NCBI RefSeq assembly: GCF_003614945.1
Contig: NZ_QYCZ01000001.1
Location: 514,001 to 578,000 of the forward strand
From: Bergeyella cardium
GTDB lineage: Bacteria > Bacteroidota > Bacteroidia > Flavobacteriales > Weeksellaceae
Length of the DNA: 64,000 bases
Direction of reading: 5' to 3'
Each line of letters starts with the position of its first letter. Within the stretch, counting starts at the first letter, position 1. Below, one piece after another: positions 1-64,000 of this stretch. The translations under genes and the position numbers were made by a program. Under the pieces are notes generated by a model. The model was given only the letters and a program-made list of their open reading frames with translations, searched no databases and was not told where the DNA came from.

Positions 1-132
1 TTGTGCTGGACTAAACTGACCGAAACCAGTATTAGCTTCTACAACCCAGCTACCTTCTGATAATGCTTTTTGAGCATTTACGCTCATCATTCCGAAAAGT
101 GCCAAAGCACCTGTTAAAAATAATTTTTTCAT
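1..132 (-). CDS. Outer-membrane beta-barrel-type protein, N-terminal part only
   Basis: The first 44 codons of a gene that runs off the left edge are visible. The protein starts MKKLFLTGALALFGMMSVNA, a clear signal peptide with a Q just after it, followed by KALSEGSWVVEANTGFGQFS. The GSWxxEANTGFG pattern is typical of small flavobacterial outer-membrane beta-barrel proteins, where the first strand follows directly after the signal sequence. A -7 promoter box (168-175) lies 35 nt upstream of the start codon. Export is well supported; the exact family cannot be fixed from this fragment. Confidence 0.7.
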   Translation of the reverse strand, partial: MKKLFLTGALALFGMMSVNAQKALSEGSWVVEANTGFGQFSPAQ

Positions 133-167
133 TGTTTAGAATTTTAATTTTCTTATTAAAAGTAGAG

Positions 168-175
168 CAAATATA
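168..175 (-). promoter_or_regulatory. -7 promoter box for the left-edge gene
   Basis: TATATTTG matches the Bacteroidota -7 consensus TAnnTTTG on the minus strand, 35 nt before the ATG of the outer-membrane protein. No clear TTG is seen at -33. The rest of 133-452 is very AT-rich and holds no gene that I can see. Confidence 0.5.
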
Positions 176-452
176 AACTTTTTTTATATATTACTAAAAG
201 ATTTTTTTTCTACATATGTAATAAATAATAAAACAAATTAAACAATAATAATGCCAAAATAATATTTTAATACATATATTTAAAAATATCAAGATTTTAA
301 ATAGGAAAAAAATAATTATAAAGTATTAACAGATTAGGAATTATGATTTTTATCATAAATATGATTTTTTGATAAACTAAAGGTCTATTATAATGGTTAA
401 AAGAATTTCCATAATATTGAAGTTTTGGTTATTTTTACCGAAATTTAAAATT

Positions 453-890
453 ATGAAAAAGCTGGTATTAGGACTTGTATTATTGGTAAGCATAGGATGT
501 AAAAAAGAAATTAGAACCGAAAGTTCTCCATTGATAGATTCATTGGAAATGAATGATACAATACAATTGGATAGCATAGAACTAAATGGAAGTGAAGGAA
601 AAACAATCTTCAGCCAAGGCGGAAAAACAATTATAGTTTTTGATACAAAAGCAAATACAGGAATAATAAATATTAATGGTAAAAAAATTCTACTGGATGA
701 GTTAGTATTTACAGAAAATAATTATGAAATCAGTGGACAAAATATTAAAATAACTGCAGAGGATGGAGATTTCAAAGAATCTGAAAATAATTGTAATGAG
801 GGGATTTTTAAGTGTGTATATATTGAATTTGAAGGCAAACTAAGTCTCCTTGAAAATATAAAAGTAAAAGACTGTAGAGATTATAACTAA
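453..890 (+). CDS. Small putative lipoprotein of unknown function
   Basis: A 145-residue protein. The start at 453 is preferred over an upstream in-frame ATG at 393 because it gives a textbook lipoprotein signal: MKKLVLGLVL, then LVSIGC with the lipidated Cys at residue 16, followed by charged KKEIRTESS. It is probably anchored in a membrane facing the periplasm. The mature part is acidic and hydrophilic with a mid-protein stretch rich in short beta-like segments (IVFDTKANTGIININGKK). A Cys pair near the C-terminus (NNCNEGIFKCVY) could form a disulphide. I do not recognise a family. It is a single gene, converging on prfB, with a dispersed repeat just downstream. Confidence 0.6.
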   Translation: MKKLVLGLVLLVSIGCKKEIRTESSPLIDSLEMNDTIQLDSIELNGSEGKTIFSQGGKTIIVFDTKANTGIININGKKILLDELVFTENNYEISGQNIKITAEDGDFKESENNCNEGIFKCVYIEFEGKLSLLENIKVKDCRDYN

Positions 891-967
891 AAGTTTTTAA
901 AAAAATTCTACTATCGTTTTTGACTTTGAGTAGCTTTTTTCTTTTTCTCTTGAATCTTGCCAAAGAA
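891..967 (-). repeat. Dispersed AT-rich repeat, copy A
   Basis: Read on the minus strand, this stretch matches 15421-15495 on the plus strand. It begins with TTTGGCAAGA, has a purine-rich middle, and contains a 25-bp core (905-929) that differs from the other copy at one base. Weaker similarity continues upstream to about 1010. No open reading frame or transposase is present. A degenerate mobile-element remnant is the simplest reading. Confidence 0.55.
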
Positions 968-1089
968 CTTTTCTTACTTTATATCCCTAACAGCTTTAAT
1001 CTTATTTGATACTTGACATTTGGTGCAGTTTATTTAGCTAAACCACAAAAATAGATGAAGTTAGTAATGCCTTATATTGTTTTAAGGTT

Positions 1090-2202
1090 TTACAAGTCAA
1101 AATCATCATTAGACACCGCAGTGCCGTCTGCCATTAGAAAGGCTTTCAGAAAGGGGGTAATGTTTCCATTCATCACCGAATCTACATCGGAGGTTTCGTA
1201 GGCAGAACGAACATCTTTTACGAGTTTGTAAGGGTGCATTACATAGTTTCGTATCTGGCTGCCCCATTCAATTTTCATTTTATTGGCTTCGATTTCGTTT
1301 CGGGCTTTCATCCTTTCTTCAAGCTCTATTTCATAGAGACGAGATTTGAGGAGCTGAAGCGCCTTTTCCTTGTTTTGAAGCTGAGAACGGCTCTCGGAGT
1401 TTTCAATAATAATGCCCGTAGGTGAGTGCCTAAGCCTTACGGCAGTCTCTACTTTATTTACATTCTGCCCGCCGGCACCTGAGGCTCTCATCGTCTCGAA
1501 ACTGATGTCCGCAGGGTTAATGTTAATTTCAATCGTATCATCTACAAGAGGGTATACATAGACCGAAACGAAGCTCGTATGCCGCTTGGCATTGCTGTCA
1601 AATGGGGAGATTCTCACCAGCCTGTGCACGCCGTTTTCGCCTTTTAAGTATCCGAAGGCATACTCGCCATCAATCTCGAGGGTAACGGTCTTGATGCCCG
1701 CCACATCTCCCTCCTGATAGTTGAGCTCTCGTATTTTGTAGCCTTGCTTTTCTGCCCACATTGTGTACATTCTCATCAGCATAGATGCCCAGTCGCAAGA
1801 TTCCGTACCGCCAGCACCCGCCGTAATCTGAAGTACGGCAGAAAGCTCATCGCCTTCATTGGAAAGCATATTCTTAAACTCAAGGTTTTCTATTTTTTCA
1901 ATGAGCAGGGGGAAGCTCTCATCGAGTTCCCGCTCGGAGTCTGGGTCTTCCTTAGCGAAGTCAGCAAGCACCTGTATATCCTCAAACGAGTGGAAGATTT
2001 CCTCATAATCATCTACCCATTTCTTTTTGGAGCGGAGCTGCTTTAGGAAAGATTCTGCCTCTTTTGGGTTGTCCCAAAACTCTGGTGCAGCGGTTTTTTC
2101 ATCATCATTAGCAATTTCAATCTTCTTTTTATCTATTTGAAGATATTTATATAAATCCTCTATTCGGGACTGCGCGAGTTTTAACTGTTCTGCTGTTATC
2201 AT
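1090..2202 (-). CDS. prfB: Peptide chain release factor 2
   Basis: RF2 recognises UGA and UAA stop codons and triggers peptide release. The 370-residue protein has the stop-recognition tripeptide SPF in [10 protein letters not shown] and the catalytic GGQ in [16 protein letters not shown]. The start at 2202 (MITAEQLKL) gives the usual RF2 length; the in-frame sequence upstream of it is repeat-like and holds the promoter, so it is not coding. Most bacterial prfB genes carry a CTT-TGA programmed +1 frameshift near codon 25. Here the equivalent place reads CTT-CAA-ATA-GAT, so the frame is continuous and autoregulation by frameshifting is absent. The -7 box ends 4 nt before the ATG, so the mRNA is probably leaderless. 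Confidence 0.95.
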
Positions 2203-2206
2203 TTTG

Positions 2207-2214
2207 CAAAGATA
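2207..2214 (-). promoter_or_regulatory. prfB -7 promoter box next to the start codon
   Basis: TATCTTTG on the minus strand, then CAAA, then ATG. Transcription in Bacteroidota starts about 4-5 nt after the G of this box, which places the start site on or next to the A of the ATG. This also excludes the longer upstream reading frame as part of the protein. Confidence 0.65.
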
Positions 2215-2276
2215 AGGTTTTCCCCACCGTAACCGCCCACTGTGTGGGGCACACTTAGACCGTAGCCGGTCGGGCA

Positions 2277-2303
2277 CTTAGCCATAGCGTGGCAGGCAAT
2301 TAT
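2277..2303. repeat. Repeat head block, copy 1
   Basis: A 27-bp block starting CTTAGCCATAGCGTGG and ending GGCAATTAT is repeated at 37925-37951 with 25 of 27 bases identical. In both places it sits directly before a tandem repeat array. A second shared motif, ACCGTAGCCGGT, lies just upstream (2259-2270, and 37761-37772 at the other locus). Confidence 0.7.
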
Positions 2304-2445
2304 TGAAAAAAAGCCCGTCGTTTAGGTCAGAGACCCTATTTTTTAGGTTAAAAAGCCCGCCGACCCGGTCAAAAACCCCGCTGACCCGGTTAAAAAGCCC
2401 GTCGACCTGGTTAGGAACCAGGAAAACGCGGTTAATAACCTGGAA
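2299..2445. repeat. Tandem repeat, seven units of 21 bp
   Basis: Seven consecutive 21-bp units start at 2299, 2320, 2341, 2362, 2383, 2404 and 2425. The consensus is roughly GACCYGGTTAAAAAGCCCGT plus one base. Units differ but keep short inverted repeats: GGTC-AGA-GACC in the second, CCTGGTT-AGG-AACCAGG in the sixth, GGTTA-A-TAACC in the last. It lies between the divergent prfB and HD-hydrolase genes, is more GC-rich than most intergenic DNA here and does not code. Confidence 0.75.
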
Positions 2446-2487
2446 ATTGATAAAAAACAGTGTGTTTTTTTATTAAAATGATAATTA

Positions 2488-2566
2488 GCAGTTGGCTGCT
2501 GGCTATTAGCTAATTGCTATTTGCCAAAAGCTTACTGCCTGCTGCTTATTGCTTAAAGCCATAAGC
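2488..2566. repeat. TAGC-rich low-complexity repeat
   Basis: Overlapping words such as GGCTGCTGGCTATTAGC, GCTAATTGC and CTGCCTGCTGC form a degenerate repeat. Similar stretches occur at 11926-11955, 22079-22115, 37782-37820, 38094-38155 and 63815-63870. All are intergenic. This one overlaps the -33 part of the promoter for the HD gene. Confidence 0.5.
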
Positions 2567-2576
2567 CCTATATTTG
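2549..2576 (+). promoter_or_regulatory. Promoter of the HD phosphohydrolase gene
   Basis: TTG at 2549-2551, a 17-nt spacer, and TATATTTG at 2569-2576 fit the Bacteroidota consensus. The ATG follows 23 nt later at 2599. Confidence 0.65.
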
Positions 2577-2598
2577 TCATTATTTTTTTTTCAAGCCG

Positions 2599-3816
2599 AT
2601 GTATCATAACCTTAAATTCATCAACGACCCTGTGTATGGAGCGGTAAAAATCCCCCACGAAATTATTTTTGATATTATAGAGCATCCGTATTTCCAGCGG
2701 CTGAGGCGCATTTCGCAGACCGGGCTTCTCAGCCTTACCTTTCCAGGGGCGGTACATACGCGGTTTCATCACGCTCTAGGGGCTATGCACCTAATGTTTA
2801 CTGCTTTGGAAACCCTTAGACTGAAAGGGGTAGAGGTCTCTAAGGAAGAGGAAAAATCGGTAATGCTCGCTATTTTACTTCACGATATTGGGCACGGACC
2901 TTTCTCTCACGCTTTGGAAAGCAAGGTGATGAATGGGCTTCATCACGAGAAAATCTCACTGCTTCTGATGGAAAGGCTTAATGAGGAGTTTGGTGGTGAG
3001 CTATCGGTGGCGATAGAGATGTTCCAAGGGAGGTATAAGCGGAAGTTTTTTAATCAGCTTATCTCTTCTCAGCTGGATGTAGACAGGTTGGATTATCTCC
3101 GCAGAGACAGCTTCTATACTGGGGTTTCCGAAGGGAATATCAATACTCAGCGCATTATTTCTATGATGAATGTAGCCGAAGATGAGTTGGTCATTGATGC
3201 CAAAGGTGTGCAGTCTATCGAGAATTTCCTTACGGCACGGATGTTTATGTATTGGCAGGTGTACTACCATAAAACGGCGGTTCTATGTGAGGTGATGCTC
3301 ACCAAAATCCTTTCCCGAGCAAAGGCTCTTGCTGCTACAGGGCACGAGCTGGAGGTATCAGAAAATCTCAGGTACTTCCTCTACCGAAAGGAGGAGTTTC
3401 AGGAGCCTTCTACTGAGGATATTTCCCGATTTACACAGTTGGATGATACAGATGTATATCAGGCGATAAAGTCTTGGCAGCATACAGATGATTTTGTGCT
3501 TTCCTTTCTCTGCAAGGCCATTATGCAAAGGCGACTTCCGAAGGTCGTCCTCTCATTAAAACCTTTTAGTAAAGATTGTATTGATGAGAAAATATCAGCG
3601 GCAAATCAATGCTTCAATATAGAAAATGGAGAGCTTTTGGTAGATGATATCAGCAGAACCCTACTGCCGTACAATGTGGAAAAACAGCCGATTTATCTCT
3701 TGGAGAAGGACGGCTCTAAAATTCATTTACAAAATTCAGAAAACCCAATATTACTTTCTGCCATTACTCAGAAAACCGAGAAACATTATCTGATTTTCCC
3801 AAGTGATATCCGCTAA
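2599..3816 (+). CDS. HD-domain phosphohydrolase (dGTPase-like superfamily)
   Basis: A 405-residue soluble protein of the HD superfamily phosphohydrolases. The metal-binding pattern is visible: HTRFHH at residues 53-58, the HD pair in LLHDIGHG at 95-96, and the later aspartate in SSQLDVDRLDYLRRDS near 159-164. The start MYHNLKFINDPVYGAVKIP is the standard beginning of this family, whose members often act on nucleotides or dNTPs; the substrate here cannot be told from sequence. It is a single gene, divergent from prfB, with its own promoter. The rimM gene converges on it with a 28-nt gap. Confidence 0.88.
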   Translation: MYHNLKFINDPVYGAVKIPHEIIFDIIEHPYFQRLRRISQTGLLSLTFPGAVHTRFHHALGAMHLMFTALETLRLKGVEVSKEEEKSVMLAILLHDIGHGPFSHALESKVMNGLHHEKISLLLMERLNEEFGGELSVAIEMFQGRYKRKFFNQLISSQLDVDRLDYLRRDSFYTGVSEGNINTQRIISMMNVAEDELVIDAKGVQSIENFLTARMFMYWQVYYHKTAVLCEVMLTKILSRAKALAATGHELEVSENLRYFLYRKEEFQEPSTEDISRFTQLDDTDVYQAIKSWQHTDDFVLSFLCKAIMQRRLPKVVLSLKPFSKDCIDEKISAANQCFNIENGELLVDDISRTLLPYNVEKQPIYLLEKDGSKIHLQNSENPILLSAITQKTEKHYLIFPSDIR

Positions 3817-3844
3817 TGTGAGGGGGATAAAACAGCGGTGAGGA

Positions 3845-4390
3845 TTAAGCCTCATCGTTTTTAGATTCTGCTAAGAAGACTTCCAAGAGACCTTCTGGGA
3901 GCTCCATTTTGATGAATTTCTCTTCTCTGTTTACTTCCAGAATCCAGTCTTTAATAATAGGGATGATGACTTCCTTGCCATCAAGGTTGAGGATGAAATA
4001 ATGCTGTGCTGTTTGGTCATTTACAGATTGGATTTCCCCATAGAGATTACCTTTATTATCCCATATCTTAAAGTGGATAATTTCGTGGTAGTAGAACTTC
4101 TTGCCTTCTAATTTAGGCAGTGTGGAGAGGGGGAGATATACCTCTTTCCCTATAACCTGCTCTGCGAGCTGATCGGTAGCATTTTTAAAGAGGATGTTGA
4201 GAGAATCCTGCTTGCTCCAAGAAATTTTTTGTATAAAAAATGGAACCAATAGTCCATTGATTTCAATGAATATTGATTCCAGTTTATTGTAAATCTCAGG
4301 TTGGTCAGTATCCAGTTTAAGGATTACATTCCCCTGTAGCCCGTGCTTACGCGTGATTTTTCCTAAAAAATAGCAATCTTCTTTACGCAT
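3845..4390 (-). CDS. rimM: 16S rRNA processing protein RimM
   Basis: RimM assists maturation of the 30S subunit, binding S19 and helping assembly of the 16S head. The 181-residue protein begins MRKEDCYFLGKITRKHGLQG, the conserved RimM opening, and has the C-terminal PRC-barrel region (YYHEIIHFKIWDNKGNLYG and KEVIIPIIKDWI). The start at 4390 is chosen for this opening; the in-frame sequence upstream lies inside rpsP in another frame. It follows rpsP by 16 nt and is surely co-transcribed with it, the classic S16-RimM pairing. Confidence 0.94.
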   Translation of the reverse strand: MRKEDCYFLGKITRKHGLQGNVILKLDTDQPEIYNKLESIFIEINGLLVPFFIQKISWSKQDSLNILFKNATDQLAEQVIGKEVYLPLSTLPKLEGKKFYYHEIIHFKIWDNKGNLYGEIQSVNDQTAQHYFILNLDGKEVIIPIIKDWILEVNREEKFIKMELPEGLLEVFLAESKNDEA

Positions 4391-4406
4391 AAAAACGGTA
4401 GACTTT

Positions 4407-4958
4407 TTAAGCCTCTGTGTTTTCTTCTGCTGGTGCAGATTCTTCGTTAGAAACTTCTTCATTAGCTTCTTCCACTGCCTCTTCTGCACTTTCAGTAGCC
4501 GCAGCCTCTGCCTGAGCTTTTGCAGCAAGTCTTGCTTCATTTACTTTTTGTTCAGCTTCCAAAGCAGCTTTCTTAGCATCTTGTTTAGCTTTTACTAAAC
4601 CGTTTGCTTTTTCTTGGATTTTAGCTTCTTTTGCTTCTAACCAAGCATTGAATCTCTTTTCAGCTTCAGCTTCATCAAAAGCACCTTTTGCTACACCTCC
4701 TTGAAGGTGTTTCTTGTACAATACTCCTTTGTAAGAAAGGATAGCTCTCGCAGTGTCGGTAGGCTGAGCACCGTGGTTTAGCCACTTTACAGCTGAGTCT
4801 ACATTCAGTTCAATAGTAGCAGGATTGGTAATTGGGTTGTAAGTACCCAACTTCTCGATGAATCTACCATCTCTTTTCGCTCTTGAATCTGCAACTACGA
4901 TGTGATAAAAAGGTTTTCCTTTTTTACCGTGTCTTTGTAATCTAATTTTTACTGACAT
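4407..4958 (-). CDS. rpsP: 30S ribosomal protein S16 with long C-terminal tail
   Basis: The N-terminal 80 residues are canonical S16 ([53 protein letters not shown]). The total is 183 residues, about twice the length in most bacteria: from about residue 90 it continues into a helical Ala/Glu/Lys-rich segment ending in a very acidic tail ([19 protein letters not shown]). Long S16 proteins are known in Bacteroidota. It is the first gene of the rpsP-rimM operon, with a promoter at 5012-5040 and a leader of about 48 nt that contains a small hairpin (GGGA-CGAGT-TCCC). Confidence 0.96.
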
Positions 4959-5011
4959 ATGATAATTGTTTTAAGTGGGAACTCGTCCCTTGTTAAATAA
5001 TTTTTGACGCG

Positions 5012-5040
5012 CAAAGATAAACATTTTTTTGAATGAGCAA
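5012..5040 (-). promoter_or_regulatory. rpsP-rimM promoter
   Basis: On the minus strand TTG (5038-5040), an 18-nt spacer and TATCTTTG (5012-5019) fit the Bacteroidota consensus closely. Confidence 0.7.
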
Positions 5041-5079
5041 ACAACCGAAAGTAATATTTCCCTCTTCAGTCAAAATCAT

Positions 5080-5087
5080 TACATTTG
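5080..5087 (+). promoter_or_regulatory. -7 promoter box for the small membrane protein
   Basis: TACATTTG on the plus strand, 20 nt before the ATG at 5108. It argues that the in-frame ATG at 5033 is not used, because that codon lies upstream of the promoter. Confidence 0.55.
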
Positions 5088-5107
5088 TGAGCATTAAAGA
5101 AAAAGTT

Positions 5108-5344
5108 ATGAGCAGAATGAATTTTATAAAAGGAATAGGAATTGTGACTGCGGTTGTCTTTATTCTTTCTCTTTTCAATACAGGCTATTTATTGAGTTCT
5201 GGCGAGCAGGAAGTAAAGGCAATAATAGGCTCTGTCTTGGTGAGTCTTTCCCTCTTGCTGACATCCACTGCTATGCTTTTGGAGTATTTAAAGGTTCGTA
5301 AGGAGCAGAGAGAAATGAGGAAGGATGAGCATCAATCCTTTTAG
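5108..5344 (+). CDS. Small two-helix membrane protein
   Basis: A 78-residue protein with two hydrophobic segments (about residues 6-25, GIGIVTAVVFILSLFNTGYL, and 40-62, IGSVLVSLSLLLTSTAMLLE) and a highly charged C-terminal tail (KVRKEQREMRKDEHQSF), so it is probably an inner-membrane hairpin with its tail in the cytoplasm. I do not recognise the family. The stop codon overlaps the end of the convergent J-domain gene by 4 nt. Confidence 0.55.
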   Translation: MSRMNFIKGIGIVTAVVFILSLFNTGYLLSSGEQEVKAIIGSVLVSLSLLLTSTAMLLEYLKVRKEQREMRKDEHQSF

Positions 5345-5982
5345 CCTCGAAGTATAAAGAATAAGGCGATTAAAATAAAGATAAGAGCAATGAATATTCT
5401 TAGGAATTGATGTTGAGCCCTTATTTTTTTTGATGTATTTCTGCTCGGAAGTGAAGCTGGGTTGATAGGGGAGTGCTGCGTTTCTCTGCTATATTCGGAG
5501 ACTTCGGTAATGGTAATCCCTTTCACAGCTGATTTGCTGATAACAGTATTCATCGCTTGGAGTACGATATGAAAATTCCCATTTTTAAACTCCGTTATTT
5601 TTATTTTCTTCTCACCGTAGGGAGCTACCAGCCCGAAAGGTAGAATTTTCACCGTATCGGCATTGTTGGTTTGCCACGAGATGATGATTTCCTCACCTTT
5701 TGAAACTCTTACTTTATTAATACTGAAATTTTTTATAGAAGGAGGTAGAGTATAGGTCGTAGTTCTCGTCTGCTCGGAAATAGCCCTGTCAAAATGCAGC
5801 CGTTTTTCTTCATCTGTTAAGATTTCGTAGGCTTCCTGTATTTCCCTGAATCGTTTTTCAAAGAAAGGGTCGTTGTCATTCTTATCGGGGTGATATTTCA
5901 GTGAGAGTTTTCGGTAGGCTCGCCTTATATCGTCCGCAGAAGCATCGGGCTCTACACCTAAGAAGTAGTAATAATTCTTCAT
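5341..5982 (-). CDS. J-domain protein with Ig-like domain and C-terminal membrane anchor
   Basis: A 213-residue protein. Residues 1-67 are a J domain with the HPD motif at 31-33 (KYHPDKN), the part that stimulates DnaK ATPase. There is no Gly/Phe-rich or zinc-finger region, so it is not DnaJ itself. Residues about 80-155 look like a beta-sandwich (FSINKVRVSKGEEIIISWQT, NGNFHIVLQAMN), as in Ig-like domains. A basic linker leads to a C-terminal transmembrane helix (IFIALIFILIALFFIL, about 195-211) that ends three residues later, a tail-anchor arrangement. It should place DnaK recruitment on the cytoplasmic face of a membrane. It lies 6 nt after the CopD-like gene, probably in one operon. Confidence 0.75.
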   Translation of the reverse strand: MKNYYYFLGVEPDASADDIRRAYRKLSLKYHPDKNDNDPFFEKRFREIQEAYEILTDEEKRLHFDRAISEQTRTTTYTLPPSIKNFSINKVRVSKGEEIIISWQTNNADTVKILPFGLVAPYGEKKIKITEFKNGNFHIVLQAMNTVISKSAVKGITITEVSEYSRETQHSPINPASLPSRNTSKKIRAQHQFLRIFIALIFILIALFFILRG

Positions 5983-5988
5983 TTTAGA

Positions 5989-6444
5989 TTAAAAGCTAAT
6001 CCCTCCATACCTTACGAAGCTCCCCAAGATAACCATTGTAACGCCTAAAAGAGTTACGCTTGTGATATGTACTGCCATTTCTGGGAGCTTGCTAAGGTTC
6101 CCTTTTCTCAGTTTGGGGAGCACCCTCGTCTGAGCACTTATGGCAAAGCAAACGCTGAGAAGCAGGCAGGAGAGTTTTAAGGATACCACTGTTTCGATAG
6201 AATTGGAGAAGCTAAACCAAGATTTAAGCCCCGCATCATAATCATAAGCCATACTGATACCTGTGATAACTAACAGAAGCAGTGAAGGCATACCTATAGG
6301 CTCATATTTTTTCTCAAAATTCCCGATGTAGCTAAAATCTTTGTACTTCAATGCGCGAGGCATATAGCCGATAGCTAAAACTAAGTGCCCGCCTACCCAG
6401 ATGGTGGCAGCAATAAGGTGAATGATTAAGAGAAGATGATGCAT
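5989..6444 (-). CDS. CopD-like integral membrane protein
   Basis: A 151-residue membrane protein with about four helices. The pattern MHHLLLIIHLIAATIWVGGHL, with histidines in the first helix and a WVGGH motif, is typical of the CopD/copper-resistance D superfamily and related membrane proteins. A metal- or haem-related role is possible but not shown. It lies just upstream of the J-domain gene (6-nt gap) and 95 nt after the transketolase C gene. Confidence 0.65.
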   Translation of the reverse strand: MHHLLLIIHLIAATIWVGGHLVLAIGYMPRALKYKDFSYIGNFEKKYEPIGMPSLLLLVITGISMAYDYDAGLKSWFSFSNSIETVVSLKLSCLLLSVCFAISAQTRVLPKLRKGNLSKLPEMAVHITSVTLLGVTMVILGSFVRYGGISF

Positions 6445-6539
6445 AGTTTGGTTTTTTAAGGGTAAAACATCATCGGTATTGTTGTTTAAATGCTTTTTAC
6501 AATACCGAAGATTTTAAATAAAATGGAAAGCTATTAATC

Positions 6540-7487
6540 TTATCTCGCTAATACTTTCTTTATGGCTTCTTTTACAGCTTCTGCATCTATTTTATACTTT
6601 TTCATCAGCTGCGCAGGTGTTCCAGATTCCCCGAAAGTATCATTTACTGCTACAAACTCTTGTGGTGTAGGTCTTTTCCGTGCTAATAATCCTGCAACCG
6701 ACTCCCCAAGCCCTCCGAGGTAGTTGTGCTCTTCAGCGGTAACGATTCTCCCTGTTTTCTCAACCGATTTCAGGATGATTTCCTCATCAAGAGGTTTAAT
6801 TGTGTGGATATTGATAACCTCACAGGAGATTCCTTCTTTTTCTAACTCATCGGCTGCTACGAGAGATTCCCAAACCAAGTGCCCTGTCGCTACTATGGTT
6901 ACATCTTTTCCTTCTTGGAGCATTATCCCTTTTCCGATTTCAAAAGGCATATCTTCTGGGATGAAAACAGGAACCGCTGGTCTTCCGAATCGGAGGTATA
7001 CAGGTCCTTCGTAGTCAGCAATAGCGATGGTTGCAGCTTTTGTCTGGTTATAATCACAAGGGTTGATAACGACCATATTCGGCAACATCTTCATCATCCC
7101 GATGTCTTCCAATGTCTGGTGTGTAGCTCCGTCTTCACCGAGGGTGAGCCCAGCGTGGGAGGCACATATCTTTACATTTTTGTCAGAATAGGCTACCGAC
7201 TGGCGTATCTGGTCATAGACTCTGGCAGTGGAGAAGTTGGCAAAGGTGCCCGTGAAAGGTATTTTCCCACTGATGGCAAGCCCTGCAGCAATGCCAATCA
7301 TATTCGCCTCTGCAATACCTACCTGATAGAACCTCTCGGGTGCTTTTTCTATAAATTTCTCCATTTTCAGTGAGCCGATAAGGTCAGCACAGAGGGCTAC
7401 TACATTAGGATTCGTATCTGCGAGCTCTGCCAGCCCTGCTCCGAAGCCACTTCGTGTATCTTTTTTTTCTGTATAAGTATATTTCAT
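6540..7487 (-). CDS. Transketolase, C-terminal subunit
   Basis: Carries the pyrimidine-binding and C-terminal domains of transketolase as a separate 315-residue chain. Motifs: GIAEANMIGIAAGLA, the conserved glutamate region that activates thiamine diphosphate; SHAGLTLGEDGATHQTLEDI; and a C-terminal domain with TAEEHNYLGGLGESVA. It pairs with the N-terminal subunit encoded 29 nt upstream; together they make the active non-oxidative pentose phosphate enzyme. Split transketolases are common in Bacteroidota. Confidence 0.93.
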   Translation of the reverse strand: MKYTYTEKKDTRSGFGAGLAELADTNPNVVALCADLIGSLKMEKFIEKAPERFYQVGIAEANMIGIAAGLAISGKIPFTGTFANFSTARVYDQIRQSVAYSDKNVKICASHAGLTLGEDGATHQTLEDIGMMKMLPNMVVINPCDYNQTKAATIAIADYEGPVYLRFGRPAVPVFIPEDMPFEIGKGIMLQEGKDVTIVATGHLVWESLVAADELEKEGISCEVINIHTIKPLDEEIILKSVEKTGRIVTAEEHNYLGGLGESVAGLLARKRPTPQEFVAVNDTFGESGTPAQLMKKYKIDAEAVKEAIKKVLAR

Positions 7488-7516
7488 TTTAATTCTATTA
7501 AATATGAGACTGATGT

Positions 7517-8368
7517 TTAATAATCCTGTGGATTGTCTAATGAAAGCTGCTCAAGAGCTTTTGCAAGCTGTTCATCGTTCGGAGTTTTTCCGTGCCAAGC
7601 GTTGGTTCCCATCATAAAATCTACCCCAGCGCCCATCTCTGTATGTAGTACGATGGCGATAGGCTTTCCTTTTCCTGTGAGCTGTTTTGCTTTTTCCAGA
7701 ATTGAGATTACAGCTTCTATATCATTACCGCTTTTCTCCTCCAAAACTTCCCAGCCGAAAGCTTTCAACTTCTCTGGAAGGTTGCCAAGAGAGAGTACTT
7801 TATCCACATCTCCGTCGATTTGTCGGTTGTTGTAGTCTATCGTAGCGATGAGGTTATCCACCCTGTTATGAGCGGCAAACATCAATGCCTCCCAGATTTG
7901 TCCTTCCTGTAGCTCGCCATCGCCGTGCAGCGTATATACAAGGTGTTGGTCATTATTCAGCTTTTTTCCGAGTGCAGCACCTATGGCTACCGAAAGCCCC
8001 TGACCGAGCGAACCAGATGCTACCCTTACGCCAGGCAAGTGGTCGTGAGTCGTAGGGTGCCCTTGCAGGCGGGTGTTTAGCTTTCTAAATGTCGCGAGCT
8101 CTTCTACTGGGAAGAAGCCCCTCCTCGCTAAAGTGGAGTAGAGCACAGGAGAGATATGCCCATTTGAGAGGAAGAACAGGTCTTCATTTCTCCCCTCCAT
8201 AGAGAAAGGCAGTTTGTAATCCATCACCTGATGATAGAGGGCAAGGAAAAACTCTACACAGCCGAGACTACCACCAGGGTGGCCAGAACTTACGGCGTGT
8301 ACCATTCTCAAAATGTCCCTTCTTGTTTGTGTTGCGAGCGTTTTAAGCTCTTGAATAGATGTGTTCAT
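7517..8368 (-). CDS. Transketolase, N-terminal subunit
   Basis: A 283-residue thiamine-diphosphate-binding half of transketolase. SSGHPGGSLGCVEF (residues 27-40) carries the conserved histidine, and HGDGELQEGQIWEA followed by YNNRQIDG (about 149-186) is the GDG...N cofactor and magnesium motif. It is the first gene of the transketolase pair. A near-consensus -7 box (TACCTTCG, 8393-8400, one mismatch) lies 24 nt upstream. Confidence 0.93.
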   Translation of the reverse strand: MNTSIQELKTLATQTRRDILRMVHAVSSGHPGGSLGCVEFFLALYHQVMDYKLPFSMEGRNEDLFFLSNGHISPVLYSTLARRGFFPVEELATFRKLNTRLQGHPTTHDHLPGVRVASGSLGQGLSVAIGAALGKKLNNDQHLVYTLHGDGELQEGQIWEALMFAAHNRVDNLIATIDYNNRQIDGDVDKVLSLGNLPEKLKAFGWEVLEEKSGNDIEAVISILEKAKQLTGKGKPIAIVLHTEMGAGVDFMMGTNAWHGKTPNDEQLAKALEQLSLDNPQDY

Positions 8369-8536
8369 TATCCATTAGATTTATACGCCTGCGAAGGTAC
8401 GATTTTATTTCCTTTTTGAGATACTTGTTAGTACGAAGTCATTTAGCAATAATTGTCTCCCTGGCTATGGACTCATTATCCCACACTATGTAACGAAATG
8501 AGGGTGTTGGGCGTCTAATAGCATTAAAATTTTAAA

Positions 8537-9853
8537 ATGAAAAGATACATTGCTTTGGTATTAGGGTTAGCGTCTGGGGTATTGGTGGCTCAGAAGAGGT
8601 GGTCGTTAGAGGACTGCATACGATATGCGGAGGAGCATAATTTGGAGATTAGATATGCCCAGAAGAATAGTGATATACAGCAGAAGAATTTTGATATGGC
8701 AAGGAGAGAAGGCTTGCCAAGTGTAGCAGGCTCGGTGGGGAATGACTTCAACTTTGGGCAGAGCCAAGATGTCTTCGGAAATAATCATTCGAATAATAGT
8801 TTTAATAACAGCGCCAATCTCAGGGCGAGCATCAGCGTGTATAACCACAGCAGGCTGAACAAGCAGATACAGAAATCGGGCTACGAGGTGGAAGCCAGCA
8901 GGTATGACCTTGAAAAAACCAAGAACGATATCTATGTGAGAATCGCTAAGCAGTACCTCACCGTATTGCTGAACAGGGAGGTGGAGCTCATCAATAAGAG
9001 TTCGTATGAAAATGCAGCGAAACTCTTGGAAAGAGCCGAGAAAACCACTGCGGCGGGGACTACGGCATACACCGTTTTGGCGGAAGCAAAAGCAGCGGTG
9101 GCAAGGGAGTTTCAGAACCTGAAAACAGCGGAAATCAATACCCATAATGCGCTTTTTGACCTGGCGATGCTCCTCCAAATAGAGGATTATAAGAGCTTTG
9201 ATGTGGCGGAAAACCCCGTATTGGATATCCCAGAGCGGAATGCCCCTATCTCCGAAGAAAAACTAATGGAAATCTATAATAGCCGACCAGAAATCAAGAG
9301 TGCAGAGGCAAAAATTAGGGCTTCTGAGAAGCAAACCGAGATTGCCAAAACGGCTTTTTATCCGAGTATAAGCGCAAGCGCAGGGGTGGGAACTTTCTAC
9401 TTCCGAGCATTGAACAGCGATGAGAATAAATCATTCTCCCAGCAGTATAAGGATAATTTCGGTCAGCAGCTCGGTGTTTCTGCCACGATTCCGATTTTCA
9501 ACAAAGGGATTACCAAGCTACAAGTAGAGCAAGCGAAGCTCAGCGAAGAGCTCGCAAAAACCAACCTCCAACAGCAGAAACAGGAGGTGCTGCAAAATGT
9601 ACAGCGAGCAGAATATACCGCACAGAGCAATTATGAAATCTACATCTCTGCCGTAGAAGCGGAGAAGTCGGCAGAGCTGGCACTTGATTTTGCCGAGAAG
9701 AGCTATGAGGCAGGGCGCACCACCATCTATGATGTGAATATCGCGAGGAATAATTATGCGAATGCACAAGGCTCGGTGGCACAAGCGAAGTTTAATTATA
9801 TCTTCCAGCTCAAGCTTTTGGACTTCTATGCTGGCTTACCGTTTAGCCTTTAA
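8537..9853 (+). CDS. TolC-family outer-membrane channel
   Basis: A 438-residue protein with a signal peptide (MKRYIALVLGLASGVLVAQ) and the two-fold alpha-helical repeat of TolC-type efflux channels. Typical features are WSLEDCIRYAEEHNLEI at the start, LNREVELINKSSYENAAKLL, RPEIKSAEAKIRASEKQ and, near the end, AEKSYEAGRTTIYDVNIARN. It should form an outer-membrane duct for a tripartite efflux or secretion system. No HlyD-type adaptor or inner-membrane pump lies next to it, so its partner is encoded elsewhere. Confidence 0.9.
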   Translation: MKRYIALVLGLASGVLVAQKRWSLEDCIRYAEEHNLEIRYAQKNSDIQQKNFDMARREGLPSVAGSVGNDFNFGQSQDVFGNNHSNNSFNNSANLRASISVYNHSRLNKQIQKSGYEVEASRYDLEKTKNDIYVRIAKQYLTVLLNREVELINKSSYENAAKLLERAEKTTAAGTTAYTVLAEAKAAVAREFQNLKTAEINTHNALFDLAMLLQIEDYKSFDVAENPVLDIPERNAPISEEKLMEIYNSRPEIKSAEAKIRASEKQTEIAKTAFYPSISASAGVGTFYFRALNSDENKSFSQQYKDNFGQQLGVSATIPIFNKGITKLQVEQAKLSEELAKTNLQQQKQEVLQNVQRAEYTAQSNYEIYISAVEAEKSAELALDFAEKSYEAGRTTIYDVNIARNNYANAQGSVAQAKFNYIFQLKLLDFYAGLPFSL

Positions 9854-9866
9854 TGGGGCTTAGTAT

Positions 9867-9874
9867 TATCTTTG
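9867..9874 (+). promoter_or_regulatory. -7 promoter box for the SprT-like gene
   Basis: TATCTTTG on the plus strand. It overlaps a possible TTG start at 9872, which would be upstream of the RNA start; the GTG at 9887 is therefore the better start codon. Confidence 0.55.
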
Positions 9875-9886
9875 CCGAAAAAAAGA

Positions 9887-10489
9887 GTGTCTATAAACCT
9901 ATTGCCGAAATTTTTACCAGAACACACGCTCCCTTACCTTAAAAAGTGGTTTGGGAGCTATCGTATTCATATACACATTACCCGAGACAGGCATTCTAAG
10001 CTGGGAGATTATATAAAACTCCCCAATGATAGCCATAAGATTACGCTTAATTCTACCCTCAAGCCTGAGTTGTTCTTCTTTGTGCTTACTCACGAGCTGG
10101 CACATCTCCTCGCCTTTGAAAAATTCGGAAGGAGGATACCCCCACACGGTAAAGAGTGGAAGCTCACCTTTGGAAATATGATATTGGAAAGCCTGCCCGT
10201 ATACAAAGAGGAAGCAAGACCTCTGCTGATAAAGTTTTCCAAATCTCCGAAAGCGAATTTTATGGCAAGTGAAGATTTGGTGAGGTACTTCCGCCCAGAA
10301 CCCGAGACTACAGATGGCGTCTATATAGAAAATCTCGCGATGGGAGAGGAGTTTATCTACCGAAAGCAGGTGTATAAGCTCATAGAAAAGCGGAAAAAAA
10401 ATTATCTTTGCCAGAATTTAAGTACGGATAAGAAGTATATATTTAAATCCGTTACTCTTGTACAAAGAAAAAAACAAAATGGAGAATAA
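9887..10489 (+). CDS. SprT-like zinc metalloprotein
   Basis: A 200-residue protein of the SprT-like domain family. The zinc-binding motif is HELAH (residues 69-73) with a further histidine in PPHGKEW (residue 87), the HExxH plus downstream His layout of SprT/Spartan proteases. The GTG start gives MSINLLPKFLPEHTLPYLKK; it is chosen because the alternative TTG lies inside the -7 promoter box. Family members outside eukaryotes are poorly characterised; protease activity is inferred only. Its last codons overlap the start of the next gene by 11 nt, so the two are translationally coupled. Confidence 0.82.
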   Translation: MSINLLPKFLPEHTLPYLKKWFGSYRIHIHITRDRHSKLGDYIKLPNDSHKITLNSTLKPELFFFVLTHELAHLLAFEKFGRRIPPHGKEWKLTFGNMILESLPVYKEEARPLLIKFSKSPKANFMASEDLVRYFRPEPETTDGVYIENLAMGEEFIYRKQVYKLIEKRKKNYLCQNLSTDKKYIFKSVTLVQRKKQNGE

Positions 10490-11546
10490 TAATAAGTATT
10501 GTATTATAATGGCAGGAGGTATAGGTAGCCGTTTCTGGCCGCTGAGTACCCAAGAGTTTCCAAAGCAGTTTTTGGATATATTAGGCACAGGAAATACGAT
10601 GATTCAGCAGACTTATCAAAGGATTTCTAAAATAATCCCTGCCGAAAATATCTTCGTAATAACCAATAGAGACTATATAGAAGTGTGTAAAGAGCAGCTG
10701 CCAGAGGTGCTACCAGAAAATATCGTAGGCGAGCCGATGATGAAGAATACCGCAGCCTGCAATCTCTATATGGTGAATAAAATAAGCCATAAAAACCCCG
10801 ATGCAAATATTGTAGTTCTCCCCGCTGATCACTTAATATTAAACGAAAACCGTTTTCAGCAGAAGATTAATATGGCACTTCAGCTGGCATCGGAAAACGA
10901 ATACCTCATTACATTGGGGATTACCCCTACACGCCCCGACACAGGCTATGGATATATTCAGTATCTGCCTACCGAGAAGGCAGACTATTATAAAGTAAAG
11001 ACCTTTACAGAAAAACCCGATTTGGAAATAGCAAAATCTTTCCTTGAAAGTGGAGATTTCCTTTGGAATGCAGGGATTTTTATCTGGAATGCTAAGGTTA
11101 TTCTGAAATCATTCAGTAAATATCTGCCAGAAATGCTTCATCAGTTTAATTCCTGTGAGTACAATAGCTCTGAAGAGAATTCTTGCATTGATATTATTTA
11201 TCCGAAGGTTACAAAAATATCAATAGACAATGCCATCCTTGAAAAAGCAGATAATGTTTATGTAATCCCAGCAGATTTAGGCTGGAGTGACTTAGGAACT
11301 TGGACTTCCGTATACGAACACACAGAGAAAGATGGAGAAAATAATTCGGTAAATCATAATACTAAAGTCTATAATGCTTCTGGGAATATTGTAAGGCTTG
11401 GCAGTAAAAATAAAAAGGCGATTATAGATGGTCTAAAGGACTATATTGTAATAGATACAGAAGAAGCCCTCCTTATCTGCCCCCGTAAGAATGACCAACT
11501 GATAAAGAATTATGTAAACGATTTATACTCTACCAATAAACAGTAG
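10479..11546 (+). CDS. manC: Mannose-1-phosphate guanylyltransferase
   Basis: Makes GDP-mannose from mannose-1-phosphate and GTP for surface polysaccharides. The 355-residue protein has the nucleotidyltransferase signature MAGGIGSRFWPLS (residues 11-23) with PKQFLDI after it, NTAACN and VLPADHLI of the sugar-nucleotide site, FTEKPD, FLWNAGIFIW, and PADLGWSDLGTW. The C-terminal isomerase domain of bifunctional enzymes is absent. The start at 10479 (MENNNKYCIIMAGG) is the best fit; a slightly longer reading is possible. Confidence 0.92.
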   Translation: MENNNKYCIIMAGGIGSRFWPLSTQEFPKQFLDILGTGNTMIQQTYQRISKIIPAENIFVITNRDYIEVCKEQLPEVLPENIVGEPMMKNTAACNLYMVNKISHKNPDANIVVLPADHLILNENRFQQKINMALQLASENEYLITLGITPTRPDTGYGYIQYLPTEKADYYKVKTFTEKPDLEIAKSFLESGDFLWNAGIFIWNAKVILKSFSKYLPEMLHQFNSCEYNSSEENSCIDIIYPKVTKISIDNAILEKADNVYVIPADLGWSDLGTWTSVYEHTEKDGENNSVNHNTKVYNASGNIVRLGSKNKKAIIDGLKDYIVIDTEEALLICPRKNDQLIKNYVNDLYSTNKQ

Positions 11547-11639
11547 GAAGTTTAGAGTTTGGGCTTTGCCTGTGCAAAGAGGGAAGGTAAAAACCTTTAA
11601 AATTTCGTATAAAATTTTTCGTTTATCAGAAAAAATATA

Positions 11640-11647
11640 TACATTTG
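11640..11647 (+). promoter_or_regulatory. -7 promoter box for tRNA-Cys
   Basis: TACATTTG ends 14 nt before the first base of the tRNA, leaving a 5' leader of about 9 nt. Confidence 0.6.
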
Positions 11648-11661
11648 CAACCACTAAACAA

Positions 11662-11732
11662 GGTACTTTGGCCGAGTGGCTAGGCAGTGGTCTGCAACAC
11701 CATCTACAGCGGTTCGAATCCGCTAGGTACCT
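11662..11732 (+). tRNA. tRNA-Cys (anticodon GCA)
   Basis: A 71-nt cloverleaf. The acceptor GGTACTT pairs with AGGTACC, the anticodon loop is CTGCAAC with anticodon GCA, and the T arm is AGCGG-TTCGAAT-CCGCT. The discriminator base is T, the identity base for cysteine tRNA. CCA is not encoded. A perfect terminator follows immediately. Confidence 0.95.
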
Positions 11733-11734
11733 CA

Positions 11735-11768
11735 AAAAAGAGACTTAAAATATTTTAAGTCTCTTTTT
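11735..11768 (+). terminator. Terminator after tRNA-Cys
   Basis: A perfect 34-bp inverted repeat whose half is AAAAAGAGACTTAAAAT, ending in five Ts. It is placed 3 nt after the tRNA. Confidence 0.85.
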
Positions 11769-11865
11769 GTTTTAGTGCTTCATATAATTTGTAGAATATT
11801 CATCTCTATTCTCAGGGCTTGCAAAAAGGATTTAAGTTTTGAGGTTTAAAATAATCATCTCCATA

Positions 11866-11895
11866 AAAAGACTACTGAACAGAATTAATCAGTAG
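11866..11895 (-). terminator. Terminator after the ferredoxin gene
   Basis: On the minus strand CTACTGA, a 10-nt loop and TCAGTAG are followed by CTTTTT. It lies 60 nt after the ferredoxin stop codon. The stem is only 7 bp, so strength is uncertain. Confidence 0.45.
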
Positions 11896-11955
11896 CCAAT
11901 TTGAAATATAAAAACTGCTCCATAAGATAGCTAACAGCCAATTGCTATAAGCCAT

Positions 11956-12288
11956 CTATGGATAAGGAGCAAGGGTTACCTCTAAGCCTTCGAGGTTTTC
12001 AGTGATTGGAATCTGGCACCCCAATCGGGAATTTGACTGGGTATGATACGCCTCAGCAAGCATTGCATCTTCCTCTGCTTCCATTGGGGCGAGGAGTTCC
12101 TCTCCTTTCTCTACATAAACCTGGCAGGAAGCACACATCGCCATACCTCCACAGTTACCAATAGTACCGTCTTCAGCAATGGCATAGGCACGCATAACCT
12201 CCATAAGGCTCATAGACATATCCGTAGGTGCAGCAATCTCGTGCACTACACCGTCCCTATCTTTTATTTTAATATTTACATCACTCAT
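11956..12288 (-). CDS. [2Fe-2S] ferredoxin, adrenodoxin type
   Basis: A 110-residue electron carrier. The cluster ligands are Cys46, Cys52, Cys55 and Cys91 in GNCGGMAMCASCQVYV and SRLGCQIP, a C-x5-C-x2-C spacing plus one distal Cys that defines the adrenodoxin/ISC ferredoxin type. It lies 9 nt after the gene for a ferredoxin-NADP reductase-like flavoprotein, so the pair probably forms an NADPH-driven electron supply for an unknown acceptor. Confidence 0.92.
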   Translation of the reverse strand: MSDVNIKIKDRDGVVHEIAAPTDMSMSLMEVMRAYAIAEDGTIGNCGGMAMCASCQVYVEKGEELLAPMEAEEDAMLAEAYHTQSNSRLGCQIPITENLEGLEVTLAPYP

Positions 12289-12297
12289 TTTGCTGTA

Positions 12298-13353
12298 TTA
12301 ATCTATCTTTTTTACCACTGCTTTTTCGGCTTCCTTACGGCTGCCATCAAAGCCATCTACCCCACTTACGGTAGTGTATTTAAGGACATATTTCTTACCT
12401 GGGTTTAGCCTGTTATATACGGACTGGCACATCAGTGTAGCTTCGTGGAAACCACAGAGAATGAGCTTGAGCTTGCCTGGGTAGGTATTGATATCACCTA
12501 TGGCATAGACTCCGTCTATATTGGTTTGATAGTCGAGTGAATTATCTACTTTAATGGCATTTTTCTCTATTTCTAAGCCCCAGTTGGCCAATTCGCCGAG
12601 CTTAGGAGTAAGCCCAAAGAGCGGGATGAAATAATCGGTCTCCAAGTCGAAAGCCTCCTCGCCTTCTTTCTGTACGGTGATTGCCTGTACGCGCCCCTCA
12701 CCCTTTACGGCAGTAACTTCAGCAGGGGTAATCAGATTAATCTTACCTTGATTTTTAAGCTCCTGAACTTTTTCAACAGAGTCTAATGCTCCGCGAAATT
12801 CATTTCTCCTGTGGATAAGGGTTACTTCTTTCGCTACATTTGAAAGGAAGATGCTCCAGTCCAAAGCAGAGTCTCCACCACCCGCAATAACGATTTTTTT
12901 ATCTCTGAAAAGCTCCGGATCTTTTACGAAATATTCTATGCCTTTTTCTTCGTAATCTGCTACATTATCAAACTCGGGTTTTCTCGGTTCAAAAGTTCCA
13001 AGTCCGCCCGCAATAGCCACTGCTTTTGCGCGGTGAACAGTCCCTTTATTTGTAACTACCTCAAACCACTCTTCATCTACCTTTGTAAGAGAAACGGCAG
13101 TCTCAGAAAGGGTGAAACCTGGCTCAAACTGCTTAATTTGCTCCATTAGATTATCGATAAGCTCACCTGCACCCACTGATGGATAGCCTGGAATATCAAA
13201 AATAGGCTTCTTAGGATATAACTCTGCAAGCTGACCACCTGGCTGAGGAAGAGCATCTATTATATGGCATTTTATTTTGAGTAAGCCTGCTTCAAAAACA
13301 GTAAAAAGTCCCGTAGGACCTGCTCCAATTATAAGTAAATCTGTTGTAATCAT
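12298..13353 (-). CDS. Ferredoxin-NADP+ reductase, thioredoxin-reductase-like
   Basis: A 351-residue FAD/NAD(P) flavoprotein with two dinucleotide-binding motifs: LLIIGAGPTGLFTVFEAG (FAD, N-terminus) and IVIAGGGDSALDWSIFLS (NADPH, middle). IDGVYAIGDINTYPGKLKL is the C-terminal FAD site. The CxxC redox pair of thioredoxin reductase is absent, which with the length and the adjacent ferredoxin gene points to a TrxR-like ferredoxin reductase. It is first in the two-gene operon. Confidence 0.88.
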   Translation of the reverse strand: MITTDLLIIGAGPTGLFTVFEAGLLKIKCHIIDALPQPGGQLAELYPKKPIFDIPGYPSVGAGELIDNLMEQIKQFEPGFTLSETAVSLTKVDEEWFEVVTNKGTVHRAKAVAIAGGLGTFEPRKPEFDNVADYEEKGIEYFVKDPELFRDKKIVIAGGGDSALDWSIFLSNVAKEVTLIHRRNEFRGALDSVEKVQELKNQGKINLITPAEVTAVKGEGRVQAITVQKEGEEAFDLETDYFIPLFGLTPKLGELANWGLEIEKNAIKVDNSLDYQTNIDGVYAIGDINTYPGKLKLILCGFHEATLMCQSVYNRLNPGKKYVLKYTTVSGVDGFDGSRKEAEKAVVKKID

Positions 13354-13386
13354 AGAAAAATCTTTTAGAGATTAAAAAATTGAATG

Positions 13387-13394
13387 CAAATTTA
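13387..13394 (-). promoter_or_regulatory. -7 promoter box for the reductase-ferredoxin operon
   Basis: TAAATTTG on the minus strand, 33 nt before the ATG at 13353. The divergent gene's box lies at 13434-13441, so both promoters share a region of about 60 nt. Confidence 0.5.
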
Positions 13395-13433
13395 TAAAAT
13401 ATATTGTAATTTCGCTTGCAAATAAAATGGCAG

Positions 13434-13441
13434 TATTTTTG
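13434..13441 (+). promoter_or_regulatory. -7 promoter box for the DUF3108 gene
   Basis: TATTTTTG on the plus strand, 13 nt before the ATG at 13455. It rules out the upstream in-frame ATG at 13416, which would precede the RNA start. Confidence 0.5.
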
Positions 13442-13454
13442 TAAAAACTGGCGA

Positions 13455-14234
13455 ATGAAAAAAATCATATTACTCATACTTCTAAGTATTTCAAGTCTTT
13501 CAATAGCTCAGAAATTTGACAATATCCAATCTGGAGAAGTCCTGTCTTACAGAATTCATTACGGTATATTCACTGCGGGTACAGCTACCCTCTCTGCAAA
13601 TATTAAAACCTATAATAATAAACCTCATCTCTATGTAAAAGGTGTAGGCAGAAGTTCGGGAGCAGTGCGCGCTTTCTTTAAAGTAGATGACCTCTATGAA
13701 AGCTATGTAAGTACCTCCACAGGATTGCCGAGTTTCTATGTACGAAATGTAAGCGAAGGGAGCTATAAGCAGCATTTGCAGGCAAGTTTTAACCACGCGA
13801 ATAATACATTAGTCCTCACCGATAAAATAAATACGGATAACCCTCCCCGCACCATAAAGACAACTGCAGGAATACAGGATATGCTCTCTGCCTTTTATCA
13901 TCTGAGGAGTCTCAGTCCAGAGCAGTTAAAAGTAGGAGATGTTATTAACCTTAATGTCTGGATAGATGATGAGTCTTTCCCTTTCAGGCTAAAAGTAGTA
14001 GGTGTGGAAAACATTAAAACCAAATTTGGAAGGGTAAATTGCCTTAAAATAATACCTTCGGTGATGAGTGGAAGAGTCTTTAAAGATAAAGAAGGGGTTT
14101 CATTATGGGTAACGAATGATAGCAACCACATCCCTATCGCAATACAGGCTCAATTGGTTGTAGGCTCTATAAAGGCTGATTTGGTGGATTATAAAAATAT
14201 AATACATCCTATTGATTTCAAAACTAAAAAATAA
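13455..14234 (+). CDS. DUF3108 domain protein, exported
   Basis: A 259-residue protein with a signal peptide (MKKIILLILLSISSLSIAQ) and a DUF3108 domain. Recognisable parts are GEVLSYRIHYGIFTAGTA, GAVRAFFKVDDLYESYVS and, near the C-terminus, RVFKDKEGVSLWVTNDSN and IPIAIQAQLVVGSIKADL, the pattern of this periplasmic family. It is thought to be a lipocalin-like or beta-barrel-fold protein; the function is unknown. It lies 18 nt before a GT2 glycosyltransferase gene, so the two are likely co-transcribed and may share a cell-envelope job. Confidence 0.8.
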   Translation: MKKIILLILLSISSLSIAQKFDNIQSGEVLSYRIHYGIFTAGTATLSANIKTYNNKPHLYVKGVGRSSGAVRAFFKVDDLYESYVSTSTGLPSFYVRNVSEGSYKQHLQASFNHANNTLVLTDKINTDNPPRTIKTTAGIQDMLSAFYHLRSLSPEQLKVGDVINLNVWIDDESFPFRLKVVGVENIKTKFGRVNCLKIIPSVMSGRVFKDKEGVSLWVTNDSNHIPIAIQAQLVVGSIKADLVDYKNIIHPIDFKTKK

Positions 14235-14252
14235 AAACGCCACTCCAAAACG

Positions 14253-15206
14253 ATGAATATCTCAATATTAATCCCGCTATTTAACGAAGAAGAATCATTA
14301 GAAGAGCTTTTTTATCGTATAGATAAAGTCTGCAAGGAGCATCAATACACCTATGAAGTTTGGTTTATAGACGATGGCAGTACCGACCACTCCTGGTCTA
14401 TCATTGAAAATCTCAAAATACAAAACCCACAGATACACGGTATAAAATTCTCTCAGAATTATGGTAAATCTCAAGCACTAAATGCCGCATTTGCCAAAGC
14501 AAAAGGAGAAGTTGTCATCACTATGGATGCCGATTTGCAAGACTTCCCAGAAGAAATCCCTGAGCTTTATAATATGGTGGTAAAAGACAATTACGATATC
14601 GTCTCTGGATGGAAAAAAAAACGCTACGATAATGTAATGACAAAAAACCTGCCCTCCAAGCTCTTCAATGCTGCTGCAAGGAGAGTCTCTGGGGTTTATC
14701 TGCACGACTTCAATTGCGGACTAAAAGCCTACAAAAAGCAAGTGATAAAATCCATAGATGTATATGGAGATATGCACAGATACATACCCGTACTTGCCGC
14801 CAATGCAGGCTTCCGAAAGATTACCGAAAAAGCAGTACAGCATCAGGCTCGCCCTTATGGAGTTTCAAAATTTGGAACAGAGCGGTTTATCAGGGGCTTT
14901 TTAGATTTGATCACCCTATGGTTTGTGAGCCGCTTTGGCAGGCGACCAATGCATTTCTTTGGGGCAGTAGGTACCCTTATGTTTATTATAGGATTTCTCT
15001 CTGCTCTTTGGCTCGGAGCCTCCAAACTAATCGATGTTTATATCCACAAAATATACGGAAACTTAATCGCCAACAACCCTTGGTTTTTCATTGCTCTTAC
15101 AATGATGATTTTGGGGACGCTACTTTTCGTTTCTGGATTTCTCGGTGAGCTTATTATCCGAACCAACAGGGAGCACAAGAACTACCACATAGAAGAAGAG
15201 ATTTAA
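14253..15206 (+). CDS. GT2 glycosyltransferase with C-terminal membrane helices
   Basis: A 317-residue GT-A-fold enzyme of the dolichol-phosphate-mannose-synthase-like group. The nucleotide region is ISILIPLFNEEESLEELF with IDDGSTDHSW; the metal-binding DxD is DADLQD (92-97); QHQARPYGVSKFGTERFI follows. Two transmembrane segments lie at about 233-258 and 273-300. Such enzymes move a sugar from a nucleotide donor to a polyprenyl phosphate on the inner membrane. The sugar cannot be predicted. Confidence 0.88.
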   Translation: MNISILIPLFNEEESLEELFYRIDKVCKEHQYTYEVWFIDDGSTDHSWSIIENLKIQNPQIHGIKFSQNYGKSQALNAAFAKAKGEVVITMDADLQDFPEEIPELYNMVVKDNYDIVSGWKKKRYDNVMTKNLPSKLFNAAARRVSGVYLHDFNCGLKAYKKQVIKSIDVYGDMHRYIPVLAANAGFRKITEKAVQHQARPYGVSKFGTERFIRGFLDLITLWFVSRFGRRPMHFFGAVGTLMFIIGFLSALWLGASKLIDVYIHKIYGNLIANNPWFFIALTMMILGTLLFVSGFLGELIIRTNREHKNYHIEEEI

Positions 15207-15420
15207 TTTTTAGGTATTGTTAGCTACATACATTTTTATAATTTAGCGGGATGAACTGTACTAAATGTTAATCATCAAGATTAAACCGAGTTTTGGGGGA
15301 GAGCGGTGGAGAGATAAATATTTTTTGCAGTGATTATTGGAAATGTCAGAGGTAATTTGCAGTGAAAAACCTATAGAATCAAAATACAATAGAGATATAT
15401 AATAGTAGAATAAGGTATTA

Positions 15421-15495
15421 TTTGGCAAGAATTAAGTGAAAAGGAAAAATCTCCTCAAAGTCAAAAATGATAGTAGAAAGTTCTTTGAAACTTTT
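15421..15495 (+). repeat. Dispersed AT-rich repeat, copy B
   Basis: Matches 891-967 in inverted orientation. A 25-bp core at 15455-15479 has one mismatch. Weaker similarity extends leftwards to about 15375 (ATCAAAATA and AGAGATATA segments). It lies in the 359-bp gap before the DUF4876 lipoprotein gene; nothing else is recognisable in that gap except a near-consensus -7 box (TAACTTTA). Confidence 0.55.
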
Positions 15496-15565
15496 GTTTT
15501 TAAAGCTAAATAACGAATTGAGTATGATAATTTAACAATAACTTTAATTTTAATATTTCAATAAC

Positions 15566-16888
15566 ATGAAAAAGTTTTTATTTGGAGCAATAGCAATGCT
15601 CTTGCTAACAATAGTAGGGTGTAGAAATGATGATTTCAATAGCACCCAGCAGATAAAGCCAGTACCTTTTAAGGTTATTACGCATTATGACAGGAGTTAT
15701 GGAGACCAGAAACCCAATGCTGCCTCTGTAACCATTACAAATCTTGAAACTCAGGAGAAAATTGAAAAGCAAACCGATGCGAATGGAGAGGTAAGCCTTT
15801 CAGAATTACTGCCAGGGGAGTATAATGTAAGTATTACTCAGAAGCTATCAGCAGAGAAATTTTTGGAGATATTTGGCTACAACCTCACGGGGCAGGACGA
15901 GATTACATTTAATGGAAGCCAGGAGAAAGTGGTCGTTAATTCCAATACCTCTTCGGTTAGTATTTCATTAACTGCGGGTACAATCGGTAGCTTGGTGCTG
16001 AAACAAATCTACTATGCGGGTTCTGATGTAAAGAAAGGAGCCGTATTTAGAGATCAGTTTGTAGAGATATTTAATAATTCTAATGAGGTACAGTATGCTG
16101 ATGGGCTTTATTTTGCACAACTAAAAGGTAATGGCAGTAAGAAAGTAGATGGATATACATTGGCAAACGGTCAGTATGATTGGAGCAAATCTCCAGGGAA
16201 TAGCATTGGCTCTGCTGCGAATACAGACTATGTATATGCTATTTATGTATATAAAATCCCAGGTACAGGCAAGCAATATCCTATAAACCCAGGGGAGAGT
16301 ATTGTAATAGCAGCTACTGCGATTAATCATAAAGAACCTATTTTGGACAACTCAGGAAACCCTATTAAAATAGAAGATCCAGAACTTACAGTAGATTTAA
16401 AAAATGCAGACTTTGAGGGGTATTTAGGAAATTATAGACAGTCTATAGGTCAGCCTGTTTATTTCACAGATATAGACAACCCAAGTGTTCCAGATTTGGA
16501 AGTTATTCATATGGGAGAAGGAGCTAAGGACTTCTTACTAAACCCACAAGGGAGAGAGTCTATGGTTATTTTCCGCGCTACGGAGGTAGAAGTAGCAGCT
16601 TATCCTAAGGTTTATTTGCCTAATGGAGATAAAAAATATCAGTACCTCAGACTTCCGAACAAAGCTATTATAGATGGCGTAGATCTCAACCTTAAAGACC
16701 AGGGCAGACCAAAACAGCTGGCAGATAATGTAGATTCTCAATATACCTTTACCGCTTTAGGGGCTTATTCTTCATCTTGTGTTATGAGAAAAGTGAAAAC
16801 TACCGTTAATGGTAGAAAGATATTACAGGATACCAATAACTCTCAGCAAGATTTTACAACGGTAAGAGCAAACCCAAGAGGTTTCTAA
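15566..16888 (+). CDS. DUF4876 lipoprotein
   Basis: A 440-residue surface or periplasmic lipoprotein. The signal MKKFLFGAIAMLLLTIVGC puts the lipidated Cys at residue 19. Residues about 35-130 form an Ig/Cna-B-like sandwich (ASVTITNLETQEKIEK, VSLSELLPGEYNVSI). The rest matches my recollection of DUF4876: GSLVLKQIYYAGSD, RDQFVEIFNNSNEVQYADGL and a lamin-tail-like fold. In Bacteroidota this family is usually encoded with a TonB-dependent receptor and a DUF6850 barrel; here the barrel follows 13 nt downstream but no receptor is adjacent. Substrate unknown. Confidence 0.8.
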   Translation: MKKFLFGAIAMLLLTIVGCRNDDFNSTQQIKPVPFKVITHYDRSYGDQKPNAASVTITNLETQEKIEKQTDANGEVSLSELLPGEYNVSITQKLSAEKFLEIFGYNLTGQDEITFNGSQEKVVVNSNTSSVSISLTAGTIGSLVLKQIYYAGSDVKKGAVFRDQFVEIFNNSNEVQYADGLYFAQLKGNGSKKVDGYTLANGQYDWSKSPGNSIGSAANTDYVYAIYVYKIPGTGKQYPINPGESIVIAATAINHKEPILDNSGNPIKIEDPELTVDLKNADFEGYLGNYRQSIGQPVYFTDIDNPSVPDLEVIHMGEGAKDFLLNPQGRESMVIFRATEVEVAAYPKVYLPNGDKKYQYLRLPNKAIIDGVDLNLKDQGRPKQLADNVDSQYTFTALGAYSSSCVMRKVKTTVNGRKILQDTNNSQQDFTTVRANPRGF

Positions 16889-16901
16889 AATCAATAGGTA
16901 T

Positions 16902-18476
16902 ATGATACAATCTGTAAATCAATCAAGCTTGTACTCCACAAGAAAAATACTCTTGTGGGGTATGGCTTTTTTCTCTACCTATCTTTCTGCGCAGGACAGT
17001 TTAATCATTGGGCAAGAGGTGGTGTATAAAGATGAGGTTATCTCCAATCCACATATCGCTTTCCAAAGGTCGTTTCCTAATTATACCGAAACTGCGGTTC
17101 AGCTCAATACAAAGAATTCTCGGTTTAATAGAGTGCAAACCGCCGAGAGTACCTATGATTTTTATTTTAGTTCTAAGGGATTATTCAAGATTAATCCTAA
17201 GCTGTTCATCAGTGGGAATATAGATTTTCATAAGATAAAGGAAAAGCAAGTAGGTAATATTCTACTGGAAGAGCGTACGGATAACCAGTTTGCTGTCAAT
17301 AAACCTTATTATTATGTTAGTAGAAAGGGCGATTGGGATAAGCAGCAATATCATCTGAGAGGGACTATTGCGTATCAGCCGTTTAGTAATATCGTTTTTC
17401 AGGCAATGGCAGATGGGTATTATGATGAGAATTACAGAAATATAGATGCCCGACCGAAAGTGCAGAATGTTAATTATGAATTTGCTTTTAAAGCAGGTTA
17501 TACCTTCCGAAAGCATCAGCTGTTGGCTTTTGTTGGTTATCAGGATTTTCATAAGGATTATCATATCTTTTACGAGAACCCAGAGCTCAATAATATCATT
17601 ACCTATCCAGATACTTTCCTCACTTGGAATCAAGGGTATGGTAATAATTATGTCTCAAACTCTACTTCTGGAATCATCAGAAATGTTTATAAACAGCAGG
17701 GGAATTATTTAGGAGCAGATTATATTTTCTATGGCAAATCATCTCTGCTGAAACTGAGCTATCAGAATAAGTATAGCTTGTTGAAGACCTATGATGATTT
17801 TATTCTCAATTCTAATAAAAAAGAACTCGCTCTCAGAACAGAAACCGATAAATTTTCAGTTTTTTTCAGACATGCTGGTCAGTCTAAAATCTGGGAGACT
17901 TTGCTTATGGCATCTTCGTCATCCAGTATCAACTTTAATTATACAAAGCAGGCATCATCCAATCGCCAAATTAACGAAGAAGTGAGCATTAAAACTCATC
18001 TCTCCTTCCTTAAAAACAACGGCGAAACTACTCGGCTGGGGTTTGGTGCAAAGACAGGGAAATTCTCTACCAAAGATCTTTCCGTGTTTTTAGATAAAAA
18101 TATTTATTATGCAGCATTTAGCCTCGCTTATGGACAGGATTTTAAGCTCTCTCCAAAGAATAAATTCTACTATAATATAGAAGGCAATCTCTACCTGCCT
18201 CTCAAGCATAAATTTGATTATAAGCCCTACCAAAATGTACGGAATAATCAGTTTGTAGATAGCGTAGCCTCGCCAGACCACCTCTATGATACCTCCACAC
18301 GCTGCCAGCCGTTTTTAGAACTCGGTCTTGATACCACCAGAAAATCCTATATGTGGAGACTTTTTGTGAATACCAGTACGACTTTCTTTATTTCAAATCA
18401 AAATTTTAAAGTTCCACATCCATTCAATAAACAACAATCCCTCACTTGGAATATAGGGCTAAAAATTTATAACTAA
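16902..18476 (+). CDS. DUF6850-type outer-membrane beta-barrel protein
   Basis: A 524-residue protein with a signal region ending YLSAQD and many alternating aromatic/hydrophobic strands typical of an outer-membrane barrel (YDFYFSSKGLFKINPKLFIS, AFKAGYTFRKHQLLAFVGYQ). It ends in N-I-G-L-K-I-Y-N, an aromatic-rich last strand. The family call rests on its position directly behind DUF4876 and on general resemblance, so it is less certain than the barrel call. Confidence 0.7.
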   Translation: MIQSVNQSSLYSTRKILLWGMAFFSTYLSAQDSLIIGQEVVYKDEVISNPHIAFQRSFPNYTETAVQLNTKNSRFNRVQTAESTYDFYFSSKGLFKINPKLFISGNIDFHKIKEKQVGNILLEERTDNQFAVNKPYYYVSRKGDWDKQQYHLRGTIAYQPFSNIVFQAMADGYYDENYRNIDARPKVQNVNYEFAFKAGYTFRKHQLLAFVGYQDFHKDYHIFYENPELNNIITYPDTFLTWNQGYGNNYVSNSTSGIIRNVYKQQGNYLGADYIFYGKSSLLKLSYQNKYSLLKTYDDFILNSNKKELALRTETDKFSVFFRHAGQSKIWETLLMASSSSSINFNYTKQASSNRQINEEVSIKTHLSFLKNNGETTRLGFGAKTGKFSTKDLSVFLDKNIYYAAFSLAYGQDFKLSPKNKFYYNIEGNLYLPLKHKFDYKPYQNVRNNQFVDSVASPDHLYDTSTRCQPFLELGLDTTRKSYMWRLFVNTSTTFFISNQNFKVPHPFNKQQSLTWNIGLKIYN

Positions 18477-18533
18477 AATGGGGCTATTAGCCATATGTAG
18501 AAAATCTCTACTTTTACCCAAAATTATCAGCTG

Positions 18534-18707
18534 ATGAAGCAAGAAAAGATTAACAACAACGGTGCAGGGAAATGGAGAAACAGGTTTAAGAAATTAGGCA
18601 TAGCAGGGCTTATATTTTTTACAGTAAAGGGCATTATATCTACTGCTCTTATTTATTTTGCAGGCAAAGGATTTTGGGAAATAATATCAGCATATTTTTC
18701 AAAGTAG
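18534..18707 (+). CDS. Small single-helix membrane protein, 57 residues
   Basis: Encodes MKQEKINNNGAGKWRNRFKK, then a hydrophobic segment LGIAGLIFFTVKGIISTALIY and a short tail ending SAYFSK. A basic N-terminus followed by one helix suggests an inner-membrane protein with its N-terminus in the cytoplasm. It lies 57 nt after the DUF6850 gene on the same strand. I cannot name a family; amino-acid composition and a clean start/stop make it a credible gene. Confidence 0.5.
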   Translation: MKQEKINNNGAGKWRNRFKKLGIAGLIFFTVKGIISTALIYFAGKGFWEIISAYFSK

Positions 18708-18773
18708 AGAATAGAGATCGTCCAATCGGGATAGCTTTTACTTTTATTTTATCTAAAAGGAGGGAGAATATTA

Positions 18774-19319
18774 TTAGTTATGAGAGATTTCATCGGGGGC
18801 ATTTGCCCAGATAAGGTACTCACCACCGAGGCCCGCCATCATTTCTTTCCAAAGATGCTCGTCAGCCTGTAGGGTAAAGTCAAAATTAGTATCAATAACA
18901 ATCCAAAGTTTGTTTTGAATTTCGTAATCGAGCTGCATAGGTGCCCAACTGGAATGGCCATAAAAAATCTTATAATCGAAGAGCATAGTATCGCCATCTG
19001 ATATGGATTGTATAACGGTATCCCAATCTGCAGTGAGGTAATGGGTGTTATTTATCGGGATAAAGTCATTAGTTACGGGCGGATTCTTTCCGATGATAGA
19101 AAACTTGGTTACATCTACAGGACCGCCACATTGGAGCTCAAACTGAAAGAAATTACTGATTTTTATGGGTCTTATCTGCTTGCTAAACTTCTTGTTAAGG
19201 ATATAACCGAGTGCTCCGTTCTGGTCGTGTTCAACGATTAAGACAACGGAACGATAAAATAAGTCCCGAGAGGCATCGGGAGTGGAGATTAATACTTTAC
19301 CTTTGCAAGACAAATTCAT
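18774..19319 (-). CDS. yqgE: YqgE/AlgH family protein
   Basis: A 181-residue cytoplasmic protein of the YqgE/AlgH family (UPF0301). Diagnostic segments are GKVLISTPDASRDLFYRSVVLIVEHDQNGALGYILNK near the N-terminus, FQFELQCGGPV, and FYGHSSWAPMQLDYEI. The molecular function is unknown. The -7 box lies 5 nt before the ATG, predicting a leaderless mRNA, and the promoter of the divergent pdxH gene lies within its first codons. Confidence 0.9.
   Translation of the reverse strand: MNLSCKGKVLISTPDASRDLFYRSVVLIVEHDQNGALGYILNKKFSKQIRPIKISNFFQFELQCGGPVDVTKFSIIGKNPPVTNDFIPINNTHYLTADWDTVIQSISDGDTMLFDYKIFYGHSSWAPMQLDYEIQNKLWIVIDTNFDFTLQADEHLWKEMMAGLGGEYLIWANAPDEISHN
19298..19305 (+). promoter_or_regulatory. 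-7 promoter box for pdxH, inside yqgE
   Basis: TACCTTTG on the plus strand, 37 nt before the pdxH ATG. It lies in codons 5-8 of the divergent yqgE gene. Confidence 0.5.
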
Positions 19320-19324
19320 AATTT

Positions 19325-19332
19325 CAAAAATA
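19325..19332 (-). promoter_or_regulatory. yqgE -7 promoter box next to the start codon
   Basis: TATTTTTG on the minus strand, then five bases, then ATG at 19319. The RNA start is expected on or within a base or two of the ATG. Confidence 0.55.
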
Positions 19333-19342
19333 ATAATTTCTA

Positions 19343-19987
19343 ATGGAAAATCTACACGACAGAAGAAAAATTTATGATAAATATGAGCTGAGAGAGGCTG
19401 AGATGAAGGGAAATCCGATGGAACAGTTCAGGGATTGGCTCTTTGATGCAGAAGGAAGCGGATTAATCTCGGAAGCGAATGCAATGGCGGTATCAACGGT
19501 GGAATCTGATGGGTGTGCGAGGACGAGAATGGTGCTACTGAAGGCATATACCTATGAAGGCTTTATATTTTATACGAATTATAGGAGTAGAAAGGGGGAG
19601 GCACTGGCTCGTAATCCGAAGGCGTGCTTACACTTCTTTTGGCCGGGCTTAGAGCGGCAGGTGATTATAAAATCTGTGGTGGAGAAGCTGGCTGAGAACC
19701 TGAGTGATGGCTATTTTGCTGAGCGGCCGAGAGGAAGCCAATTGGGTGCGGTAATTTCGCCACAGAGTAGCATTATTCCAGACAAAAACTACCTTGAAAA
19801 CAAGCTGAGGGAGGCTGAAAAGGCGTATGCGGGGAAGGAAGTGCCGAGACCGGAGCATTGGGGAGGGTATCTTGCGCGACCTTATGAGATTGAGTTCTGG
19901 CAAGGGCGGCCGAACCGATTACACGACCGTATTCTTTATACTTTAGGTGAGGATTATGACTGGCAACGGGTGCGATTAGCTCCTTAA
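19343..19987 (+). CDS. pdxH: Pyridoxamine/pyridoxine 5'-phosphate oxidase
   Basis: FMN-dependent enzyme that makes pyridoxal 5'-phosphate from pyridoxine or pyridoxamine phosphate. At 214 residues it has the family length. Motifs: GNPMEQFRDWLFDAEGSG, EANAMAVSTVESDGCARTRMVLLKAY (FMN and substrate contacts), YTNYRSRKGEALARNPKACLHFFW, and the C-terminal EFWQGRPNRLHDRI signature ending VRLAP. The EamA transporter gene follows after 25 nt, probably in one transcript. Confidence 0.95.
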   Translation: MENLHDRRKIYDKYELREAEMKGNPMEQFRDWLFDAEGSGLISEANAMAVSTVESDGCARTRMVLLKAYTYEGFIFYTNYRSRKGEALARNPKACLHFFWPGLERQVIIKSVVEKLAENLSDGYFAERPRGSQLGAVISPQSSIIPDKNYLENKLREAEKAYAGKEVPRPEHWGGYLARPYEIEFWQGRPNRLHDRILYTLGEDYDWQRVRLAP

Positions 19988-20012
19988 TCTGCGAATTATC
20001 GTTTTTATATCT

Positions 20013-20897
20013 ATGCAGAAATCTGTTTTATTGAGGTTGCACTTTATTGTATTCTTGTGGGGCTTTACTGCGGTATTGGGGAAGCTGATTAGTGTAGATG
20101 CTTATCGGCTTACCTTTTTTAGGATGGGTTTTGCTGCGTTATTTCTCTTTATTTCTAATCGATTTATTTTACGAAACCGAATGAATATCTCGCTGAGGCT
20201 GTTGCTTCAGCTTTTTGGGGTTGGGAGCTTGATGGCTGGGCATTGGATATTGTTTTTTCTTTCGATAAAGGTGGCGAATGTGGCGATTGCGCTGTCTTGT
20301 ATGTCTCTCTCGACGCTATTTGCGGCGCTTATTGAGCCACTTATCTTCGGGAGGAGGGTGGATTTGAGGGAAATCATCATCGGAATTATCATTGTTGGGT
20401 GTATTCTTTTGATTTTTAATGCAGAAATGGAGTATGAAATGGGGATTATGTATGGGATTATCTGTGCATTGCTGGGGACGCTCTTTTCGGTGCTGAATGG
20501 GAAGATGTATGGGCGTACGGCGTCTGGAAATATTATTTTTTACGAGATATTTGGGGGTACGGTGGTGCTTTTTTTCTATTTTTTATTAACGGGACAGGGG
20601 GAAATATTGGATATGAGTGAAATAAGTTGGCAAAATTTATCGTTGATAGTCTTGTTATCAGGGGTATTTACGGCATATCCGATGCTGGAGTCTGTAAATC
20701 TGATGAAGTACATCTCGCCATTTACGATAATACTGACGGTGAACTTAGAACCTGTGTATGGAATTGTGCTGGCGTACTTGATTTTTGGGGAAACAGAGCA
20801 TATGACGCCTGTATTCTACCTCTCGGCGGGAGTGATGATATTTTCTATTTTTGCAAATGGATATTTGAAAGCGAAACGGAAGCTGAAACGGCATTAA
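20013..20897 (+). CDS. EamA-type drug/metabolite transporter
   Basis: A 294-residue integral membrane protein with about ten helices formed by two EamA repeats; the first carries FIVFLWGFTAVLGKLISVDA and TFFRMGFAALFLFI, the second LGTLFSVLNGKMYGRTA and ILTVNLEPVYGIVLAYLIFGE (the characteristic NLEPVYG motif). It probably exports a small metabolite; substrate unknown. Its stop codon lies inside the first of two 21-bp tandem units that lead into the next gene. Confidence 0.88.
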   Translation: MQKSVLLRLHFIVFLWGFTAVLGKLISVDAYRLTFFRMGFAALFLFISNRFILRNRMNISLRLLLQLFGVGSLMAGHWILFFLSIKVANVAIALSCMSLSTLFAALIEPLIFGRRVDLREIIIGIIIVGCILLIFNAEMEYEMGIMYGIICALLGTLFSVLNGKMYGRTASGNIIFYEIFGGTVVLFFYFLLTGQGEILDMSEISWQNLSLIVLLSGVFTAYPMLESVNLMKYISPFTIILTVNLEPVYGIVLAYLIFGETEHMTPVFYLSAGVMIFSIFANGYLKAKRKLKRH

Positions 20898-20932
20898 ATA
20901 CTATTAAAATAGCATTAAATACAATTAAAACT
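20891..20932. repeat. Two tandem 21-bp units before the PorV2-like start codon
   Basis: Units at 20891-20911 and 20912-20932 both begin GCATTAAATAC and continue A/T-ATTAAAA. Three mismatches separate them. They span the stop codon of the transporter gene and end exactly at the ATG of the next gene. Confidence 0.7.
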
Positions 20933-22003
20933 ATGAAAAAGACGATATTTTTTATCCTTGCGATGGGCTTTTCTGGGCTTGGTGCGCAGGTTGTGAGGAA
21001 GTATTCTAATGAATTTTTGAATATTGGCGCTGGTGCGCGGGGATTGGCGCTTGGAGGGGCGGTAGTATCTCATCAAGAGGATGTTTATTCGCCAATGTGG
21101 AACCCAGCGGGGCTTATGGGCGTGGATGACGGCTGGCAAGCGGCGGGGATGCACGCAGAGTACTTTGAATCGATAGCAAAATACGATTATCTTGCCTTTG
21201 CAAAGCCGCTGGAGGGTAATTCGGGGGTGTTTGGGGTGTCATTGGTTCGATTGGGGGTTGATAATATATTGGATACGACGAAACTCATCGATACTGAGGG
21301 GAATATTGATTATGATAAGATACGAAAGTTCTCTCAGGCGGATTATGCGGGAATTATTTCGTATGCTTTTCGGGCGAATAGCCGACTAAGTGTGGGGGTG
21401 AATGCGAAAATCGTCCATAGGAATGTGGGTAAGTTTGCCAACTCCTTTGGTTTTGGCTTTGATGTGGGTGCGATGTATCGTACTGAGAGTGATTGGGCTT
21501 TTGGTGCGATGCTTCGTGATGCGACGACGACGACAAACTTCTGGGATATTAATAGAAAGGAGCTCTCCACAATTGTTAATGGGCAGGAGTTTAACCCTGT
21601 GCCAAAGCAAAAGTTGGAAATCACCACACCGAAGCTCAATTTGGCAGCGAGTAAGAAATTTGAGCTGAGTAGAGAGCTTGATTTGCTACCAGAAGTGGGC
21701 GTTAATGTAGATTTTGCAAAGACTTCAGCGCTTGTATCGACAGATTTTGCGAGTATTACGCCTTTTGCAGGAGCGGAACTGAAATATCAGGATATGATTT
21801 TCGTTCGTCTTGGGGTGAATAGGTTCCAAACCATAACCGATATTGAAGATCTGAAGCGAAAAGTATCTTTCCAACCAAGTGCTGGCGTGGGAATTAAGTA
21901 TAAAGGGCTCAGTCTGGACTATGCAATAACCAACTCGGGCATTAGTGGGTCTAATTTCTACTCGAATTTCTTTTCTCTAAAGTTTGAAATCAATAAATTC
22001 TAA
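20933..22003 (+). CDS. PorV/PorQ-family outer-membrane protein (PorV2-like)
   Basis: A 356-residue outer-membrane protein related to type IX secretion components PorV and PorQ. The start at 20933 gives a signal peptide (MKKTIFFILAMGFSGLGAQ); an in-frame ATG at 20627 lies inside the transporter gene in another frame. Family signature: NEFLNIGAGARGLALGGAVV, then DVYSPMWNPAGL. The last strand ends NFFSLKFEINKF. PorV itself shuttles T9SS cargo at the outer membrane; whether this paralogue does so is not known. It may be transcribed with pdxH and the transporter. Confidence 0.82.
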   Translation: MKKTIFFILAMGFSGLGAQVVRKYSNEFLNIGAGARGLALGGAVVSHQEDVYSPMWNPAGLMGVDDGWQAAGMHAEYFESIAKYDYLAFAKPLEGNSGVFGVSLVRLGVDNILDTTKLIDTEGNIDYDKIRKFSQADYAGIISYAFRANSRLSVGVNAKIVHRNVGKFANSFGFGFDVGAMYRTESDWAFGAMLRDATTTTNFWDINRKELSTIVNGQEFNPVPKQKLEITTPKLNLAASKKFELSRELDLLPEVGVNVDFAKTSALVSTDFASITPFAGAELKYQDMIFVRLGVNRFQTITDIEDLKRKVSFQPSAGVGIKYKGLSLDYAITNSGISGSNFYSNFFSLKFEINKF

Positions 22004-22287
22004 GAAACCAAAGAAAAATTTCCCGCTATAAAGGAGATTTTTTTTATTGCATAAGAAAAATCGTATAATGGACAGTGAGCCATAAGCAATAGTCTTTAGG
22101 TTATTAGCTGTTAGTACTCGAGATATTAATGTAATTCCTTGTACTTGGTGAATGCTTTGATTTTTGGAAATTATTTTTCTGAGTATCACTCATAAATAAT
22201 GGTAGATTTAGATAGATAACCTCCACCAGCTATGGTGTATAGCTCCAATATTTTTCGTAACTATGCAAGGTTTTAAATTAAATACTT
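22004..22287. other. Intergenic region with TAGC-rich repeat
   Basis: A TAGC-type low-complexity stretch lies at about 22079-22115 (AGCCATAAGCAATAG, TTATTAGCTGTTAG). A near-consensus -7 box TATTTTTC (22250-22257) lies 30 nt before lemA. No gene is seen. Confidence 0.4.
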
Positions 22288-22842
22288 ATGAGCACACAAG
22301 TTATCGTTCTTATTGTCATTGGAGTGGTTGCACTTCTTTTTATCTTGATGTATAATAGCCTTGTAAAGCTGAGAATGCTGGTACAGGAGGCGTGGAGTGG
22401 CATAGAGGTTTTCCTCAAAAAGAGGCACGACCTTATCCCGAACCTCGTGGAAATTGTAAAAGGCTATGCAGAGCACGAGAAATCAGTATTTAAGGAAGTT
22501 ACCGAGGCGAGAAGCAAAGCAATATCTGCAAGCACCACAGAGGGCAAGGCAGAGGCGGAGAAAGCATTGAGCCACGCAATGCTCCACCTGAATGCAGTGG
22601 TAGAGAGCTACCCAGACCTTAAAGCGAATACCAACTTCCTACAGCTCCAGAGCCAGCTGACGGAGATAGAGGACAGTATAGAGTCCGCCCGCAGGTACTA
22701 TAATGGCACCGTGAGGGAGCAGAATACCGCAATACAGACCTTCCCGAAAAATATCGTTGCGGGGATGTTTGGCTTCCGTACTTCACCGTTCTTCGAGTTG
22801 GAAAACCCTGCCGAGAGAGCCGTTCCACAAGTGAAATTCTAA
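22288..22842 (+). CDS. lemA: LemA family protein
   Basis: A 184-residue protein with one N-terminal transmembrane helix (VIVLIVIGVVALLFILMYN) and a long helical domain. Family motifs are AWSGIEVFLKKRHDLIPNLVEIVKGYAEHE, the TSNFLQ-like segment NTNFLQLQSQLTEIEDSIESARRYYNGTVRE, and FPKNIVAGMFGF at the end. The role of LemA is not established. It forms a two-gene operon with the DUF2207 protein 18 nt downstream, a very common pairing. Confidence 0.93.
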   Translation: MSTQVIVLIVIGVVALLFILMYNSLVKLRMLVQEAWSGIEVFLKKRHDLIPNLVEIVKGYAEHEKSVFKEVTEARSKAISASTTEGKAEAEKALSHAMLHLNAVVESYPDLKANTNFLQLQSQLTEIEDSIESARRYYNGTVREQNTAIQTFPKNIVAGMFGFRTSPFFELENPAERAVPQVKF

Positions 22843-22860
22843 TCCATTAATCACAAAACG

Positions 22861-24780
22861 ATGAGAATATTTTCTTTCCTGTTGATATTTCTCTTCGCTC
22901 AGTCTTTTGCCCAGCAGGCGAGTGGCGATTCTTTGGGCTATCCTAAATATTATGAAAATGATGTTGAGGGTATTCTTAGCTTTAAATCCTTTATCAATGT
23001 AGATAAAGACCCGAAGACCATCAAGGTAAAGGAGCAGATTAAAGTGCGCTCAAAGGGTGAAGAAATCAAGCGTGGTATTGTAAGGAGCCTCCCTCTTAGC
23101 CGTGAGCTGAAGGGGAGAAGACTAAAGGTGAAAACCGAAATCCTCTCCGTGAAAAAGGACGGAGAAGCCGTACCTTACAAGACCAAAACAGAAGACGAAC
23201 TCAAAATCTATATCGGGAGCGAAGACACCTACCTGAGTGAGGGCGATTATGAATACGAGATAGAATATACAGCGACCAACCAGATTGGCTTTTATAATGA
23301 CTTTGATGAGCTCTATTGGAATGTGAGCGGCAACGGATGGAGCTTTGATATCGGCTTATGCGAAGCGACCATTACCTTCCCTAAGGGTGCGGAAATCCTG
23401 CAACAAGCCTGCTATACGGGTGCAGCAGGTTCTACCGATCACGACTGCTCCAGCAAGCTCCTCTCTAAAAATGTAATCCACTTTCAGGCGTATCATCTCG
23501 CGCCACACGAAGGGCTTACCGTAGCGGCGGGAATAAAGAAAGGCATTATCCAAGAGCCAGAACCGCCCACTTTTGGAGAGCAGTACTTTATGCTATTCCT
23601 CATCCTTCTTATAAGCCTTGTGGGGAGCTTTTTCCTTTACAGGAGGTGGCAGGCAGAGGGCAAAGACCCAGAAAAGCCTTTAGTTATCCCTCAATACTCA
23701 GTGCCGAGGAAATTATCGGTGGCAGATTTGGGCTATATCCTTAAAGAGGACTTTGATAAAAAGCTGGTCTCCGCATCGCTCACCCATCTGGCAGTGAAGA
23801 AGTACATTAAAATCGAGGAGGAGGGTAAGCGCGTTTTTAAAATCATCAAACTGAAAGATGCCAGCGAAGACCTGCCAGAAGAGGAGCAAATACTCTTGAG
23901 ACGCCTCTTTAAAAACGGAAGAAAGAGCTTCACCATAGAGTCGAGCTATGATGAGGAGATGGAGCGTATGGTAGAGAAATTCCGAGTATCCGTAACCTTT
24001 AAATACACTAAACTCTTAGAAACAAAGCTCAATCTCAAGGCTTCGCTAAGGGCGATAGGAGTTTTTCTTCTCTCCTTGATGTCGCTCGGAGTTCTGCATA
24101 CTTTCTACTTTAATTCGGATTGGGGCGGTCTTCTCACTTTGGCAATGACTATAGGGATTGTCTTTTTTGGGGTATTAATCGTTTGCTTCTGGCCGATGCG
24201 CTATCTCGCTTTCAGGATTTTCTTGCTCGTTGTTATCGGGTTGGAAGTGGTAGGATCGGTTTTCTTTCTCGGTTCGCTCTATGACCCAGATGATATTTCC
24301 TTTTCCTCCCTTATGGTTTTCGGCTGTATCGGTGCTCAGGTGATGTTCTATTATGCTTATCTGATGACGCAGCCAGACGCAGAGAAGCTGAAGATACAAT
24401 CGGAGATTGAGGGCTTTAAAATGTATTTGGGCGCTGCTGAGACCAAGCTGATGCAGTTCCACAACCCACCGAAGATGACGCCAGAAGTCTTCCAAAAGTA
24501 CCTTCCGTATGCGATGGTTCTGGGTGTGCAGAACATCTGGGGCAAGAAGTTTAGCAATGTCCTCAATACAATGTCCGAAGAAGAGCGAGAGGCATACGAG
24601 GCGAGTGCTCCTTATGTAAGTGCAGCGCTGTACAGCAGCTTGGCGAGCTCCATCAGTGTATCGAGCATTGCTCCGACCTCCAGCTCTAATGTGGGCTCGT
24701 CCTCCTCTTGGTCGAGTGGTTCCTCTGGTGGGGGCTTCTCTGGCGGCGGAGGAGGAGGAGGTGGTGGCGGCGGCTGGTAA
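22861..24780 (+). CDS. DUF2207 membrane protein with poly-glycine tail
   Basis: A 639-residue predicted membrane protein. A signal peptide (MRIFSFLLIFLFAQSFAQ) is followed by an extracytoplasmic beta-rich DUF2207 domain (about 25-230, with GFYNDFDELYWNVSGNGW), a transmembrane helix near 240 (YFMLFLILLISLVGSFFLY), a cytoplasmic part, two to four further helices (about 395-505), and a Ser-rich stretch ending in an unbroken run of eleven glycines and a final Trp. This layout is shared by DUF2207 proteins encoded after lemA. Function unknown. Confidence 0.9.
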   Translation: MRIFSFLLIFLFAQSFAQQASGDSLGYPKYYENDVEGILSFKSFINVDKDPKTIKVKEQIKVRSKGEEIKRGIVRSLPLSRELKGRRLKVKTEILSVKKDGEAVPYKTKTEDELKIYIGSEDTYLSEGDYEYEIEYTATNQIGFYNDFDELYWNVSGNGWSFDIGLCEATITFPKGAEILQQACYTGAAGSTDHDCSSKLLSKNVIHFQAYHLAPHEGLTVAAGIKKGIIQEPEPPTFGEQYFMLFLILLISLVGSFFLYRRWQAEGKDPEKPLVIPQYSVPRKLSVADLGYILKEDFDKKLVSASLTHLAVKKYIKIEEEGKRVFKIIKLKDASEDLPEEEQILLRRLFKNGRKSFTIESSYDEEMERMVEKFRVSVTFKYTKLLETKLNLKASLRAIGVFLLSLMSLGVLHTFYFNSDWGGLLTLAMTIGIVFFGVLIVCFWPMRYLAFRIFLLVVIGLEVVGSVFFLGSLYDPDDISFSSLMVFGCIGAQVMFYYAYLMTQPDAEKLKIQSEIEGFKMYLGAAETKLMQFHNPPKMTPEVFQKYLPYAMVLGVQNIWGKKFSNVLNTMSEEEREAYEASAPYVSAALYSSLASSISVSSIAPTSSSNVGSSSSWSSGSSGGGFSGGGGGGGGGGGW

Positions 24781-24874
24781 TCTGCCCCGCTTTTCGGTAT
24801 TAAATTTTGAATCGATGAGCATCTTTTTCTCTGATGATTCATTAGCCTTAAAAAAAGATACGGACGAATTGATT

Positions 24875-24936
24875 AAAACACTGGGAAGAATTGTCTAAAA
24901 CATGCGGATGTTTTACTAAAAACACTGGGAAGAATT
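24875..24936. repeat. 18-bp direct repeat, period 44
   Basis: AAAACACTGGGAAGAATT occurs at 24875-24892 and 24919-24936. It lies between the DUF2207 gene and the serine dehydratase promoter. Confidence 0.6.
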
Positions 24937-25008
24937 TCTTACCCTTCTCAGATGAGCCTGTAGGGGCGCTTTTTCAGGGGTTGAAAATCTTCCTTGTTTT
25001 GGTATTTT

Positions 25009-25039
25009 TTGTATCTGTTCTTTGAATTAAATATTTTTG
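25009..25039 (+). promoter_or_regulatory. L-serine dehydratase promoter
   Basis: TTG (25009-25011), a 20-nt spacer and TATTTTTG (25032-25039) match the Bacteroidota consensus well. The chosen ATG at 25070 is 30 nt downstream. Confidence 0.7.
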
Positions 25040-25069
25040 CCTTATCATATTTTAAAACCCTTTGCGATT

Positions 25070-26488
25070 ATGCAGTCCATATCCGTTTTTGAGATTATTA
25101 AAGTAGGCATAGGCCCTTCCAGCTCCCATACGATGGGCCCTTGGAACGCTGCTGAAATGTTTATAGACCAGATAAAAAGGCACAGACCGCTAAGCGAAGT
25201 AAAGGAGGTCTTCGTGGAGTTCTTCGGTTCTCTGGCGAAGACAGGCGTCGGTCACGGTACCGATATCGCAGGGATGCTTGGGCTCTCTGGCGAGAACTTC
25301 CGAACCATCGATACCAATACCATAGACGAAAAGATAGAGAGGATTAAAACCGAAAATCAGATTCTCCTCGCTGGTGAGGTGAGGCTCCCGTTTGTTTATG
25401 GTCATCATTTAGTCCTGAATAAACAGAAGTCGCTGGACTTCCACCCCAATGGAATGATTTTCCGAGCGGTGTTTAATGATGGAGAGGTGCTCGAGCAGGA
25501 TTACTATTCCGTAGGCGGTGGGTTTGTAGCGACTCAGGAGAATAATTCTATCGAGGAGCATTGCATAAGAACGCTTTACCCTTGCCACAACGGTAAGGAT
25601 ATCATCAAATATCTGAATAAATTAGGGCTTAGCAAGCTGTCTGACCTTATCTATTTGAATGAAGAGAGCTGGCGCAGCCGAGAAGAAACAGAGAAAGAAG
25701 CCCTGAGCATCTGGAAACACATTAAGGAGTGTATCTACAAAGGGGTGAATAAGCAGGGCATACTGCCTGGTGGGCTGAAAGTAACCCGCCGTGCTCACGA
25801 TTTAAACCAAAAACTCCTCGGAGATAAAGTGTATAAGAATATGAATGAGTGGTTTGATGCTGTAATTTCTGCTCCGAAGGATTTCACCGCTGTGAATAAG
25901 TGGATTTCCTGCTTTGCTCTTTCCGTAAATGAGGAGAATGCCAGCTTTGGGCGCATTATTACGGCACCGACTAATGGAGCGAGCGGAGTAATCCCCGCCG
26001 TACTGATGTACTCTCAGGCCTTTACCCCTCATACTTCGGATGAGGATATTATCCGTTTTATACTCGTGGCTGGGGAGATCGGTACGCTCTTTAAGAAAAA
26101 TGCAACCATCTCTGCCGCTATGGGAGGTTGCCAGGCGGAGATCGGTGTTTCTTCTGCTATGGCAGCGGCGGGGCTTACCGAGATAATGGGGGGCAGTCCT
26201 GAACAAGTTCTAATGGCAGCAGAAATCGCGATGGAGCATCATCTCGGCCTTACCTGTGACCCGATTGGTGGGCTGGTTCAGATTCCGTGCATAGAGCGAA
26301 ATTCTATGGGAGCAATAAAGGCAATAACCGCTGCGAATATCGCAATGGAGAGCGACCCTAAGAAAGCCATCGTCTCCCTTGATGAGGTGATACAATCTAT
26401 GTGGGATACCGCCCAAAGTATGAATGAAAGATTTAAAGAAACCTCTGAGGGTGGGCTTGCCATTGCTGTAAATGTAGCGGAATGCTAA
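25070..26488 (+). CDS. sdaA: L-serine ammonia-lyase, iron-sulfur type
   Basis: Deaminates L-serine to pyruvate and ammonia using a [4Fe-4S] cluster. The 472-residue single chain joins the beta-type domain ([23 protein letters not shown], then the GGGFV segment) to the alpha catalytic domain ([55 protein letters not shown]). The cysteines in GGCQ, TCDP and PCIE are the expected cluster ligands. The start at 25070 (MQSISVFEI) fits the family; the in-frame ATG at 25037 overlaps the promoter. Confidence 0.94.
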
Positions 26489-26546
26489 GCTTCATCATTA
26501 GGTTTAAAAAATCGTTTTGAGCACATAGAAAATCCGATTAAATGGC

Positions 26547-26554
26547 TACTTTTG
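26547..26554 (+). promoter_or_regulatory. -7 promoter box of the DPA-like operon
   Basis: TACTTTTG on the plus strand, 18 nt before the ATG of the UbiA-like gene. The nearest TTG is 27 nt upstream, longer than the usual spacer. Confidence 0.5.
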
Positions 26555-26572
26555 CAACTCTAAACAGGATGG

Positions 26573-27460
26573 ATGATTAAATACTTAAAACTTTTGAGAA
26601 TAGAGCAGTGGGTCAAGAATATCTTTGTTTTTGTTCCGCTCTTTTTTTCTGGGAAAATTTTTGAGTTTTCACTTTTTATTGAAAGCCTTTTTGCTTTTGC
26701 TGTATTCTCGCTTACAGCAAGTTCTATTTATATAATTAATGACTACATAGATATAGAAGCCGATAGAAAACACCCGATAAAAAGACGACGACCGTTAGCA
26801 AGCGGGGCTATTTCAAAATCCGTTGCACGGCTTGTTTTTGTAGGATTGCTATGCCTTATTGCTGGGCTTGTGTGCATAGGTTTCTGCTGTTTGGAGCATA
26901 CAGACTGGCGGTTTGTGGCTATCATCGTTTCCTATTTTATAATGAACCTCGCCTATACTTTTAAGCTGAAGCATATAGCGATTATAGATATCAGTATTAT
27001 TGCTTTGGGCTTTGTACTTCGGGTATTGGCAGGGGGCTATGGTACGGGGATTATTATCTCTCAGTGGGCGATACTTTTGACTTTTGTTTTAGCATTGGTT
27101 CTCGCCATTGGAAAGAGAAGGGGAGAGCTGATTAATGCACAGCTTACAGGTAAAACTCGTAGGGCATTAGACGGCTATAATGTGCAGTTTGCGGATATTG
27201 CACTTTCGGTATCGGTTACGCTGGGGATTATTTCCTATTTAATGTTTACCATTACGCCAGAGGTTCAGGAGAGGTTTGGGCAGAAGGTATTTTATACTTT
27301 TATCTTCGTGGTTTTTGCTTTTCTTCGGTATTTGCAGCAGACATTGGTGTATAACCGAACGGAATCTCCCACCAAGATTATTTACAGAGACCGATATATA
27401 CAGCTTACCCTTTTGCTTTGGATTCTCTGCTTCCTGCTCTTGATTTATTATCATAATTAA
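26573..27460 (+). CDS. UbiA-family prenyltransferase, decaprenyl-phosphate phosphoribosyltransferase-like
   Basis: A 295-residue membrane enzyme with about nine helices. The Asp-rich metal/diphosphate motif is NDYIDIEADRKHPIKRRRPLASG (about 62-85), close to the NDxxDxEADRxHPxKxxRP form of mycobacterial Rv3806c, and the start LRIEQWVKNIFVF also matches that enzyme. A second motif, FVLALVLAIGKRRGEL, takes the place of the second Asp-rich loop. Rv3806c transfers phosphoribose from PRPP to decaprenyl phosphate, the first step in making decaprenyl-phosphate-arabinose. The following DprE1- and DprE2-like genes strongly support the same role here. Confidence 0.85.
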   Translation: MIKYLKLLRIEQWVKNIFVFVPLFFSGKIFEFSLFIESLFAFAVFSLTASSIYIINDYIDIEADRKHPIKRRRPLASGAISKSVARLVFVGLLCLIAGLVCIGFCCLEHTDWRFVAIIVSYFIMNLAYTFKLKHIAIIDISIIALGFVLRVLAGGYGTGIIISQWAILLTFVLALVLAIGKRRGELINAQLTGKTRRALDGYNVQFADIALSVSVTLGIISYLMFTITPEVQERFGQKVFYTFIFVVFAFLRYLQQTLVYNRTESPTKIIYRDRYIQLTLLLWILCFLLLIYYHN

Positions 27461-27508
27461 TTTTAGAGCGGTTGAGATTTATTTTAATTGACTATTCATC
27501 ATTAGACT

Positions 27509-28819
27509 ATGCCAGAATATAAACAGAAAGTAACCAATTGGGGCAACTTCCCAGTAGTAGAAAAAGTAATGAAGTCTGAGGACACTCTAAGTAAAATAAA
27601 GGATTTTGTGCTTAGAAATAGGGAAATCATTGCAAGAGGAAATGGAAGATGCTATGGAGATGCTTCATTGGCAGAGAATATTTTTTCTACCAAAAGGCTT
27701 AATAAATTCATCAGTTTTGATAGGATAGAAGGCATTATAGAATGTGAGGCTGGAGTGCTTTTATCCGATATATTAGAGGTCGTTGTGCCTCAGGGATATT
27801 TTCTGAATGTAACGCCAGGTACCAAATTTGTGAGTGTAGGAGGGGCAATAGCCTCTGATGTACACGGTAAGAATCATCACGCAGAAGGCTGCTTTTCCGA
27901 GTATGTAATAGAATTTAGACTGATGAAAGAGAATGGGGAGATTATTCTCTGCTCCCGAGAGCAGAATGCGGAAACCTTTTGGGCAACTGTCGGTGGAATG
28001 GGGCTTACGGGGATTATTCTCTCCGCAAAAATAAAGTTGAAGAATATTGAATCCGTTTATATTCGGCAGGAAAGCATTAAAGCGGAGAATTTAGATGAGA
28101 TTTTTAAACTCTTTGAAGAAAGTGAGTCTTGGACTTATACCGTAGCCTGGATCGATTGTTTGCAGAAGGGGAAGAATATCGGGCGCTCTATTCTGATGAG
28201 AGGAGAACACGCTCTGAAAGCAGAGCTACCGGCATCATTACAAAAAAATGCACTGAAACTCAAGAAATCATTTATGCCTACTGTGCCGTTTTACTTTCCG
28301 AGTTTTGTACTGAATTCTTTGACCATAAAAATATTCAACTGGCTGTATTTTTATAAGCAAGCGAAGAAGCAAGTAAATAATTTTGTGCATTATGAACCTT
28401 TCTTTTACCCCCTTGATGCAGTTAATGAATGGAACAAAATCTATGGTAAGAAAGGCTTTATACAGTATCAGATGGTAATCCCAAAAGATAAGGGCAAGGA
28501 GGGGATGAGAAAAATCCTTGAAACGATTGCTAAGTCGGGCAACGGTTCTTTCCTCGCAGTACTAAAACTCTTCGGTAAGAATAATCCACAGGCGTATAAT
28601 TCCTTTCCTATGGAGGGCTATACCCTTGCGTTAGACTTCAAAGTAAATTCTAAACTCAAAAAATTAGTGGAGAGTTTAGATAAAATTGTAGAGGATTTTG
28701 GAGGCAGAATATACCTTACCAAAGACAGTATGAGCAAGCCAAGCCTTACCAATTATCTTAAAAATGTAGATAGTCCCAAGTTTATTTCTTTGCAGAGAAA
28801 AAGAATATTAAATCCCTAA
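27509..28819 (+). CDS. DprE1-like FAD-dependent oxidoreductase
   Basis: A 436-residue flavoprotein of the vanillyl-alcohol oxidase/DprE1 type. In mycobacteria DprE1 oxidises the 2'-OH of decaprenylphosphoryl ribose. The FAD segment is ARGNGRCYGDASL (42-54) and the isoalloxazine region GGAIASDVHGKNHHAEG (111-127). Aligning by eye with M. tuberculosis DprE1, His132, Cys387 and Lys418 fall on His119, Ala374 and Lys405, all with an offset of 13. So the catalytic lysine and the conserved histidine are kept, while the cysteine that covalently traps benzothiazinone drugs is alanine. It is second in the operon, 48 nt after the UbiA-like gene. Confidence 0.87.
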   Translation: MPEYKQKVTNWGNFPVVEKVMKSEDTLSKIKDFVLRNREIIARGNGRCYGDASLAENIFSTKRLNKFISFDRIEGIIECEAGVLLSDILEVVVPQGYFLNVTPGTKFVSVGGAIASDVHGKNHHAEGCFSEYVIEFRLMKENGEIILCSREQNAETFWATVGGMGLTGIILSAKIKLKNIESVYIRQESIKAENLDEIFKLFEESESWTYTVAWIDCLQKGKNIGRSILMRGEHALKAELPASLQKNALKLKKSFMPTVPFYFPSFVLNSLTIKIFNWLYFYKQAKKQVNNFVHYEPFFYPLDAVNEWNKIYGKKGFIQYQMVIPKDKGKEGMRKILETIAKSGNGSFLAVLKLFGKNNPQAYNSFPMEGYTLALDFKVNSKLKKLVESLDKIVEDFGGRIYLTKDSMSKPSLTNYLKNVDSPKFISLQRKRILNP

Positions 28820-28831
28820 TTATTTAGTTTT

Positions 28832-29557
28832 ATGATTGTTTTAGGTAGTAATTCGGAAGTAGCACAGGCATTTGTAGAGAAGGTTTTATCCGAAGGCAGA
28901 AGATTTGAAAAAATATATCTTCTTACCTCTAATAGAGATTCCGCAGAGCGCTTTGCTCGGCATATAGAGGTGAAATATTTGCAATATTCCGAAGTTGTAG
29001 ATTTTGATTTAATGAATGATGACCAGTATTATAAACTGGATTATATAGATTCGGATTTGCTCTTCTGTGCTTCTGGATATTTGGGCAAAGGCACAGCAGA
29101 GGGGCTTTATGATAATAAAAACACCCAAAAGATTATAGATATTAATTATGCTAAGCTCGTTCCGCTTATAAATTATTTCGCTCAGAAGTTTGAATCGAAG
29201 AGAAGAGGGACTATCATCGCGCTCTCTTCGGTAGCGGGTGATAGGGGCAGGCAGAGTAATTTTATTTATGGTTCTGCAAAGGCAGGTTTTACGGCCTACC
29301 TCAGTGGGCTTAGGAACTATATGTACAGCAAAAAAATCAATGTGATTACAGTGAAGCCAGGCTTTATGGCAACTAAGATGACGGAAGGTTTGCCCCTCAA
29401 TCCTAAGCTCACAGCAAGTCCTAAACAAGCTGCTGAATGTATCTACAAGTCCTATAAAAAGAAGAGGGATACGGCTTATGTACTCCCTGTTTGGTGGTTT
29501 ATAATGGCTATTATCAGGAATATTCCAGAATTTATCTTCAAAAGATTGAAGCTGTAA
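28832..29557 (+). CDS. DprE2-like short-chain dehydrogenase
   Basis: A 241-residue SDR enzyme. DprE2 reduces the 2'-keto intermediate to polyprenylphosphoryl arabinose with NADH. Motifs: MIVLGSNSEVAQAF (cofactor site), DINYAKLVPLINYF, IIALSSVAGDRGRQSNFIYGSAKAG with the catalytic Ser and YxxxK, and VKPGFMATKMT. The segment RGRQSNFIYGSAKAG and the C-terminus IIRNIPEFIFKRLKL closely resemble mycobacterial DprE2. It starts 12 nt after the DprE1-like gene. Confidence 0.87.
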   Translation: MIVLGSNSEVAQAFVEKVLSEGRRFEKIYLLTSNRDSAERFARHIEVKYLQYSEVVDFDLMNDDQYYKLDYIDSDLLFCASGYLGKGTAEGLYDNKNTQKIIDINYAKLVPLINYFAQKFESKRRGTIIALSSVAGDRGRQSNFIYGSAKAGFTAYLSGLRNYMYSKKINVITVKPGFMATKMTEGLPLNPKLTASPKQAAECIYKSYKKKRDTAYVLPVWWFIMAIIRNIPEFIFKRLKL

Positions 29558-29558
29558 A

Positions 29559-30146
29559 ATGAAAAAGTTCTATTTCTTTGATTTTGATGGAACGCTTACC
29601 CATAAAGACACAATGTTCCTCTTCCTCAGGTTTGCCAGCCCTTCTAAGTACAGATTTCAGTACTTGAAGCACATTCCTCTGTTTATTCTCGTGAAGCTAA
29701 AACTGATAGATGCCGCTCAGGTAAAGAAAAGTTTTATCAGTTCTTTGCTAAAAGGCAAAACTCAGGAGTTTATAGAAAGGAAGTCCCAAGCATTTTTTGC
29801 GGAGTATTATCCAAGTTTAATTAGAGAACGGGCGTTAGATTTTATTCAGAAAATAGACAGAGAGAAGACTGACTCTTATTTGGTAACCGCATCTTTGGAT
29901 ATTTGGGTAAAGCCTTTTGCGGAGGAGTTTAAGATGAATCTCATCTCTACGGAGGCATATTTTAAGGATGGAGTATTTACAGGTGAATTTAAAACACCCA
30001 ATTGCAATGGCAGGGAAAAGGTAACCCGAATAAAAGCCCAAATACAAGGTAAGAAATACGATAAGACCATCGCCTTTGGCGATACCAGCGGAGATAAGCC
30101 AATGCTCCAATGGGCAAATGAAAGCTATTTCAGGTTTTTCCATTAA
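29559..30146 (+). CDS. HAD-IB family phosphatase
   Basis: A 195-residue haloacid-dehalogenase-type hydrolase. Motif I is FFDFDGTLTHKD (nucleophile and acid Asp), motif II lies in DSYLVTASLDIW, and motifs III-IV in KKYDKTIAFGDTSGDKPML. It starts 1 nt after the DprE2-like stop codon and is clearly in the operon. A phosphatase is needed between the phosphoribosyltransferase and oxidase steps of the DPA pathway to remove the 5-phosphate; mycobacteria use an unrelated PAP2 enzyme next to Rv3806c. I infer that this HAD enzyme fills that role. Confidence 0.8.
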   Translation: MKKFYFFDFDGTLTHKDTMFLFLRFASPSKYRFQYLKHIPLFILVKLKLIDAAQVKKSFISSLLKGKTQEFIERKSQAFFAEYYPSLIRERALDFIQKIDREKTDSYLVTASLDIWVKPFAEEFKMNLISTEAYFKDGVFTGEFKTPNCNGREKVTRIKAQIQGKKYDKTIAFGDTSGDKPMLQWANESYFRFFH

Positions 30147-30181
30147 AAAATCCTTAGTGAACTCTCACTAAGGATTTTTTT
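30145..30181. terminator. Bidirectional terminator between the DPA-like operon and the Lrp gene
   Basis: AAAAAATCCTTAGTGA, the loop ACTC, and the complementary arm followed by seven Ts. The A-run on the other side lets it serve the convergent Lrp gene as well. Confidence 0.85.
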
Positions 30182-30202
30182 AGATTTTCAAGACTATTCT
30201 AA

Positions 30203-30673
30203 TTAAACAGAAACTGCTTTAATTAATCTATTAGTATCGCTCAGGTGCTCTTCCATAGAAATCATACTTTCTGTACGCATTACATCATTAATATCATCAA
30301 TCTGATAAATGATTCTCTTGGCATCTTCGGTATTTTTAGCGATTATCTTACAGAAGATATTGTATTTACCAGAAGTTACGCTTATCTCTACCACATTTGG
30401 GATAGTTGCCAATTCTTTCAATACATTTTGAGTTTTGTTAGATGCAGAAAGCAAGATACCGATATATGCAGTAAAGTTAAATTCCAACTTAGAGTAATCA
30501 ATAACTAAGGAAGAGCCTTGGATGATTCCTGCATCTTCCATTTTCTTTACTCTCACATGAATGGTACCCGCGGATACATTCATTTGTTTCGCAATCTCCG
30601 TGAAAGGAGTTCTTGTATTTTCAACTAAAAAATCCAGGATTTTTTTGTCGATTTCATCTAATAAATAGTTCAT
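30203..30673 (-). CDS. Lrp/AsnC family transcriptional regulator
   Basis: A 156-residue regulator. Residues 1-60 form the winged helix-turn-helix (LLDEIDKKILDFLVENTRTPFTEIAKQMNVSAGTIHVRVKKMEDAG); the rest is the RAM ligand-binding domain (FTAYIGILLSA, VVEISVTSGKYNIFCKIIAK). Such proteins form octamers or larger assemblies and sense amino acids. It is transcribed alone and convergent with the DPA-like operon. Three 10-bp repeats upstream (30760-30790) may be its own binding site. Confidence 0.93.
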   Translation of the reverse strand: MNYLLDEIDKKILDFLVENTRTPFTEIAKQMNVSAGTIHVRVKKMEDAGIIQGSSLVIDYSKLEFNFTAYIGILLSASNKTQNVLKELATIPNVVEISVTSGKYNIFCKIIAKNTEDAKRIIYQIDDINDVMRTESMISMEEHLSDTNRLIKAVSV

Positions 30674-30715
30674 AATGTTGACTCGTTAAATTATTAATAA
30701 TAGATCATCTTTCGG

Positions 30716-30723
30716 CAAATTTA
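30716..30723 (-). promoter_or_regulatory. -7 promoter box of the Lrp-type gene
   Basis: TAAATTTG on the minus strand, 42 nt before the ATG. Confidence 0.5.
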
Positions 30724-30759
30724 AGAAAAAAAACTATTAGTGAAAATTTATTTTAAAAA

Positions 30760-30790
30760 TTAACGGTATTTAACGCTATTTAAACGCTTA
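30760..30790. repeat. Three 10-bp phased repeats upstream of the Lrp gene
   Basis: TTAACGGTAT, TTAACGCTAT and TTAAACGCTTA follow one another with about one helical turn each, roughly 35-65 bp upstream of the -7 box. The rest of 30674-31199 is extremely AT-rich and I see no gene in it. Confidence 0.5.
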
Positions 30791-31199
30791 TTTTCTTTAA
30801 AAGTTTCATTCTAATGAGAAATAATGAAAATGATGTAGAGTAGAAGAAATAATATTTCTTTTATATTATATTTTAAATAATTTAATTCATTATTTTTTGT
30901 CTTTAATAGTTATTTTTATCATCTTGTTTTACCAATAGACTGTCTTGCTTTAATTTTTTAGTCAGCATTATGGGGGATACTACCAAAGTATTTGCCTTCT
31001 CTCATTAAAAAAAAGAATAAAAAATATCGATTTTTCATTTCTTTTTTTGTCTGTTAAAGCTTAGAAAATTGATTTATTGCGATAGAAAATATATGTTTTT
31101 CTATATAAATCAAGAATTGATTACGAAAAATACATTACCCAGTCTGATAAAAGTATTATGAGTAATTGTATTACCTGTTTACAAACTGTACGATTATAG

Positions 31200-32228
31200 C
31201 TAAATCTCTTGGCTGGTAGCAGGGCGAGGACTGGCGGTAATACTAAGGTCGGCAAATTCTTGTCTGTCGTATTTGAGTTTTGCTACCATTGCAATCATAG
31301 CGGCATTGTCGGTAGTGTATTCAAATTTGGGAATATAGGTCTTCCAGCCGAGTTTTTGGGCTTTGTGTGTTATGGATTTTCTGAGCTCTGAGTTTGCAGA
31401 GACACCTCCTGCTATGGCTATTTCTTTTATATTTAAGTCAGAGGCTGCCTGTTCTAATTTATCTATTAAGATTTCAATAATCGTTCTCTGTATGGATGCG
31501 CAGAGGTCATTTAAGTTCTCTTTAATAAAGTTGGGATTTTCTTTTTCAGCCTTTTGAATAGCATAGAGGAAGGAGGTTTTCAGCCCACTGAATGAATAAT
31601 CATAACCCGCAACTTTGGGCTTGCTGAAGGAAAAAGCCTTGCTGTCTCCTTCTGCCGAGAGCCTGTCTATAACTGCTCCTGCGGGATACTCCAGCCCCAT
31701 TATTTTTCCTATTTTATCAAATGCTTCACCTGCGGCATCATCTATTGTTCGCCCGACAATCTGCATATCAAAATAGTCTTTTACGAGTACAATGAGGGTA
31801 TGCCCACCGCTTACGGTAAGGCAAAGAAAGGGAAACTGAGGAGGTGTAGGGTTGGCATCATCTATAAAATGTGCGAGGATGTGCGCTTGCAGGTGATTGA
31901 CCTCAATTAATGGAACGCCCAAGCTCATGGAGAGCGATTTTGCGAAAGAAGTACCCACCAAGAGCGAGCCGAGCAGTCCAGGTCCTCTTGTAAAGCCCAC
32001 TGCGGAAATATCTTTTTGTTGTATCTTTGCTTCCTTGATAGCCTGATGAATAACGGGGACTATATTCTGCTGATGCGCTCTTGAAGCCAGCTCTGGAACC
32101 ACCCCTCCATATTCTGCGTGTACCTTCTGGCTGGCAGCGATATTGGAGAGCACAATATTCCCCCTAAGAACAGCTGCAGAGGTATCATCACAAGAGGATT
32201 CAATGGCGAGGATAATAGGTGTATTCAT
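31200..32228 (-). CDS. tsaD: tRNA N6-adenosine threonylcarbamoyltransferase
   Basis: Transfers threonylcarbamoyl to A37 of tRNAs that read ANN codons, working with TsaB, TsaC and TsaE. At 342 residues it has the family length. Motifs: LAIESSCDDTSAAV at the start, GPGLLGSLLVG, the metal-binding HLQAH (His112 and His116), LTVSGGHT, and AIAGGVSANSELR near the end. It is divergent from tamB, with only 42 nt between the two start codons. Confidence 0.95.
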   Translation of the reverse strand: MNTPIILAIESSCDDTSAAVLRGNIVLSNIAASQKVHAEYGGVVPELASRAHQQNIVPVIHQAIKEAKIQQKDISAVGFTRGPGLLGSLLVGTSFAKSLSMSLGVPLIEVNHLQAHILAHFIDDANPTPPQFPFLCLTVSGGHTLIVLVKDYFDMQIVGRTIDDAAGEAFDKIGKIMGLEYPAGAVIDRLSAEGDSKAFSFSKPKVAGYDYSFSGLKTSFLYAIQKAEKENPNFIKENLNDLCASIQRTIIEILIDKLEQAASDLNIKEIAIAGGVSANSELRKSITHKAQKLGWKTYIPKFEYTTDNAAMIAMVAKLKYDRQEFADLSITASPRPATSQEI

Positions 32229-32270
32229 TATGTTTTCAGGATTAATGTCTGCAAAAATTCATTAAAAAGA

Positions 32271-35200
32271 ATGGCAAATTTAGAGAATATAAACGAGATA
32301 GAGAAAGAGCAAACAGCCGATAGAGCCGAGAGAAATCCTAAACAAAAGAGGAAAATGCATTGGTTTTTTAAGCTCTTTATCTCTTTATTTATTGGGATTT
32401 TTATCCTCATTCTCACTTTATTTATCGCATTAAACCTCAGTGTAACTAAAAACTGGATTGCTCAGAAAGGTTTAGACTTTCTCAATAAAGATTTTAAGAC
32501 AAATATCTCTGCGAGCAGCGTAGAGATAAACTACTTTGGAGATGTAGTTATCCACGGATTAAAGGTAAAAGATGATAGAGGACTGGACTTCCTAAAAGCG
32601 GAATCTGTAGTTGCCGAATCTGATTGGATTTCCTTAGTAAAAGATGCCATTAACGGAACCAATTCCTTTAACTTTAAAAAGATTGCCCTGAATAATGCCG
32701 ATGTACAGGTCATTACCTATAAAGGGGATAGCACGGCTAATTTCATTAAGTTTATAGAACTCTTTGATGATGGCAAACCGCGAGACCCGAAGAAACCTCT
32801 CTTTAAGATGGCAGCGAGTATAGAGATTCATAATTCCAAGCTCTCTATCATCAACCAAAACTCTGAGGGAGATGCGGGCAAGTGGTTAGTTGGCACATCG
32901 GTGAATATGAGTATCCCTTCCCTTAAAATTGCAGGGCCAGATATTAATGCAGACCTTCAAAACCTCTCATTCACCACAGAACGATGGGGAAAAACTCATA
33001 AGGTAGAGCGGTTCGCAGGGCTGTTTTCACTAACTAATACAGCGCTTTCCTTTAAAGAATTAGTCTTTGATACCGATCACTCACTCTTAAAAGGTGATAT
33101 TTCGTTCAATCTCGATAAGGAAACCAAGTGGCAGGACTTTAATAATAGAGTAATCTGGGATTTAAAGTTTGACAATGAGACTAAATTAAGCGGTTACGAC
33201 ATCAGCTACTTCGTTACGAATTGGGACAATTATACCCCTCTAAGCCTGCAAGGGAAAATGTATGGTGTGCTCAATGATTTTAAGCTCCAAAACTTTATGC
33301 TGAGCAATGATAAGGTGAATATACGAGCGGTACAAACTCATCTTGCAAATCTTCTTGATGGAGATTTTCAAATCAAAGCGAGTGGCTTGTCTACCGATTT
33401 CACTTATAAAGACCTTAAAGCAATGTTCCCATCCTTTATTGCACAAAAGATGAAGAACTTTGCGGATGATTTCGGGCGCTTGAAATTCAATGGAAATGTA
33501 GAGGTAAATCCTAAGCAGGTCTATATAAATAAAGGAAACCTCATCACTGGGATAGGCAATGCTGAGATAAGAAACTTTTACCTCAATGATTTCAGTACAG
33601 ATATACCGAGGTACAGCGGAGATTTTAATATCCAAAACCTCAATACTTCTGCGATTACAAAATCTAAGCAGGTGGGGAATCTCTCTGGAACTTTCCACCT
33701 CAGAGGCAGGAGCTTTGATGTGAATACAATGGTACTGGAAACCACTTCCCATATTGCCAGCATAGAGCTAATGGGTAAAAATATCAAGAATTTATCTCTA
33801 AATGGTACGCTTAACCGTAAGCAGTATAATGGGGAAATCAGCATTAATGACCCTAATGCCCAAGCCCATATCAAGGGTTTGATAGATTTCAGTACCAGCC
33901 GTTTGTTTGCCAATGTAGAAGCCCATATCAAGCACCTGGATGTTCATTTCTTTAGTGGACAAAAGGGCAGGCAGATTGTAAGTGGAGATTTTAAAGGCAA
34001 GGTAGCAATGACGGATATTAATGACCTTACCTTAGATGCTTCTCTTCATAATATTCATTATTTCTCCGAAGGGCAGAAGATGAGTGTGCCAAGCGTAGAG
34101 GTAAATACCTACATTAACCAAGGCAACAGGGTTATCAGCATCAATGCCCCAAACGCCATCAATGGAAAGATAGAAGGGCAGTTTAACCTTGCTGACCTTG
34201 CAGGAATGGTGCAAAACGGAGCCGAGAGAATCCTTGTGAGCAACGAGCCTAAGAAAGTCTATAAAGGTCAGTTCTTCAATGCAGAATTTACCATTGGGCA
34301 GCAGCTTACCGACTACTTTATGCCCGAGCTTAAGCTCACCCCAACCAGCCCTATTACCCTCTCTTATGATGGGAATACCAACAACCTGAAACTCTCTGCA
34401 AGTATGGACAAAATAGTCTATACAATGAAGAAAAAGCAGAGCACAGAAATCGCTAAAAAAGCCTTGGAACAGCTCAAGATTTCTACACAAGCACCTGTGA
34501 AAAACGATAGCATAGTAGCTGAGCAAATTACCCTGAATATAGACACCGAAAACCCCGAAGACCAAATCTTCGCCAGAGCTAAAAGACTGCAATATGGCGA
34601 CAATGTTTTCAATGATTTCTCCCTCTATGGCGAGAACGAATACGGAGAAAAGCTCCACCTCTCTACCAGCTTTAAGTTTGGAAGCAAAACCGATGAGAAG
34701 AACAATAGCTTAAAGAGCTACTACATTACCTTAAACCAGACTTTGGATAAGGAGGGCAATTATATCTTCAAGTTTGCCCCTACGCATTTGAAGTTTAATA
34801 ACATCACTTGGAGCATAGACACCTCCGAAGACTTGGAGCAGTCCATCACCTACAAGAAGAAGACGGGTGAGGTATTGGTAGAAAACATCAGAATTTATTC
34901 GGATGACAGCTCGCTGTACATTAAAAATGCGCATTATAAATCTGCATCCAACTTTGAAGCGGAAGGCGAAGTGAGTAATCTACAAGTCTCCAAACTCTTT
35001 GAAATGCAGTCCGGAGGCAACAGTATGGACTTCCAGGGTGTAGCCAATGGTAATTTCCACATCGTGAAGAATGAAACGGCACTCGAACCTCTCATCAATA
35101 TCAATATAGAAGGGATGAAAATGGGCGGTAGAGATATGGGAAGCCTCAGTATAGACGCAAATAAAACCGATATACCGAATATTTACGACATCGGTATGAG

Positions 35201-36911
35201 GCTTAAATCCTCTGGATTATTCGGAGGGAATAAGCTCGATATCGTAGGTACGGTGGATAACAACCAAGAGACCCCAACCTTGGATATTAGCGCCAATATG
35301 AATGACTTTGACCTCGCTTTCAGCCAGCAGTTCGTTACGGGGATTTTCAGCAATATGCGAGGCAAGGCAAACGGTACCGTAAGGATTTCCGGTCCGTTGG
35401 ATGATATTGATTACAGTGGAGATATCAACCTCTCTAAATTCGGCTTCAGGCTCGACTTTACGGGGGTAGATTACACCTTTGACGATACCGTAATCCCTCT
35501 TTCCAAAGGCTTCGTAGTCCTCAACGATATTAGAATAAAAGACAACAGAGCTAATTCCGATGGTTCTATCTCTGGGTTTATCAGGTTTGATACCCTCGCT
35601 TCTATGGGCGTCAATCTCTTGGTAAGAGCGGAGAATCTCTTGGTCTTAGACTCTAATCAGAATACCAATGACCTTTTCTGGGGCAGGGTCTATGCTAATG
35701 GCGACCTCTACATCTCAGGGCCGGTAACGGGCTTGGATATTTCTACCCCAAATATGAAAGCGCTCAACGGCTCTGCCTTCGCCTTTAATTCCAGCTCTGC
35801 ATCCAGTGTAGAGGAGTTTAAAATGCTCAGATTCCTCCAAAGGGAAGCCAGTGGTGCTATCGTCTTAGCAAAAAAGAAAGCTACAGGAGCTAATGTAAAT
35901 GTAGATTTCACCCTCAGCGTAGATAAAGGCACGAATGTAAGCGTTTTGCTCGGCGAAAGTGTGGGCAATATCAATGTAAAAGGAGAATCCGAAAGGCTGA
36001 GATTCCAGCTTTCAAGGACGGGCGTAATCAACCTCAGTGGAGATTATTATGTGGATAATGGCTCGTTCGTTTCCAAAGCCATTCTGGAGCGAACCTTCCA
36101 GATTGCAAAGGGCAGTAACCTGAAGTGGGACGGCAATGCAATGACCCCTCAGCTCGGCATCAAGGCAAATTATAACCGTACCGTAACCAACCTCGGGCAA
36201 TATCTCGGCACCAGTACCTTGCCTCCTGTGAATATACAGCTCACAGTGAATATCTCGGGGACACTCAATGCACCGGATATTAGTTTTGATGTAGCTGCTC
36301 CTGAAGTTTCATCTCAAATCAAAGAAACCCTCGCCTCTAAGATGACCAATGAGGATGAGAAAATCCTCCAATTCGGCTCTGTACTCGCGCTCAGCAGTTT
36401 TAATATCTCCAACTCGGGGAGCCTTGACATTAATACCAATAATGCTTCTCAATCCATTGGTTACAATCTCGCATTTAAGCAGCTCACCTCTGCTCTGAAT
36501 ACCATTAGCGATGATGTGAAATTGGATATCGACTACCTCAAAGGCGACCAAGCTGCCAATACTGCCGATAGGGCAAATGCCAGCGCTCATATCACCGTAT
36601 CGCCAAGGGTGAGCATAAAAACAGCCCTCGGAGTGCCTATTGCCAAAACCCAAACTACAACCAATAACTACCTCTCTGGTGAAGGCACAATAGAATACGA
36701 TTGGAGCAAGAATAATGATGGCTCGCGCCTCTTCCGCGTATATTCTAAGCCCTCAAACATTGGGCTGATTGCCGGCTCCGAGACCTCTGCCAACCAAGCC
36801 TATGGCATCGGTGTAGTTTATACCAAAAGCTTTAACCGCTTCTTCCCTAAAAAAACCGATAAACAAAAACAAAACGAACAAAAGAAAGACAGTATAAGCG
36901 ATAAGAAGTAA
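32271..36911 (+). CDS. tamB: TamB-like translocation/assembly module protein
   Basis: A 1546-residue AsmA/TamB-type protein. After a basic cytoplasmic stretch there is one N-terminal membrane helix (about 34-58, FKLFISLFIGIFILILTLFI), then a very long periplasmic beta-taco built of repeated amphipathic strands, and a C-terminal DUF490/TamB domain (FDVAAPEVSSQIKETLAS, ending YGIGVVYTKSFNRFF). Such proteins bridge the envelope, in proteobacteria helping outer-membrane protein insertion and in general lipid transport. The start at 32271 avoids the overlapping tsaD gene. The final segment after the domain is highly charged (KKTDKQKQNEQKKDSISDKK). Confidence 0.9.
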   Translation: MANLENINEIEKEQTADRAERNPKQKRKMHWFFKLFISLFIGIFILILTLFIALNLSVTKNWIAQKGLDFLNKDFKTNISASSVEINYFGDVVIHGLKVKDDRGLDFLKAESVVAESDWISLVKDAINGTNSFNFKKIALNNADVQVITYKGDSTANFIKFIELFDDGKPRDPKKPLFKMAASIEIHNSKLSIINQNSEGDAGKWLVGTSVNMSIPSLKIAGPDINADLQNLSFTTERWGKTHKVERFAGLFSLTNTALSFKELVFDTDHSLLKGDISFNLDKETKWQDFNNRVIWDLKFDNETKLSGYDISYFVTNWDNYTPLSLQGKMYGVLNDFKLQNFMLSNDKVNIRAVQTHLANLLDGDFQIKASGLSTDFTYKDLKAMFPSFIAQKMKNFADDFGRLKFNGNVEVNPKQVYINKGNLITGIGNAEIRNFYLNDFSTDIPRYSGDFNIQNLNTSAITKSKQVGNLSGTFHLRGRSFDVNTMVLETTSHIASIELMGKNIKNLSLNGTLNRKQYNGEISINDPNAQAHIKGLIDFSTSRLFANVEAHIKHLDVHFFSGQKGRQIVSGDFKGKVAMTDINDLTLDASLHNIHYFSEGQKMSVPSVEVNTYINQGNRVISINAPNAINGKIEGQFNLADLAGMVQNGAERILVSNEPKKVYKGQFFNAEFTIGQQLTDYFMPELKLTPTSPITLSYDGNTNNLKLSASMDKIVYTMKKKQSTEIAKKALEQLKISTQAPVKNDSIVAEQITLNIDTENPEDQIFARAKRLQYGDNVFNDFSLYGENEYGEKLHLSTSFKFGSKTDEKNNSLKSYYITLNQTLDKEGNYIFKFAPTHLKFNNITWSIDTSEDLEQSITYKKKTGEVLVENIRIYSDDSSLYIKNAHYKSASNFEAEGEVSNLQVSKLFEMQSGGNSMDFQGVANGNFHIVKNETALEPLININIEGMKMGGRDMGSLSIDANKTDIPNIYDIGMRLKSSGLFGGNKLDIVGTVDNNQETPTLDISANMNDFDLAFSQQFVTGIFSNMRGKANGTVRISGPLDDIDYSGDINLSKFGFRLDFTGVDYTFDDTVIPLSKGFVVLNDIRIKDNRANSDGSISGFIRFDTLASMGVNLLVRAENLLVLDSNQNTNDLFWGRVYANGDLYISGPVTGLDISTPNMKALNGSAFAFNSSSASSVEEFKMLRFLQREASGAIVLAKKKATGANVNVDFTLSVDKGTNVSVLLGESVGNINVKGESERLRFQLSRTGVINLSGDYYVDNGSFVSKAILERTFQIAKGSNLKWDGNAMTPQLGIKANYNRTVTNLGQYLGTSTLPPVNIQLTVNISGTLNAPDISFDVAAPEVSSQIKETLASKMTNEDEKILQFGSVLALSSFNISNSGSLDINTNNASQSIGYNLAFKQLTSALNTISDDVKLDIDYLKGDQAANTADRANASAHITVSPRVSIKTALGVPIAKTQTTTNNYLSGEGTIEYDWSKNNDGSRLFRVYSKPSNIGLIAGSETSANQAYGIGVVYTKSFNRFFPKKTDKQKQNEQKKDSISDKK

Positions 36912-37015
36912 GCTTCGCACACTTGGCTTTTAGCGATGTGCAGTGAGTTTGTGAGGATAATTGCCTCGAACGCTCTCCACTCATTACCGAATAAAAGTAT
37001 TTTAGGAAAATTCTT

Positions 37016-37023
37016 TACATTTG
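37016..37023 (+). promoter_or_regulatory. -7 promoter box of the DUF3822 gene
   Basis: TACATTTG ends 8 nt before the ATG at 37032, so the 5' leader would be only about 4 nt. Confidence 0.55.
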
Positions 37024-37031
37024 CCTTGTTT

Positions 37032-37748
37032 ATGAACAAGCTATTATTACTTTTTACTCAGGGAGGGTTACAGTACCAGCTATCCAAAAGCAGAAATGTA
37101 TTGGAAGAGCAGCCCTATTTCTTAGATGAAGAAGCACCTGAGAATTTCCTCTCCTCAAAACTGGAGGAAATCCTGCAAAAGAATTACGATGAAGTGAGGG
37201 TTATCTCCGCTCTCAACAGGTTTAGCTTATTGCCTATTGGCTTTAAAGAGCATCAGATGGGGCATCAGTTGATTAATTACAATGCTCCTACCGATGAGCA
37301 AACCGATGAACTTATGCTCTCAATCAATAAACCGTTTGGTGTGCAGTTCTACTACACTTTCCCGAAGGAGTTTTATCATAAAATAAAGGGAGTGGGTGTG
37401 CCATCCTACTTTAATTTCTCTGGTGAGAAGTTTTTGAGTAGTATCAGTCCAAAGAATAAAAAGGAGATTCATATCAATCTTTATCATCATCAGTGTGAAT
37501 TTATCGCTCTTGACAAGAAAAAGCTCATCCTATATAATAATCTGGACATTAATTCTGAGGTAGATTTCCTTTACTTCATTATGTTTACCCTTAGCAAAAT
37601 AGGTTTTGGTATCAGAGATACTCATTTTTTTATCTATGGAGAGACTATAGAGAATGAAACCTTTATCTCCGAGCTTCAAAAGTTTGTGAAGAGGATAAAA
37701 ATTATAGTAGATAATATCCCCAAACGAAATTTTATCCTAAACTACTAA
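37032..37748 (+). CDS. DUF3822 family protein
   Basis: A 238-residue cytoplasmic protein that resembles DUF3822: MNKLLLLFTQGGLQYQLSKS at the start, EEILQKNYDEVRVISALNRFSLLP in the first third, and IHINLYHHQCEFIALDKKKLILYNN in the middle. The fold resembles an actin-like/ASKHA scaffold in related proteins but no ATP-binding residues are obvious. The start at 37032 is fixed by the promoter box; an in-frame ATG at 36936 precedes it. In related genomes, as I recall, this family is next to coaD/rsmD; those genes are not here. Confidence 0.75.
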   Translation: MNKLLLLFTQGGLQYQLSKSRNVLEEQPYFLDEEAPENFLSSKLEEILQKNYDEVRVISALNRFSLLPIGFKEHQMGHQLINYNAPTDEQTDELMLSINKPFGVQFYYTFPKEFYHKIKGVGVPSYFNFSGEKFLSSISPKNKKEIHINLYHHQCEFIALDKKKLILYNNLDINSEVDFLYFIMFTLSKIGFGIRDTHFFIYGETIENETFISELQKFVKRIKIIVDNIPKRNFILNY

Positions 37749-37840
37749 TTTCCCGCATACACCGTAGCCGGTGAGGCATTTATTAGCAGCAGGCTTTAAG
37801 CAAAAGGCAGCAGGCTTCAATAATATTACTCCATTAACAA
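37749..37840. repeat. Repeat motif and TAGC/AGCAG low-complexity stretch
   Basis: ACCGTAGCCGGT (37761-37772) is shared with 2259-2270. It is followed by GCAGCAGGCTTTAAGC and GGCAGCAGGCTTC, a local duplication of the AGCAGGCTT word. Confidence 0.5.
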
Positions 37841-37844
37841 AACA

Positions 37845-37875
37845 AACTCCTTCTTCTGAAAAGGAGGAGTTTTTT
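37845..37875 (+). terminator. Terminator after the DUF3822 gene
   Basis: AACTCCTTCTT, the loop CTGAA, and AAGGAGGAGTT (one G-T pair) followed by Ts. Confidence 0.7.
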
Positions 37876-37924
37876 AGTGTAATAATACCATAGCCTACCC
37901 TTAGCACAGCTGCCAGCTGACGGA

Positions 37925-37951
37925 CTTAGCCACAGTGTGGCAGGCAATTAT
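37925..37951. repeat. Repeat head block, copy 2
   Basis: Matches 2277-2303 at 25 of 27 positions (CTTAGCCACAGTGTGG... ending GGCAATTAT), and like that copy it lies directly before a tandem array. Confidence 0.7.
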
Positions 37952-37964
37952 CCTATTCCCCTAT

Positions 37965-38090
37965 GGGGATTTTAACATTTGGTACTAAACTGCCCTGTCC
38001 CGATATCGGAATTTTAACATTTACTACTATTTTGTCCTGTCGTCATATGACGACGGCACAGTTTTCTGCCAAACTGTCCTGTCGGGGTAC
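37965..38090. repeat. Tandem repeat, three units of 42 bp with palindromic junctions
   Basis: Units start at 37965, 38007 and 38049. Shared words are ATTTTAACATTT (units 1 and 2) and CTG(C/T)CCTGTC (all). The unit edges are palindromes with different sequences: TCCCC-TAT-GGGGA (unit 1 start), CCGATATCGG (1/2), GTCGTCATATGACGAC (2/3) and GGTACC (unit 3 end). Unit 3 also carries ACAGTTT-TCTGCC-AAACTGT. The 37749-38153 gap holds no gene. Confidence 0.75.
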
Positions 38091-38093
38091 CAA

Positions 38094-38155
38094 TCAGCTT
38101 TTAGCTGATAGCTGCTGGCTAATAGCTATTAGCCAAAAGCCATCAGCTACCTGCT
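38094..38155. repeat. TAGC-rich repeat with an 18-bp palindrome
   Basis: Contains the perfect palindrome GGCTAATAGCTATTAGCC (38117-38134) within flanking AGCTGATAGCTGCT and CATCAGCTACC. It lies at the 3' end of the minus-strand barrel gene and could also act as its transcription end. Confidence 0.6.
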
Positions 38156-40673
38156 ACATTGTCTCTCGTTGTTCGTCTTCGTTATTGTTTTCGTGAGGGT
38201 GGGATTGTCTTCTCTTCGGTTGGTCGATTTTCTCTCCTTGCTTAAAGCGATAGGAAAGAGAGAGAGTAAAGGTGCGAGGCTGGAACTGCATATATCCGTA
38301 GCGCTCGAAGCTGTCGCCATAGCTGTACTTCCTCATCGCACGCGTATTGAAGATGTCTTGTATATTAAATGATAGCGTACCATTGCCTTTCCAGAGGGTT
38401 TTATTCGCTCCGAAATTGATGGAGTATTCATCTTTATTTCTGCTGGATTCGGTTTTCTTCCCACCCTTGAACATCCCTTGCACTTGTATGCTTAGGGTTT
38501 TATCAATCTTGAAAGTACTCGTGAGCCTCCCCTTACCCGAAAAGCCATTTCCCTCAAAGGAGAGGGGCTTGTCCATAAGGCTGGCATCGTAGAAGCTCCC
38601 TGTGGTTTTGTAGAGGTAGAGGTCCATATTCCCCATTATCCTCCACCAAGAGAATATATCGGCAGTGGCATTGATATCTATCCCGAGTTTTTCCTTCGTC
38701 CCAATATTATAAGGCTTGGAGCGGAGTACATCTGAGGTAGGGCTTTCGCGGAGGGTAACCATTTGGGTTTCTCCCTCGTCTTTTTTGTAGTAGAGGGTAG
38801 GGTTTATGGTGAGCTTCCCTTTTTGGATGGCATACCCGAGCTCGAGCTGATGAGAGAATTCAGGGTTGAGGTCAAGGTTTCCTTCAAAAATATTCCTGTC
38901 GTCATTCAGGTTGAATGAATTGAATGGAACGAGGAAGAAGGAGCGCGGCCGTTTTATCCTTCGGGAATAGTTGAGCAGGAGCTGATTTTTATTGCTTCCG
39001 CCGATATCATAGCTCAGGAAAGCGCTTGGGAATAGGTCTGTGTAGCTCTTGCTCATAGCGGTATTGCCCAGCGTAGGGTTGCTAAATGAGATGTCTATAC
39101 TCGTGTTCTCTACCCGTAGCCCAAGCTGATAGCCGAATCGGTTAAATTTAGACTTAAACTGAGTGTAGAAGGAGTTAAACATCTCCGTATAATTCGTCTG
39201 GCTAGTGAAATTATCCACTATGCTGAAATTGATATCATCGGTAGATTTGAGCACCTTGTAGTCGTAGTCATTCGAATTTCTATCAAAACGATAGCCTGCT
39301 TCTAATCGAGACACCTCACCGATGGGGAGTTCATAATCTATCTTGCCCAAGAGTGTCCTATTGGTCGTGTTCTGATCTACCAAATTGCGGGATACGAATG
39401 CAGAATTTACCGTTTCCTTGATGTTATTCTTATCCTCATTCTCATTTTTTTGAATGCTGAAAGATGCCGAGAGGTTGTGCCCTTTGGTATTAAACTTATG
39501 GTCTATGCCGAAATCTCCTTGCATAGAAGTTCCCTTACCATTGGAAAGGCTTAATCTATTGCTGTATGAGGAGGAAAGGCTGGTGAGTTTTTCATAATCT
39601 ACCGAGTCTCTTCCCTCGTTGTTCATATGGCGGAGGAGCCCACTAAGGTTGATGGAGGTTTTATCGGTAATATCAAGGGTAAAGCCTGTATTGAGGTTAT
39701 AGTTCTTCCCATCATTTCTGTTATCAGTGGTCTGGTTGAGGGTAGAAGTGGTGATGTTATGAGCATCAAAGTAGCGGGTATTGTTCTCTCGGGTATGCTC
39801 TCTACGGCTTTGCCCACCGCCACCGTTCAGGTACCATATAAAGTTGCCTTGTTTCCAGCTCAGGTTGGTATTGAGCCTACTCATCGGCAGGTAGCCCAAA
39901 GCGCCTTCTACACTTCCATTGAAGCCCTTAGATTTTGATTTTTTAAGGATAATGTTCAAGATACCTGCCGTACCACTTGCTTCAAACTTGGAAGAAGGAT
40001 TGGTGATGACTTCAATTCGCTCAATCTGGTCTGCGGGAATTGCTTGCAAGGCATTAGAGCCACTGTCTATCCCGAGTAGAGCAGAGGGTTTTCCATTGAT
40101 GAGGAAGGTTACATTGGAGTTGCCCCTCATAGATACGGTGCCGTCTATATCTACATCTACTGAAGGTACATTAGAAAGCACATCTTGGAGGTTCCCTCCT
40201 TTACTGAGTACATCGGTGGAGGGGTCGTATACTTTTTTATCGAGCTCTACTTTATAGGCTTTATTAGAAGAAGCTACGATGGTAACCCCCTCAATATTCT
40301 TTGTGGAAGATAGAGTAGCGCTTTCCTCTTTCTGAATCTTGAAATTTCCATTGGTGCTTTGCAGGGAGAAAGCTCTTTGGGTTATATATTTCTTATAATC
40401 TATGGCTTCTATGCTGATAGAATATTCACCAGAAGGTAGGCTAATGCTGTATTTACCGTTTTCATCGGTGAGGATGGCATCTCTCACACTGCTGTCGGTC
40501 TTATGATGAAAGCTCACCGATGCGTAAGCCACTCCTTGATTGTTCTGATTGGTTACTTGCCCACTAATATTGAGCTTTTCCTGTGCAAAAGAAAAGCTCG
40601 CAGCACTCATCGCTACGGCTATTGGCAGGGCTCTTTTCCTGATAATGGTGGATATTTCTATATTCTTTATCAT
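38154..40673 (-). CDS. TonB-receptor-like outer-membrane beta-barrel protein
   Basis: An 839-residue outer-membrane protein. The start at 40673 gives a signal peptide ending in SAASFSFAQ; a longer in-frame start at 40766 lies upstream of the promoter and collides with the divergent flippase gene. Residues about 35-115 are a carboxypeptidase-regulatory-like domain (NISGQVTNQNNQGVAYASVS, DENGKYSISLPSGEYSISIE). A plug follows (VLSNVPSVDVDIDGTVSMRG, IERIEVITNPSSKFEASGTAGILNI), then a 22-strand-type barrel of the OMP_b-brl_3 group ending QPRTFTLSLSYRFKQGEK. A His/Arg/Asn-rich tail ends the protein. Substrate unknown. Confidence 0.88.
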   Translation of the reverse strand: MIKNIEISTIIRKRALPIAVAMSAASFSFAQEKLNISGQVTNQNNQGVAYASVSFHHKTDSSVRDAILTDENGKYSISLPSGEYSISIEAIDYKKYITQRAFSLQSTNGNFKIQKEESATLSSTKNIEGVTIVASSNKAYKVELDKKVYDPSTDVLSKGGNLQDVLSNVPSVDVDIDGTVSMRGNSNVTFLINGKPSALLGIDSGSNALQAIPADQIERIEVITNPSSKFEASGTAGILNIILKKSKSKGFNGSVEGALGYLPMSRLNTNLSWKQGNFIWYLNGGGGQSRREHTRENNTRYFDAHNITTSTLNQTTDNRNDGKNYNLNTGFTLDITDKTSINLSGLLRHMNNEGRDSVDYEKLTSLSSSYSNRLSLSNGKGTSMQGDFGIDHKFNTKGHNLSASFSIQKNENEDKNNIKETVNSAFVSRNLVDQNTTNRTLLGKIDYELPIGEVSRLEAGYRFDRNSNDYDYKVLKSTDDINFSIVDNFTSQTNYTEMFNSFYTQFKSKFNRFGYQLGLRVENTSIDISFSNPTLGNTAMSKSYTDLFPSAFLSYDIGGSNKNQLLLNYSRRIKRPRSFFLVPFNSFNLNDDRNIFEGNLDLNPEFSHQLELGYAIQKGKLTINPTLYYKKDEGETQMVTLRESPTSDVLRSKPYNIGTKEKLGIDINATADIFSWWRIMGNMDLYLYKTTGSFYDASLMDKPLSFEGNGFSGKGRLTSTFKIDKTLSIQVQGMFKGGKKTESSRNKDEYSINFGANKTLWKGNGTLSFNIQDIFNTRAMRKYSYGDSFERYGYMQFQPRTFTLSLSYRFKQGEKIDQPKRRQSHPHENNNEDEQRETM

Positions 40674-40714
40674 AGATGAAATCGTTTTCGTAGCATTAGA
40701 CTTGGGTTTGCTAC

Positions 40715-40722
40715 CAAAGTTA
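40715..40722 (-). promoter_or_regulatory. -7 promoter box of the barrel gene
   Basis: TAACTTTG on the minus strand, 41 nt before the ATG at 40673. It argues against the longer reading from 40766. Confidence 0.55.
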
Positions 40723-40727
40723 AAGCA

Positions 40728-40761
40728 TTGACCTTTCGGAATGCAGTTTTTTTTATCTTTG
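40728..40761 (+). promoter_or_regulatory. Flippase promoter next to the start codon
   Basis: TTG (40728-40730), a 23-nt spacer and TATCTTTG (40754-40761), followed by CTCA and the ATG. The RNA start is predicted at the ATG itself. The spacing is identical to prfB and ruvC. Confidence 0.65.
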
Positions 40762-40765
40762 CTCA

Positions 40766-42175
40766 ATGAAAAAACTGCTTAGCGAGACCATTATTTATGG
40801 TATAGGGGCTATTCTCCCGAGGATTATCACCTTTGCTCTAAATCCTTTCTATATTCATTTTATTAATAAGGAAGAATTTGCACAATTTACCAACCTTTAT
40901 GCGTGGATTTCCTTTGTGAATATCCTTCTTACCTTTGGTTTTGAGACTTCTTTTTTCAGATATTCTGCCGAAAAGGGCAATGAAACCCGAGTATTTAATA
41001 CCTCTTTTTGGTTTCTGTTTGCGAGTTCGGGTTTGTTTCTTTTCCTTGTGCTGCTCTTTAATCAGCCTCTTGCCGATGTACTCCAATACTCCGCCACTCC
41101 AGAATATATAAAATGGTTTGCGTGGATTGCTTTCTTTGATACGATATGCGTAATCCCCTTTGCTTACCTCAGATTTAAGGGTATGCCCGTGAAGTATTCT
41201 GCTGTGCGGGTGCTTTCTATATTAGTGCAGACATTGAGTGTTATTGCGCTTTTTGTCTTTATCCCCAAAGAGGTTTCTCAGAGTTTTGGGCTTACCAAGC
41301 AGGTCTCCTTTCCTTTCTTTGCCAATGTTATTGGGAGTTTTGCTTCTGTACTGCTTCTTACTCCCGTTCTGATAAAGGTAAGAGCAGAATTCTCCCTATT
41401 GCTCTTCCGAAAAATGTTTGCCTATTCCTATCCCGTAATGTTTGCAGGACTGGCGTTTATGGTAAATGAGAATTTTGATAAGACGATTCAATACTACATC
41501 ATCCCCGAAGGAGATGCGGGTGCCTACGGAGGTTGCTATAAACTCGCTGTGCTGATGACCCTCTTCGTAACTGCCTACCGAATGGGAGTAGAACCTTTCT
41601 TCTTTAAGCAGATGGGTGATAAAAATGCACCGCAAACCTATGCTAAGGTTACAGAATTCTTCACCTTTTTTGCTGCGATTTCGGCTATGGGGATTATTGC
41701 GAATATCAGCTGGCTGAAGCGCCTCTTCATTACCGATAAAGATTATTGGACGGCGATAGACATCGTACCTGTCATTACAATTGCGAACCTCTGTTTTGGG
41801 GTTTATTATAACTTCTCTACTTGGTATAAAGTAACCGACCGCACGGGGATTGGGACTCTAATCTCTTGGATGGGCGCATTTCTCACCATTGTTTTAAACC
41901 TTATCTTCTTAAAAGAATACGGTTTTATGGTTTCCGCTTGGGTTACCCTTATCGCTTATTTCGTAATGATGGTTATTTCCTATTTCCTCGGTCAGAAATA
42001 CTATCCCATCCCTTACCGAATAGGGAAGATAATGATTGTATTTGCTCTTTTGGGGCTCTTTACTTACCTCAGCGTTTCCGTATTTGATTATAATGTCTGG
42101 GTGGGCAATGCTTTCTTCCTTATTCTTATAGTTTATATTGTTGTGAGCAATAGACTTTATGCAGTAAATAGATAG
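40766..42175 (+). CDS. Polysaccharide biosynthesis flippase (Wzx/MATE-like)
   Basis: A 469-residue integral membrane protein with about 14 helices. The start LLSETIIYGIGAILPRIITFALNPFYIHFINKEEFAQFT and FGFETSFFRYSAEKG are characteristic of bacterial lipopolysaccharide/O-antigen flippases of the MOP superfamily in Bacteroidota. It should move lipid-linked sugars across the inner membrane. No other sugar genes are adjacent, so it may serve a general envelope role. Confidence 0.87.
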   Translation: MKKLLSETIIYGIGAILPRIITFALNPFYIHFINKEEFAQFTNLYAWISFVNILLTFGFETSFFRYSAEKGNETRVFNTSFWFLFASSGLFLFLVLLFNQPLADVLQYSATPEYIKWFAWIAFFDTICVIPFAYLRFKGMPVKYSAVRVLSILVQTLSVIALFVFIPKEVSQSFGLTKQVSFPFFANVIGSFASVLLLTPVLIKVRAEFSLLLFRKMFAYSYPVMFAGLAFMVNENFDKTIQYYIIPEGDAGAYGGCYKLAVLMTLFVTAYRMGVEPFFFKQMGDKNAPQTYAKVTEFFTFFAAISAMGIIANISWLKRLFITDKDYWTAIDIVPVITIANLCFGVYYNFSTWYKVTDRTGIGTLISWMGAFLTIVLNLIFLKEYGFMVSAWVTLIAYFVMMVISYFLGQKYYPIPYRIGKIMIVFALLGLFTYLSVSVFDYNVWVGNAFFLILIVYIVVSNRLYAVNR

Positions 42176-42438
42176 CTCCCACGGGTACAAGTCTTAGTTC
42201 TCATCTTGTAAATTGCTGTATTCATAATCTGCAAGGGGATTTTTTGCGTTATTTTTATTTGGATGCTTTATATTTTACTGTAATAATATTAAAACTGACT
42301 TTAATCATAATAAGGGATATTGACCTCTTTTAATTTTGCTAGCAAATCTAAATACGATAATGCTATACCAATTATGGTGCATTATATTATTTAGATGGGT
42401 GTCTTTTTTCAAATATTAATAAATAAATCTAATTTTTT
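42176..42438. other. Leader region of the nitric oxide reductase gene
   Basis: AT-rich, with a perfect 12-bp palindrome TTTGCTAGCAAA at 42335-42346, about 93 nt before the ATG, and a partial inverted repeat ACCA-ATTA-TGGT at 42367-42378. Either could be an operator. I see no good TAnnTTTG box and no TTGAT-N4-ATCAA site of the CRP/FNR type. Confidence 0.35.
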
Positions 42439-44682
42439 ATGACAGCAAAGAAATTATGGATGTGGTTAGCCATTACGGTACTCGCGTCCTTTATGGTTTT
42501 GATTTTTTATGGAGTAGAAATTTACCGAACCGCTCCTCCTTTTCCCTCAAAAATTGTAACTACTGATGGCGAAGTTCTCTATGAAGGGCAAGACATTAAA
42601 GATGGGCAGAATGTCTGGCAATCTATAGGGGGGCAAACCGTAGGAAGTATATGGGGACACGGTGCTTATATAGCCCCGGATTGGACGGCAGATTACTTAC
42701 ACCGTGAATCACTCCTCCTCCTTGAAGAATTAACAAAAAAAGACGGTAAGACCTACAAAGACTTACCAGAAGAAGAGCAGGCAAAATATCGTACCCTGCT
42801 ACAAAAGGAACTTCGTACGAATACTTTTGATGAAGAAACAGGCATCATTACTTACTCTCCTGAAAGGGCAAAAGTAGCAAAAGAAGTAGGAGAATACTAC
42901 ACGAAACTCTTTATGGGAGACCCTTCTCTGAAGAGTACAAGACTGAGCTATGCTATTCAGGATAAAGCGATAAAAGACCCTCAGCGTATGGAGCAAATGA
43001 ATGCTTTTTTTGCGTGGAGTACCTGGGTGTGCATTACCAATAGACCTAATGATGATGTTACCTATACGAATAACTGGCCTCACGACCCTCTCGTTGGCAA
43101 TACTCCACCTACATCGCTGCATATGTGGTCTGGTTTCAGTGTGCTGATGCTTCTTACCTTCGTGGGGATACTGGTTTTCCACCACGCACGCTCTAATGAA
43201 GACGATGAAAATGAAAATTTACCATTGGAAGACCCAATGCGTAATATGAAACCTACCTCCTCTATGAAGGCTACACTTAAATATATATGGGTAGTTTCTC
43301 TTCTCATCCTCGTTCAGATGCTTGTAGGGGTTATTACAGCGCATTATGGGGTAGAAGGCGAAGGCTTTTTTGGTATTCCGCTGGATGATGTACTCCCTCA
43401 GGCAGTCTCCCGAAGCTGGCATGTACAGCTGGCAATATTCTGGATTGCTACTTCCTGGCTTGCTACGGGCTTATATATTGCTCCTGCGGTATCAGGAGTA
43501 GAGCCGAAGTATCAAACTCTTGGTGTGAATGTACTCTTTGGAGCATTGCTTATCGTAGTATTTGGTTCCCTTGCAGGGCAGTGGTTGGGAGTAATGCAAA
43601 AGCTCGGGCTGGTAGAAAACTTCTATTTCGGGCATCAAGGGTATGAATATATAGAGCTCGGGCGTCTTTGGCAGATATTACTCTTAGTTGGTCTATTCCT
43701 CTGGCTGTTTCTTATGGTGCGTGCGCTATTGCCAGCCCTCCGAAGAAAGGATGAGAACAGGCATATGCTCATTCTTTTCGTTATAGCATCAGTAGCTATT
43801 GCAGCATTCTATGGTGCAGGGCTTATGTATGGCAGGCAGACCCATATGGCAATTGCTGAATATTGGAGATGGTGGGTGGTTCACCTTTGGGTAGAAGGCT
43901 TCTTCGAGGTATTTGCTACCGTTGTTGCAGCATTTCTTTTCTCTCGTCTGGGGCTATTGCGTATCAAGACGGCGAGCCTATCCGTACTGTTCTCTACTAT
44001 TGTTTTCCTTGCTGGGGGTATATTAGGAACTTTCCACCACTTGTATTTTAGTGCTACGCCTACAGCAGTCCTTGCTTTGGGGGCTACTTTCAGTGCTTTG
44101 GAAATCGTTCCGCTGGTTCTTATCGGTATAGAGGCGTATCATAACTATAAACTCTCAAAATCTACCAAATGGATTATCGCTTATAAATGGCCGATTTACT
44201 GTTTCATTGCAATGTGCTTCTGGAACTTTTTAGGTGCAGGTATTTTTGGCTTTGCGATAAACCCGCCAATTGCGCTCTATTATATACAAGGGCTTAATAC
44301 AACAGCTGTGCACGGGCATACCGCGCTATTTGGGGTGTATGGTATTCTCGGGATAGGGCTCATAATGTTTGTCCTCAGGGGGCTTTATCCTGACAGGCAT
44401 TGGAATAATAAACTTATCTCTTGGGCATTCTGGCTTATTAATATCGGGCTTTTGGTAATGGTAACCGTGAGTATCCTTCCGATAGGGATAATGCAAGCTG
44501 TAGAGTCCATTACGAATGCCTATTGGTCGGCTCGTTCGGTAGAATTTATGCAAACCGAGCAAATGCAGTTCCTCAGATGGCTTCGTATACCGGGTGATGT
44601 TCTTCTTGCGGTGGGCGAGCTTCTCCTCGTGTATTTCATCATAGGGCTTAAAACGGGTTGGTCACTAAAAGATGAACGATAA
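42439..44682 (+). CDS. norZ: Quinol-dependent nitric oxide reductase
   Basis: Reduces 2 NO to N2O using quinol (qNOR). The 747-residue protein fuses an N-terminal periplasmic cytochrome-c-like domain without a CxxCH haem site (GQDIKDGQNVWQSIGGQTVGSIWGHGAYIAPDW) to a C-terminal NorB-like haem-copper-oxidase-fold domain of about 14 helices. Histidine-bearing segments include RQTHMAIAEYWRWWVVHLWVEGFFE, LGTFHHLYFSA and VHGHTALFGVYG. It is a single gene with no norC. The role is probably defence against host or environmental NO as much as respiration. Confidence 0.94.
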   Translation: MTAKKLWMWLAITVLASFMVLIFYGVEIYRTAPPFPSKIVTTDGEVLYEGQDIKDGQNVWQSIGGQTVGSIWGHGAYIAPDWTADYLHRESLLLLEELTKKDGKTYKDLPEEEQAKYRTLLQKELRTNTFDEETGIITYSPERAKVAKEVGEYYTKLFMGDPSLKSTRLSYAIQDKAIKDPQRMEQMNAFFAWSTWVCITNRPNDDVTYTNNWPHDPLVGNTPPTSLHMWSGFSVLMLLTFVGILVFHHARSNEDDENENLPLEDPMRNMKPTSSMKATLKYIWVVSLLILVQMLVGVITAHYGVEGEGFFGIPLDDVLPQAVSRSWHVQLAIFWIATSWLATGLYIAPAVSGVEPKYQTLGVNVLFGALLIVVFGSLAGQWLGVMQKLGLVENFYFGHQGYEYIELGRLWQILLLVGLFLWLFLMVRALLPALRRKDENRHMLILFVIASVAIAAFYGAGLMYGRQTHMAIAEYWRWWVVHLWVEGFFEVFATVVAAFLFSRLGLLRIKTASLSVLFSTIVFLAGGILGTFHHLYFSATPTAVLALGATFSALEIVPLVLIGIEAYHNYKLSKSTKWIIAYKWPIYCFIAMCFWNFLGAGIFGFAINPPIALYYIQGLNTTAVHGHTALFGVYGILGIGLIMFVLRGLYPDRHWNNKLISWAFWLINIGLLVMVTVSILPIGIMQAVESITNAYWSARSVEFMQTEQMQFLRWLRIPGDVLLAVGELLLVYFIIGLKTGWSLKDER

Positions 44683-44720
44683 TAGGTTTTTCACCTTTTT
44701 TTAATTTACTTACAAAAGGA

Positions 44721-44750
44721 AGCAGAGGTATTTACTACCTCTGCTTTTTT
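44721..44750 (+). terminator. norZ terminator
   Basis: AGCAGAGGTA, the loop TTTAC, the perfect complement, then six Ts. Confidence 0.85.
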
Positions 44751-44934
44751 ATGTAGCAGGTGAGTTTAGGTAGTTATCTACTCTCGTAGCGGGTGCTTGC
44801 ACCCCAGCTGATAGGGCTTTTAGTTTAAATAATGATTACCTACCTCCCCCTCTGCTAAGGGCTTCCCGTAGGGGGATGGGATAAAAAGCTACTTTGCGAA
44901 GCAGTAGGTATTTCACGCGAGTGGGTATTAAGAT
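44751..44934. other. Intergenic region with GC-rich inverted repeats
   Basis: Contains GTAGCGGGTGCTTGCACCCC (a hairpin GGGTGC-TT-GCACCC) and CCTCCCCCTCTGC...GTAGGGGGATGGG, an imperfect inverted repeat with CCCCC/GGGGG arms. No gene is seen. Confidence 0.4.
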
Positions 44935-44973
44935 GAAAAAAACGGTAGAGAAAGCGAAAAGCTTCTCTACCGT
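44935..44973 (-). terminator. mdh terminator
   Basis: On the minus strand ACGGTAGAGAA-GC, a short loop and its complement, followed by seven Ts at 44935-44941. It lies 39 nt after the mdh stop codon. Confidence 0.8.
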
Positions 44974-45012
44974 CAGAATCTAATCCTAAAAAATATAATA
45001 TGAAAAAATATT

Positions 45013-45939
45013 TTAAAGTTTTAAGTCTCCATTTACGGTTCTTACGGCGTCTGCAGAGGTTGCAAATTTAGCTTTCTCGGCATCGGTAAGAGGGATTTCA
45101 ACTATTTTTTCAGCACCATTGGCTCCGATAATGGCTGGTACACCGAGGCAGATATCTTTTTGACCATACTCACCATCGAGGAGGAGGGAGCAAGGAATCA
45201 TTTTCTTCTGATCACAGAGGATGGATTGTACCAATACGGATACTGCTGCTCCTGGTGCATACCACGCGGAGGTACCGAGCAATTTGGTAAGGGTAGCTCC
45301 ACCTACTTTTGTTTCTTCTATTACATAATTCTGTTTTTCCTCGTTTAGGAATTCGGTTACGGGAACACCGCATCTTGTTGCCTTGCTGATGAGCGGAAGC
45401 ATCCCTGTATCGGAATGCGCAGCGATGACCATACCGTCTATATCCGAAATCGGAGCGTCTAATGCTTCGGCAAGTCTGTATTTAAAGCGAGCGGAATCTA
45501 ATGCCCCACCCATACCGATGATTCTATTTTTAGGGAGCCCCGAAGTTTTGTGTACGAGGTAGGTCATTGTATCCATAGGGTTAGAAACAACGATGATGAT
45601 GACCTCAGGTGAGTGCTTGATGAGGTTAGCTGCTACTTCTTTTACGATACCTGCATTGATACCGATGAGCTCTTCCCTCGTCATACCTGGTTTTCTTGGG
45701 ATACCAGAGGTAATAACGGCTACTTTGGAGCCTGCTGTTTTGGAATAATCTCCCGTAGTACCTGTAATTTTGGTATCAAAACCATTGAGTGAAGCGGTTT
45801 GCATTAAGTCCATAGCTTTACCTTCGGCAAAGCCTTCTTTGATGTCTACTAATACAACTTCGGAGGCGAAGTTTTTCATTGCGATGTACTCTGCGCAGCT
45901 TGCTCCTACGGCACCTGCACCTACTACTGTTACTTTCAT
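45013..45939 (-). CDS. mdh: Malate dehydrogenase
   Basis: NAD-dependent enzyme interconverting malate and oxaloacetate in the TCA cycle. It is 308 residues, of the LDH-like group. VVGAGAVGASCAEYIA is the NAD motif; GIPRKPGMTREEL carries the substrate arginine of the mobile loop; VSNPMDTMTYLVHK and AAHSDTGMLPL contain the active-site Asn and His. It is a single gene with its own promoter and terminator. sucA-sucB of the same cycle lie 7 kb away. Confidence 0.95.
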   Translation of the reverse strand: MKVTVVGAGAVGASCAEYIAMKNFASEVVLVDIKEGFAEGKAMDLMQTASLNGFDTKITGTTGDYSKTAGSKVAVITSGIPRKPGMTREELIGINAGIVKEVAANLIKHSPEVIIIVVSNPMDTMTYLVHKTSGLPKNRIIGMGGALDSARFKYRLAEALDAPISDIDGMVIAAHSDTGMLPLISKATRCGVPVTEFLNEEKQNYVIEETKVGGATLTKLLGTSAWYAPGAAVSVLVQSILCDQKKMIPCSLLLDGEYGQKDICLGVPAIIGANGAEKIVEIPLTDAEKAKFATSADAVRTVNGDLKL

Positions 45940-45976
45940 TGGATTTACTGTTTTAAGTGGTTAATAATTATATCCC

Positions 45977-45984
45977 CAAAGTTA
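45977..45984 (-). promoter_or_regulatory. -7 promoter box of mdh
   Basis: TAACTTTG on the minus strand, 37 nt before the ATG. Confidence 0.5.
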
Positions 45985-46023
45985 AGAATAAATAGCGGGT
46001 GAGACAATAAAAACTAAGGTTAT

Positions 46024-46665
46024 TTACTCTGGAAAGAAAACAACGCTATCGTAATTATAGTTTTTTAGAGTGACTTTCCCGTTATTTATTATGAGGGTGT
46101 TATTTATCAGGCTATCTAGGATTTTATTAAACATAGGGACTTGCAGGTTTAGAAGTCCATCATAGCCATATTTTTCAAAAAACTGATAGGAAACTATATT
46201 TTGCATAATGATACTTCCTGTATCTACTCCCTCATCTATAAAGTGGGCGGTATTTCCAAGAACTTTTGCACCTGCATTGATGGCTTGGTCTATTGCCATA
46301 AGCCCAGGGAACATAGGGAGTATAGAAGGGTGGAAGTTGATAATTCTATTCTCGTAGTCTTTTAGCAATTGTCCCTCTAAAATATGGTCTCCAAAGCAGA
46401 AGCAGTAGTCAATATTGTTTTCTTTGAAGAGAGAATTGAGTTTGTCTGATAACACTTTATTTCTCTGTTTTCTTTCTGGGGATAGGGTTTTGTAGTCAAA
46501 ACTGACCATTTTTATATCGTGTTTGGATAATAGCTGATGTAAGTCTTCATTTTTGAGATTATCACAAACAACAATTTTAATGAGTTTAAGGGTAGATGGG
46601 GAGGCTTCTTCTAATATCTTTCTTAATCTACCTGCTCTTCCAGATACATAAAATGAAATATTCAT
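46024..46665 (-). CDS. Formyltransferase-like enzyme (probable sugar N-formyltransferase)
   Basis: A 213-residue protein with the formyltransferase N-terminal fold. The catalytic triad is visible: Asn110 and His112 in INFHPSILPMFPG and Asp148 in HFIDEGVDTGSIIMQ. Length and C-terminus differ from PurN and methionyl-tRNA formyltransferase. As the last gene of an operon with a sugar aminotransferase, it probably formylates the new amino group using N10-formyl-tetrahydrofolate, as in Qui3NFo- or Qui4NFo-type sugars. The nucleotide-sugar substrate is not known. Confidence 0.78.
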   Translation of the reverse strand: MNISFYVSGRAGRLRKILEEASPSTLKLIKIVVCDNLKNEDLHQLLSKHDIKMVSFDYKTLSPERKQRNKVLSDKLNSLFKENNIDYCFCFGDHILEGQLLKDYENRIINFHPSILPMFPGLMAIDQAINAGAKVLGNTAHFIDEGVDTGSIIMQNIVSYQFFEKYGYDGLLNLQVPMFNKILDSLINNTLIINNGKVTLKNYNYDSVVFFPE

Positions 46666-46671
46666 AGTCTT

Positions 46672-47376
46672 TTATATTAATTCGTATTTATCCAGCATTT
46701 TCTTTATATCGCTTGGGTTATTAAACATCAAAACATCTATAATAGATAGCCAAGGTGTAAATTCTTCATTAAATTGTTTGTATGGTGTGGAGATGGGTTT
46801 TATAAATTGTAGGTTAATGCCCTTTTCTTTGAAGTAATCTTTATTGTAGAGCTCGGTACCTCCTATTGGATTGATATAATTGTTTGAATTTAACCGCTGA
46901 GTGATTTCTATAAGCCTGTCTGCTCTTTCCAGAGATTTTGTTTCTGGGAAGTCCTTGGAGGAGAATAGAAACTTTTTATCTATTCCTAAATACTTGCAAA
47001 CTTCTATTATACTCTGCGCAGCTAATTCAGATATAAAGGTGTATCGATTCTCTGTAAGTACATGAGTTATTAGTGGATATACTTTATCAAAGTAAGGAGC
47101 TTTCTTATAGTTTTGCTCAATGCTTTTTAATAGTTTATTTATTGTTTTGGGGGTATTCAAAATTTTAGTTTCGTTAATAAGTGTATAAGAGCTGATATTT
47201 TCCAGAGGAATTGTAAAATAATTTTCTTTACCGTTTATTAGAATTTTATTTCTATTAATCCACCCACTTTTTATAAAGTTGACATCGTCATAAAAAATAA
47301 AAATATCAGTAGAATTAATGAGTTGGAAATATCCTATATATGGGAATATATAGGGTTGCATAATAGCGACTTTCAT
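46672..47376 (-). CDS. WbqC-like family protein
   Basis: A 234-residue protein with the family opening MKVAIMQPYIFPYIGYFQLI, DDVNFIKSGWINRNKIL and the later SIIEVCKYLGIDKKF and INPIGGTELY segments. WbqC-like proteins occur in O-antigen and other sugar clusters and have been suggested to act in amino-sugar modification; the reaction is not established. The gene lies 5 nt after the aminotransferase and 6 nt before the formyltransferase. Confidence 0.85.
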   Translation of the reverse strand: MKVAIMQPYIFPYIGYFQLINSTDIFIFYDDVNFIKSGWINRNKILINGKENYFTIPLENISSYTLINETKILNTPKTINKLLKSIEQNYKKAPYFDKVYPLITHVLTENRYTFISELAAQSIIEVCKYLGIDKKFLFSSKDFPETKSLERADRLIEITQRLNSNNYINPIGGTELYNKDYFKEKGINLQFIKPISTPYKQFNEEFTPWLSIIDVLMFNNPSDIKKMLDKYELI

Positions 47377-47381
47377 AATTA

Positions 47382-48464
47382 TTAATTGTTTTGAATTCTA
47401 AGCATTAGTCTTGAGATATAGTCTATTTCTTCCTCTGTTAAATCAAAGTAGAGAGGTAGGCAGAGGACTCTTCGGGAGATGTCTTCGGTGATGGGTAGCT
47501 CGAGTTTTGGGAGATAGGGCAGGGAAGATGCCAAGCTCGGGTAGAAATATCTACGGGTGAAGATTTCGCAGGTATCAAGTTCCTTTTTTATTTTGAGTAG
47601 AAGCTCTTCCGATTCTAATAGGATGGGGTAGTAGGCGTAGTTTTCAGTTGCCTCCTTATGCCATTTGATTTTGGTTGCTTTAAGGTTTTTTAGCTTGTCA
47701 TCATAGCATTGGGAGAGGGCTTTTCGTTTGTTATGGATAGCTTCTGTATATTTTAAATTGGCAAGTCCCATAGCTGCGTGGAACTCGGAGTTCTTACCAT
47801 TTAGCCCCAATTCTGAGAAAGAATCAAAGCCTGAAATCCCAAAATTACGGATATATGCCAGTTTCTTTAAGAGTTCTGAGTCTTTTGTAACGACTAAACC
47901 ACCCTCTACCGAATGATAAAGTTTAGTAGAATGGAGTGAGCAGGTAGAGATATCTCCATATTCAAAAATAGATTTTCCATTTACCTTTACTCCGAAAGCG
48001 TGAGCCGCATCGTAGATAACTTTCAGATGGTGCTTTTTAGCAATAGCTTCTATCTTCACTACATCGCAAGGGTTTCCATAGACATGGGTAGCGAGGATGG
48101 CCTCTGTATTTTCTGTGATGGCAGCTTCTATTTTATCGGCATCTATGCAGAGGGATTGTGGGCAGATATCCACAAAAACGGGCGTACATCCTTCCCAAAC
48201 GATGCTGCTTGTCGTTGCTACGAAAGAGAAAGGCGTAGTGATGACCTCACCTGTAATGTTGAGTGCCTTTATTGCCATTTGGATGGCTACCGTACCATTG
48301 GTTACAAATAGCAGATGGCTTAGGTTGAGGTAATCTTTCAGTTCCATTTCCAGTTGGCTGGCGAGCGGCCCCATATTGGTGAGCCATTGGCGCATCCAGA
48401 TGCCATCAAGGTATTTTGTATATTCTTCTTTCGGAGGTAAAAAAGGTTTTGTAACGGGTATCAT
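47382..48464 (-). CDS. DegT/DnrJ/EryC1 sugar aminotransferase
   Basis: PLP-dependent aminotransferase acting on keto sugars linked to nucleotides. In the 360-residue protein, VTNGTVAIQMAIKAL and TTPFSFVATTSSIVWEG are the cofactor-phosphate region, YDAAHAFGVKVNG holds the PLP-binding Asp152, and HSTKLYHSVEGGLVVT carries the Schiff-base Lys181. Its start overlaps the preceding glycosyltransferase stop by 4 nt. The NDP-hexose dehydratase that would supply its substrate is not encoded nearby. Confidence 0.92.
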   Translation of the reverse strand: MIPVTKPFLPPKEEYTKYLDGIWMRQWLTNMGPLASQLEMELKDYLNLSHLLFVTNGTVAIQMAIKALNITGEVITTPFSFVATTSSIVWEGCTPVFVDICPQSLCIDADKIEAAITENTEAILATHVYGNPCDVVKIEAIAKKHHLKVIYDAAHAFGVKVNGKSIFEYGDISTCSLHSTKLYHSVEGGLVVTKDSELLKKLAYIRNFGISGFDSFSELGLNGKNSEFHAAMGLANLKYTEAIHNKRKALSQCYDDKLKNLKATKIKWHKEATENYAYYPILLESEELLLKIKKELDTCEIFTRRYFYPSLASSLPYLPKLELPITEDISRRVLCLPLYFDLTEEEIDYISRLMLRIQNN

Positions 48465-49538
48465 TGGTTTAAAAAATCTTTTAGGTTATGTATTAAAATT
48501 TCATTACTAAATAAACGAAGGAAATCTTGCTTTATATTGCTGGAGAATTTCTTTAATAAAGCTCTATCATTATAGAGTTTGATGATAGCTTGTTTTAGTT
48601 CTCCTTTATCTCTATTGATAAACAATCCGTTTTTACCATCATTGATAACGGAATTAGGAAAGCCTATTTTAGTTGATATACTTGGGACTTTACATAAGGA
48701 GGCTTCGGCAAATAGAGAGGGACCAGTATCTGCTGAGGAAGCGATTACTACTAAATCTACATCGGTGTAGAAGGTTAATAAATCATCATAGCTACCAGAG
48801 AATTTTGTTTTAAGTTTTATATTAAAGCCATCATCTTGGAGTTCTTTTATAGCGGGTTCTATTATACTTCGGAAGCCTTTCATTTCTCTGTCAGGAGTAC
48901 CTGTCCAGCCAATAGTGAGATATTCATTATCTCCTATATTATTATTCTCTACAAATTTATCGGCTTTGTATATGGCATTTGATAGAGCAATAGGAAAATT
49001 AAATTTTTTTATAGTCATTGTATAGATTATAACTCCCTGCAATTAGTCCATTATAGTGACTGATATATCTTTTAAAAAAATCCTCTCTATTTAGAGTTTT
49101 AAGGTCTACATTATTTTTGAAGTCGTAAGATGGTCCTTCGTGAGGGTAGCAATCTGTAAATAAGCCTACATACTTCTTATCTGCTGTAAAGGGGAATTCT
49201 GCTGTATATTGGAAATAATAAGCTAATTCAATAGTAATGTCAAAATGTGTAAGACTCACTTTCTTTCCAGAGAATACTTCATATACTGGAACTTCCTTAT
49301 ATACAGGATAAGAATACTTTCTTGATGAATGAATCTTATACTTTACCGGAGAAGATTTTAATTGGCTAAATTTATTTTTGAGTATATCTATAAGACTAAA
49401 TTTTTTAGCTCTAATAGAGTAATCTTTTGTAAAAGCTATGTAACAATTGTATTCTGATAATAATTCTGTCCAAACTTTTATGATGTTGTGATAAGCCCAA
49501 TCAGGTTTATCTGCTATAAATAAGATAGACTTTTTCAT
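48461..49538 (-). pseudogene. Glycosyltransferase split by a frameshift in a 7-A run
   Basis: Two overlapping frames make one GT4-type enzyme of about 358 residues. The first frame (49538 to 48999) starts MKKSILFIADKPDWAYHNII and ends GSYNLYNDYKKI-stop. The second continues FNFPIALSNAIYKADKFVEN and carries the UDP/GDP-sugar domain: LTIGWTGTPDREMKG, DLVVIASSADTGPSLFAEASLCKVPSIST. The break is at a run of seven As on the coding strand (49004-49010); six As would join the frames exactly as YKKFNFP. It could be phase variation by slippage, transcriptional slippage, a dead gene or a sequencing error. It is the first gene of the four-gene sugar operon. Confidence 0.82.
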
Positions 49539-49557
49539 TAATGTAAATAAATATTAG

Positions 49558-49565
49558 CAAAACTA
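49558..49565 (-). promoter_or_regulatory. -7 promoter box of the sugar operon
   Basis: TAGTTTTG on the minus strand, 19 nt before the ATG at 49538. Confidence 0.5.
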
Positions 49566-49731
49566 AGGATAAATTATGGCTAAGACCAAAAGGAAGTCTC
49601 ATACTCTTCTTATTTAATAACTTAATAAAAAAATCATAAGATAGTCTTAATTTCATATAGAGAATATAATTCAACTACTTAGAAGTAATACTCTTTTGTG
49701 GTACAGATTATAATTATTCCCATTATAAAAG

Positions 49732-49747
49732 CCTCATTTAAATGAGG
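49732..49747. terminator. 16-bp palindrome, possible weak terminator
   Basis: CCTCATTTAAATGAGG followed by GATTTT on the plus strand, with AAAA before it. The remainder of 49566-49815 is AT-rich without a visible gene. Confidence 0.35.
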
Positions 49748-49815
49748 GATTTTGCTGGACTGATATAAATACAACTTTTCTAAAATACCGTTTAAAGTTA
49801 AAAACAATAAATGAT

Positions 49816-50139
49816 GTGAAAAGTATGAGTTTATATTCTTTAATGGATAATATCCTCACATTCTTTATAGTTTATTTAATAAATTCTTGTTTTACAAGTT
49901 TTTATGTTAACGATTTTATTAACAATACACAAACTTTTCAAATAAATAATGCTAGACAATTACCTATTATCATACCAACTGATGACCAATTAAAATCATT
50001 TAAAGAATTGTTCAATAATGCTTTAAGTACGAAGAAACAACAATTTAATAACTTGATTTCAGAAAGGGAATTAGAGATTCAACTTTCTGAAATACAAAAA
50101 GCTTTGGATAAAATGGTAAATGCTTTATATACTATATAG
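49816..50139 (+). pseudogene. C-terminal remnant of a DNA methylase / restriction-modification enzyme
   Basis: About 107 residues starting at a weak GTG. YLINSCFTSFYVNDFINNTQ then TFQINNARQLPIIIPTDDQL, followed by a helical EKLFNNALSTKKQQFNN-like tail, is the pattern at the C-terminus of Eco57I-type and type I/IIG N6-adenine methylases, where a TFQI-x-D-x-R-x-(I/L)PI-x-IP motif precedes a coiled tail. The catalytic NPPY domain is absent from the window, so this is a truncated relic. It sits beside the sugar operon in the accessory part of the window. Confidence 0.6.
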
Positions 50140-50270
50140 GGAGCTTACTAAATCATCTACTTGAATTTAGATCCTATTTAGTTAAATATCAACATCTTCA
50201 ATGGATAACAAGTGATCGAACTGTTTCATTTCAAATACTGCCTTATCCTAATATTATATTCCTACTGTAA
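50139..50270 (+). other. Open frame of protein-like composition without a start codon
   Basis: In the frame ending at 50270 the translation includes NHLLEFRSYLVKYQHLQ and WITSDRTVSFQILPYPNI. It is protein-like in composition but has no start codon. It follows the methylase remnant directly, so it may be part of the same decayed system. Recognition of a family was not possible. Confidence 0.2.
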
Positions 50271-50306
50271 AGGTTTCTATTTATGGATATTGATAGATGA
50301 TGAGAT

Positions 50307-50657
50307 TTAAAAATAGAGATCAATATTCTTCCATTCATAATGTTTATGAAATTTATATTTACCATTGTCTTTATTTTTTCTATAAATATTAAATATTGGG
50401 GAATTTGCTTTTTTAGATATAGAATCTCCAATGATTAATGTGTCTCCACTTGTTGAGGATGTAGTGATACAATACCTGTCTGTATAATAAAATTGTAAAG
50501 ATTTATTAGCATAGTTATATACTCTAATAATTTTTGTATTTACAGCATTGTCTACGAAGTATTTACTATTACAATAAACAGAGTGATAATAGTAGTATCC
50601 AAAACCAAAGATTCCTATTATCATTGGTAATAGTCTATAGATGTCTGTTTTTTTCAT
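50307..50657 (-). CDS. Small orphan protein with N-terminal membrane helix
   Basis: A 116-residue protein: MKKTDIYRLLPMIIGIFGF and YYYYHSVYCNSKYFV suggest an uncleaved signal-anchor, then a hydrophilic beta-rich domain (TKIIRVYNYANKSLQFYYTD, GDTLIIGDSISKKANSP). The KKANSPIFNIYRK segment resembles small flavobacterial orphan proteins I have seen, but I cannot name a family. Base composition is lower in G+C than the flanking housekeeping genes. No promoter box is obvious. Confidence 0.5.
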   Translation of the reverse strand: MKKTDIYRLLPMIIGIFGFGYYYYHSVYCNSKYFVDNAVNTKIIRVYNYANKSLQFYYTDRYCITTSSTSGDTLIIGDSISKKANSPIFNIYRKNKDNGKYKFHKHYEWKNIDLYF

Positions 50658-50933
50658 AAAATCAAAATTCGGTATTGTTTATTTAGTATATCTATTAGAA
50701 ATGTTAAAATTTATAATTTATTATAAATCACACAATGATAAAAAATGTAAAATTCGTATAATGTATATGTATAACAATACTATATATTATTATAAAGCAC
50801 AAGAGCTATAAAAGATTAAAAACAAGACCATTTGCAAATGGACATACACAATGTACAAATACACAAAATATGACAGAACAGAATGGTCTTAGCTTATACA
50901 AATTTTTAGTAATTTAGCTAGAACTCCTAAGTA
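50658..50933. other. AT-rich gap with a 14-bp palindrome and flanking inverted repeat
   Basis: CCATTTGCAAATGG at 50828-50841 is a perfect palindrome. AAGACCATT (50824-50832) and AATGGTCTT (50882-50890) form an inverted pair around a 49-nt segment rich in ACA words. No gene is seen. Confidence 0.4.
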
Positions 50934-50972
50934 AAAAAACTTCCTTAGAAAAAGTTCCAAGGAAATTTTTTT
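50934..50972. terminator. Terminator after the T9SS-domain gene
   Basis: A-run, CTTCCTT, a 12-nt loop, AAGGAA, T-run; reads as a terminator on both strands. Confidence 0.55.
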
Positions 50973-50985
50973 AATCAATAATATT

Positions 50986-51312
50986 TTACTGTTTTATAAT
51001 CTGCATTACTTTCTGTGTGTTATCGCTCAGAGTGTATCTCAGCAGGTATTTGCCGGATTTCATTTTATCGAGTTGTAGCTCAGTGTATGGGGAATTTATG
51101 CTGTATTCAGCTACCTGCATGCCGAGTATTGAGTAGAAAGTTACCGATTTTATTTTCTGATTTGGATTTTTAGTTTTTAGCATTATATAGTCTTTCGTAG
51201 GGTTGGGGTAAGCTATCAAGAGACCATCATCTCCCTTTACACCAAGTCCTTGCTGTGCAGAAGCAGACACTGAAAAAGTGAAAAGTATAATATAAGATAA
51301 ATGTTTCAGCAT
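50986..51312 (-). CDS. Stand-alone type IX secretion sorting domain protein
   Basis: A 108-residue protein with a signal peptide (MLKHLSYIILFTFSVSASAQ) and, from about residue 33, a complete type A T9SS C-terminal domain: AYPNPTKDYIMLKTKN, SVTFYSILGMQVAEYSI, and MKSGKYLLRYTLSDN ending KVMQIIKQ. Only about 12 residues separate the signal peptide from the domain, so there is no cargo. Such domains normally take large enzymes or adhesins through T9SS and are cleaved. The product might be secreted alone, or be a cargo-less remnant. Confidence 0.85.
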   Translation of the reverse strand: MLKHLSYIILFTFSVSASAQQGLGVKGDDGLLIAYPNPTKDYIMLKTKNPNQKIKSVTFYSILGMQVAEYSINSPYTELQLDKMKSGKYLLRYTLSDNTQKVMQIIKQ

Positions 51313-51337
51313 ATTGTGGTTTTGTATTTAATTTGGA

Positions 51338-51345
51338 CAAAAGTA
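51338..51345 (-). promoter_or_regulatory. -7 promoter box of the T9SS-domain gene
   Basis: TACTTTTG on the minus strand, 25 nt before the ATG. Confidence 0.5.
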
Positions 51346-51382
51346 TTTAAAATCAAATTAATCTGCAATAGATCTTAACTGA

Positions 51383-52423
<1,041 letters not shown>

Positions 52424-52452
52424 TTTCGAGTTTTGGTTATCTATATCGTAAG

Positions 52453-52482
52453 CTCTGGCATCTCCAAAAGCCAGAGTTTTTT
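52453..52482 (+). terminator. hemB terminator
   Basis: CTCTGGC, a 10-nt loop, GCCAGAG and six Ts, 30 nt after the stop codon. Confidence 0.8.
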
Positions 52483-52561
52483 ATTAAAGCTAAGGAAAGA
52501 AATAAGTATAATTTGCAATTCTTCAATAGGTTAAGCCTTAGAAGAAAAATATTTTAATTAT

Positions 52562-52594
52562 TTGGAGCAGAATACCTAAATTTTTCTAACTTTG
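52562..52594 (+). promoter_or_regulatory. sucA-sucB promoter
   Basis: TTG (52562-52564), a 22-nt spacer, TAACTTTG (52587-52594); the ATG is 38 nt downstream. Confidence 0.65.
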
Positions 52595-52632
52595 TGCAAC
52601 ATCTAAATTAAGATTAATATAGACCAGAAATA

Positions 52633-55404
52633 ATGGACAGATTTTCATTTTTGAACGCTGCACATTCGCAGTTTATTGAGGATTTATATCAGCAGTACAG
52701 AAAGTATCCAGACTCATTAGAGCCTTCGTGGAAAGCCTTTTTTCAAGGCTTTGATTTTGCTTTAGAAAACTATGGAGACGAAGAAAGCTACTCCCAAGCT
52801 CCCGTAAGTACCACTACCATCGTACAGCAGGTTTCAAACGCTTCCGCCAATGGAGAAATCCCAGAAGATATCCGCAGAGAGTTTAAAGTCATAGACCTTA
52901 TCGAAGCATACAGAACCAGAGGCCACCTCTTCACAAAAACCAATCCCGTAAGAGAAAGAAGAAAATACGCCCCTACACTCGCTATTGAGAATTTTGGCTT
53001 ATCAAATGCAGATTTAAACCGAAAATTTGACTGCGCTATTGAAATAGGACTTCCGGGTGCTGCCACACTCCAGCAAATTATTGATAGATTACAGACCATC
53101 TACTGCGATTCTATCGGTGTAGAGTATATGCACATTCATAGCATAGAAGAAAGAAACTTCGTCAAGGCTTTTCTTCAAGTGAATAATAACCACCCAAGCC
53201 TATCCGCAGATGAAAAGGTCAATATCCTTAGAAAACTCAACCAGGCTGTAGCTTTTGAGAACTATCTGAATACAAAATTCGTCGGTCAGAAAAGATTTTC
53301 ATTAGAGGGTAATGAATCTCTCATCCCTGCCCTCGACCAGCTGATTTCTAAATCCGCACATTTAGGCGTAGAAGAGGTCGTTTTAGGTATGGCACACCGT
53401 GGTCGTCTCAGCGTGCTCTCCAATATCTTCGGGAAGTCCTACAAACAGATTTTCTCCGAGTTCGAAGGTAAGGAGTTTGAAGATGTTTTCTCCGGCGATG
53501 TTAAATATCACTTGGGCGCTACTCATACGACGAAGACTCCAGAGGGTAAAGAGGTTGTCATTAATCTCGTGCCGAATCCTTCCCACTTGGAGACCGTTGC
53601 TTCGCTCGTAGAGGGCATCAGCCGTTCGAAAATTGATAATACTTATCACGATTACCATAAAGTTCTCCCTATCGTTATCCACGGAGATGGCGCTATCGCA
53701 GGTCAGGGCATCGTATATGAAGTTGCCCAAATGATGACGCTCGATGGTTATAAAACAGGGGGTACTGTACATATCGTAGTGAATAACCAGGTGGCATTTA
53801 CTACAAACTATCTCGACTCTCGTTCTTCCATATATAGTACAGATATCGCGAAAGTAACTTCATCGCCTGTCCTCCATATTAATGCGGATGATGTAGAAGC
53901 AGTAGTACACGCTCTCCATTTCGCTGCAGAATTCCGTGCAAAGTTTGGCAAAGATGTTTATATTGATCTTTTAGGATACAGAAAGTATGGGCACAATGAG
54001 GGAGACGAGCCGAGATTTACTCAGCCTCAGCTCTATAAAATTATCTCTAAACATCCAAACCCAAGAGAGATTTATAAAGCAGTTCTTAAATCCGAAGGCG
54101 TCCTTTCAGATGAAGTTCTCAAGCAAATGGAAGCAGAGTTTAAAGAACTCCTCGATAAAGACTTTGATGCTTCAAAAGAAATAGAAAAAAATAAAATGGA
54201 CATCTTTATGAATGAGACCTGGAAATCTTATTCATACACCAAAGGAGAAATTCAAAAGCCCGTAAATACTCAGTACGACTTAGCTAAGCTAAAAGACTTG
54301 GCAGTGAAAATGTCTACCCTCCCTGCTGATAAAAAATTCCTCAGCAAAATTACCCGTCTCTTTGAGGCTCGCCTTAAAATGATAGATAATGATGCCATTG
54401 ATTGGGCAATAGGGGAGTGGCTGGCTTACGCTACCTTACTTTCCGAAGGGCATAGCGTTAGAATCTCTGGCGAAGATGTCGAGCGAGGTACTTTCTCCCA
54501 CAGACACGCTGTTCTTAAAACCGAAGATACAGAAGAAGAGTATTCTCCACTCAATCACATCTCTGATGCGAGGTTTGAAGCCTATAATTCCCTCCTCTCT
54601 GAGTACGGCGTACTCGGTTTTGATTACGGTTATGCTATGGCAAGTCCCAATAGGCTTACCATCTGGGAGGCACAGTTCGGGGATTTCGTCAATGGAGCTC
54701 AAATCGTGATAGACCAGTATTTAGTAGCTGCAGAAGAAAAATGGAAAATGCAGAACGGCTTGGTAATGCTCCTCCCTCACGGCTACGAAGGTCAGGGCGC
54801 CGAGCACTCTTCCGCAAGGTTAGAACGATTCCTCGGGCTTACTGCAAATGAGAACATCGTTGTGGCCAATTGTACTACACCTGCCAATTTCTTCCATATC
54901 CTGAGAAGACAGCTCAAGTGGAATTTTAGAAAACCATTGGTCGTAATGTCTCCGAAATCATTGCTCAGACATCCGAAAGCGGTTTCTTCATTAACTGAGT
55001 TGGCAAACGGACAGTTCCAACCGATTATAGATGATGCTACAGCAAATCCTTCAAAAGTGAAAAGGCTCGTCCTCTGCTCTGGTAAGCTATACTATGAGCT
55101 ATTAGCAAAAAAAGAAGAATTAAAAGCAGAAAGTGTAGCATTGGTAAGATTGGAGCAGCTTTATCCTCTTCAAAATAATCAGTTGGAAGAAATTCTTAAT
55201 AAATATTCAAAGAGAAAGGACCTCATCTGGGCACAGGAAGAGCCAGAGAATATGGGTGCGTGGGCTTATATCCTCCGTCACCTCAGAGATACAGGTATTC
55301 AGGTCATAGCACCTGCACCAAGTGGTTCGCCTGCTCCAGGTAGCCATAAAATGTTTGAGAAAAATCAACAAGGAGTAATCAATAGCGTATTTGGAATTAA
55401 TTAG
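52633..55404 (+). CDS. sucA: 2-oxoglutarate dehydrogenase E1 component
   Basis: Thiamine-diphosphate decarboxylase of the TCA-cycle 2-oxoglutarate dehydrogenase complex. At 923 residues it has the usual length. [28 protein letters not shown] is the N-terminal E2-binding helix; [16 protein letters not shown] and [14 protein letters not shown] are cofactor motifs; [17 protein letters not shown] lies in the active site; [22 protein letters not shown] and [14 protein letters not shown] are in the C-terminal half. sucB follows after 20 nt. Confidence 0.97.
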
Positions 55405-55424
55405 TAATAAAAAAAAGAATAATA

Positions 55425-56663
55425 ATGTCAGTATTAGAAATGAAGGTTCCATCACCAGGGGAATCTATTACAGAAGTAGAAATTGCAACTTGGTTAGTAA
55501 AAGATGGTGATTATGTAGAAAAAGATCAGCCTATCGCAGAAGTAGATTCTGATAAAGCTACTTTGGAATTACCTGCCGAGGAGAGTGGTATCATTACTCT
55601 AAAAGCAGAAGAAGGAGATACAGTACAAGTAGGTCAGATTGTTTGCTTAATAGATATGAGTGCTGCAAAACCTGCTGGTGGTTCTTCCGAAGCTCCTAAA
55701 ACTGAAGAAAAACCAGCTGCAGAAGCTCCAAAACCAGAAACTCCAAAAGTAGAAGAAAAACCAGCAGCAGCTACTACTTATGCTACAGGTACGCCTTCGC
55801 CAGCAGCTAAAAAAGTATTAGACGAAAGAGGTATAGACCCTGCTTCCGTAAAAGGAACAGGTAAAGACGGCAGAATCACCAAGTATGATGCAGAAACCGC
55901 TGCCGTTCCTGCTATGGGTACCCCTGCTACAAATGGCTCAAGAAATGTAACGACGACTAAACTCTCCGTACTGAGAAGAAAATTAGCAGCAAGATTGGTT
56001 TCCGTTAAAAATGAAACCGCTATGCTTACTACTTTCAATGAGGTAGATATGTCCGAAATCTTTAGGCTAAGAAAACTCTATAAGGAAGAATTTGCTGCTA
56101 AGCATGGCGTAGGTCTTGGCTTTATGTCTTTCTTCACCAAGGCGGTTACCAGAGCTTTACAGCTTTACCCAGATGTAAATGCTTCCATTGATGGAGATTT
56201 CAAAGTAAATTATGACTTCTGCGATATCTCTATTGCGGTTTCTGGGCCTAAGGGATTAATGGTTCCTGTACTTAGAAATGCAGAGAATATGTCTTTCCGA
56301 GGTGTAGAAGCAGGGATTAAAGACCTTGCTACCAAAGTAAGAGACGGTAAAATCACCGTTGATGAAATGACGGGAGGTACATTCACTATTACCAATGGAG
56401 GTACTTTCGGTTCTATGCTTTCCACTCCGATTATCAATCCTCCTCAGTCTGCTATTTTAGGTATGCACAATATTATCCAAAGACCTGTAGCGGTAGATGG
56501 TAAAGTAGAAATCCGCCCAATGATGTACTTGGCATTATCTTATGACCACAGAATTATCGACGGTAGGGAGTCCGTAGGTTTCTTGGTAGCGGTAAAAGAA
56601 GCTATTGATAACCCAGTAGAGCTCCTCCTCGGTGGCGATGAAAGAAGAGGCTTAGAGCTTTAA
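55425..56663 (+). CDS. sucB: Dihydrolipoyl succinyltransferase, E2 of 2-oxoglutarate dehydrogenase
   Basis: A 412-residue E2 core. One lipoyl domain (1-77) with the modified Lys44 in [13 protein letters not shown], an Ala/Pro/Lys-rich linker, the peripheral-subunit-binding domain (about 123-158, [20 protein letters not shown]), and the catalytic domain with the active-site His in [15 protein letters not shown]. It is second in the sucAB operon; the E3 gene (lpd) is not in the window. Confidence 0.96.
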
Positions 56664-56689
56664 ATTAATCATTGAATTTATATCTTTAG

Positions 56690-56721
56690 AAGGCTATTCA
56701 ATATTTGAATAGCCTTTTTAT
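56690..56721 (+). terminator. sucAB terminator
   Basis: A 12-bp perfect stem AAGGCTATTCAA around TAT, followed by Ts. Confidence 0.88.
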
Positions 56722-56865
56722 TTTGCTCAAATATTGAGAAAATTTATTTCCAATCAAGTGTGGGATAAATAAAACTAAAAAATAATTCATTTGAAAAACA
56801 GTAATTTATAAATAAATACTAAACTTTTTCATTACTTTGTAATACATAATACCATATTTTATTTA

Positions 56866-56873
56866 TATCTTTG
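56866..56873 (+). promoter_or_regulatory. -7 promoter box of the PadR operon
   Basis: TATCTTTG on the plus strand, 38 nt before the ATG at 56912. A TTG lies 26 nt upstream, slightly outside the usual spacing. Confidence 0.5.
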
Positions 56874-56911
56874 CTTTGTTAAGATTTGAAAATAATAAAA
56901 CTGAATGAAAA

Positions 56912-57247
56912 ATGAATACAGAAAATACTAAAGCACAAATGCGTAAGGGTATTCTGGAGTTCTGCATTTTGAGTTTGATTAATCAGAAGGAAATGTATGT
57001 ATCAGACTTGATGGAGGAATTAAGGAATGGACAGTTAGATGTCGTAGAAGGCACACTTTATCCCTTACTGACGAGATTGAAAAATGGAGAATTTCTCTCC
57101 TATCGATGGGAAGAATCCACAAGCGGTCCCCCAAGAAAATATTATCAGATTACGGAAAAGGGGAAGGCTTTCCTCTTAGAATTACAAAACACTTGGAATG
57201 AGCTCACTCGCTCGGTAAATAAAATCACAAACAATAATAATCTATAA
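56912..57247 (+). CDS. PadR family transcriptional regulator
   Basis: A 111-residue winged-helix repressor of the PadR-s1 group: MRKGILEFCILSLINQKEMYVSDLMEEL at the start, VVEGTLYPLLTRLKNGEFLSYRWEES with the recognition wing, and PPRKYYQITEKGKAFL. In Bacteroidota this type almost always precedes a PspC/HAAS-like membrane protein gene, as here (12-nt gap). It probably represses its own operon in response to an envelope or ligand signal. Confidence 0.92.
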   Translation: MNTENTKAQMRKGILEFCILSLINQKEMYVSDLMEELRNGQLDVVEGTLYPLLTRLKNGEFLSYRWEESTSGPPRKYYQITEKGKAFLLELQNTWNELTRSVNKITNNNNL

Positions 57248-57259
57248 ATCCATTCAAAA

Positions 57260-58954
57260 ATGAACAAGACTTTATCAATAGCACTGGCAGGCTATTCTTT
57301 CGTAATAGAAGAGCACGCGTATATAAAACTTAGCGACTACCTCTCCGCCCTTAGAAATTCTATGGAAAAAGAGGAAGTAGAAGAGGTAATGAACGATATA
57401 GAAATCCGAATTGTAGAGATTTTTAGGGAAACTTTAGGAAAAAGAGAGGTGGTGAGTACCGCAGATGTAGAAAAGGTTATAGACCAGCTCGGGAGTCCTG
57501 AAACCATTGGTGAGCAGGAAGAAATGTATTACTCCGAAAGCACAGCCAAGGGCAAATCATCAGAAAATTACTCTGGATACAAGAGACAACTCTTCCGAGA
57601 CCCTGAAAAAGCAAAGATTGCAGGGGTATGCGCAGGTTTGGCGCATTATATGGGGATGGATGTGAGCATTATGAGGGCAATTTGGCTGTTTTTTGCCGTA
57701 ATGGGAATCTTCACAGTCTATATTTCCACTTCGTTTGTAGTGTTGATATACATTATTTTGTGGATTGTACTCCCAGAGGCAAAGACCGCTTCGGATTTTT
57801 TGAAAATGCACGGAAAGCCCCTCAATTTTGATAATATAAAGGAAGAATCCACTAAAATCTTTCAGTTTGTGAATGATTCTTCTCGGAAAGCGGGTGATTT
57901 CTACAATCAGAATAAGAGTACAATCAATACCATTGCTACCAGTATGCTCAAGGTGCTCAGTTACCTCATAGGCTTTGTATTTGCAGCGATTTCTGTGACT
58001 TGCATCGTTGGGGTAGTTGTTGGTTTTTCGGTGATTTTTAGCCTCAATACAGCGCCTATTGAAGATTTTGAATTTTATTTTGGGAGCGATACCAATCTCT
58101 ATCTCATCGGCTCTATCATTGTTTTATCCGCCCTTATTCCTGCTATTATGTTCGGCTATGTGGCGTCAAAACTCTTTGCTCCGCATATTCAGTACAAAAA
58201 TATCGGTGGGGTTATCCTCGTGCTATTCCTCTCTCTTTGTGCGATATCGGTATTTACGGGCTTCTCTATTTATAAGACTACGCAGGGCTTTTCCTTCAGT
58301 GGTGATAAGATCGAAACCGAAGAAGTGATGATTAATACCCCCTCAGATACCCTTTATATAGAGGAGAAGAAGATAGAAATCCCCCAGAATTTCAAGGGGT
58401 ATAACGGCGGGAGAATATTTTCTGATAAGAAAATGATTTATGACAGCGACCGCCCTTATGTATCCATTAGCAGGAAGGAAGATGCCACCCTGCCTTACTT
58501 AATCATCAAAAAGAAAGCCTATGGTTACAACCAACCGATAAAAATTTCGGTGCCTATCGAGATTTTGGATAATAGGATTTCTTTGCCTAACTACCTGAAA
58601 TACTCCTACGAAGACCGTTTCCGAAGGTATAGTGTGAGGTATGAGCTCGTAGTCCCTAAATCAATGACCATACTGCCGCCGTCTAATACAAAGAATATAA
58701 TAATTGATAAAGATTTTGATGATTATTTCAACAATACGGAGGGAAATATTGAAAATAATTCGGAATACAAGGAAGTTTCCAGCTTTAATATTAATGGGAC
58801 AAAAGTGGAATACAACAGCGACCGACCGAATGAAATCCGCATCAATCACAAAGCCCACAGCATAGAGCAGGCAGAGAAAATCCTCGATTCTCTCAACATT
58901 GATATTGATGATATTATCAGTAGAAAAGCTGATGAAAACAAACGAAATGAATGA
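57260..58954 (+). CDS. PspC-domain membrane protein
   Basis: A 564-residue protein. Residues 1-100 form a HAAS-like helical signalling domain (LSDYLSALRNSMEKEEVEEVMNDIEIRIVEIF, DVEKVIDQLGSPETIGEQEE). The PspC domain lies at about 110-175 (LFRDPEKAKIAGVCAGLAHYMGMDVSIMRAIW, then YIILWIVLPEA). Further helices follow at about 235-265, 280-305 and 315-345, and the last 200 residues are an extracytoplasmic beta-rich domain. PspC proteins respond to membrane stress in other bacteria. With the PadR gene it forms a probable self-regulated envelope-stress unit. Confidence 0.87.
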   Translation: MNKTLSIALAGYSFVIEEHAYIKLSDYLSALRNSMEKEEVEEVMNDIEIRIVEIFRETLGKREVVSTADVEKVIDQLGSPETIGEQEEMYYSESTAKGKSSENYSGYKRQLFRDPEKAKIAGVCAGLAHYMGMDVSIMRAIWLFFAVMGIFTVYISTSFVVLIYIILWIVLPEAKTASDFLKMHGKPLNFDNIKEESTKIFQFVNDSSRKAGDFYNQNKSTINTIATSMLKVLSYLIGFVFAAISVTCIVGVVVGFSVIFSLNTAPIEDFEFYFGSDTNLYLIGSIIVLSALIPAIMFGYVASKLFAPHIQYKNIGGVILVLFLSLCAISVFTGFSIYKTTQGFSFSGDKIETEEVMINTPSDTLYIEEKKIEIPQNFKGYNGGRIFSDKKMIYDSDRPYVSISRKEDATLPYLIIKKKAYGYNQPIKISVPIEILDNRISLPNYLKYSYEDRFRRYSVRYELVVPKSMTILPPSNTKNIIIDKDFDDYFNNTEGNIENNSEYKEVSSFNINGTKVEYNSDRPNEIRINHKAHSIEQAEKILDSLNIDIDDIISRKADENKRNE

Positions 58955-59085
58955 TTTAAACACGCAGGGAGGCAAACCACCTCCCTCCTAAAACAAAAAA
59001 AATCCGCACGCTATGGTACAGATAATTTTTGAAATAATGATAAAATTTTTAGCCGACTTTTTATCCTTATTTAGTTAAATCTCAG

Positions 59086-59157
59086 TAGCTCCACCAAGAA
59101 TCGAACTTGGATCTAAAGTTTAGGAAACTTCTATTCTATCCGTTGAACTATGGAGCC
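59086..59157 (-). tRNA. tRNA-Arg (anticodon CCT)
   Basis: A 72-nt cloverleaf on the minus strand. The acceptor GGCTCCA pairs with TGGAGCT (one G-T pair at the end), the anticodon loop is TTCCTAA with anticodon CCT, and the T arm is CCAAG-TTCGATT-CTTGG. The discriminator is A; CCA is not encoded. Confidence 0.93.
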
Positions 59158-59164
59158 AGCGGTG

Positions 59165-59172
59165 CAAATATA
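59165..59172 (-). promoter_or_regulatory. -7 promoter box of tRNA-Arg
   Basis: TATATTTG on the minus strand, 7 nt before the tRNA. Confidence 0.6.
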
Positions 59173-59182
59173 CAATAATTTT

Positions 59183-59215
59183 GGTACTCATCTCCAAAAA
59201 TGAGTGCCGTTTTTT
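59183..59215 (+). terminator. Terminator-like hairpin
   Basis: GGTACTCAT, an 8-nt loop, ATGAGTGCC and a G followed by six Ts on the plus strand. It could stop read-through from the PspC operon before it reaches the next minus-strand genes. Confidence 0.5.
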
Positions 59216-59361
59216 GTGGCTTTCTGCTCCCTTTTCTCTCGCGAAATCATGTTTCTTCTTGTAAAATTCTATTTTCTTTACGAATAATATCAGATTTCTT
59301 ACTAAAATCCATCAACTTTTCAAGTATTTGATTTCCCCCATATTGCGCGTGCAAAAATACT

Positions 59362-59517
59362 CGTGTATTTTATTACAAACAGGGTTGTTTGTCCTTACCT
59401 ACACGAGTATTTAATCACAAACAGGGTTGTTTGCCTTTACCTACAAGAGTATTTGATTACAAACAGGGTTGTTTATAATCAAATACACAAGAATTTTATT
59501 TCAAACACAATGCGCGG
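59362..59517. repeat. Tandem repeat, three full and one partial unit of 42 bp
   Basis: Units start at 59362, 59404 and 59446, with a shorter diverged unit from 59488. Each full unit contains ACAAACAGGGTTGTTT, an inverted pair around GGGT. In unit 3 the arms grow into a long stem: GTATTTGATT at 59449-59458 pairs with AATCAAATAC at 59477-59486. The array is bracketed by ATTGCGCG and AATGCGCG. The 59216-59361 part is AT-rich with no gene. Confidence 0.8.
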
Positions 59518-59527
59518 AATTAAATAT

Positions 59528-59557
59528 TAAAAAAAGTGGTCTAAGACCCCCTTTTTT
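59528..59557. terminator. Terminator at the end of the trmB-region transcript
   Basis: A-run, GTGGTCT-A-AGACCCC, T-run on both strands, 55 nt after the stop of the small minus-strand gene. Confidence 0.6.
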
Positions 59558-59611
59558 AATAGATAAACTTATAATTTTCTTGCGAAATATTATGGATTTA
59601 GAATAGAGGCT

Positions 59612-59905
59612 CTATTGTTTGGTTAGGGTAAATCCTTTTCCAGAAGGTAGGGTTGTTTTGAAATCCCTGCAATCTTGGGTTGTGATATCATAGCTTGGGA
59701 GGAAAAGTATTTTCATCTGATGGGGTGTCTTGGGTTTTATAAATAAGTAGATAAGCCCGTAGTCTATACAGTTTAATTTACCTCCAAAGAAATACACCAT
59801 ATAGGCTTTTAGATTTTTTTGTAGCCCATATCCCCAGCTAGCCTTTTCATCAGGGGTATTAAAATTATCAAACTCTATAATGCCTTGCTGATTGATGATT
59901 TTCAC
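59612..59905 (-). CDS. Hypothetical protein, possibly N-terminally truncated
   Basis: 97 residues from a GTG start. KIINQQGIIEFDNFNTPDEK and KNLKAYMVYFFGGKLNCIDY give a beta-rich, non-membrane composition. The frame stays open upstream for another 12 codons (LAFGSVLRNSR) with protein-like composition but no good start, so the gene may have lost its beginning. It lies 76 nt after trmB on the same strand. Not recognised. Confidence 0.4.
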   Translation of the reverse strand: MKIINQQGIIEFDNFNTPDEKASWGYGLQKNLKAYMVYFFGGKLNCIDYGLIYLFIKPKTPHQMKILFLPSYDITTQDCRDFKTTLPSGKGFTLTKQ

Positions 59906-59981
59906 CCTCGAGTTTCTTAAGACAGACCCAAAAGCAAGATATCAAGGCTACTTGCTCTATTTTAGAGAGGCTTATTTTATA

Positions 59982-60656
59982 TTACAATCGGAATTTTATG
60001 TAGGTGATGAGTTTCCCTTTTGCGGAGAAGAGCTCCTCGTAGTGGGTTTGAATACCCCGAAGGAGAGGGGTATCGGGCTCGTATTCTATCGCTCCATAGA
60101 TGTCGTGATGGGCGGTGAGGATTTCGCAGCCGAGCCCTTGGAGAAGCCCCAAAGTATATCCGTGCAGGAATTCGGAGTCGGTTTTGAGGTGGATTATCCC
60201 ATCTGGTTTCAGGATTTTCTTGTATCGAGAGAGGAAGTCGGGGTGGGTAAGCCTGTGCTTCGTACGCCTGTATTTTATTTGCGGGTCTGGAAAGGTGATC
60301 CAGATTTCATCTACTTCATTTTCCTCGAAGAAGCAGTCGATAAGCTCTATTTGAGTTCTCAGGAAGGCCACATTGTTTATGTTTTCCTGTATTGCTTCTT
60401 TTGCTCCGAACCAGAATCTCGCTCCTTTTATATCTAAGCCGATAAAGTTCTTCTCTGGAAATGCTTTTGCAAGCCCTACGGAGTACTCGCCCTTCCCGCA
60501 ACCGAGCTCTAATACGATAGGATTAGCGTTTTTGAAATGCTCTGCTCTCCATTTTCCTTTGAGGTGGAAGCCGCTGAGTGCTTCGTCTCTTGTGGGTTGT
60601 ATTACATTGGGAAGGGTTTTGTTTTCCGCAAATCTGGCTAATTTATTTTTCCCCAT
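59982..60656 (-). CDS. trmB: tRNA (guanine-N7-)-methyltransferase
   Basis: Methylates G46 of tRNA with S-adenosylmethionine. In the 224-residue protein, IVLELGCGKGEYSVGLA (about 46-62) is the SAM site, GLDIKGARFWFGAKEA contains the acidic ribose contact, and DEIWITFPDPQIKYRRTKHRLTHP is the TrmB signature. It starts 13 nt after the response regulator gene and may share its transcript. Confidence 0.94.
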   Translation of the reverse strand: MGKNKLARFAENKTLPNVIQPTRDEALSGFHLKGKWRAEHFKNANPIVLELGCGKGEYSVGLAKAFPEKNFIGLDIKGARFWFGAKEAIQENINNVAFLRTQIELIDCFFEENEVDEIWITFPDPQIKYRRTKHRLTHPDFLSRYKKILKPDGIIHLKTDSEFLHGYTLGLLQGLGCEILTAHHDIYGAIEYEPDTPLLRGIQTHYEELFSAKGKLITYIKFRL

Positions 60657-60669
60657 ACTGCTTGCTGTA

Positions 60670-61356
60670 TTAATTCTTTACTAAAAGCCTAAAACCTTCG
60701 CCGTGTACATTGATGATTTCTAACCCTTCGTCTGGCCGGAGGTACTTCCTTAGCTTAGCGATGTAGACATCCATACTCCTTGCGGTGAAGTAGTTCTCTT
60801 TCTTCCAGATTTTCCTAAGGGCGAGTTCTCTTGGCATAAAATCATTTCTATGGATGCAGAGGAGCTTGAGGAGTTCGTTTTCTTTTGGGGAGAGTTTGTG
60901 CTCTTCGTCGTGCACTCTGAGGTGCCTCATCATAGAATCGAAGTAGATGTTGCTAAACTTAAACTGTTCCTGCTCTTCTGTTTCTACTGCTGCACTGCGC
61001 TGGAGCATTGCCTTAATCTTGTAGAGGAGGAGCTCGGTGTCAAATGGTTTTGTAATGTAGTCATCGGCTCCTATTTGATAGCCTTTGAGGATATCTTCTC
61101 TCATATTTTTTGCCGTAAGGAAGATGATGGGAGTGGTTTTATCCATTTTCTTGATGTCTTCGGCTAGGGAGAAGCCATCTTTTTTAGGCATCATTACATC
61201 GAAGAGGCAGAGGTCATAGTCCTTTTCGGTAAATTCTTTTAGTCCTTGCTCGCCATCGGTAGCGAGGTTTACATCAAAATCGTTCATCATAAGGTAGTCT
61301 CTTAGCACTACCCCGAAGCTTTGGTCGTCTTCTACTAATAAAATCCTGTTGTTCAT
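60670..61356 (-). CDS. OmpR-type response regulator
   Basis: A 228-residue regulator. The receiver domain (1-118) has acidic pocket residues in LVEDDQ (9-12), the phosphorylated Asp53 in CLFDVMMPKKDG, Thr/Ala81-82 and Lys103 in YITKPFD. The C-terminal winged helix (about 128-228) contains LSPKENELLKLLCIHRND and DVYIAKLRKYLRPDEGLEIINVHGEGFRL. It is the partner of the kinase encoded 39 nt upstream. It resembles RprY of Bacteroidota, but the symbol is not certain. Confidence 0.94.
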   Translation of the reverse strand: MNNRILLVEDDQSFGVVLRDYLMMNDFDVNLATDGEQGLKEFTEKDYDLCLFDVMMPKKDGFSLAEDIKKMDKTTPIIFLTAKNMREDILKGYQIGADDYITKPFDTELLLYKIKAMLQRSAAVETEEQEQFKFSNIYFDSMMRHLRVHDEEHKLSPKENELLKLLCIHRNDFMPRELALRKIWKKENYFTARSMDVYIAKLRKYLRPDEGLEIINVHGEGFRLLVKN

Positions 61357-61395
61357 ATCTATTCTTTTTTGTTTTATACTTATTTCTATTTTGGG

Positions 61396-62940
61396 TTACA
61401 TTGGGAGTTTTACCGTAAAGGTAGAGCCTTTCCCTTTTTGGGATTCTACACTAATTTGCCCTTTGTGCAGTTCTATAATTTTTTTTACATAAGATAGTCC
61501 GAGTCCTTGTCCTTTTACATTGTGGATATTGCCTGTTTCCTCGCGGAAGAATTTCTCAAATATCTTACCTCTGTTCTCAGTTTCCATACCGATGCCTTTA
61601 TCGGAGATTTGAATGACATACCAGCTGCCCTCGTTTCGGGTAGAGATTTTTATCTCTGGCTTCTCGGGGGAGTATTTATTGGCATTATCGAGGAGGTTAA
61701 TAAGCATATTGGAGAAGTGAAATTCATCTATCTTGAAGTGATACTTTGTGGTATTAAAATCTTCTATGAGGGAGCCTCCGCGCTCATCAACTATAAGCCT
61801 GAAAGATTCGGAGATTTTGAGGATAAGCTCTCGTACATTGGTTTCTTTCAGGAAGAGTTTTACTTCATTTCTTTCGAGCTTAGACATATTGAGGACATTC
61901 TCCACCTGCTTTTTCATTCGGAGATTCTCCTGTTTTATAAGTTGTGAGTAATATTTTACCTTGTCTGGATTGGTAGCAATTCTGTCATTTGCCAGTGAAT
62001 CGGTCGCTACGGATATGGTTGCTAATGGAGTCTTAAACTCGTGAGACATATTATTGATAAAATCCGTCTTAATATCCGCTATTTTCTTTTGTCTCATCAT
62101 ATAATTAATGGATACAATGTATATCCCCAGTATGGTGAGAAGCGAGAGGAAGGTTCCCAAAAGCATTGGCAGATTGTCCTTAAACAGAGAGAAGTTTTTC
62201 CTTGGGAAGACTACCGATAGCGTATAGATAGACTTGCCTTGATTATCGGTAAAGAGGATGTGGGAGTAGTTGGTATTAGACTCATTTGCTTTGTAGGATT
62301 TGGTAAAGATATCGGTCATCTTATGGTTTTTATCAAAGATGCTAAACCCAAAGCTGGTATCTACTTTATTTTGTTTAAGCTCCTGAGCGATGATTTTCTG
62401 CACCTGTTCTTTATTTACCCTCTTGCTGATGGGGAGGTTGGTTGCGTTTAGCCTTACGAATTCCTTCATTGCATACTCACCAGTTCCGAGGGCATTGCTC
62501 AGCTCGGAGGTAAGGATTTGAGGTGTGAGTTTATCGGTTTTAATGCCAATAATCCCCTCATCGGTAAAGAGCTTGGTACGCATCAGGCTGTCCCCTTTAT
62601 TAGAAATCGGGATATCCTCTGTTTGAATAATATTTTTGGAGTAGATGATCGTCTTCTTCGTTGCCGAATCTTCGGTTTGCTGTATGGTGGTGAGCGAAGG
62701 CTGCTTGCTGCTGGCAATTACCGTATTTCCAAAGTCTTTATAATCTTCATTGAGGTACTTCTGGACCTCTGCTTCTTCTATTTTCTTTACTGAGCCTTCC
62801 AGTGCGAGGTGTACTTTATTACTGAAATCTTGGTCTAATGCATCATAATACTCCTTGAGCCACTTTATTTGTAAAGTAACGAAGATAATGAGCGATACAG
62901 ACATCAGAAACGATATAATGGGTATAAATCTTTTATTCAT
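61396..62940 (-). CDS. Membrane sensor histidine kinase
   Basis: A 514-residue kinase. Two membrane helices (about 7-24 and 258-279) flank a periplasmic sensor of about 230 residues. The phosphorylated His300 is in FINNMSHEFKTPLATI; N box LLDNANKYSPE, G1 SDKGIGM and G2 GQGLGLSYVKKI complete the ATPase domain. There is no HAMP domain. RprX-like; it pairs with the downstream response regulator. Promoter box at 63034-63041. Confidence 0.94.
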   Translation of the reverse strand: MNKRFIPIISFLMSVSLIIFVTLQIKWLKEYYDALDQDFSNKVHLALEGSVKKIEEAEVQKYLNEDYKDFGNTVIASSKQPSLTTIQQTEDSATKKTIIYSKNIIQTEDIPISNKGDSLMRTKLFTDEGIIGIKTDKLTPQILTSELSNALGTGEYAMKEFVRLNATNLPISKRVNKEQVQKIIAQELKQNKVDTSFGFSIFDKNHKMTDIFTKSYKANESNTNYSHILFTDNQGKSIYTLSVVFPRKNFSLFKDNLPMLLGTFLSLLTILGIYIVSINYMMRQKKIADIKTDFINNMSHEFKTPLATISVATDSLANDRIATNPDKVKYYSQLIKQENLRMKKQVENVLNMSKLERNEVKLFLKETNVRELILKISESFRLIVDERGGSLIEDFNTTKYHFKIDEFHFSNMLINLLDNANKYSPEKPEIKISTRNEGSWYVIQISDKGIGMETENRGKIFEKFFREETGNIHNVKGQGLGLSYVKKIIELHKGQISVESQKGKGSTFTVKLPM

Positions 62941-63033
62941 AACAGGTCATCTACTGTGACTAATAGCTATTCTTCTGTGCTTAAACTCTCGTTTTCGTAT
63001 AAAAATAGAGAGATTTAACACTTATACAACAAA

Positions 63034-63041
63034 CAAAAGTA
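63034..63041 (-). promoter_or_regulatory. -7 promoter box of the two-component operon
   Basis: TACTTTTG on the minus strand, 93 nt before the kinase ATG, so a leader of about 88 nt is expected. Confidence 0.45.
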
Positions 63042-63102
63042 TAAAAAATTATGCCTTTTCTGTTAAAATAGGCTTTTTTAATATAAAATTAACGCTCTTT
63101 GC

Positions 63103-63657
63103 TTACTTCAATCTTTCGGGATTTTGCTTGATAAAGCTTTCCCAACCTGAGTATGATTTCTCCTTTTCTGCATTTCCAGAGTTGAAATAATGGCAGACCG
63201 CCACAGCCAGTCCGTCTGAAGCATCGAGGTATTTGGTGGGGAATTCTTTTAGCTCTAAGAGGTTTTTTAGCATTGCGGCAACCTGCTCTTTACTGGCATT
63301 ACCATTACCCGTAATTGCCATTTTTACCTTCTTGGGAGAGTATTCTGTAATCGGTATATCTCGGTAAAGGCTTGCTGCCATAGCCACCCCCTGTGCCCTC
63401 CCTAATTTGAGCATAGACTGTACATTCTTACCATAAAAAGGAGCTTCCAAAGCCACTTCATCGGGGTGATATTCATTTATAAGAGCAAGGGTTTTCTCGA
63501 AGATATGTTTGAGTTTAGTAGCGTGGTTAGGATACTTTTTGAGGATAAGCTCGTGTATAGAGACCAGCGACATTCTCCCTCCTCGAATGGCAATAATACC
63601 AAAGCCCATCACCGTAGTGCCAGGGTCTATCCCCAAAATGATTTTCTCAGTTTTCAT
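63103..63657 (-). CDS. ruvC: Crossover junction endodeoxyribonuclease RuvC
   Basis: Resolves Holliday junctions as a dimer with RuvAB. The 184-residue protein has the four acidic catalytic residues: Asp11 (LGIDPGTTVMGFG), Glu71 (VALEAPFYGKN), Asp145 and Asp148 (LDASDGLAVAVCH). The -7 box ends 4 nt before the ATG, predicting a leaderless mRNA as for prfB and the flippase gene. Confidence 0.96.
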   Translation of the reverse strand: MKTEKIILGIDPGTTVMGFGIIAIRGGRMSLVSIHELILKKYPNHATKLKHIFEKTLALINEYHPDEVALEAPFYGKNVQSMLKLGRAQGVAMAASLYRDIPITEYSPKKVKMAITGNGNASKEQVAAMLKNLLELKEFPTKYLDASDGLAVAVCHYFNSGNAEKEKSYSGWESFIKQNPERLK

Positions 63658-63661
63658 TTTG

Positions 63662-63669
63662 CAAAAGTA
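63662..63669 (-). promoter_or_regulatory. ruvC -7 promoter box next to the start codon
   Basis: TACTTTTG on the minus strand, then CAAA, then ATG. This is the same layout as prfB. Confidence 0.62.
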
Positions 63670-63751
63670 AGGATTTTGCAGTAGGCTATAGACAGTAAGC
63701 CCAGAGCGTGGAAAGTGATTACTTAAACTAAATGTGAGATATATCTTCTTT

Positions 63752-63790
63752 AAAATCTACGGGCGTCCTGAAAGGACGCCCGTAGATTTT
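63752..63790. terminator. Strong bidirectional terminator after guaB
   Basis: An 18-bp perfect stem AAAATCTACGGGCGTCCT around the loop GAA, ending in T-rich sequence on both strands. It lies 66 nt after the guaB stop. A TAGC-like repeat fills 63815-63855. Confidence 0.85.
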
Positions 63791-63855
63791 TATTATAAAC
63801 TTAATTGCCAATACCTGTTAGCAAAGCCTACTGCTTACTGCCTGTCGCCTAAGGC

Positions 63856-64000
<145 letters not shown>

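Follow-up and report, generated by a model that had tools for sequence, protein, structure and literature searches.

The window, a stretch of 64,000 nucleotides, carries an array of 42-bp units. The gap that holds the array is 405 bp long and is flanked by convergent genes, one coding for a DUF3822 protein and the other for a TonB-dependent receptor (Table 1). The DUF3822 protein has 65% identity to its counterpart in Halpernia humi and 55% identity to one in a Bergeyella MAG, and such protein relatives place the organism probably in Weeksellaceae. In H. humi the gene that follows lies on the same strand, unlike the arrangement in the window, and this locus therefore provides no empty site for comparison. 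Heptamer-like AGC runs (TTAGCTATTAGCCAAAAGCC), which are able to form long hairpins, adjoin many of the units described below, both at 38101-38150 and in several other gaps.

Table 1. Features of the array gap and of the second unit A place, in window coordinates.
Feature	Position	Strand	Basis or remark
DUF3822 protein gene	ends 37748		flanks the array gap
Dispersed 23-bp unit A: CACCG-TAGC-CGGTG + tail AGGCATTTA	37760..37782	+	match of covariance model R1 (C1:551760-551782, 30.9 bits)
Variant unit: hairpin CAGCTGCCAGCTG + tail ACGGACTTA	37907..37928	+	sequence; genome search with GACGGACTTAGCCA
Unit A variant without TAGC loop: hairpin GCCACAGTGTGGC + tail AGGCAATTA	37929..37950	+	sequence
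42-bp unit 1: motif TCCTATT, palindrome TCCCCTATGGGGA (37957-37969), inner part TTTTAACATTTGGTACTAAACTG	37951..37992	+	
42-bp unit 2: motif CCCTGTC, palindrome CCGATATCGG (38000-38009), inner part AATTTTAACATTTACTACTATTTTG	37993..38034	+	
42-bp unit 3: motif TCCTGTC, palindrome GTCGTCATATGACGAC (38039-38054), inner hairpin CAGTTTTCTGCCAAACTG (38059-38076)	38035..38076	+	
Array end: motif TCCTGTC + GGGGTACC; self-complementary part GGTACC only	38077..38091	+	
Heptamer-like AGC repeat run forming a long imperfect hairpin; a separate dispersed repeat, not the unit itself	38101..38150		genome copies
TonB-dependent receptor gene	ends 38154		flanks the array gap
Second unit A place: GACCG-TAGC-CGGTC-GGGCACTTA, then GCCA-TAGCG-TGGC-AGGCAATTA	2258..2302	+	R1 matches, 35.4 and 20.3 bits

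The array is marked by a 7-base motif, YCCYRTY, that begins at 37951, 37993, 38035 and 38077. The first-pass annotation had described 37965-38090 as 42-bp tandem units bordered by four different self-complementary sequences; the sequence it quoted matches the DNA, and the motif starts confirm a period of exactly 42 bp. Three of the borders, one in each of units 1 to 3, are perfect palindromes, but the fourth, GGTACC, is only 6 bp long and falls below the limit (arms of at least 4) used for counting palindromes in the array. The inner sequences that had been taken as shared are partly so: ATTTTAACATTT is common to units 1 and 2 but absent from unit 3, which has a different inner part containing the hairpin CAGTTT-TCTGCC-AAACTG, and CTGTCCTGTC is exact at 38074-38083 but carries one mismatch at each of the other two junctions. 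Tandem Repeats Finder did not report the 42-bp array at a score of 50, probably because the units are just ~71% alike.

Taken by themselves, the palindromes of the array are only mildly unusual, since three or more non-overlapping palindromes with arms of at least 5 occurred in 34 of 5000 dinucleotide shuffles of the 141 bp (mean 0.445), and 120 of 6386 overlapping 141-bp windows, falling in 13 separate places of the 64 kb, reached the same palindrome count as the array. The 261 nt around the array, a stretch that takes in a long flanking hairpin, gave fold z-scores of -4.67 as DNA and -5.17 as RNA, and the 141-nt array alone gave -3.63 as RNA, with none of 200 shuffles as stable in each case. 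When the single 42-nt units were folded as DNA (z -0.66, -0.37, -3.82 and -1.59), unit 3 alone folded exceptionally and units 1 and 2 displayed no notable fold by themselves.

The whole genome, which includes the window, comprises 1,959,232 bases in three contigs and contains two more arrays in the 42-bp register, one at C1:1214267-1214450 and one on the opposite strand, inside C1:848170-848344. According to the ORF calls all three arrays sit between convergent genes, and all three are adjoined by CAGCTxCCAGCTGACGGACTTAGCCA, although the 848 kb array is inverted relative to this sequence; a stretch near-identical to the variant unit at 37907..37928 adjoins the other two arrays. The border also recurs at C1:1299773 and again in the 42 bp that follow, and other copies were found near C1:1556246, at C1:1656770 and within C2:88047-88190. 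The 42-bp unit at C1:1299773 reads TCCTGTT + CCCTTATGGGA + AGCCTTTAGCAAGGC + AGGCAATTA, that is, a border palindrome plus a copy of the dispersed 23-bp unit A. A 42-bp unit near 88130 on C2 is of the same design (border palindrome, TAGC hairpin and tail), and the copy at C1:1656770 starts like the C1:1299773 unit, but its hairpin pairs poorly and its tail differs.

The 18 distinct border copies, including the poorly paired rows w4, p5 and t1, aligned without gaps. Within a fixed register 77% of cells paired compared to 57% after shuffling, and covariation was 0.557 compared to 0.211, neither value being reached in 500 shuffles and slid registers giving at most 0.279; the rows are homologous copies and hence not independent events, 11 of them coming from the three arrays found by homology and the 42-bp register (four from the window, four from 1214 kb and three from 848 kb) and some of the other seven having been noticed partly through being palindromic. 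The number of pairs changed on both sides (matched in 172 of 500 shuffles) and of pair types (74 of 500) did not exceed the shuffles. A loose scan for border palindromes with YCYHRTY showed no excess (119 of 2866 matches compared to 133 of 3280 in the reversed control), so that the border family is recognisable only via register or homology. The borders had been regarded as independent sequences; they are instead homologous in position and lie in one register, with sequence free and symmetry constrained.

A search of the array gap against its own genome resulted in 86 matches at E ≤ 1, mostly to modules outside the 42-bp array. One module, unit A, is 23 bp long and has the form N5-TAGC-N5'-RGGCAMTTA, a 14-bp hairpin with 5-bp arms followed by a fixed 9-nt 3' tail. 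A pattern blind to the 5' arm, TAGCN5RRGCAMTTA, matched the genome 53 times compared to once for the reversed control. Five-base pairing was perfect in one of two registers in 36 of these 53 matches, and mean pairing was 4.45 of 5 compared to 2.93 after permutation (maximum 3.42; none of 10,000 permutations reached the observed value), the better of the two registers being taken in the permutation control as well. Among the 37 distinct sequences all five pairs had changed on both sides, and covariation was 0.641 compared to 0.179 after shuffling, a value that none of 500 shuffles reached and that slid registers approached to 0.250 at most; pairs changed on both sides (118 of 500 shuffles) and pair types (45 of 500) were less decisive. 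The first-pass annotation had claimed that different sequences keep their self-complementarity and had proposed arm covariation among genomic copies as the test; this test is positive for the borders and, with less selection bias, for the dispersed unit.

A covariance model built from the pattern matches (R1), with rough E-values, matched the genome 159 times at E ≤ 10; 81 of these matches reached E ≤ 0.01, and 52 of the 81 are pattern matches used in building it. On a 613 kb background, made up of 20 stretches of the own genome away from known matches, 20 stretches of the relative G001, and L021 and L022, the model still matched 23 times at E ≤ 10. The top background scores were 19.6 bits (E 0.031) in G001 and 23.7 bits in the own genome, so that not every match of about 20 bits can be trusted. 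Hairpin density showed no clear difference between 300 kb of G001 and 300 kb of the own genome, the latter picked away from known matches and thus a background rather than a random sample.

Among the best 113 R1 matches, the 75 that are 23 bases long and have flanks were aligned, and the fixed columns lay within the 23 bp; the strongest columns outside were A at -1 (0.63 bits) and +28 (0.48 bits). With 17 matches lacking flanks and four of other lengths excluded, 69 of the remaining 92 paired perfectly in the best of four registers and fell into 12 arm alleles, led by CACCG (26), CCCAC (13), CTCGT (5) and GCCGT (5). Ten of the 12 perfect arm alleles were present at two or more separate sites (separate 1500-bp bins) compared to none of 19 imperfect alleles with 3-4 of 5 pairs (Fisher P = 1.5e-6), a comparison in which the best of four registers was taken and in which imperfect copies are under-sampled because the R1 search favours paired arms. 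The first tail bases go with certain alleles (CCCAC with GAGCA in 13 of 13), as expected from copied lineages. The loop is mostly TAGC, with AGC in the GCCGT allele and a mixture in CCCAC that also includes TGGC, TCGC, TTGC and TGC.

The matches lie on both strands (60 and 53), and 40 of 69 clusters consist of a single match. Same-strand neighbours within 120 bp were spaced 19, 22-24 or 42 bp apart in 18 of 29 cases. Eight of ten inverted neighbours were tail-to-tail, six of them at 47-50 bp, and two were head-to-head; one tail-to-tail pair folds into three hairpins. No strand bias relative to GC skew was observed in rough 100-kb bins (22:23 and 33:27). Almost all of the clusters examined (41 of 43) lie between two ORFs, 21 in codirectional, 12 in convergent and 8 in divergent gaps, one further cluster falling inside an ORF call and one at the edge of a stretch; among 120 background gaps of at least 100 bp, 67 were codirectional, 24 convergent and 29 divergent.

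Unit A stands out in its own genome only among the 320 family genomes, one of which represents the genus: compared to the 53 pattern matches here, each of the other 319 genomes had 0-3, like the controls. Among 395 genomes sampled from the order, the CACCG form (three mismatches allowed) was found 59 times here and one to two times in six others. Spread of the unit across the family or the order sample was accordingly rejected. When the array was compared by blastn with 197 family genomes, six besides the own genome each had one weak match (E 5e-4 to 7e-3, 22-45 bp), which we take as background without inspection. A phage or plasmid origin was also rejected, as distant blastn gave only short matches (E at least 0.06) and the exact CACCG form was found 0 times in viral contigs. 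Rfam at the gathering score identified two tRNAs only in 83,115 bases from 16 sources, with no match to the repeats. In a Pfam scan of 30 of the 83 neighbouring proteins, taken from among the smaller ones, most matched ordinary cellular families, two matched nothing and no transposase family was detected.

These properties resemble those of REPs, and the best explanation as a whole, which we rate somewhat above even, is that the 42-bp array is one local tandem cluster of a REP-like system of hairpin repeats, which extends through the genome and lies mostly between genes. We infer from position and period, and not from sequence identity, that the inner parts of the 37951-38091 array descend from unit A. 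Passages of PMC3733652 describe GTAG- and CGTC-tagged REPs as short palindromes that lie between genes in many copies. Some of their families are species-specific, sub-families carry alternative complementary stem residues, and REPs occur as singles, dimers and clusters (PMC3733652). The same passages mention short unpaired tails in some REPs (CCA in CGTC types) and one case with a 5-bp stem, and state that CGTC REPs have no dedicated transposase and occur in Bacteroidetes too (PMC3733652). Like a REP, unit A is palindromic, mostly intergenic and present in high copy (81 R1 matches at E ≤ 0.01), its 23 bp fall in the 20-40 bp range, and its 12 perfect, covarying arm alleles correspond to sub-families with alternative complementary stems. 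Since REP sub-families also differ at complementary stem residues, stem covariation as such is nothing new. Unlike a REP, unit A lacks a GTAG or CGTC tetranucleotide at the 5' foot of its hairpin (in 75 of the 113 matches positions -5 to -2 hold at most 0.29 bits, and only A at -1 stands out, in 49 of the 75); the constant parts are instead the TAGC loop and the 9-nt 3' tail, the units form regular head-to-tail chains, and no Y1 or REP transposase was found.

REPINs are described, in parts of PMC3116915 and PMC8266576, as hairpin units in inverted orientation, separated by a short spacer and able to fold jointly. The tail-to-tail pairs of unit A may correspond to this arrangement, six sharing a 47-50 bp spacing; unlike in a REPIN/RAYT system, however, inverted pairs are a minority, 40 of the 69 clusters consist of one match, and no Y1 or REP transposase was found. 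PF01797 had no match in the own genome at E ≤ 1 and the REP transposase model NF047646 had none at E ≤ 0.001, and a Y1/RAYT mobiliser encoded in this genome was rejected on these grounds. Compared to this, 101 of 148 family genomes matched NF047646 at E ≤ 0.001, 40 of them above the cut-off, and a match is also missing in the small relative G001. R1 gave a single match (E 2.2) on six RAYT loci of relatives. A REP transposase may have been lost after the spread. According to part of PMC6006769, Bacteroidetes TnpAREP genes of subclass 2.6 have atypical secondary structures on their flanks, and further copies of these structures occur at other places of the same genome; by analogy this may be relevant to unit A as a lead, not a test. 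Part of RepRanger (PMC12306157) gives REP counts for three Bacteroidota genomes, two of them Flavobacterium. Among the papers that library searches on repeats of this type listed for this group of bacteria, no title or abstract start described unit A. Unit A appears as a REP-like hairpin family that is new to the resources searched, is probably mobile in trans and has an unusually free stem.

CRISPR arrays consist of short, regularly spaced, partly palindromic repeats, like the 42-bp array. In the 42-bp array, however, the repeat itself has drifted and its borders are palindromes of varying sequence, and there is no constant repeat with unique spacers.

Arm covariation and the allele counts together suggest, with slightly better than even probability, that unit A is REP-like non-autonomous hairpin DNA, copied in trans only when foldable. 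A nuclease or transposase acting in trans would copy the unit, recognising the folded single strand through its loop and tail and not through the arm sequence. Only foldable copies would then spread, so that arms would change in pairs and unpaired copies would be dead ends, which fits the recurrence of 10 of 12 perfect and none of 19 imperfect alleles. The mobilising enzyme may have been lost from the genome or may be of an unrecognised kind, and the exact 42-bp tandem copies could arise from slippage or unequal recombination. Single-strand transposition often shows strand bias, and the lack of such a bias in unit A counts against mobilisation, as does the lack of a match to PF01797 or NF047646. 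The loop is also not fully fixed, given the four other loops found with CCCAC, which counts against this explanation too.

A more far-reaching reading, which we consider possible though not likely, is a class of mobile hairpin distinct from REPs, in which a putative enzyme reads only the TAGC loop and 3' tail of a folded 23-nt strand. This would leave the arms free to evolve in pairs, with about a dozen arm alleles present in this one small genome, and the 42-bp palindrome arrays would be built by that enzyme or its products.

Mutation, and not an enzyme or selection, may also keep the symmetry, if a newly made strand folds back during replication so that one arm serves as the template for the other, with slippage and recombination raising the number of units. 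Such template switching, reported in part of PMC8794818 to create and mend hairpin stems and in part of PMC8604942 to homogenise arms, would produce paired arm changes like those of unit A, as in the quasipalindrome products described there (PMC8794818). Seven steps between perfect arms alter a single pair. Four of them are C-G to G-C, a change out of reach of point mutation via a G.T intermediate, and single-mismatch intermediates are present for two of the seven; the C-G to G-C steps fit mobilisation or template switching alike. In about 505 kb, loops with at least four pairs and the tail were TAGC in 56 cases and GCTA in none. Inverted loops would be expected from switching between strands, so their lack argues against that form and not against one-strand snap-back, which inverts no loop and makes this a partial test. 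Unlike template-switch products, unit A has a constant loop orientation and tail and occurs as dispersed copies of a defined 23-bp unit, all of which template switching leaves unexplained. Mobilisation was judged likelier since it accounts better for the defined unit and its single dispersed copies, and template switching, its main rival, we hold to be a rather unlikely explanation.

A role of the hairpins as RNA (3' end stabilisers, attenuators or protein-binding sites), with pairing kept by selection in each transcript, appears improbable. The strong RNA folding of both the 261 nt and the array, together with the convergent genes around the array and its two sister arrays, would suit such a role. 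The units occur, however, in all gap types, including the divergent gaps that hold 8 of 43 clusters (29 of 120 in the background), and in nearly equal numbers on the two strands, and a stranded RNA element was rejected for these reasons. An intrinsic terminator was rejected likewise, as the tail RGGCAMTTA is not followed by a T-run. The lack of any Rfam match to the repeats at the gathering score in the 16 sources also speaks against an RNA role.

It is very improbable that a nucleoid or regulatory protein binds the palindromes as sites of two-fold symmetry, phased along the helix at 21 or 42 bp. Both periods would fit whole helical turns, and even-centred palindromes such as GTCGTCATATGACGAC are of a suitable form. 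A dimeric binder, however, would be expected to fix the arms and leave the centre free, and the reverse is seen here, with loop and tail constant.

Chance, that is, intergenic DNA with a few palindromes noticed by looking for them, has some support in the array alone, where similar palindromes in shuffled sequence, the result named in advance as refuting the earlier claim, were obtained in part (34 of 5000 shuffles equal the array, as do 13 places in 64 kb), but the in-register covariation of 18 border and 37 unit copies, each reached by none of 500 shuffles, upholds that claim across the genome, is decisive and rules chance out as the origin.

Covarying arms are normally read as evidence of functional RNA, and here they occur in dispersed, apparently non-coding DNA units. 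A structure-reading mobiliser or templated mutation may yield covariation without any RNA function. With about eighty copies of one 23-nt design, the parts that an enzyme would read and a change of both arms in one step become testable.

Several other tandem arrays were observed. Within the window, a 21-bp array (half of 42) at 2346-2450 begins ~45 bp after the two unit A hairpins of the second unit A place, and its later units contain GGTTAGGAACC and GGTTAATAACC, again different palindromes in one register. Another exact 42-bp tandem array (3.6 copies, 80% matches) is intergenic at 59358-59507, ~200 bp from a tRNA gene, and its unit contains ACAAAC-AGGGTT-GTTTGT. Elsewhere in the genome, hairpins CAGCTTCCAGCTG and CCACTCGC(A/G)TGG alternate with short linkers in a 41-bp array at C1:384437-384660, and five near-identical ~41-bp units around CCTCCAATGAGAAAAATATTAACAAGATTCACG adjoin hairpin units at C1:1355330-1355540. 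A tandem array at C1:1605820-1605930 has a 23-bp unit, GGATAGACACTCTATTACGGGAA.
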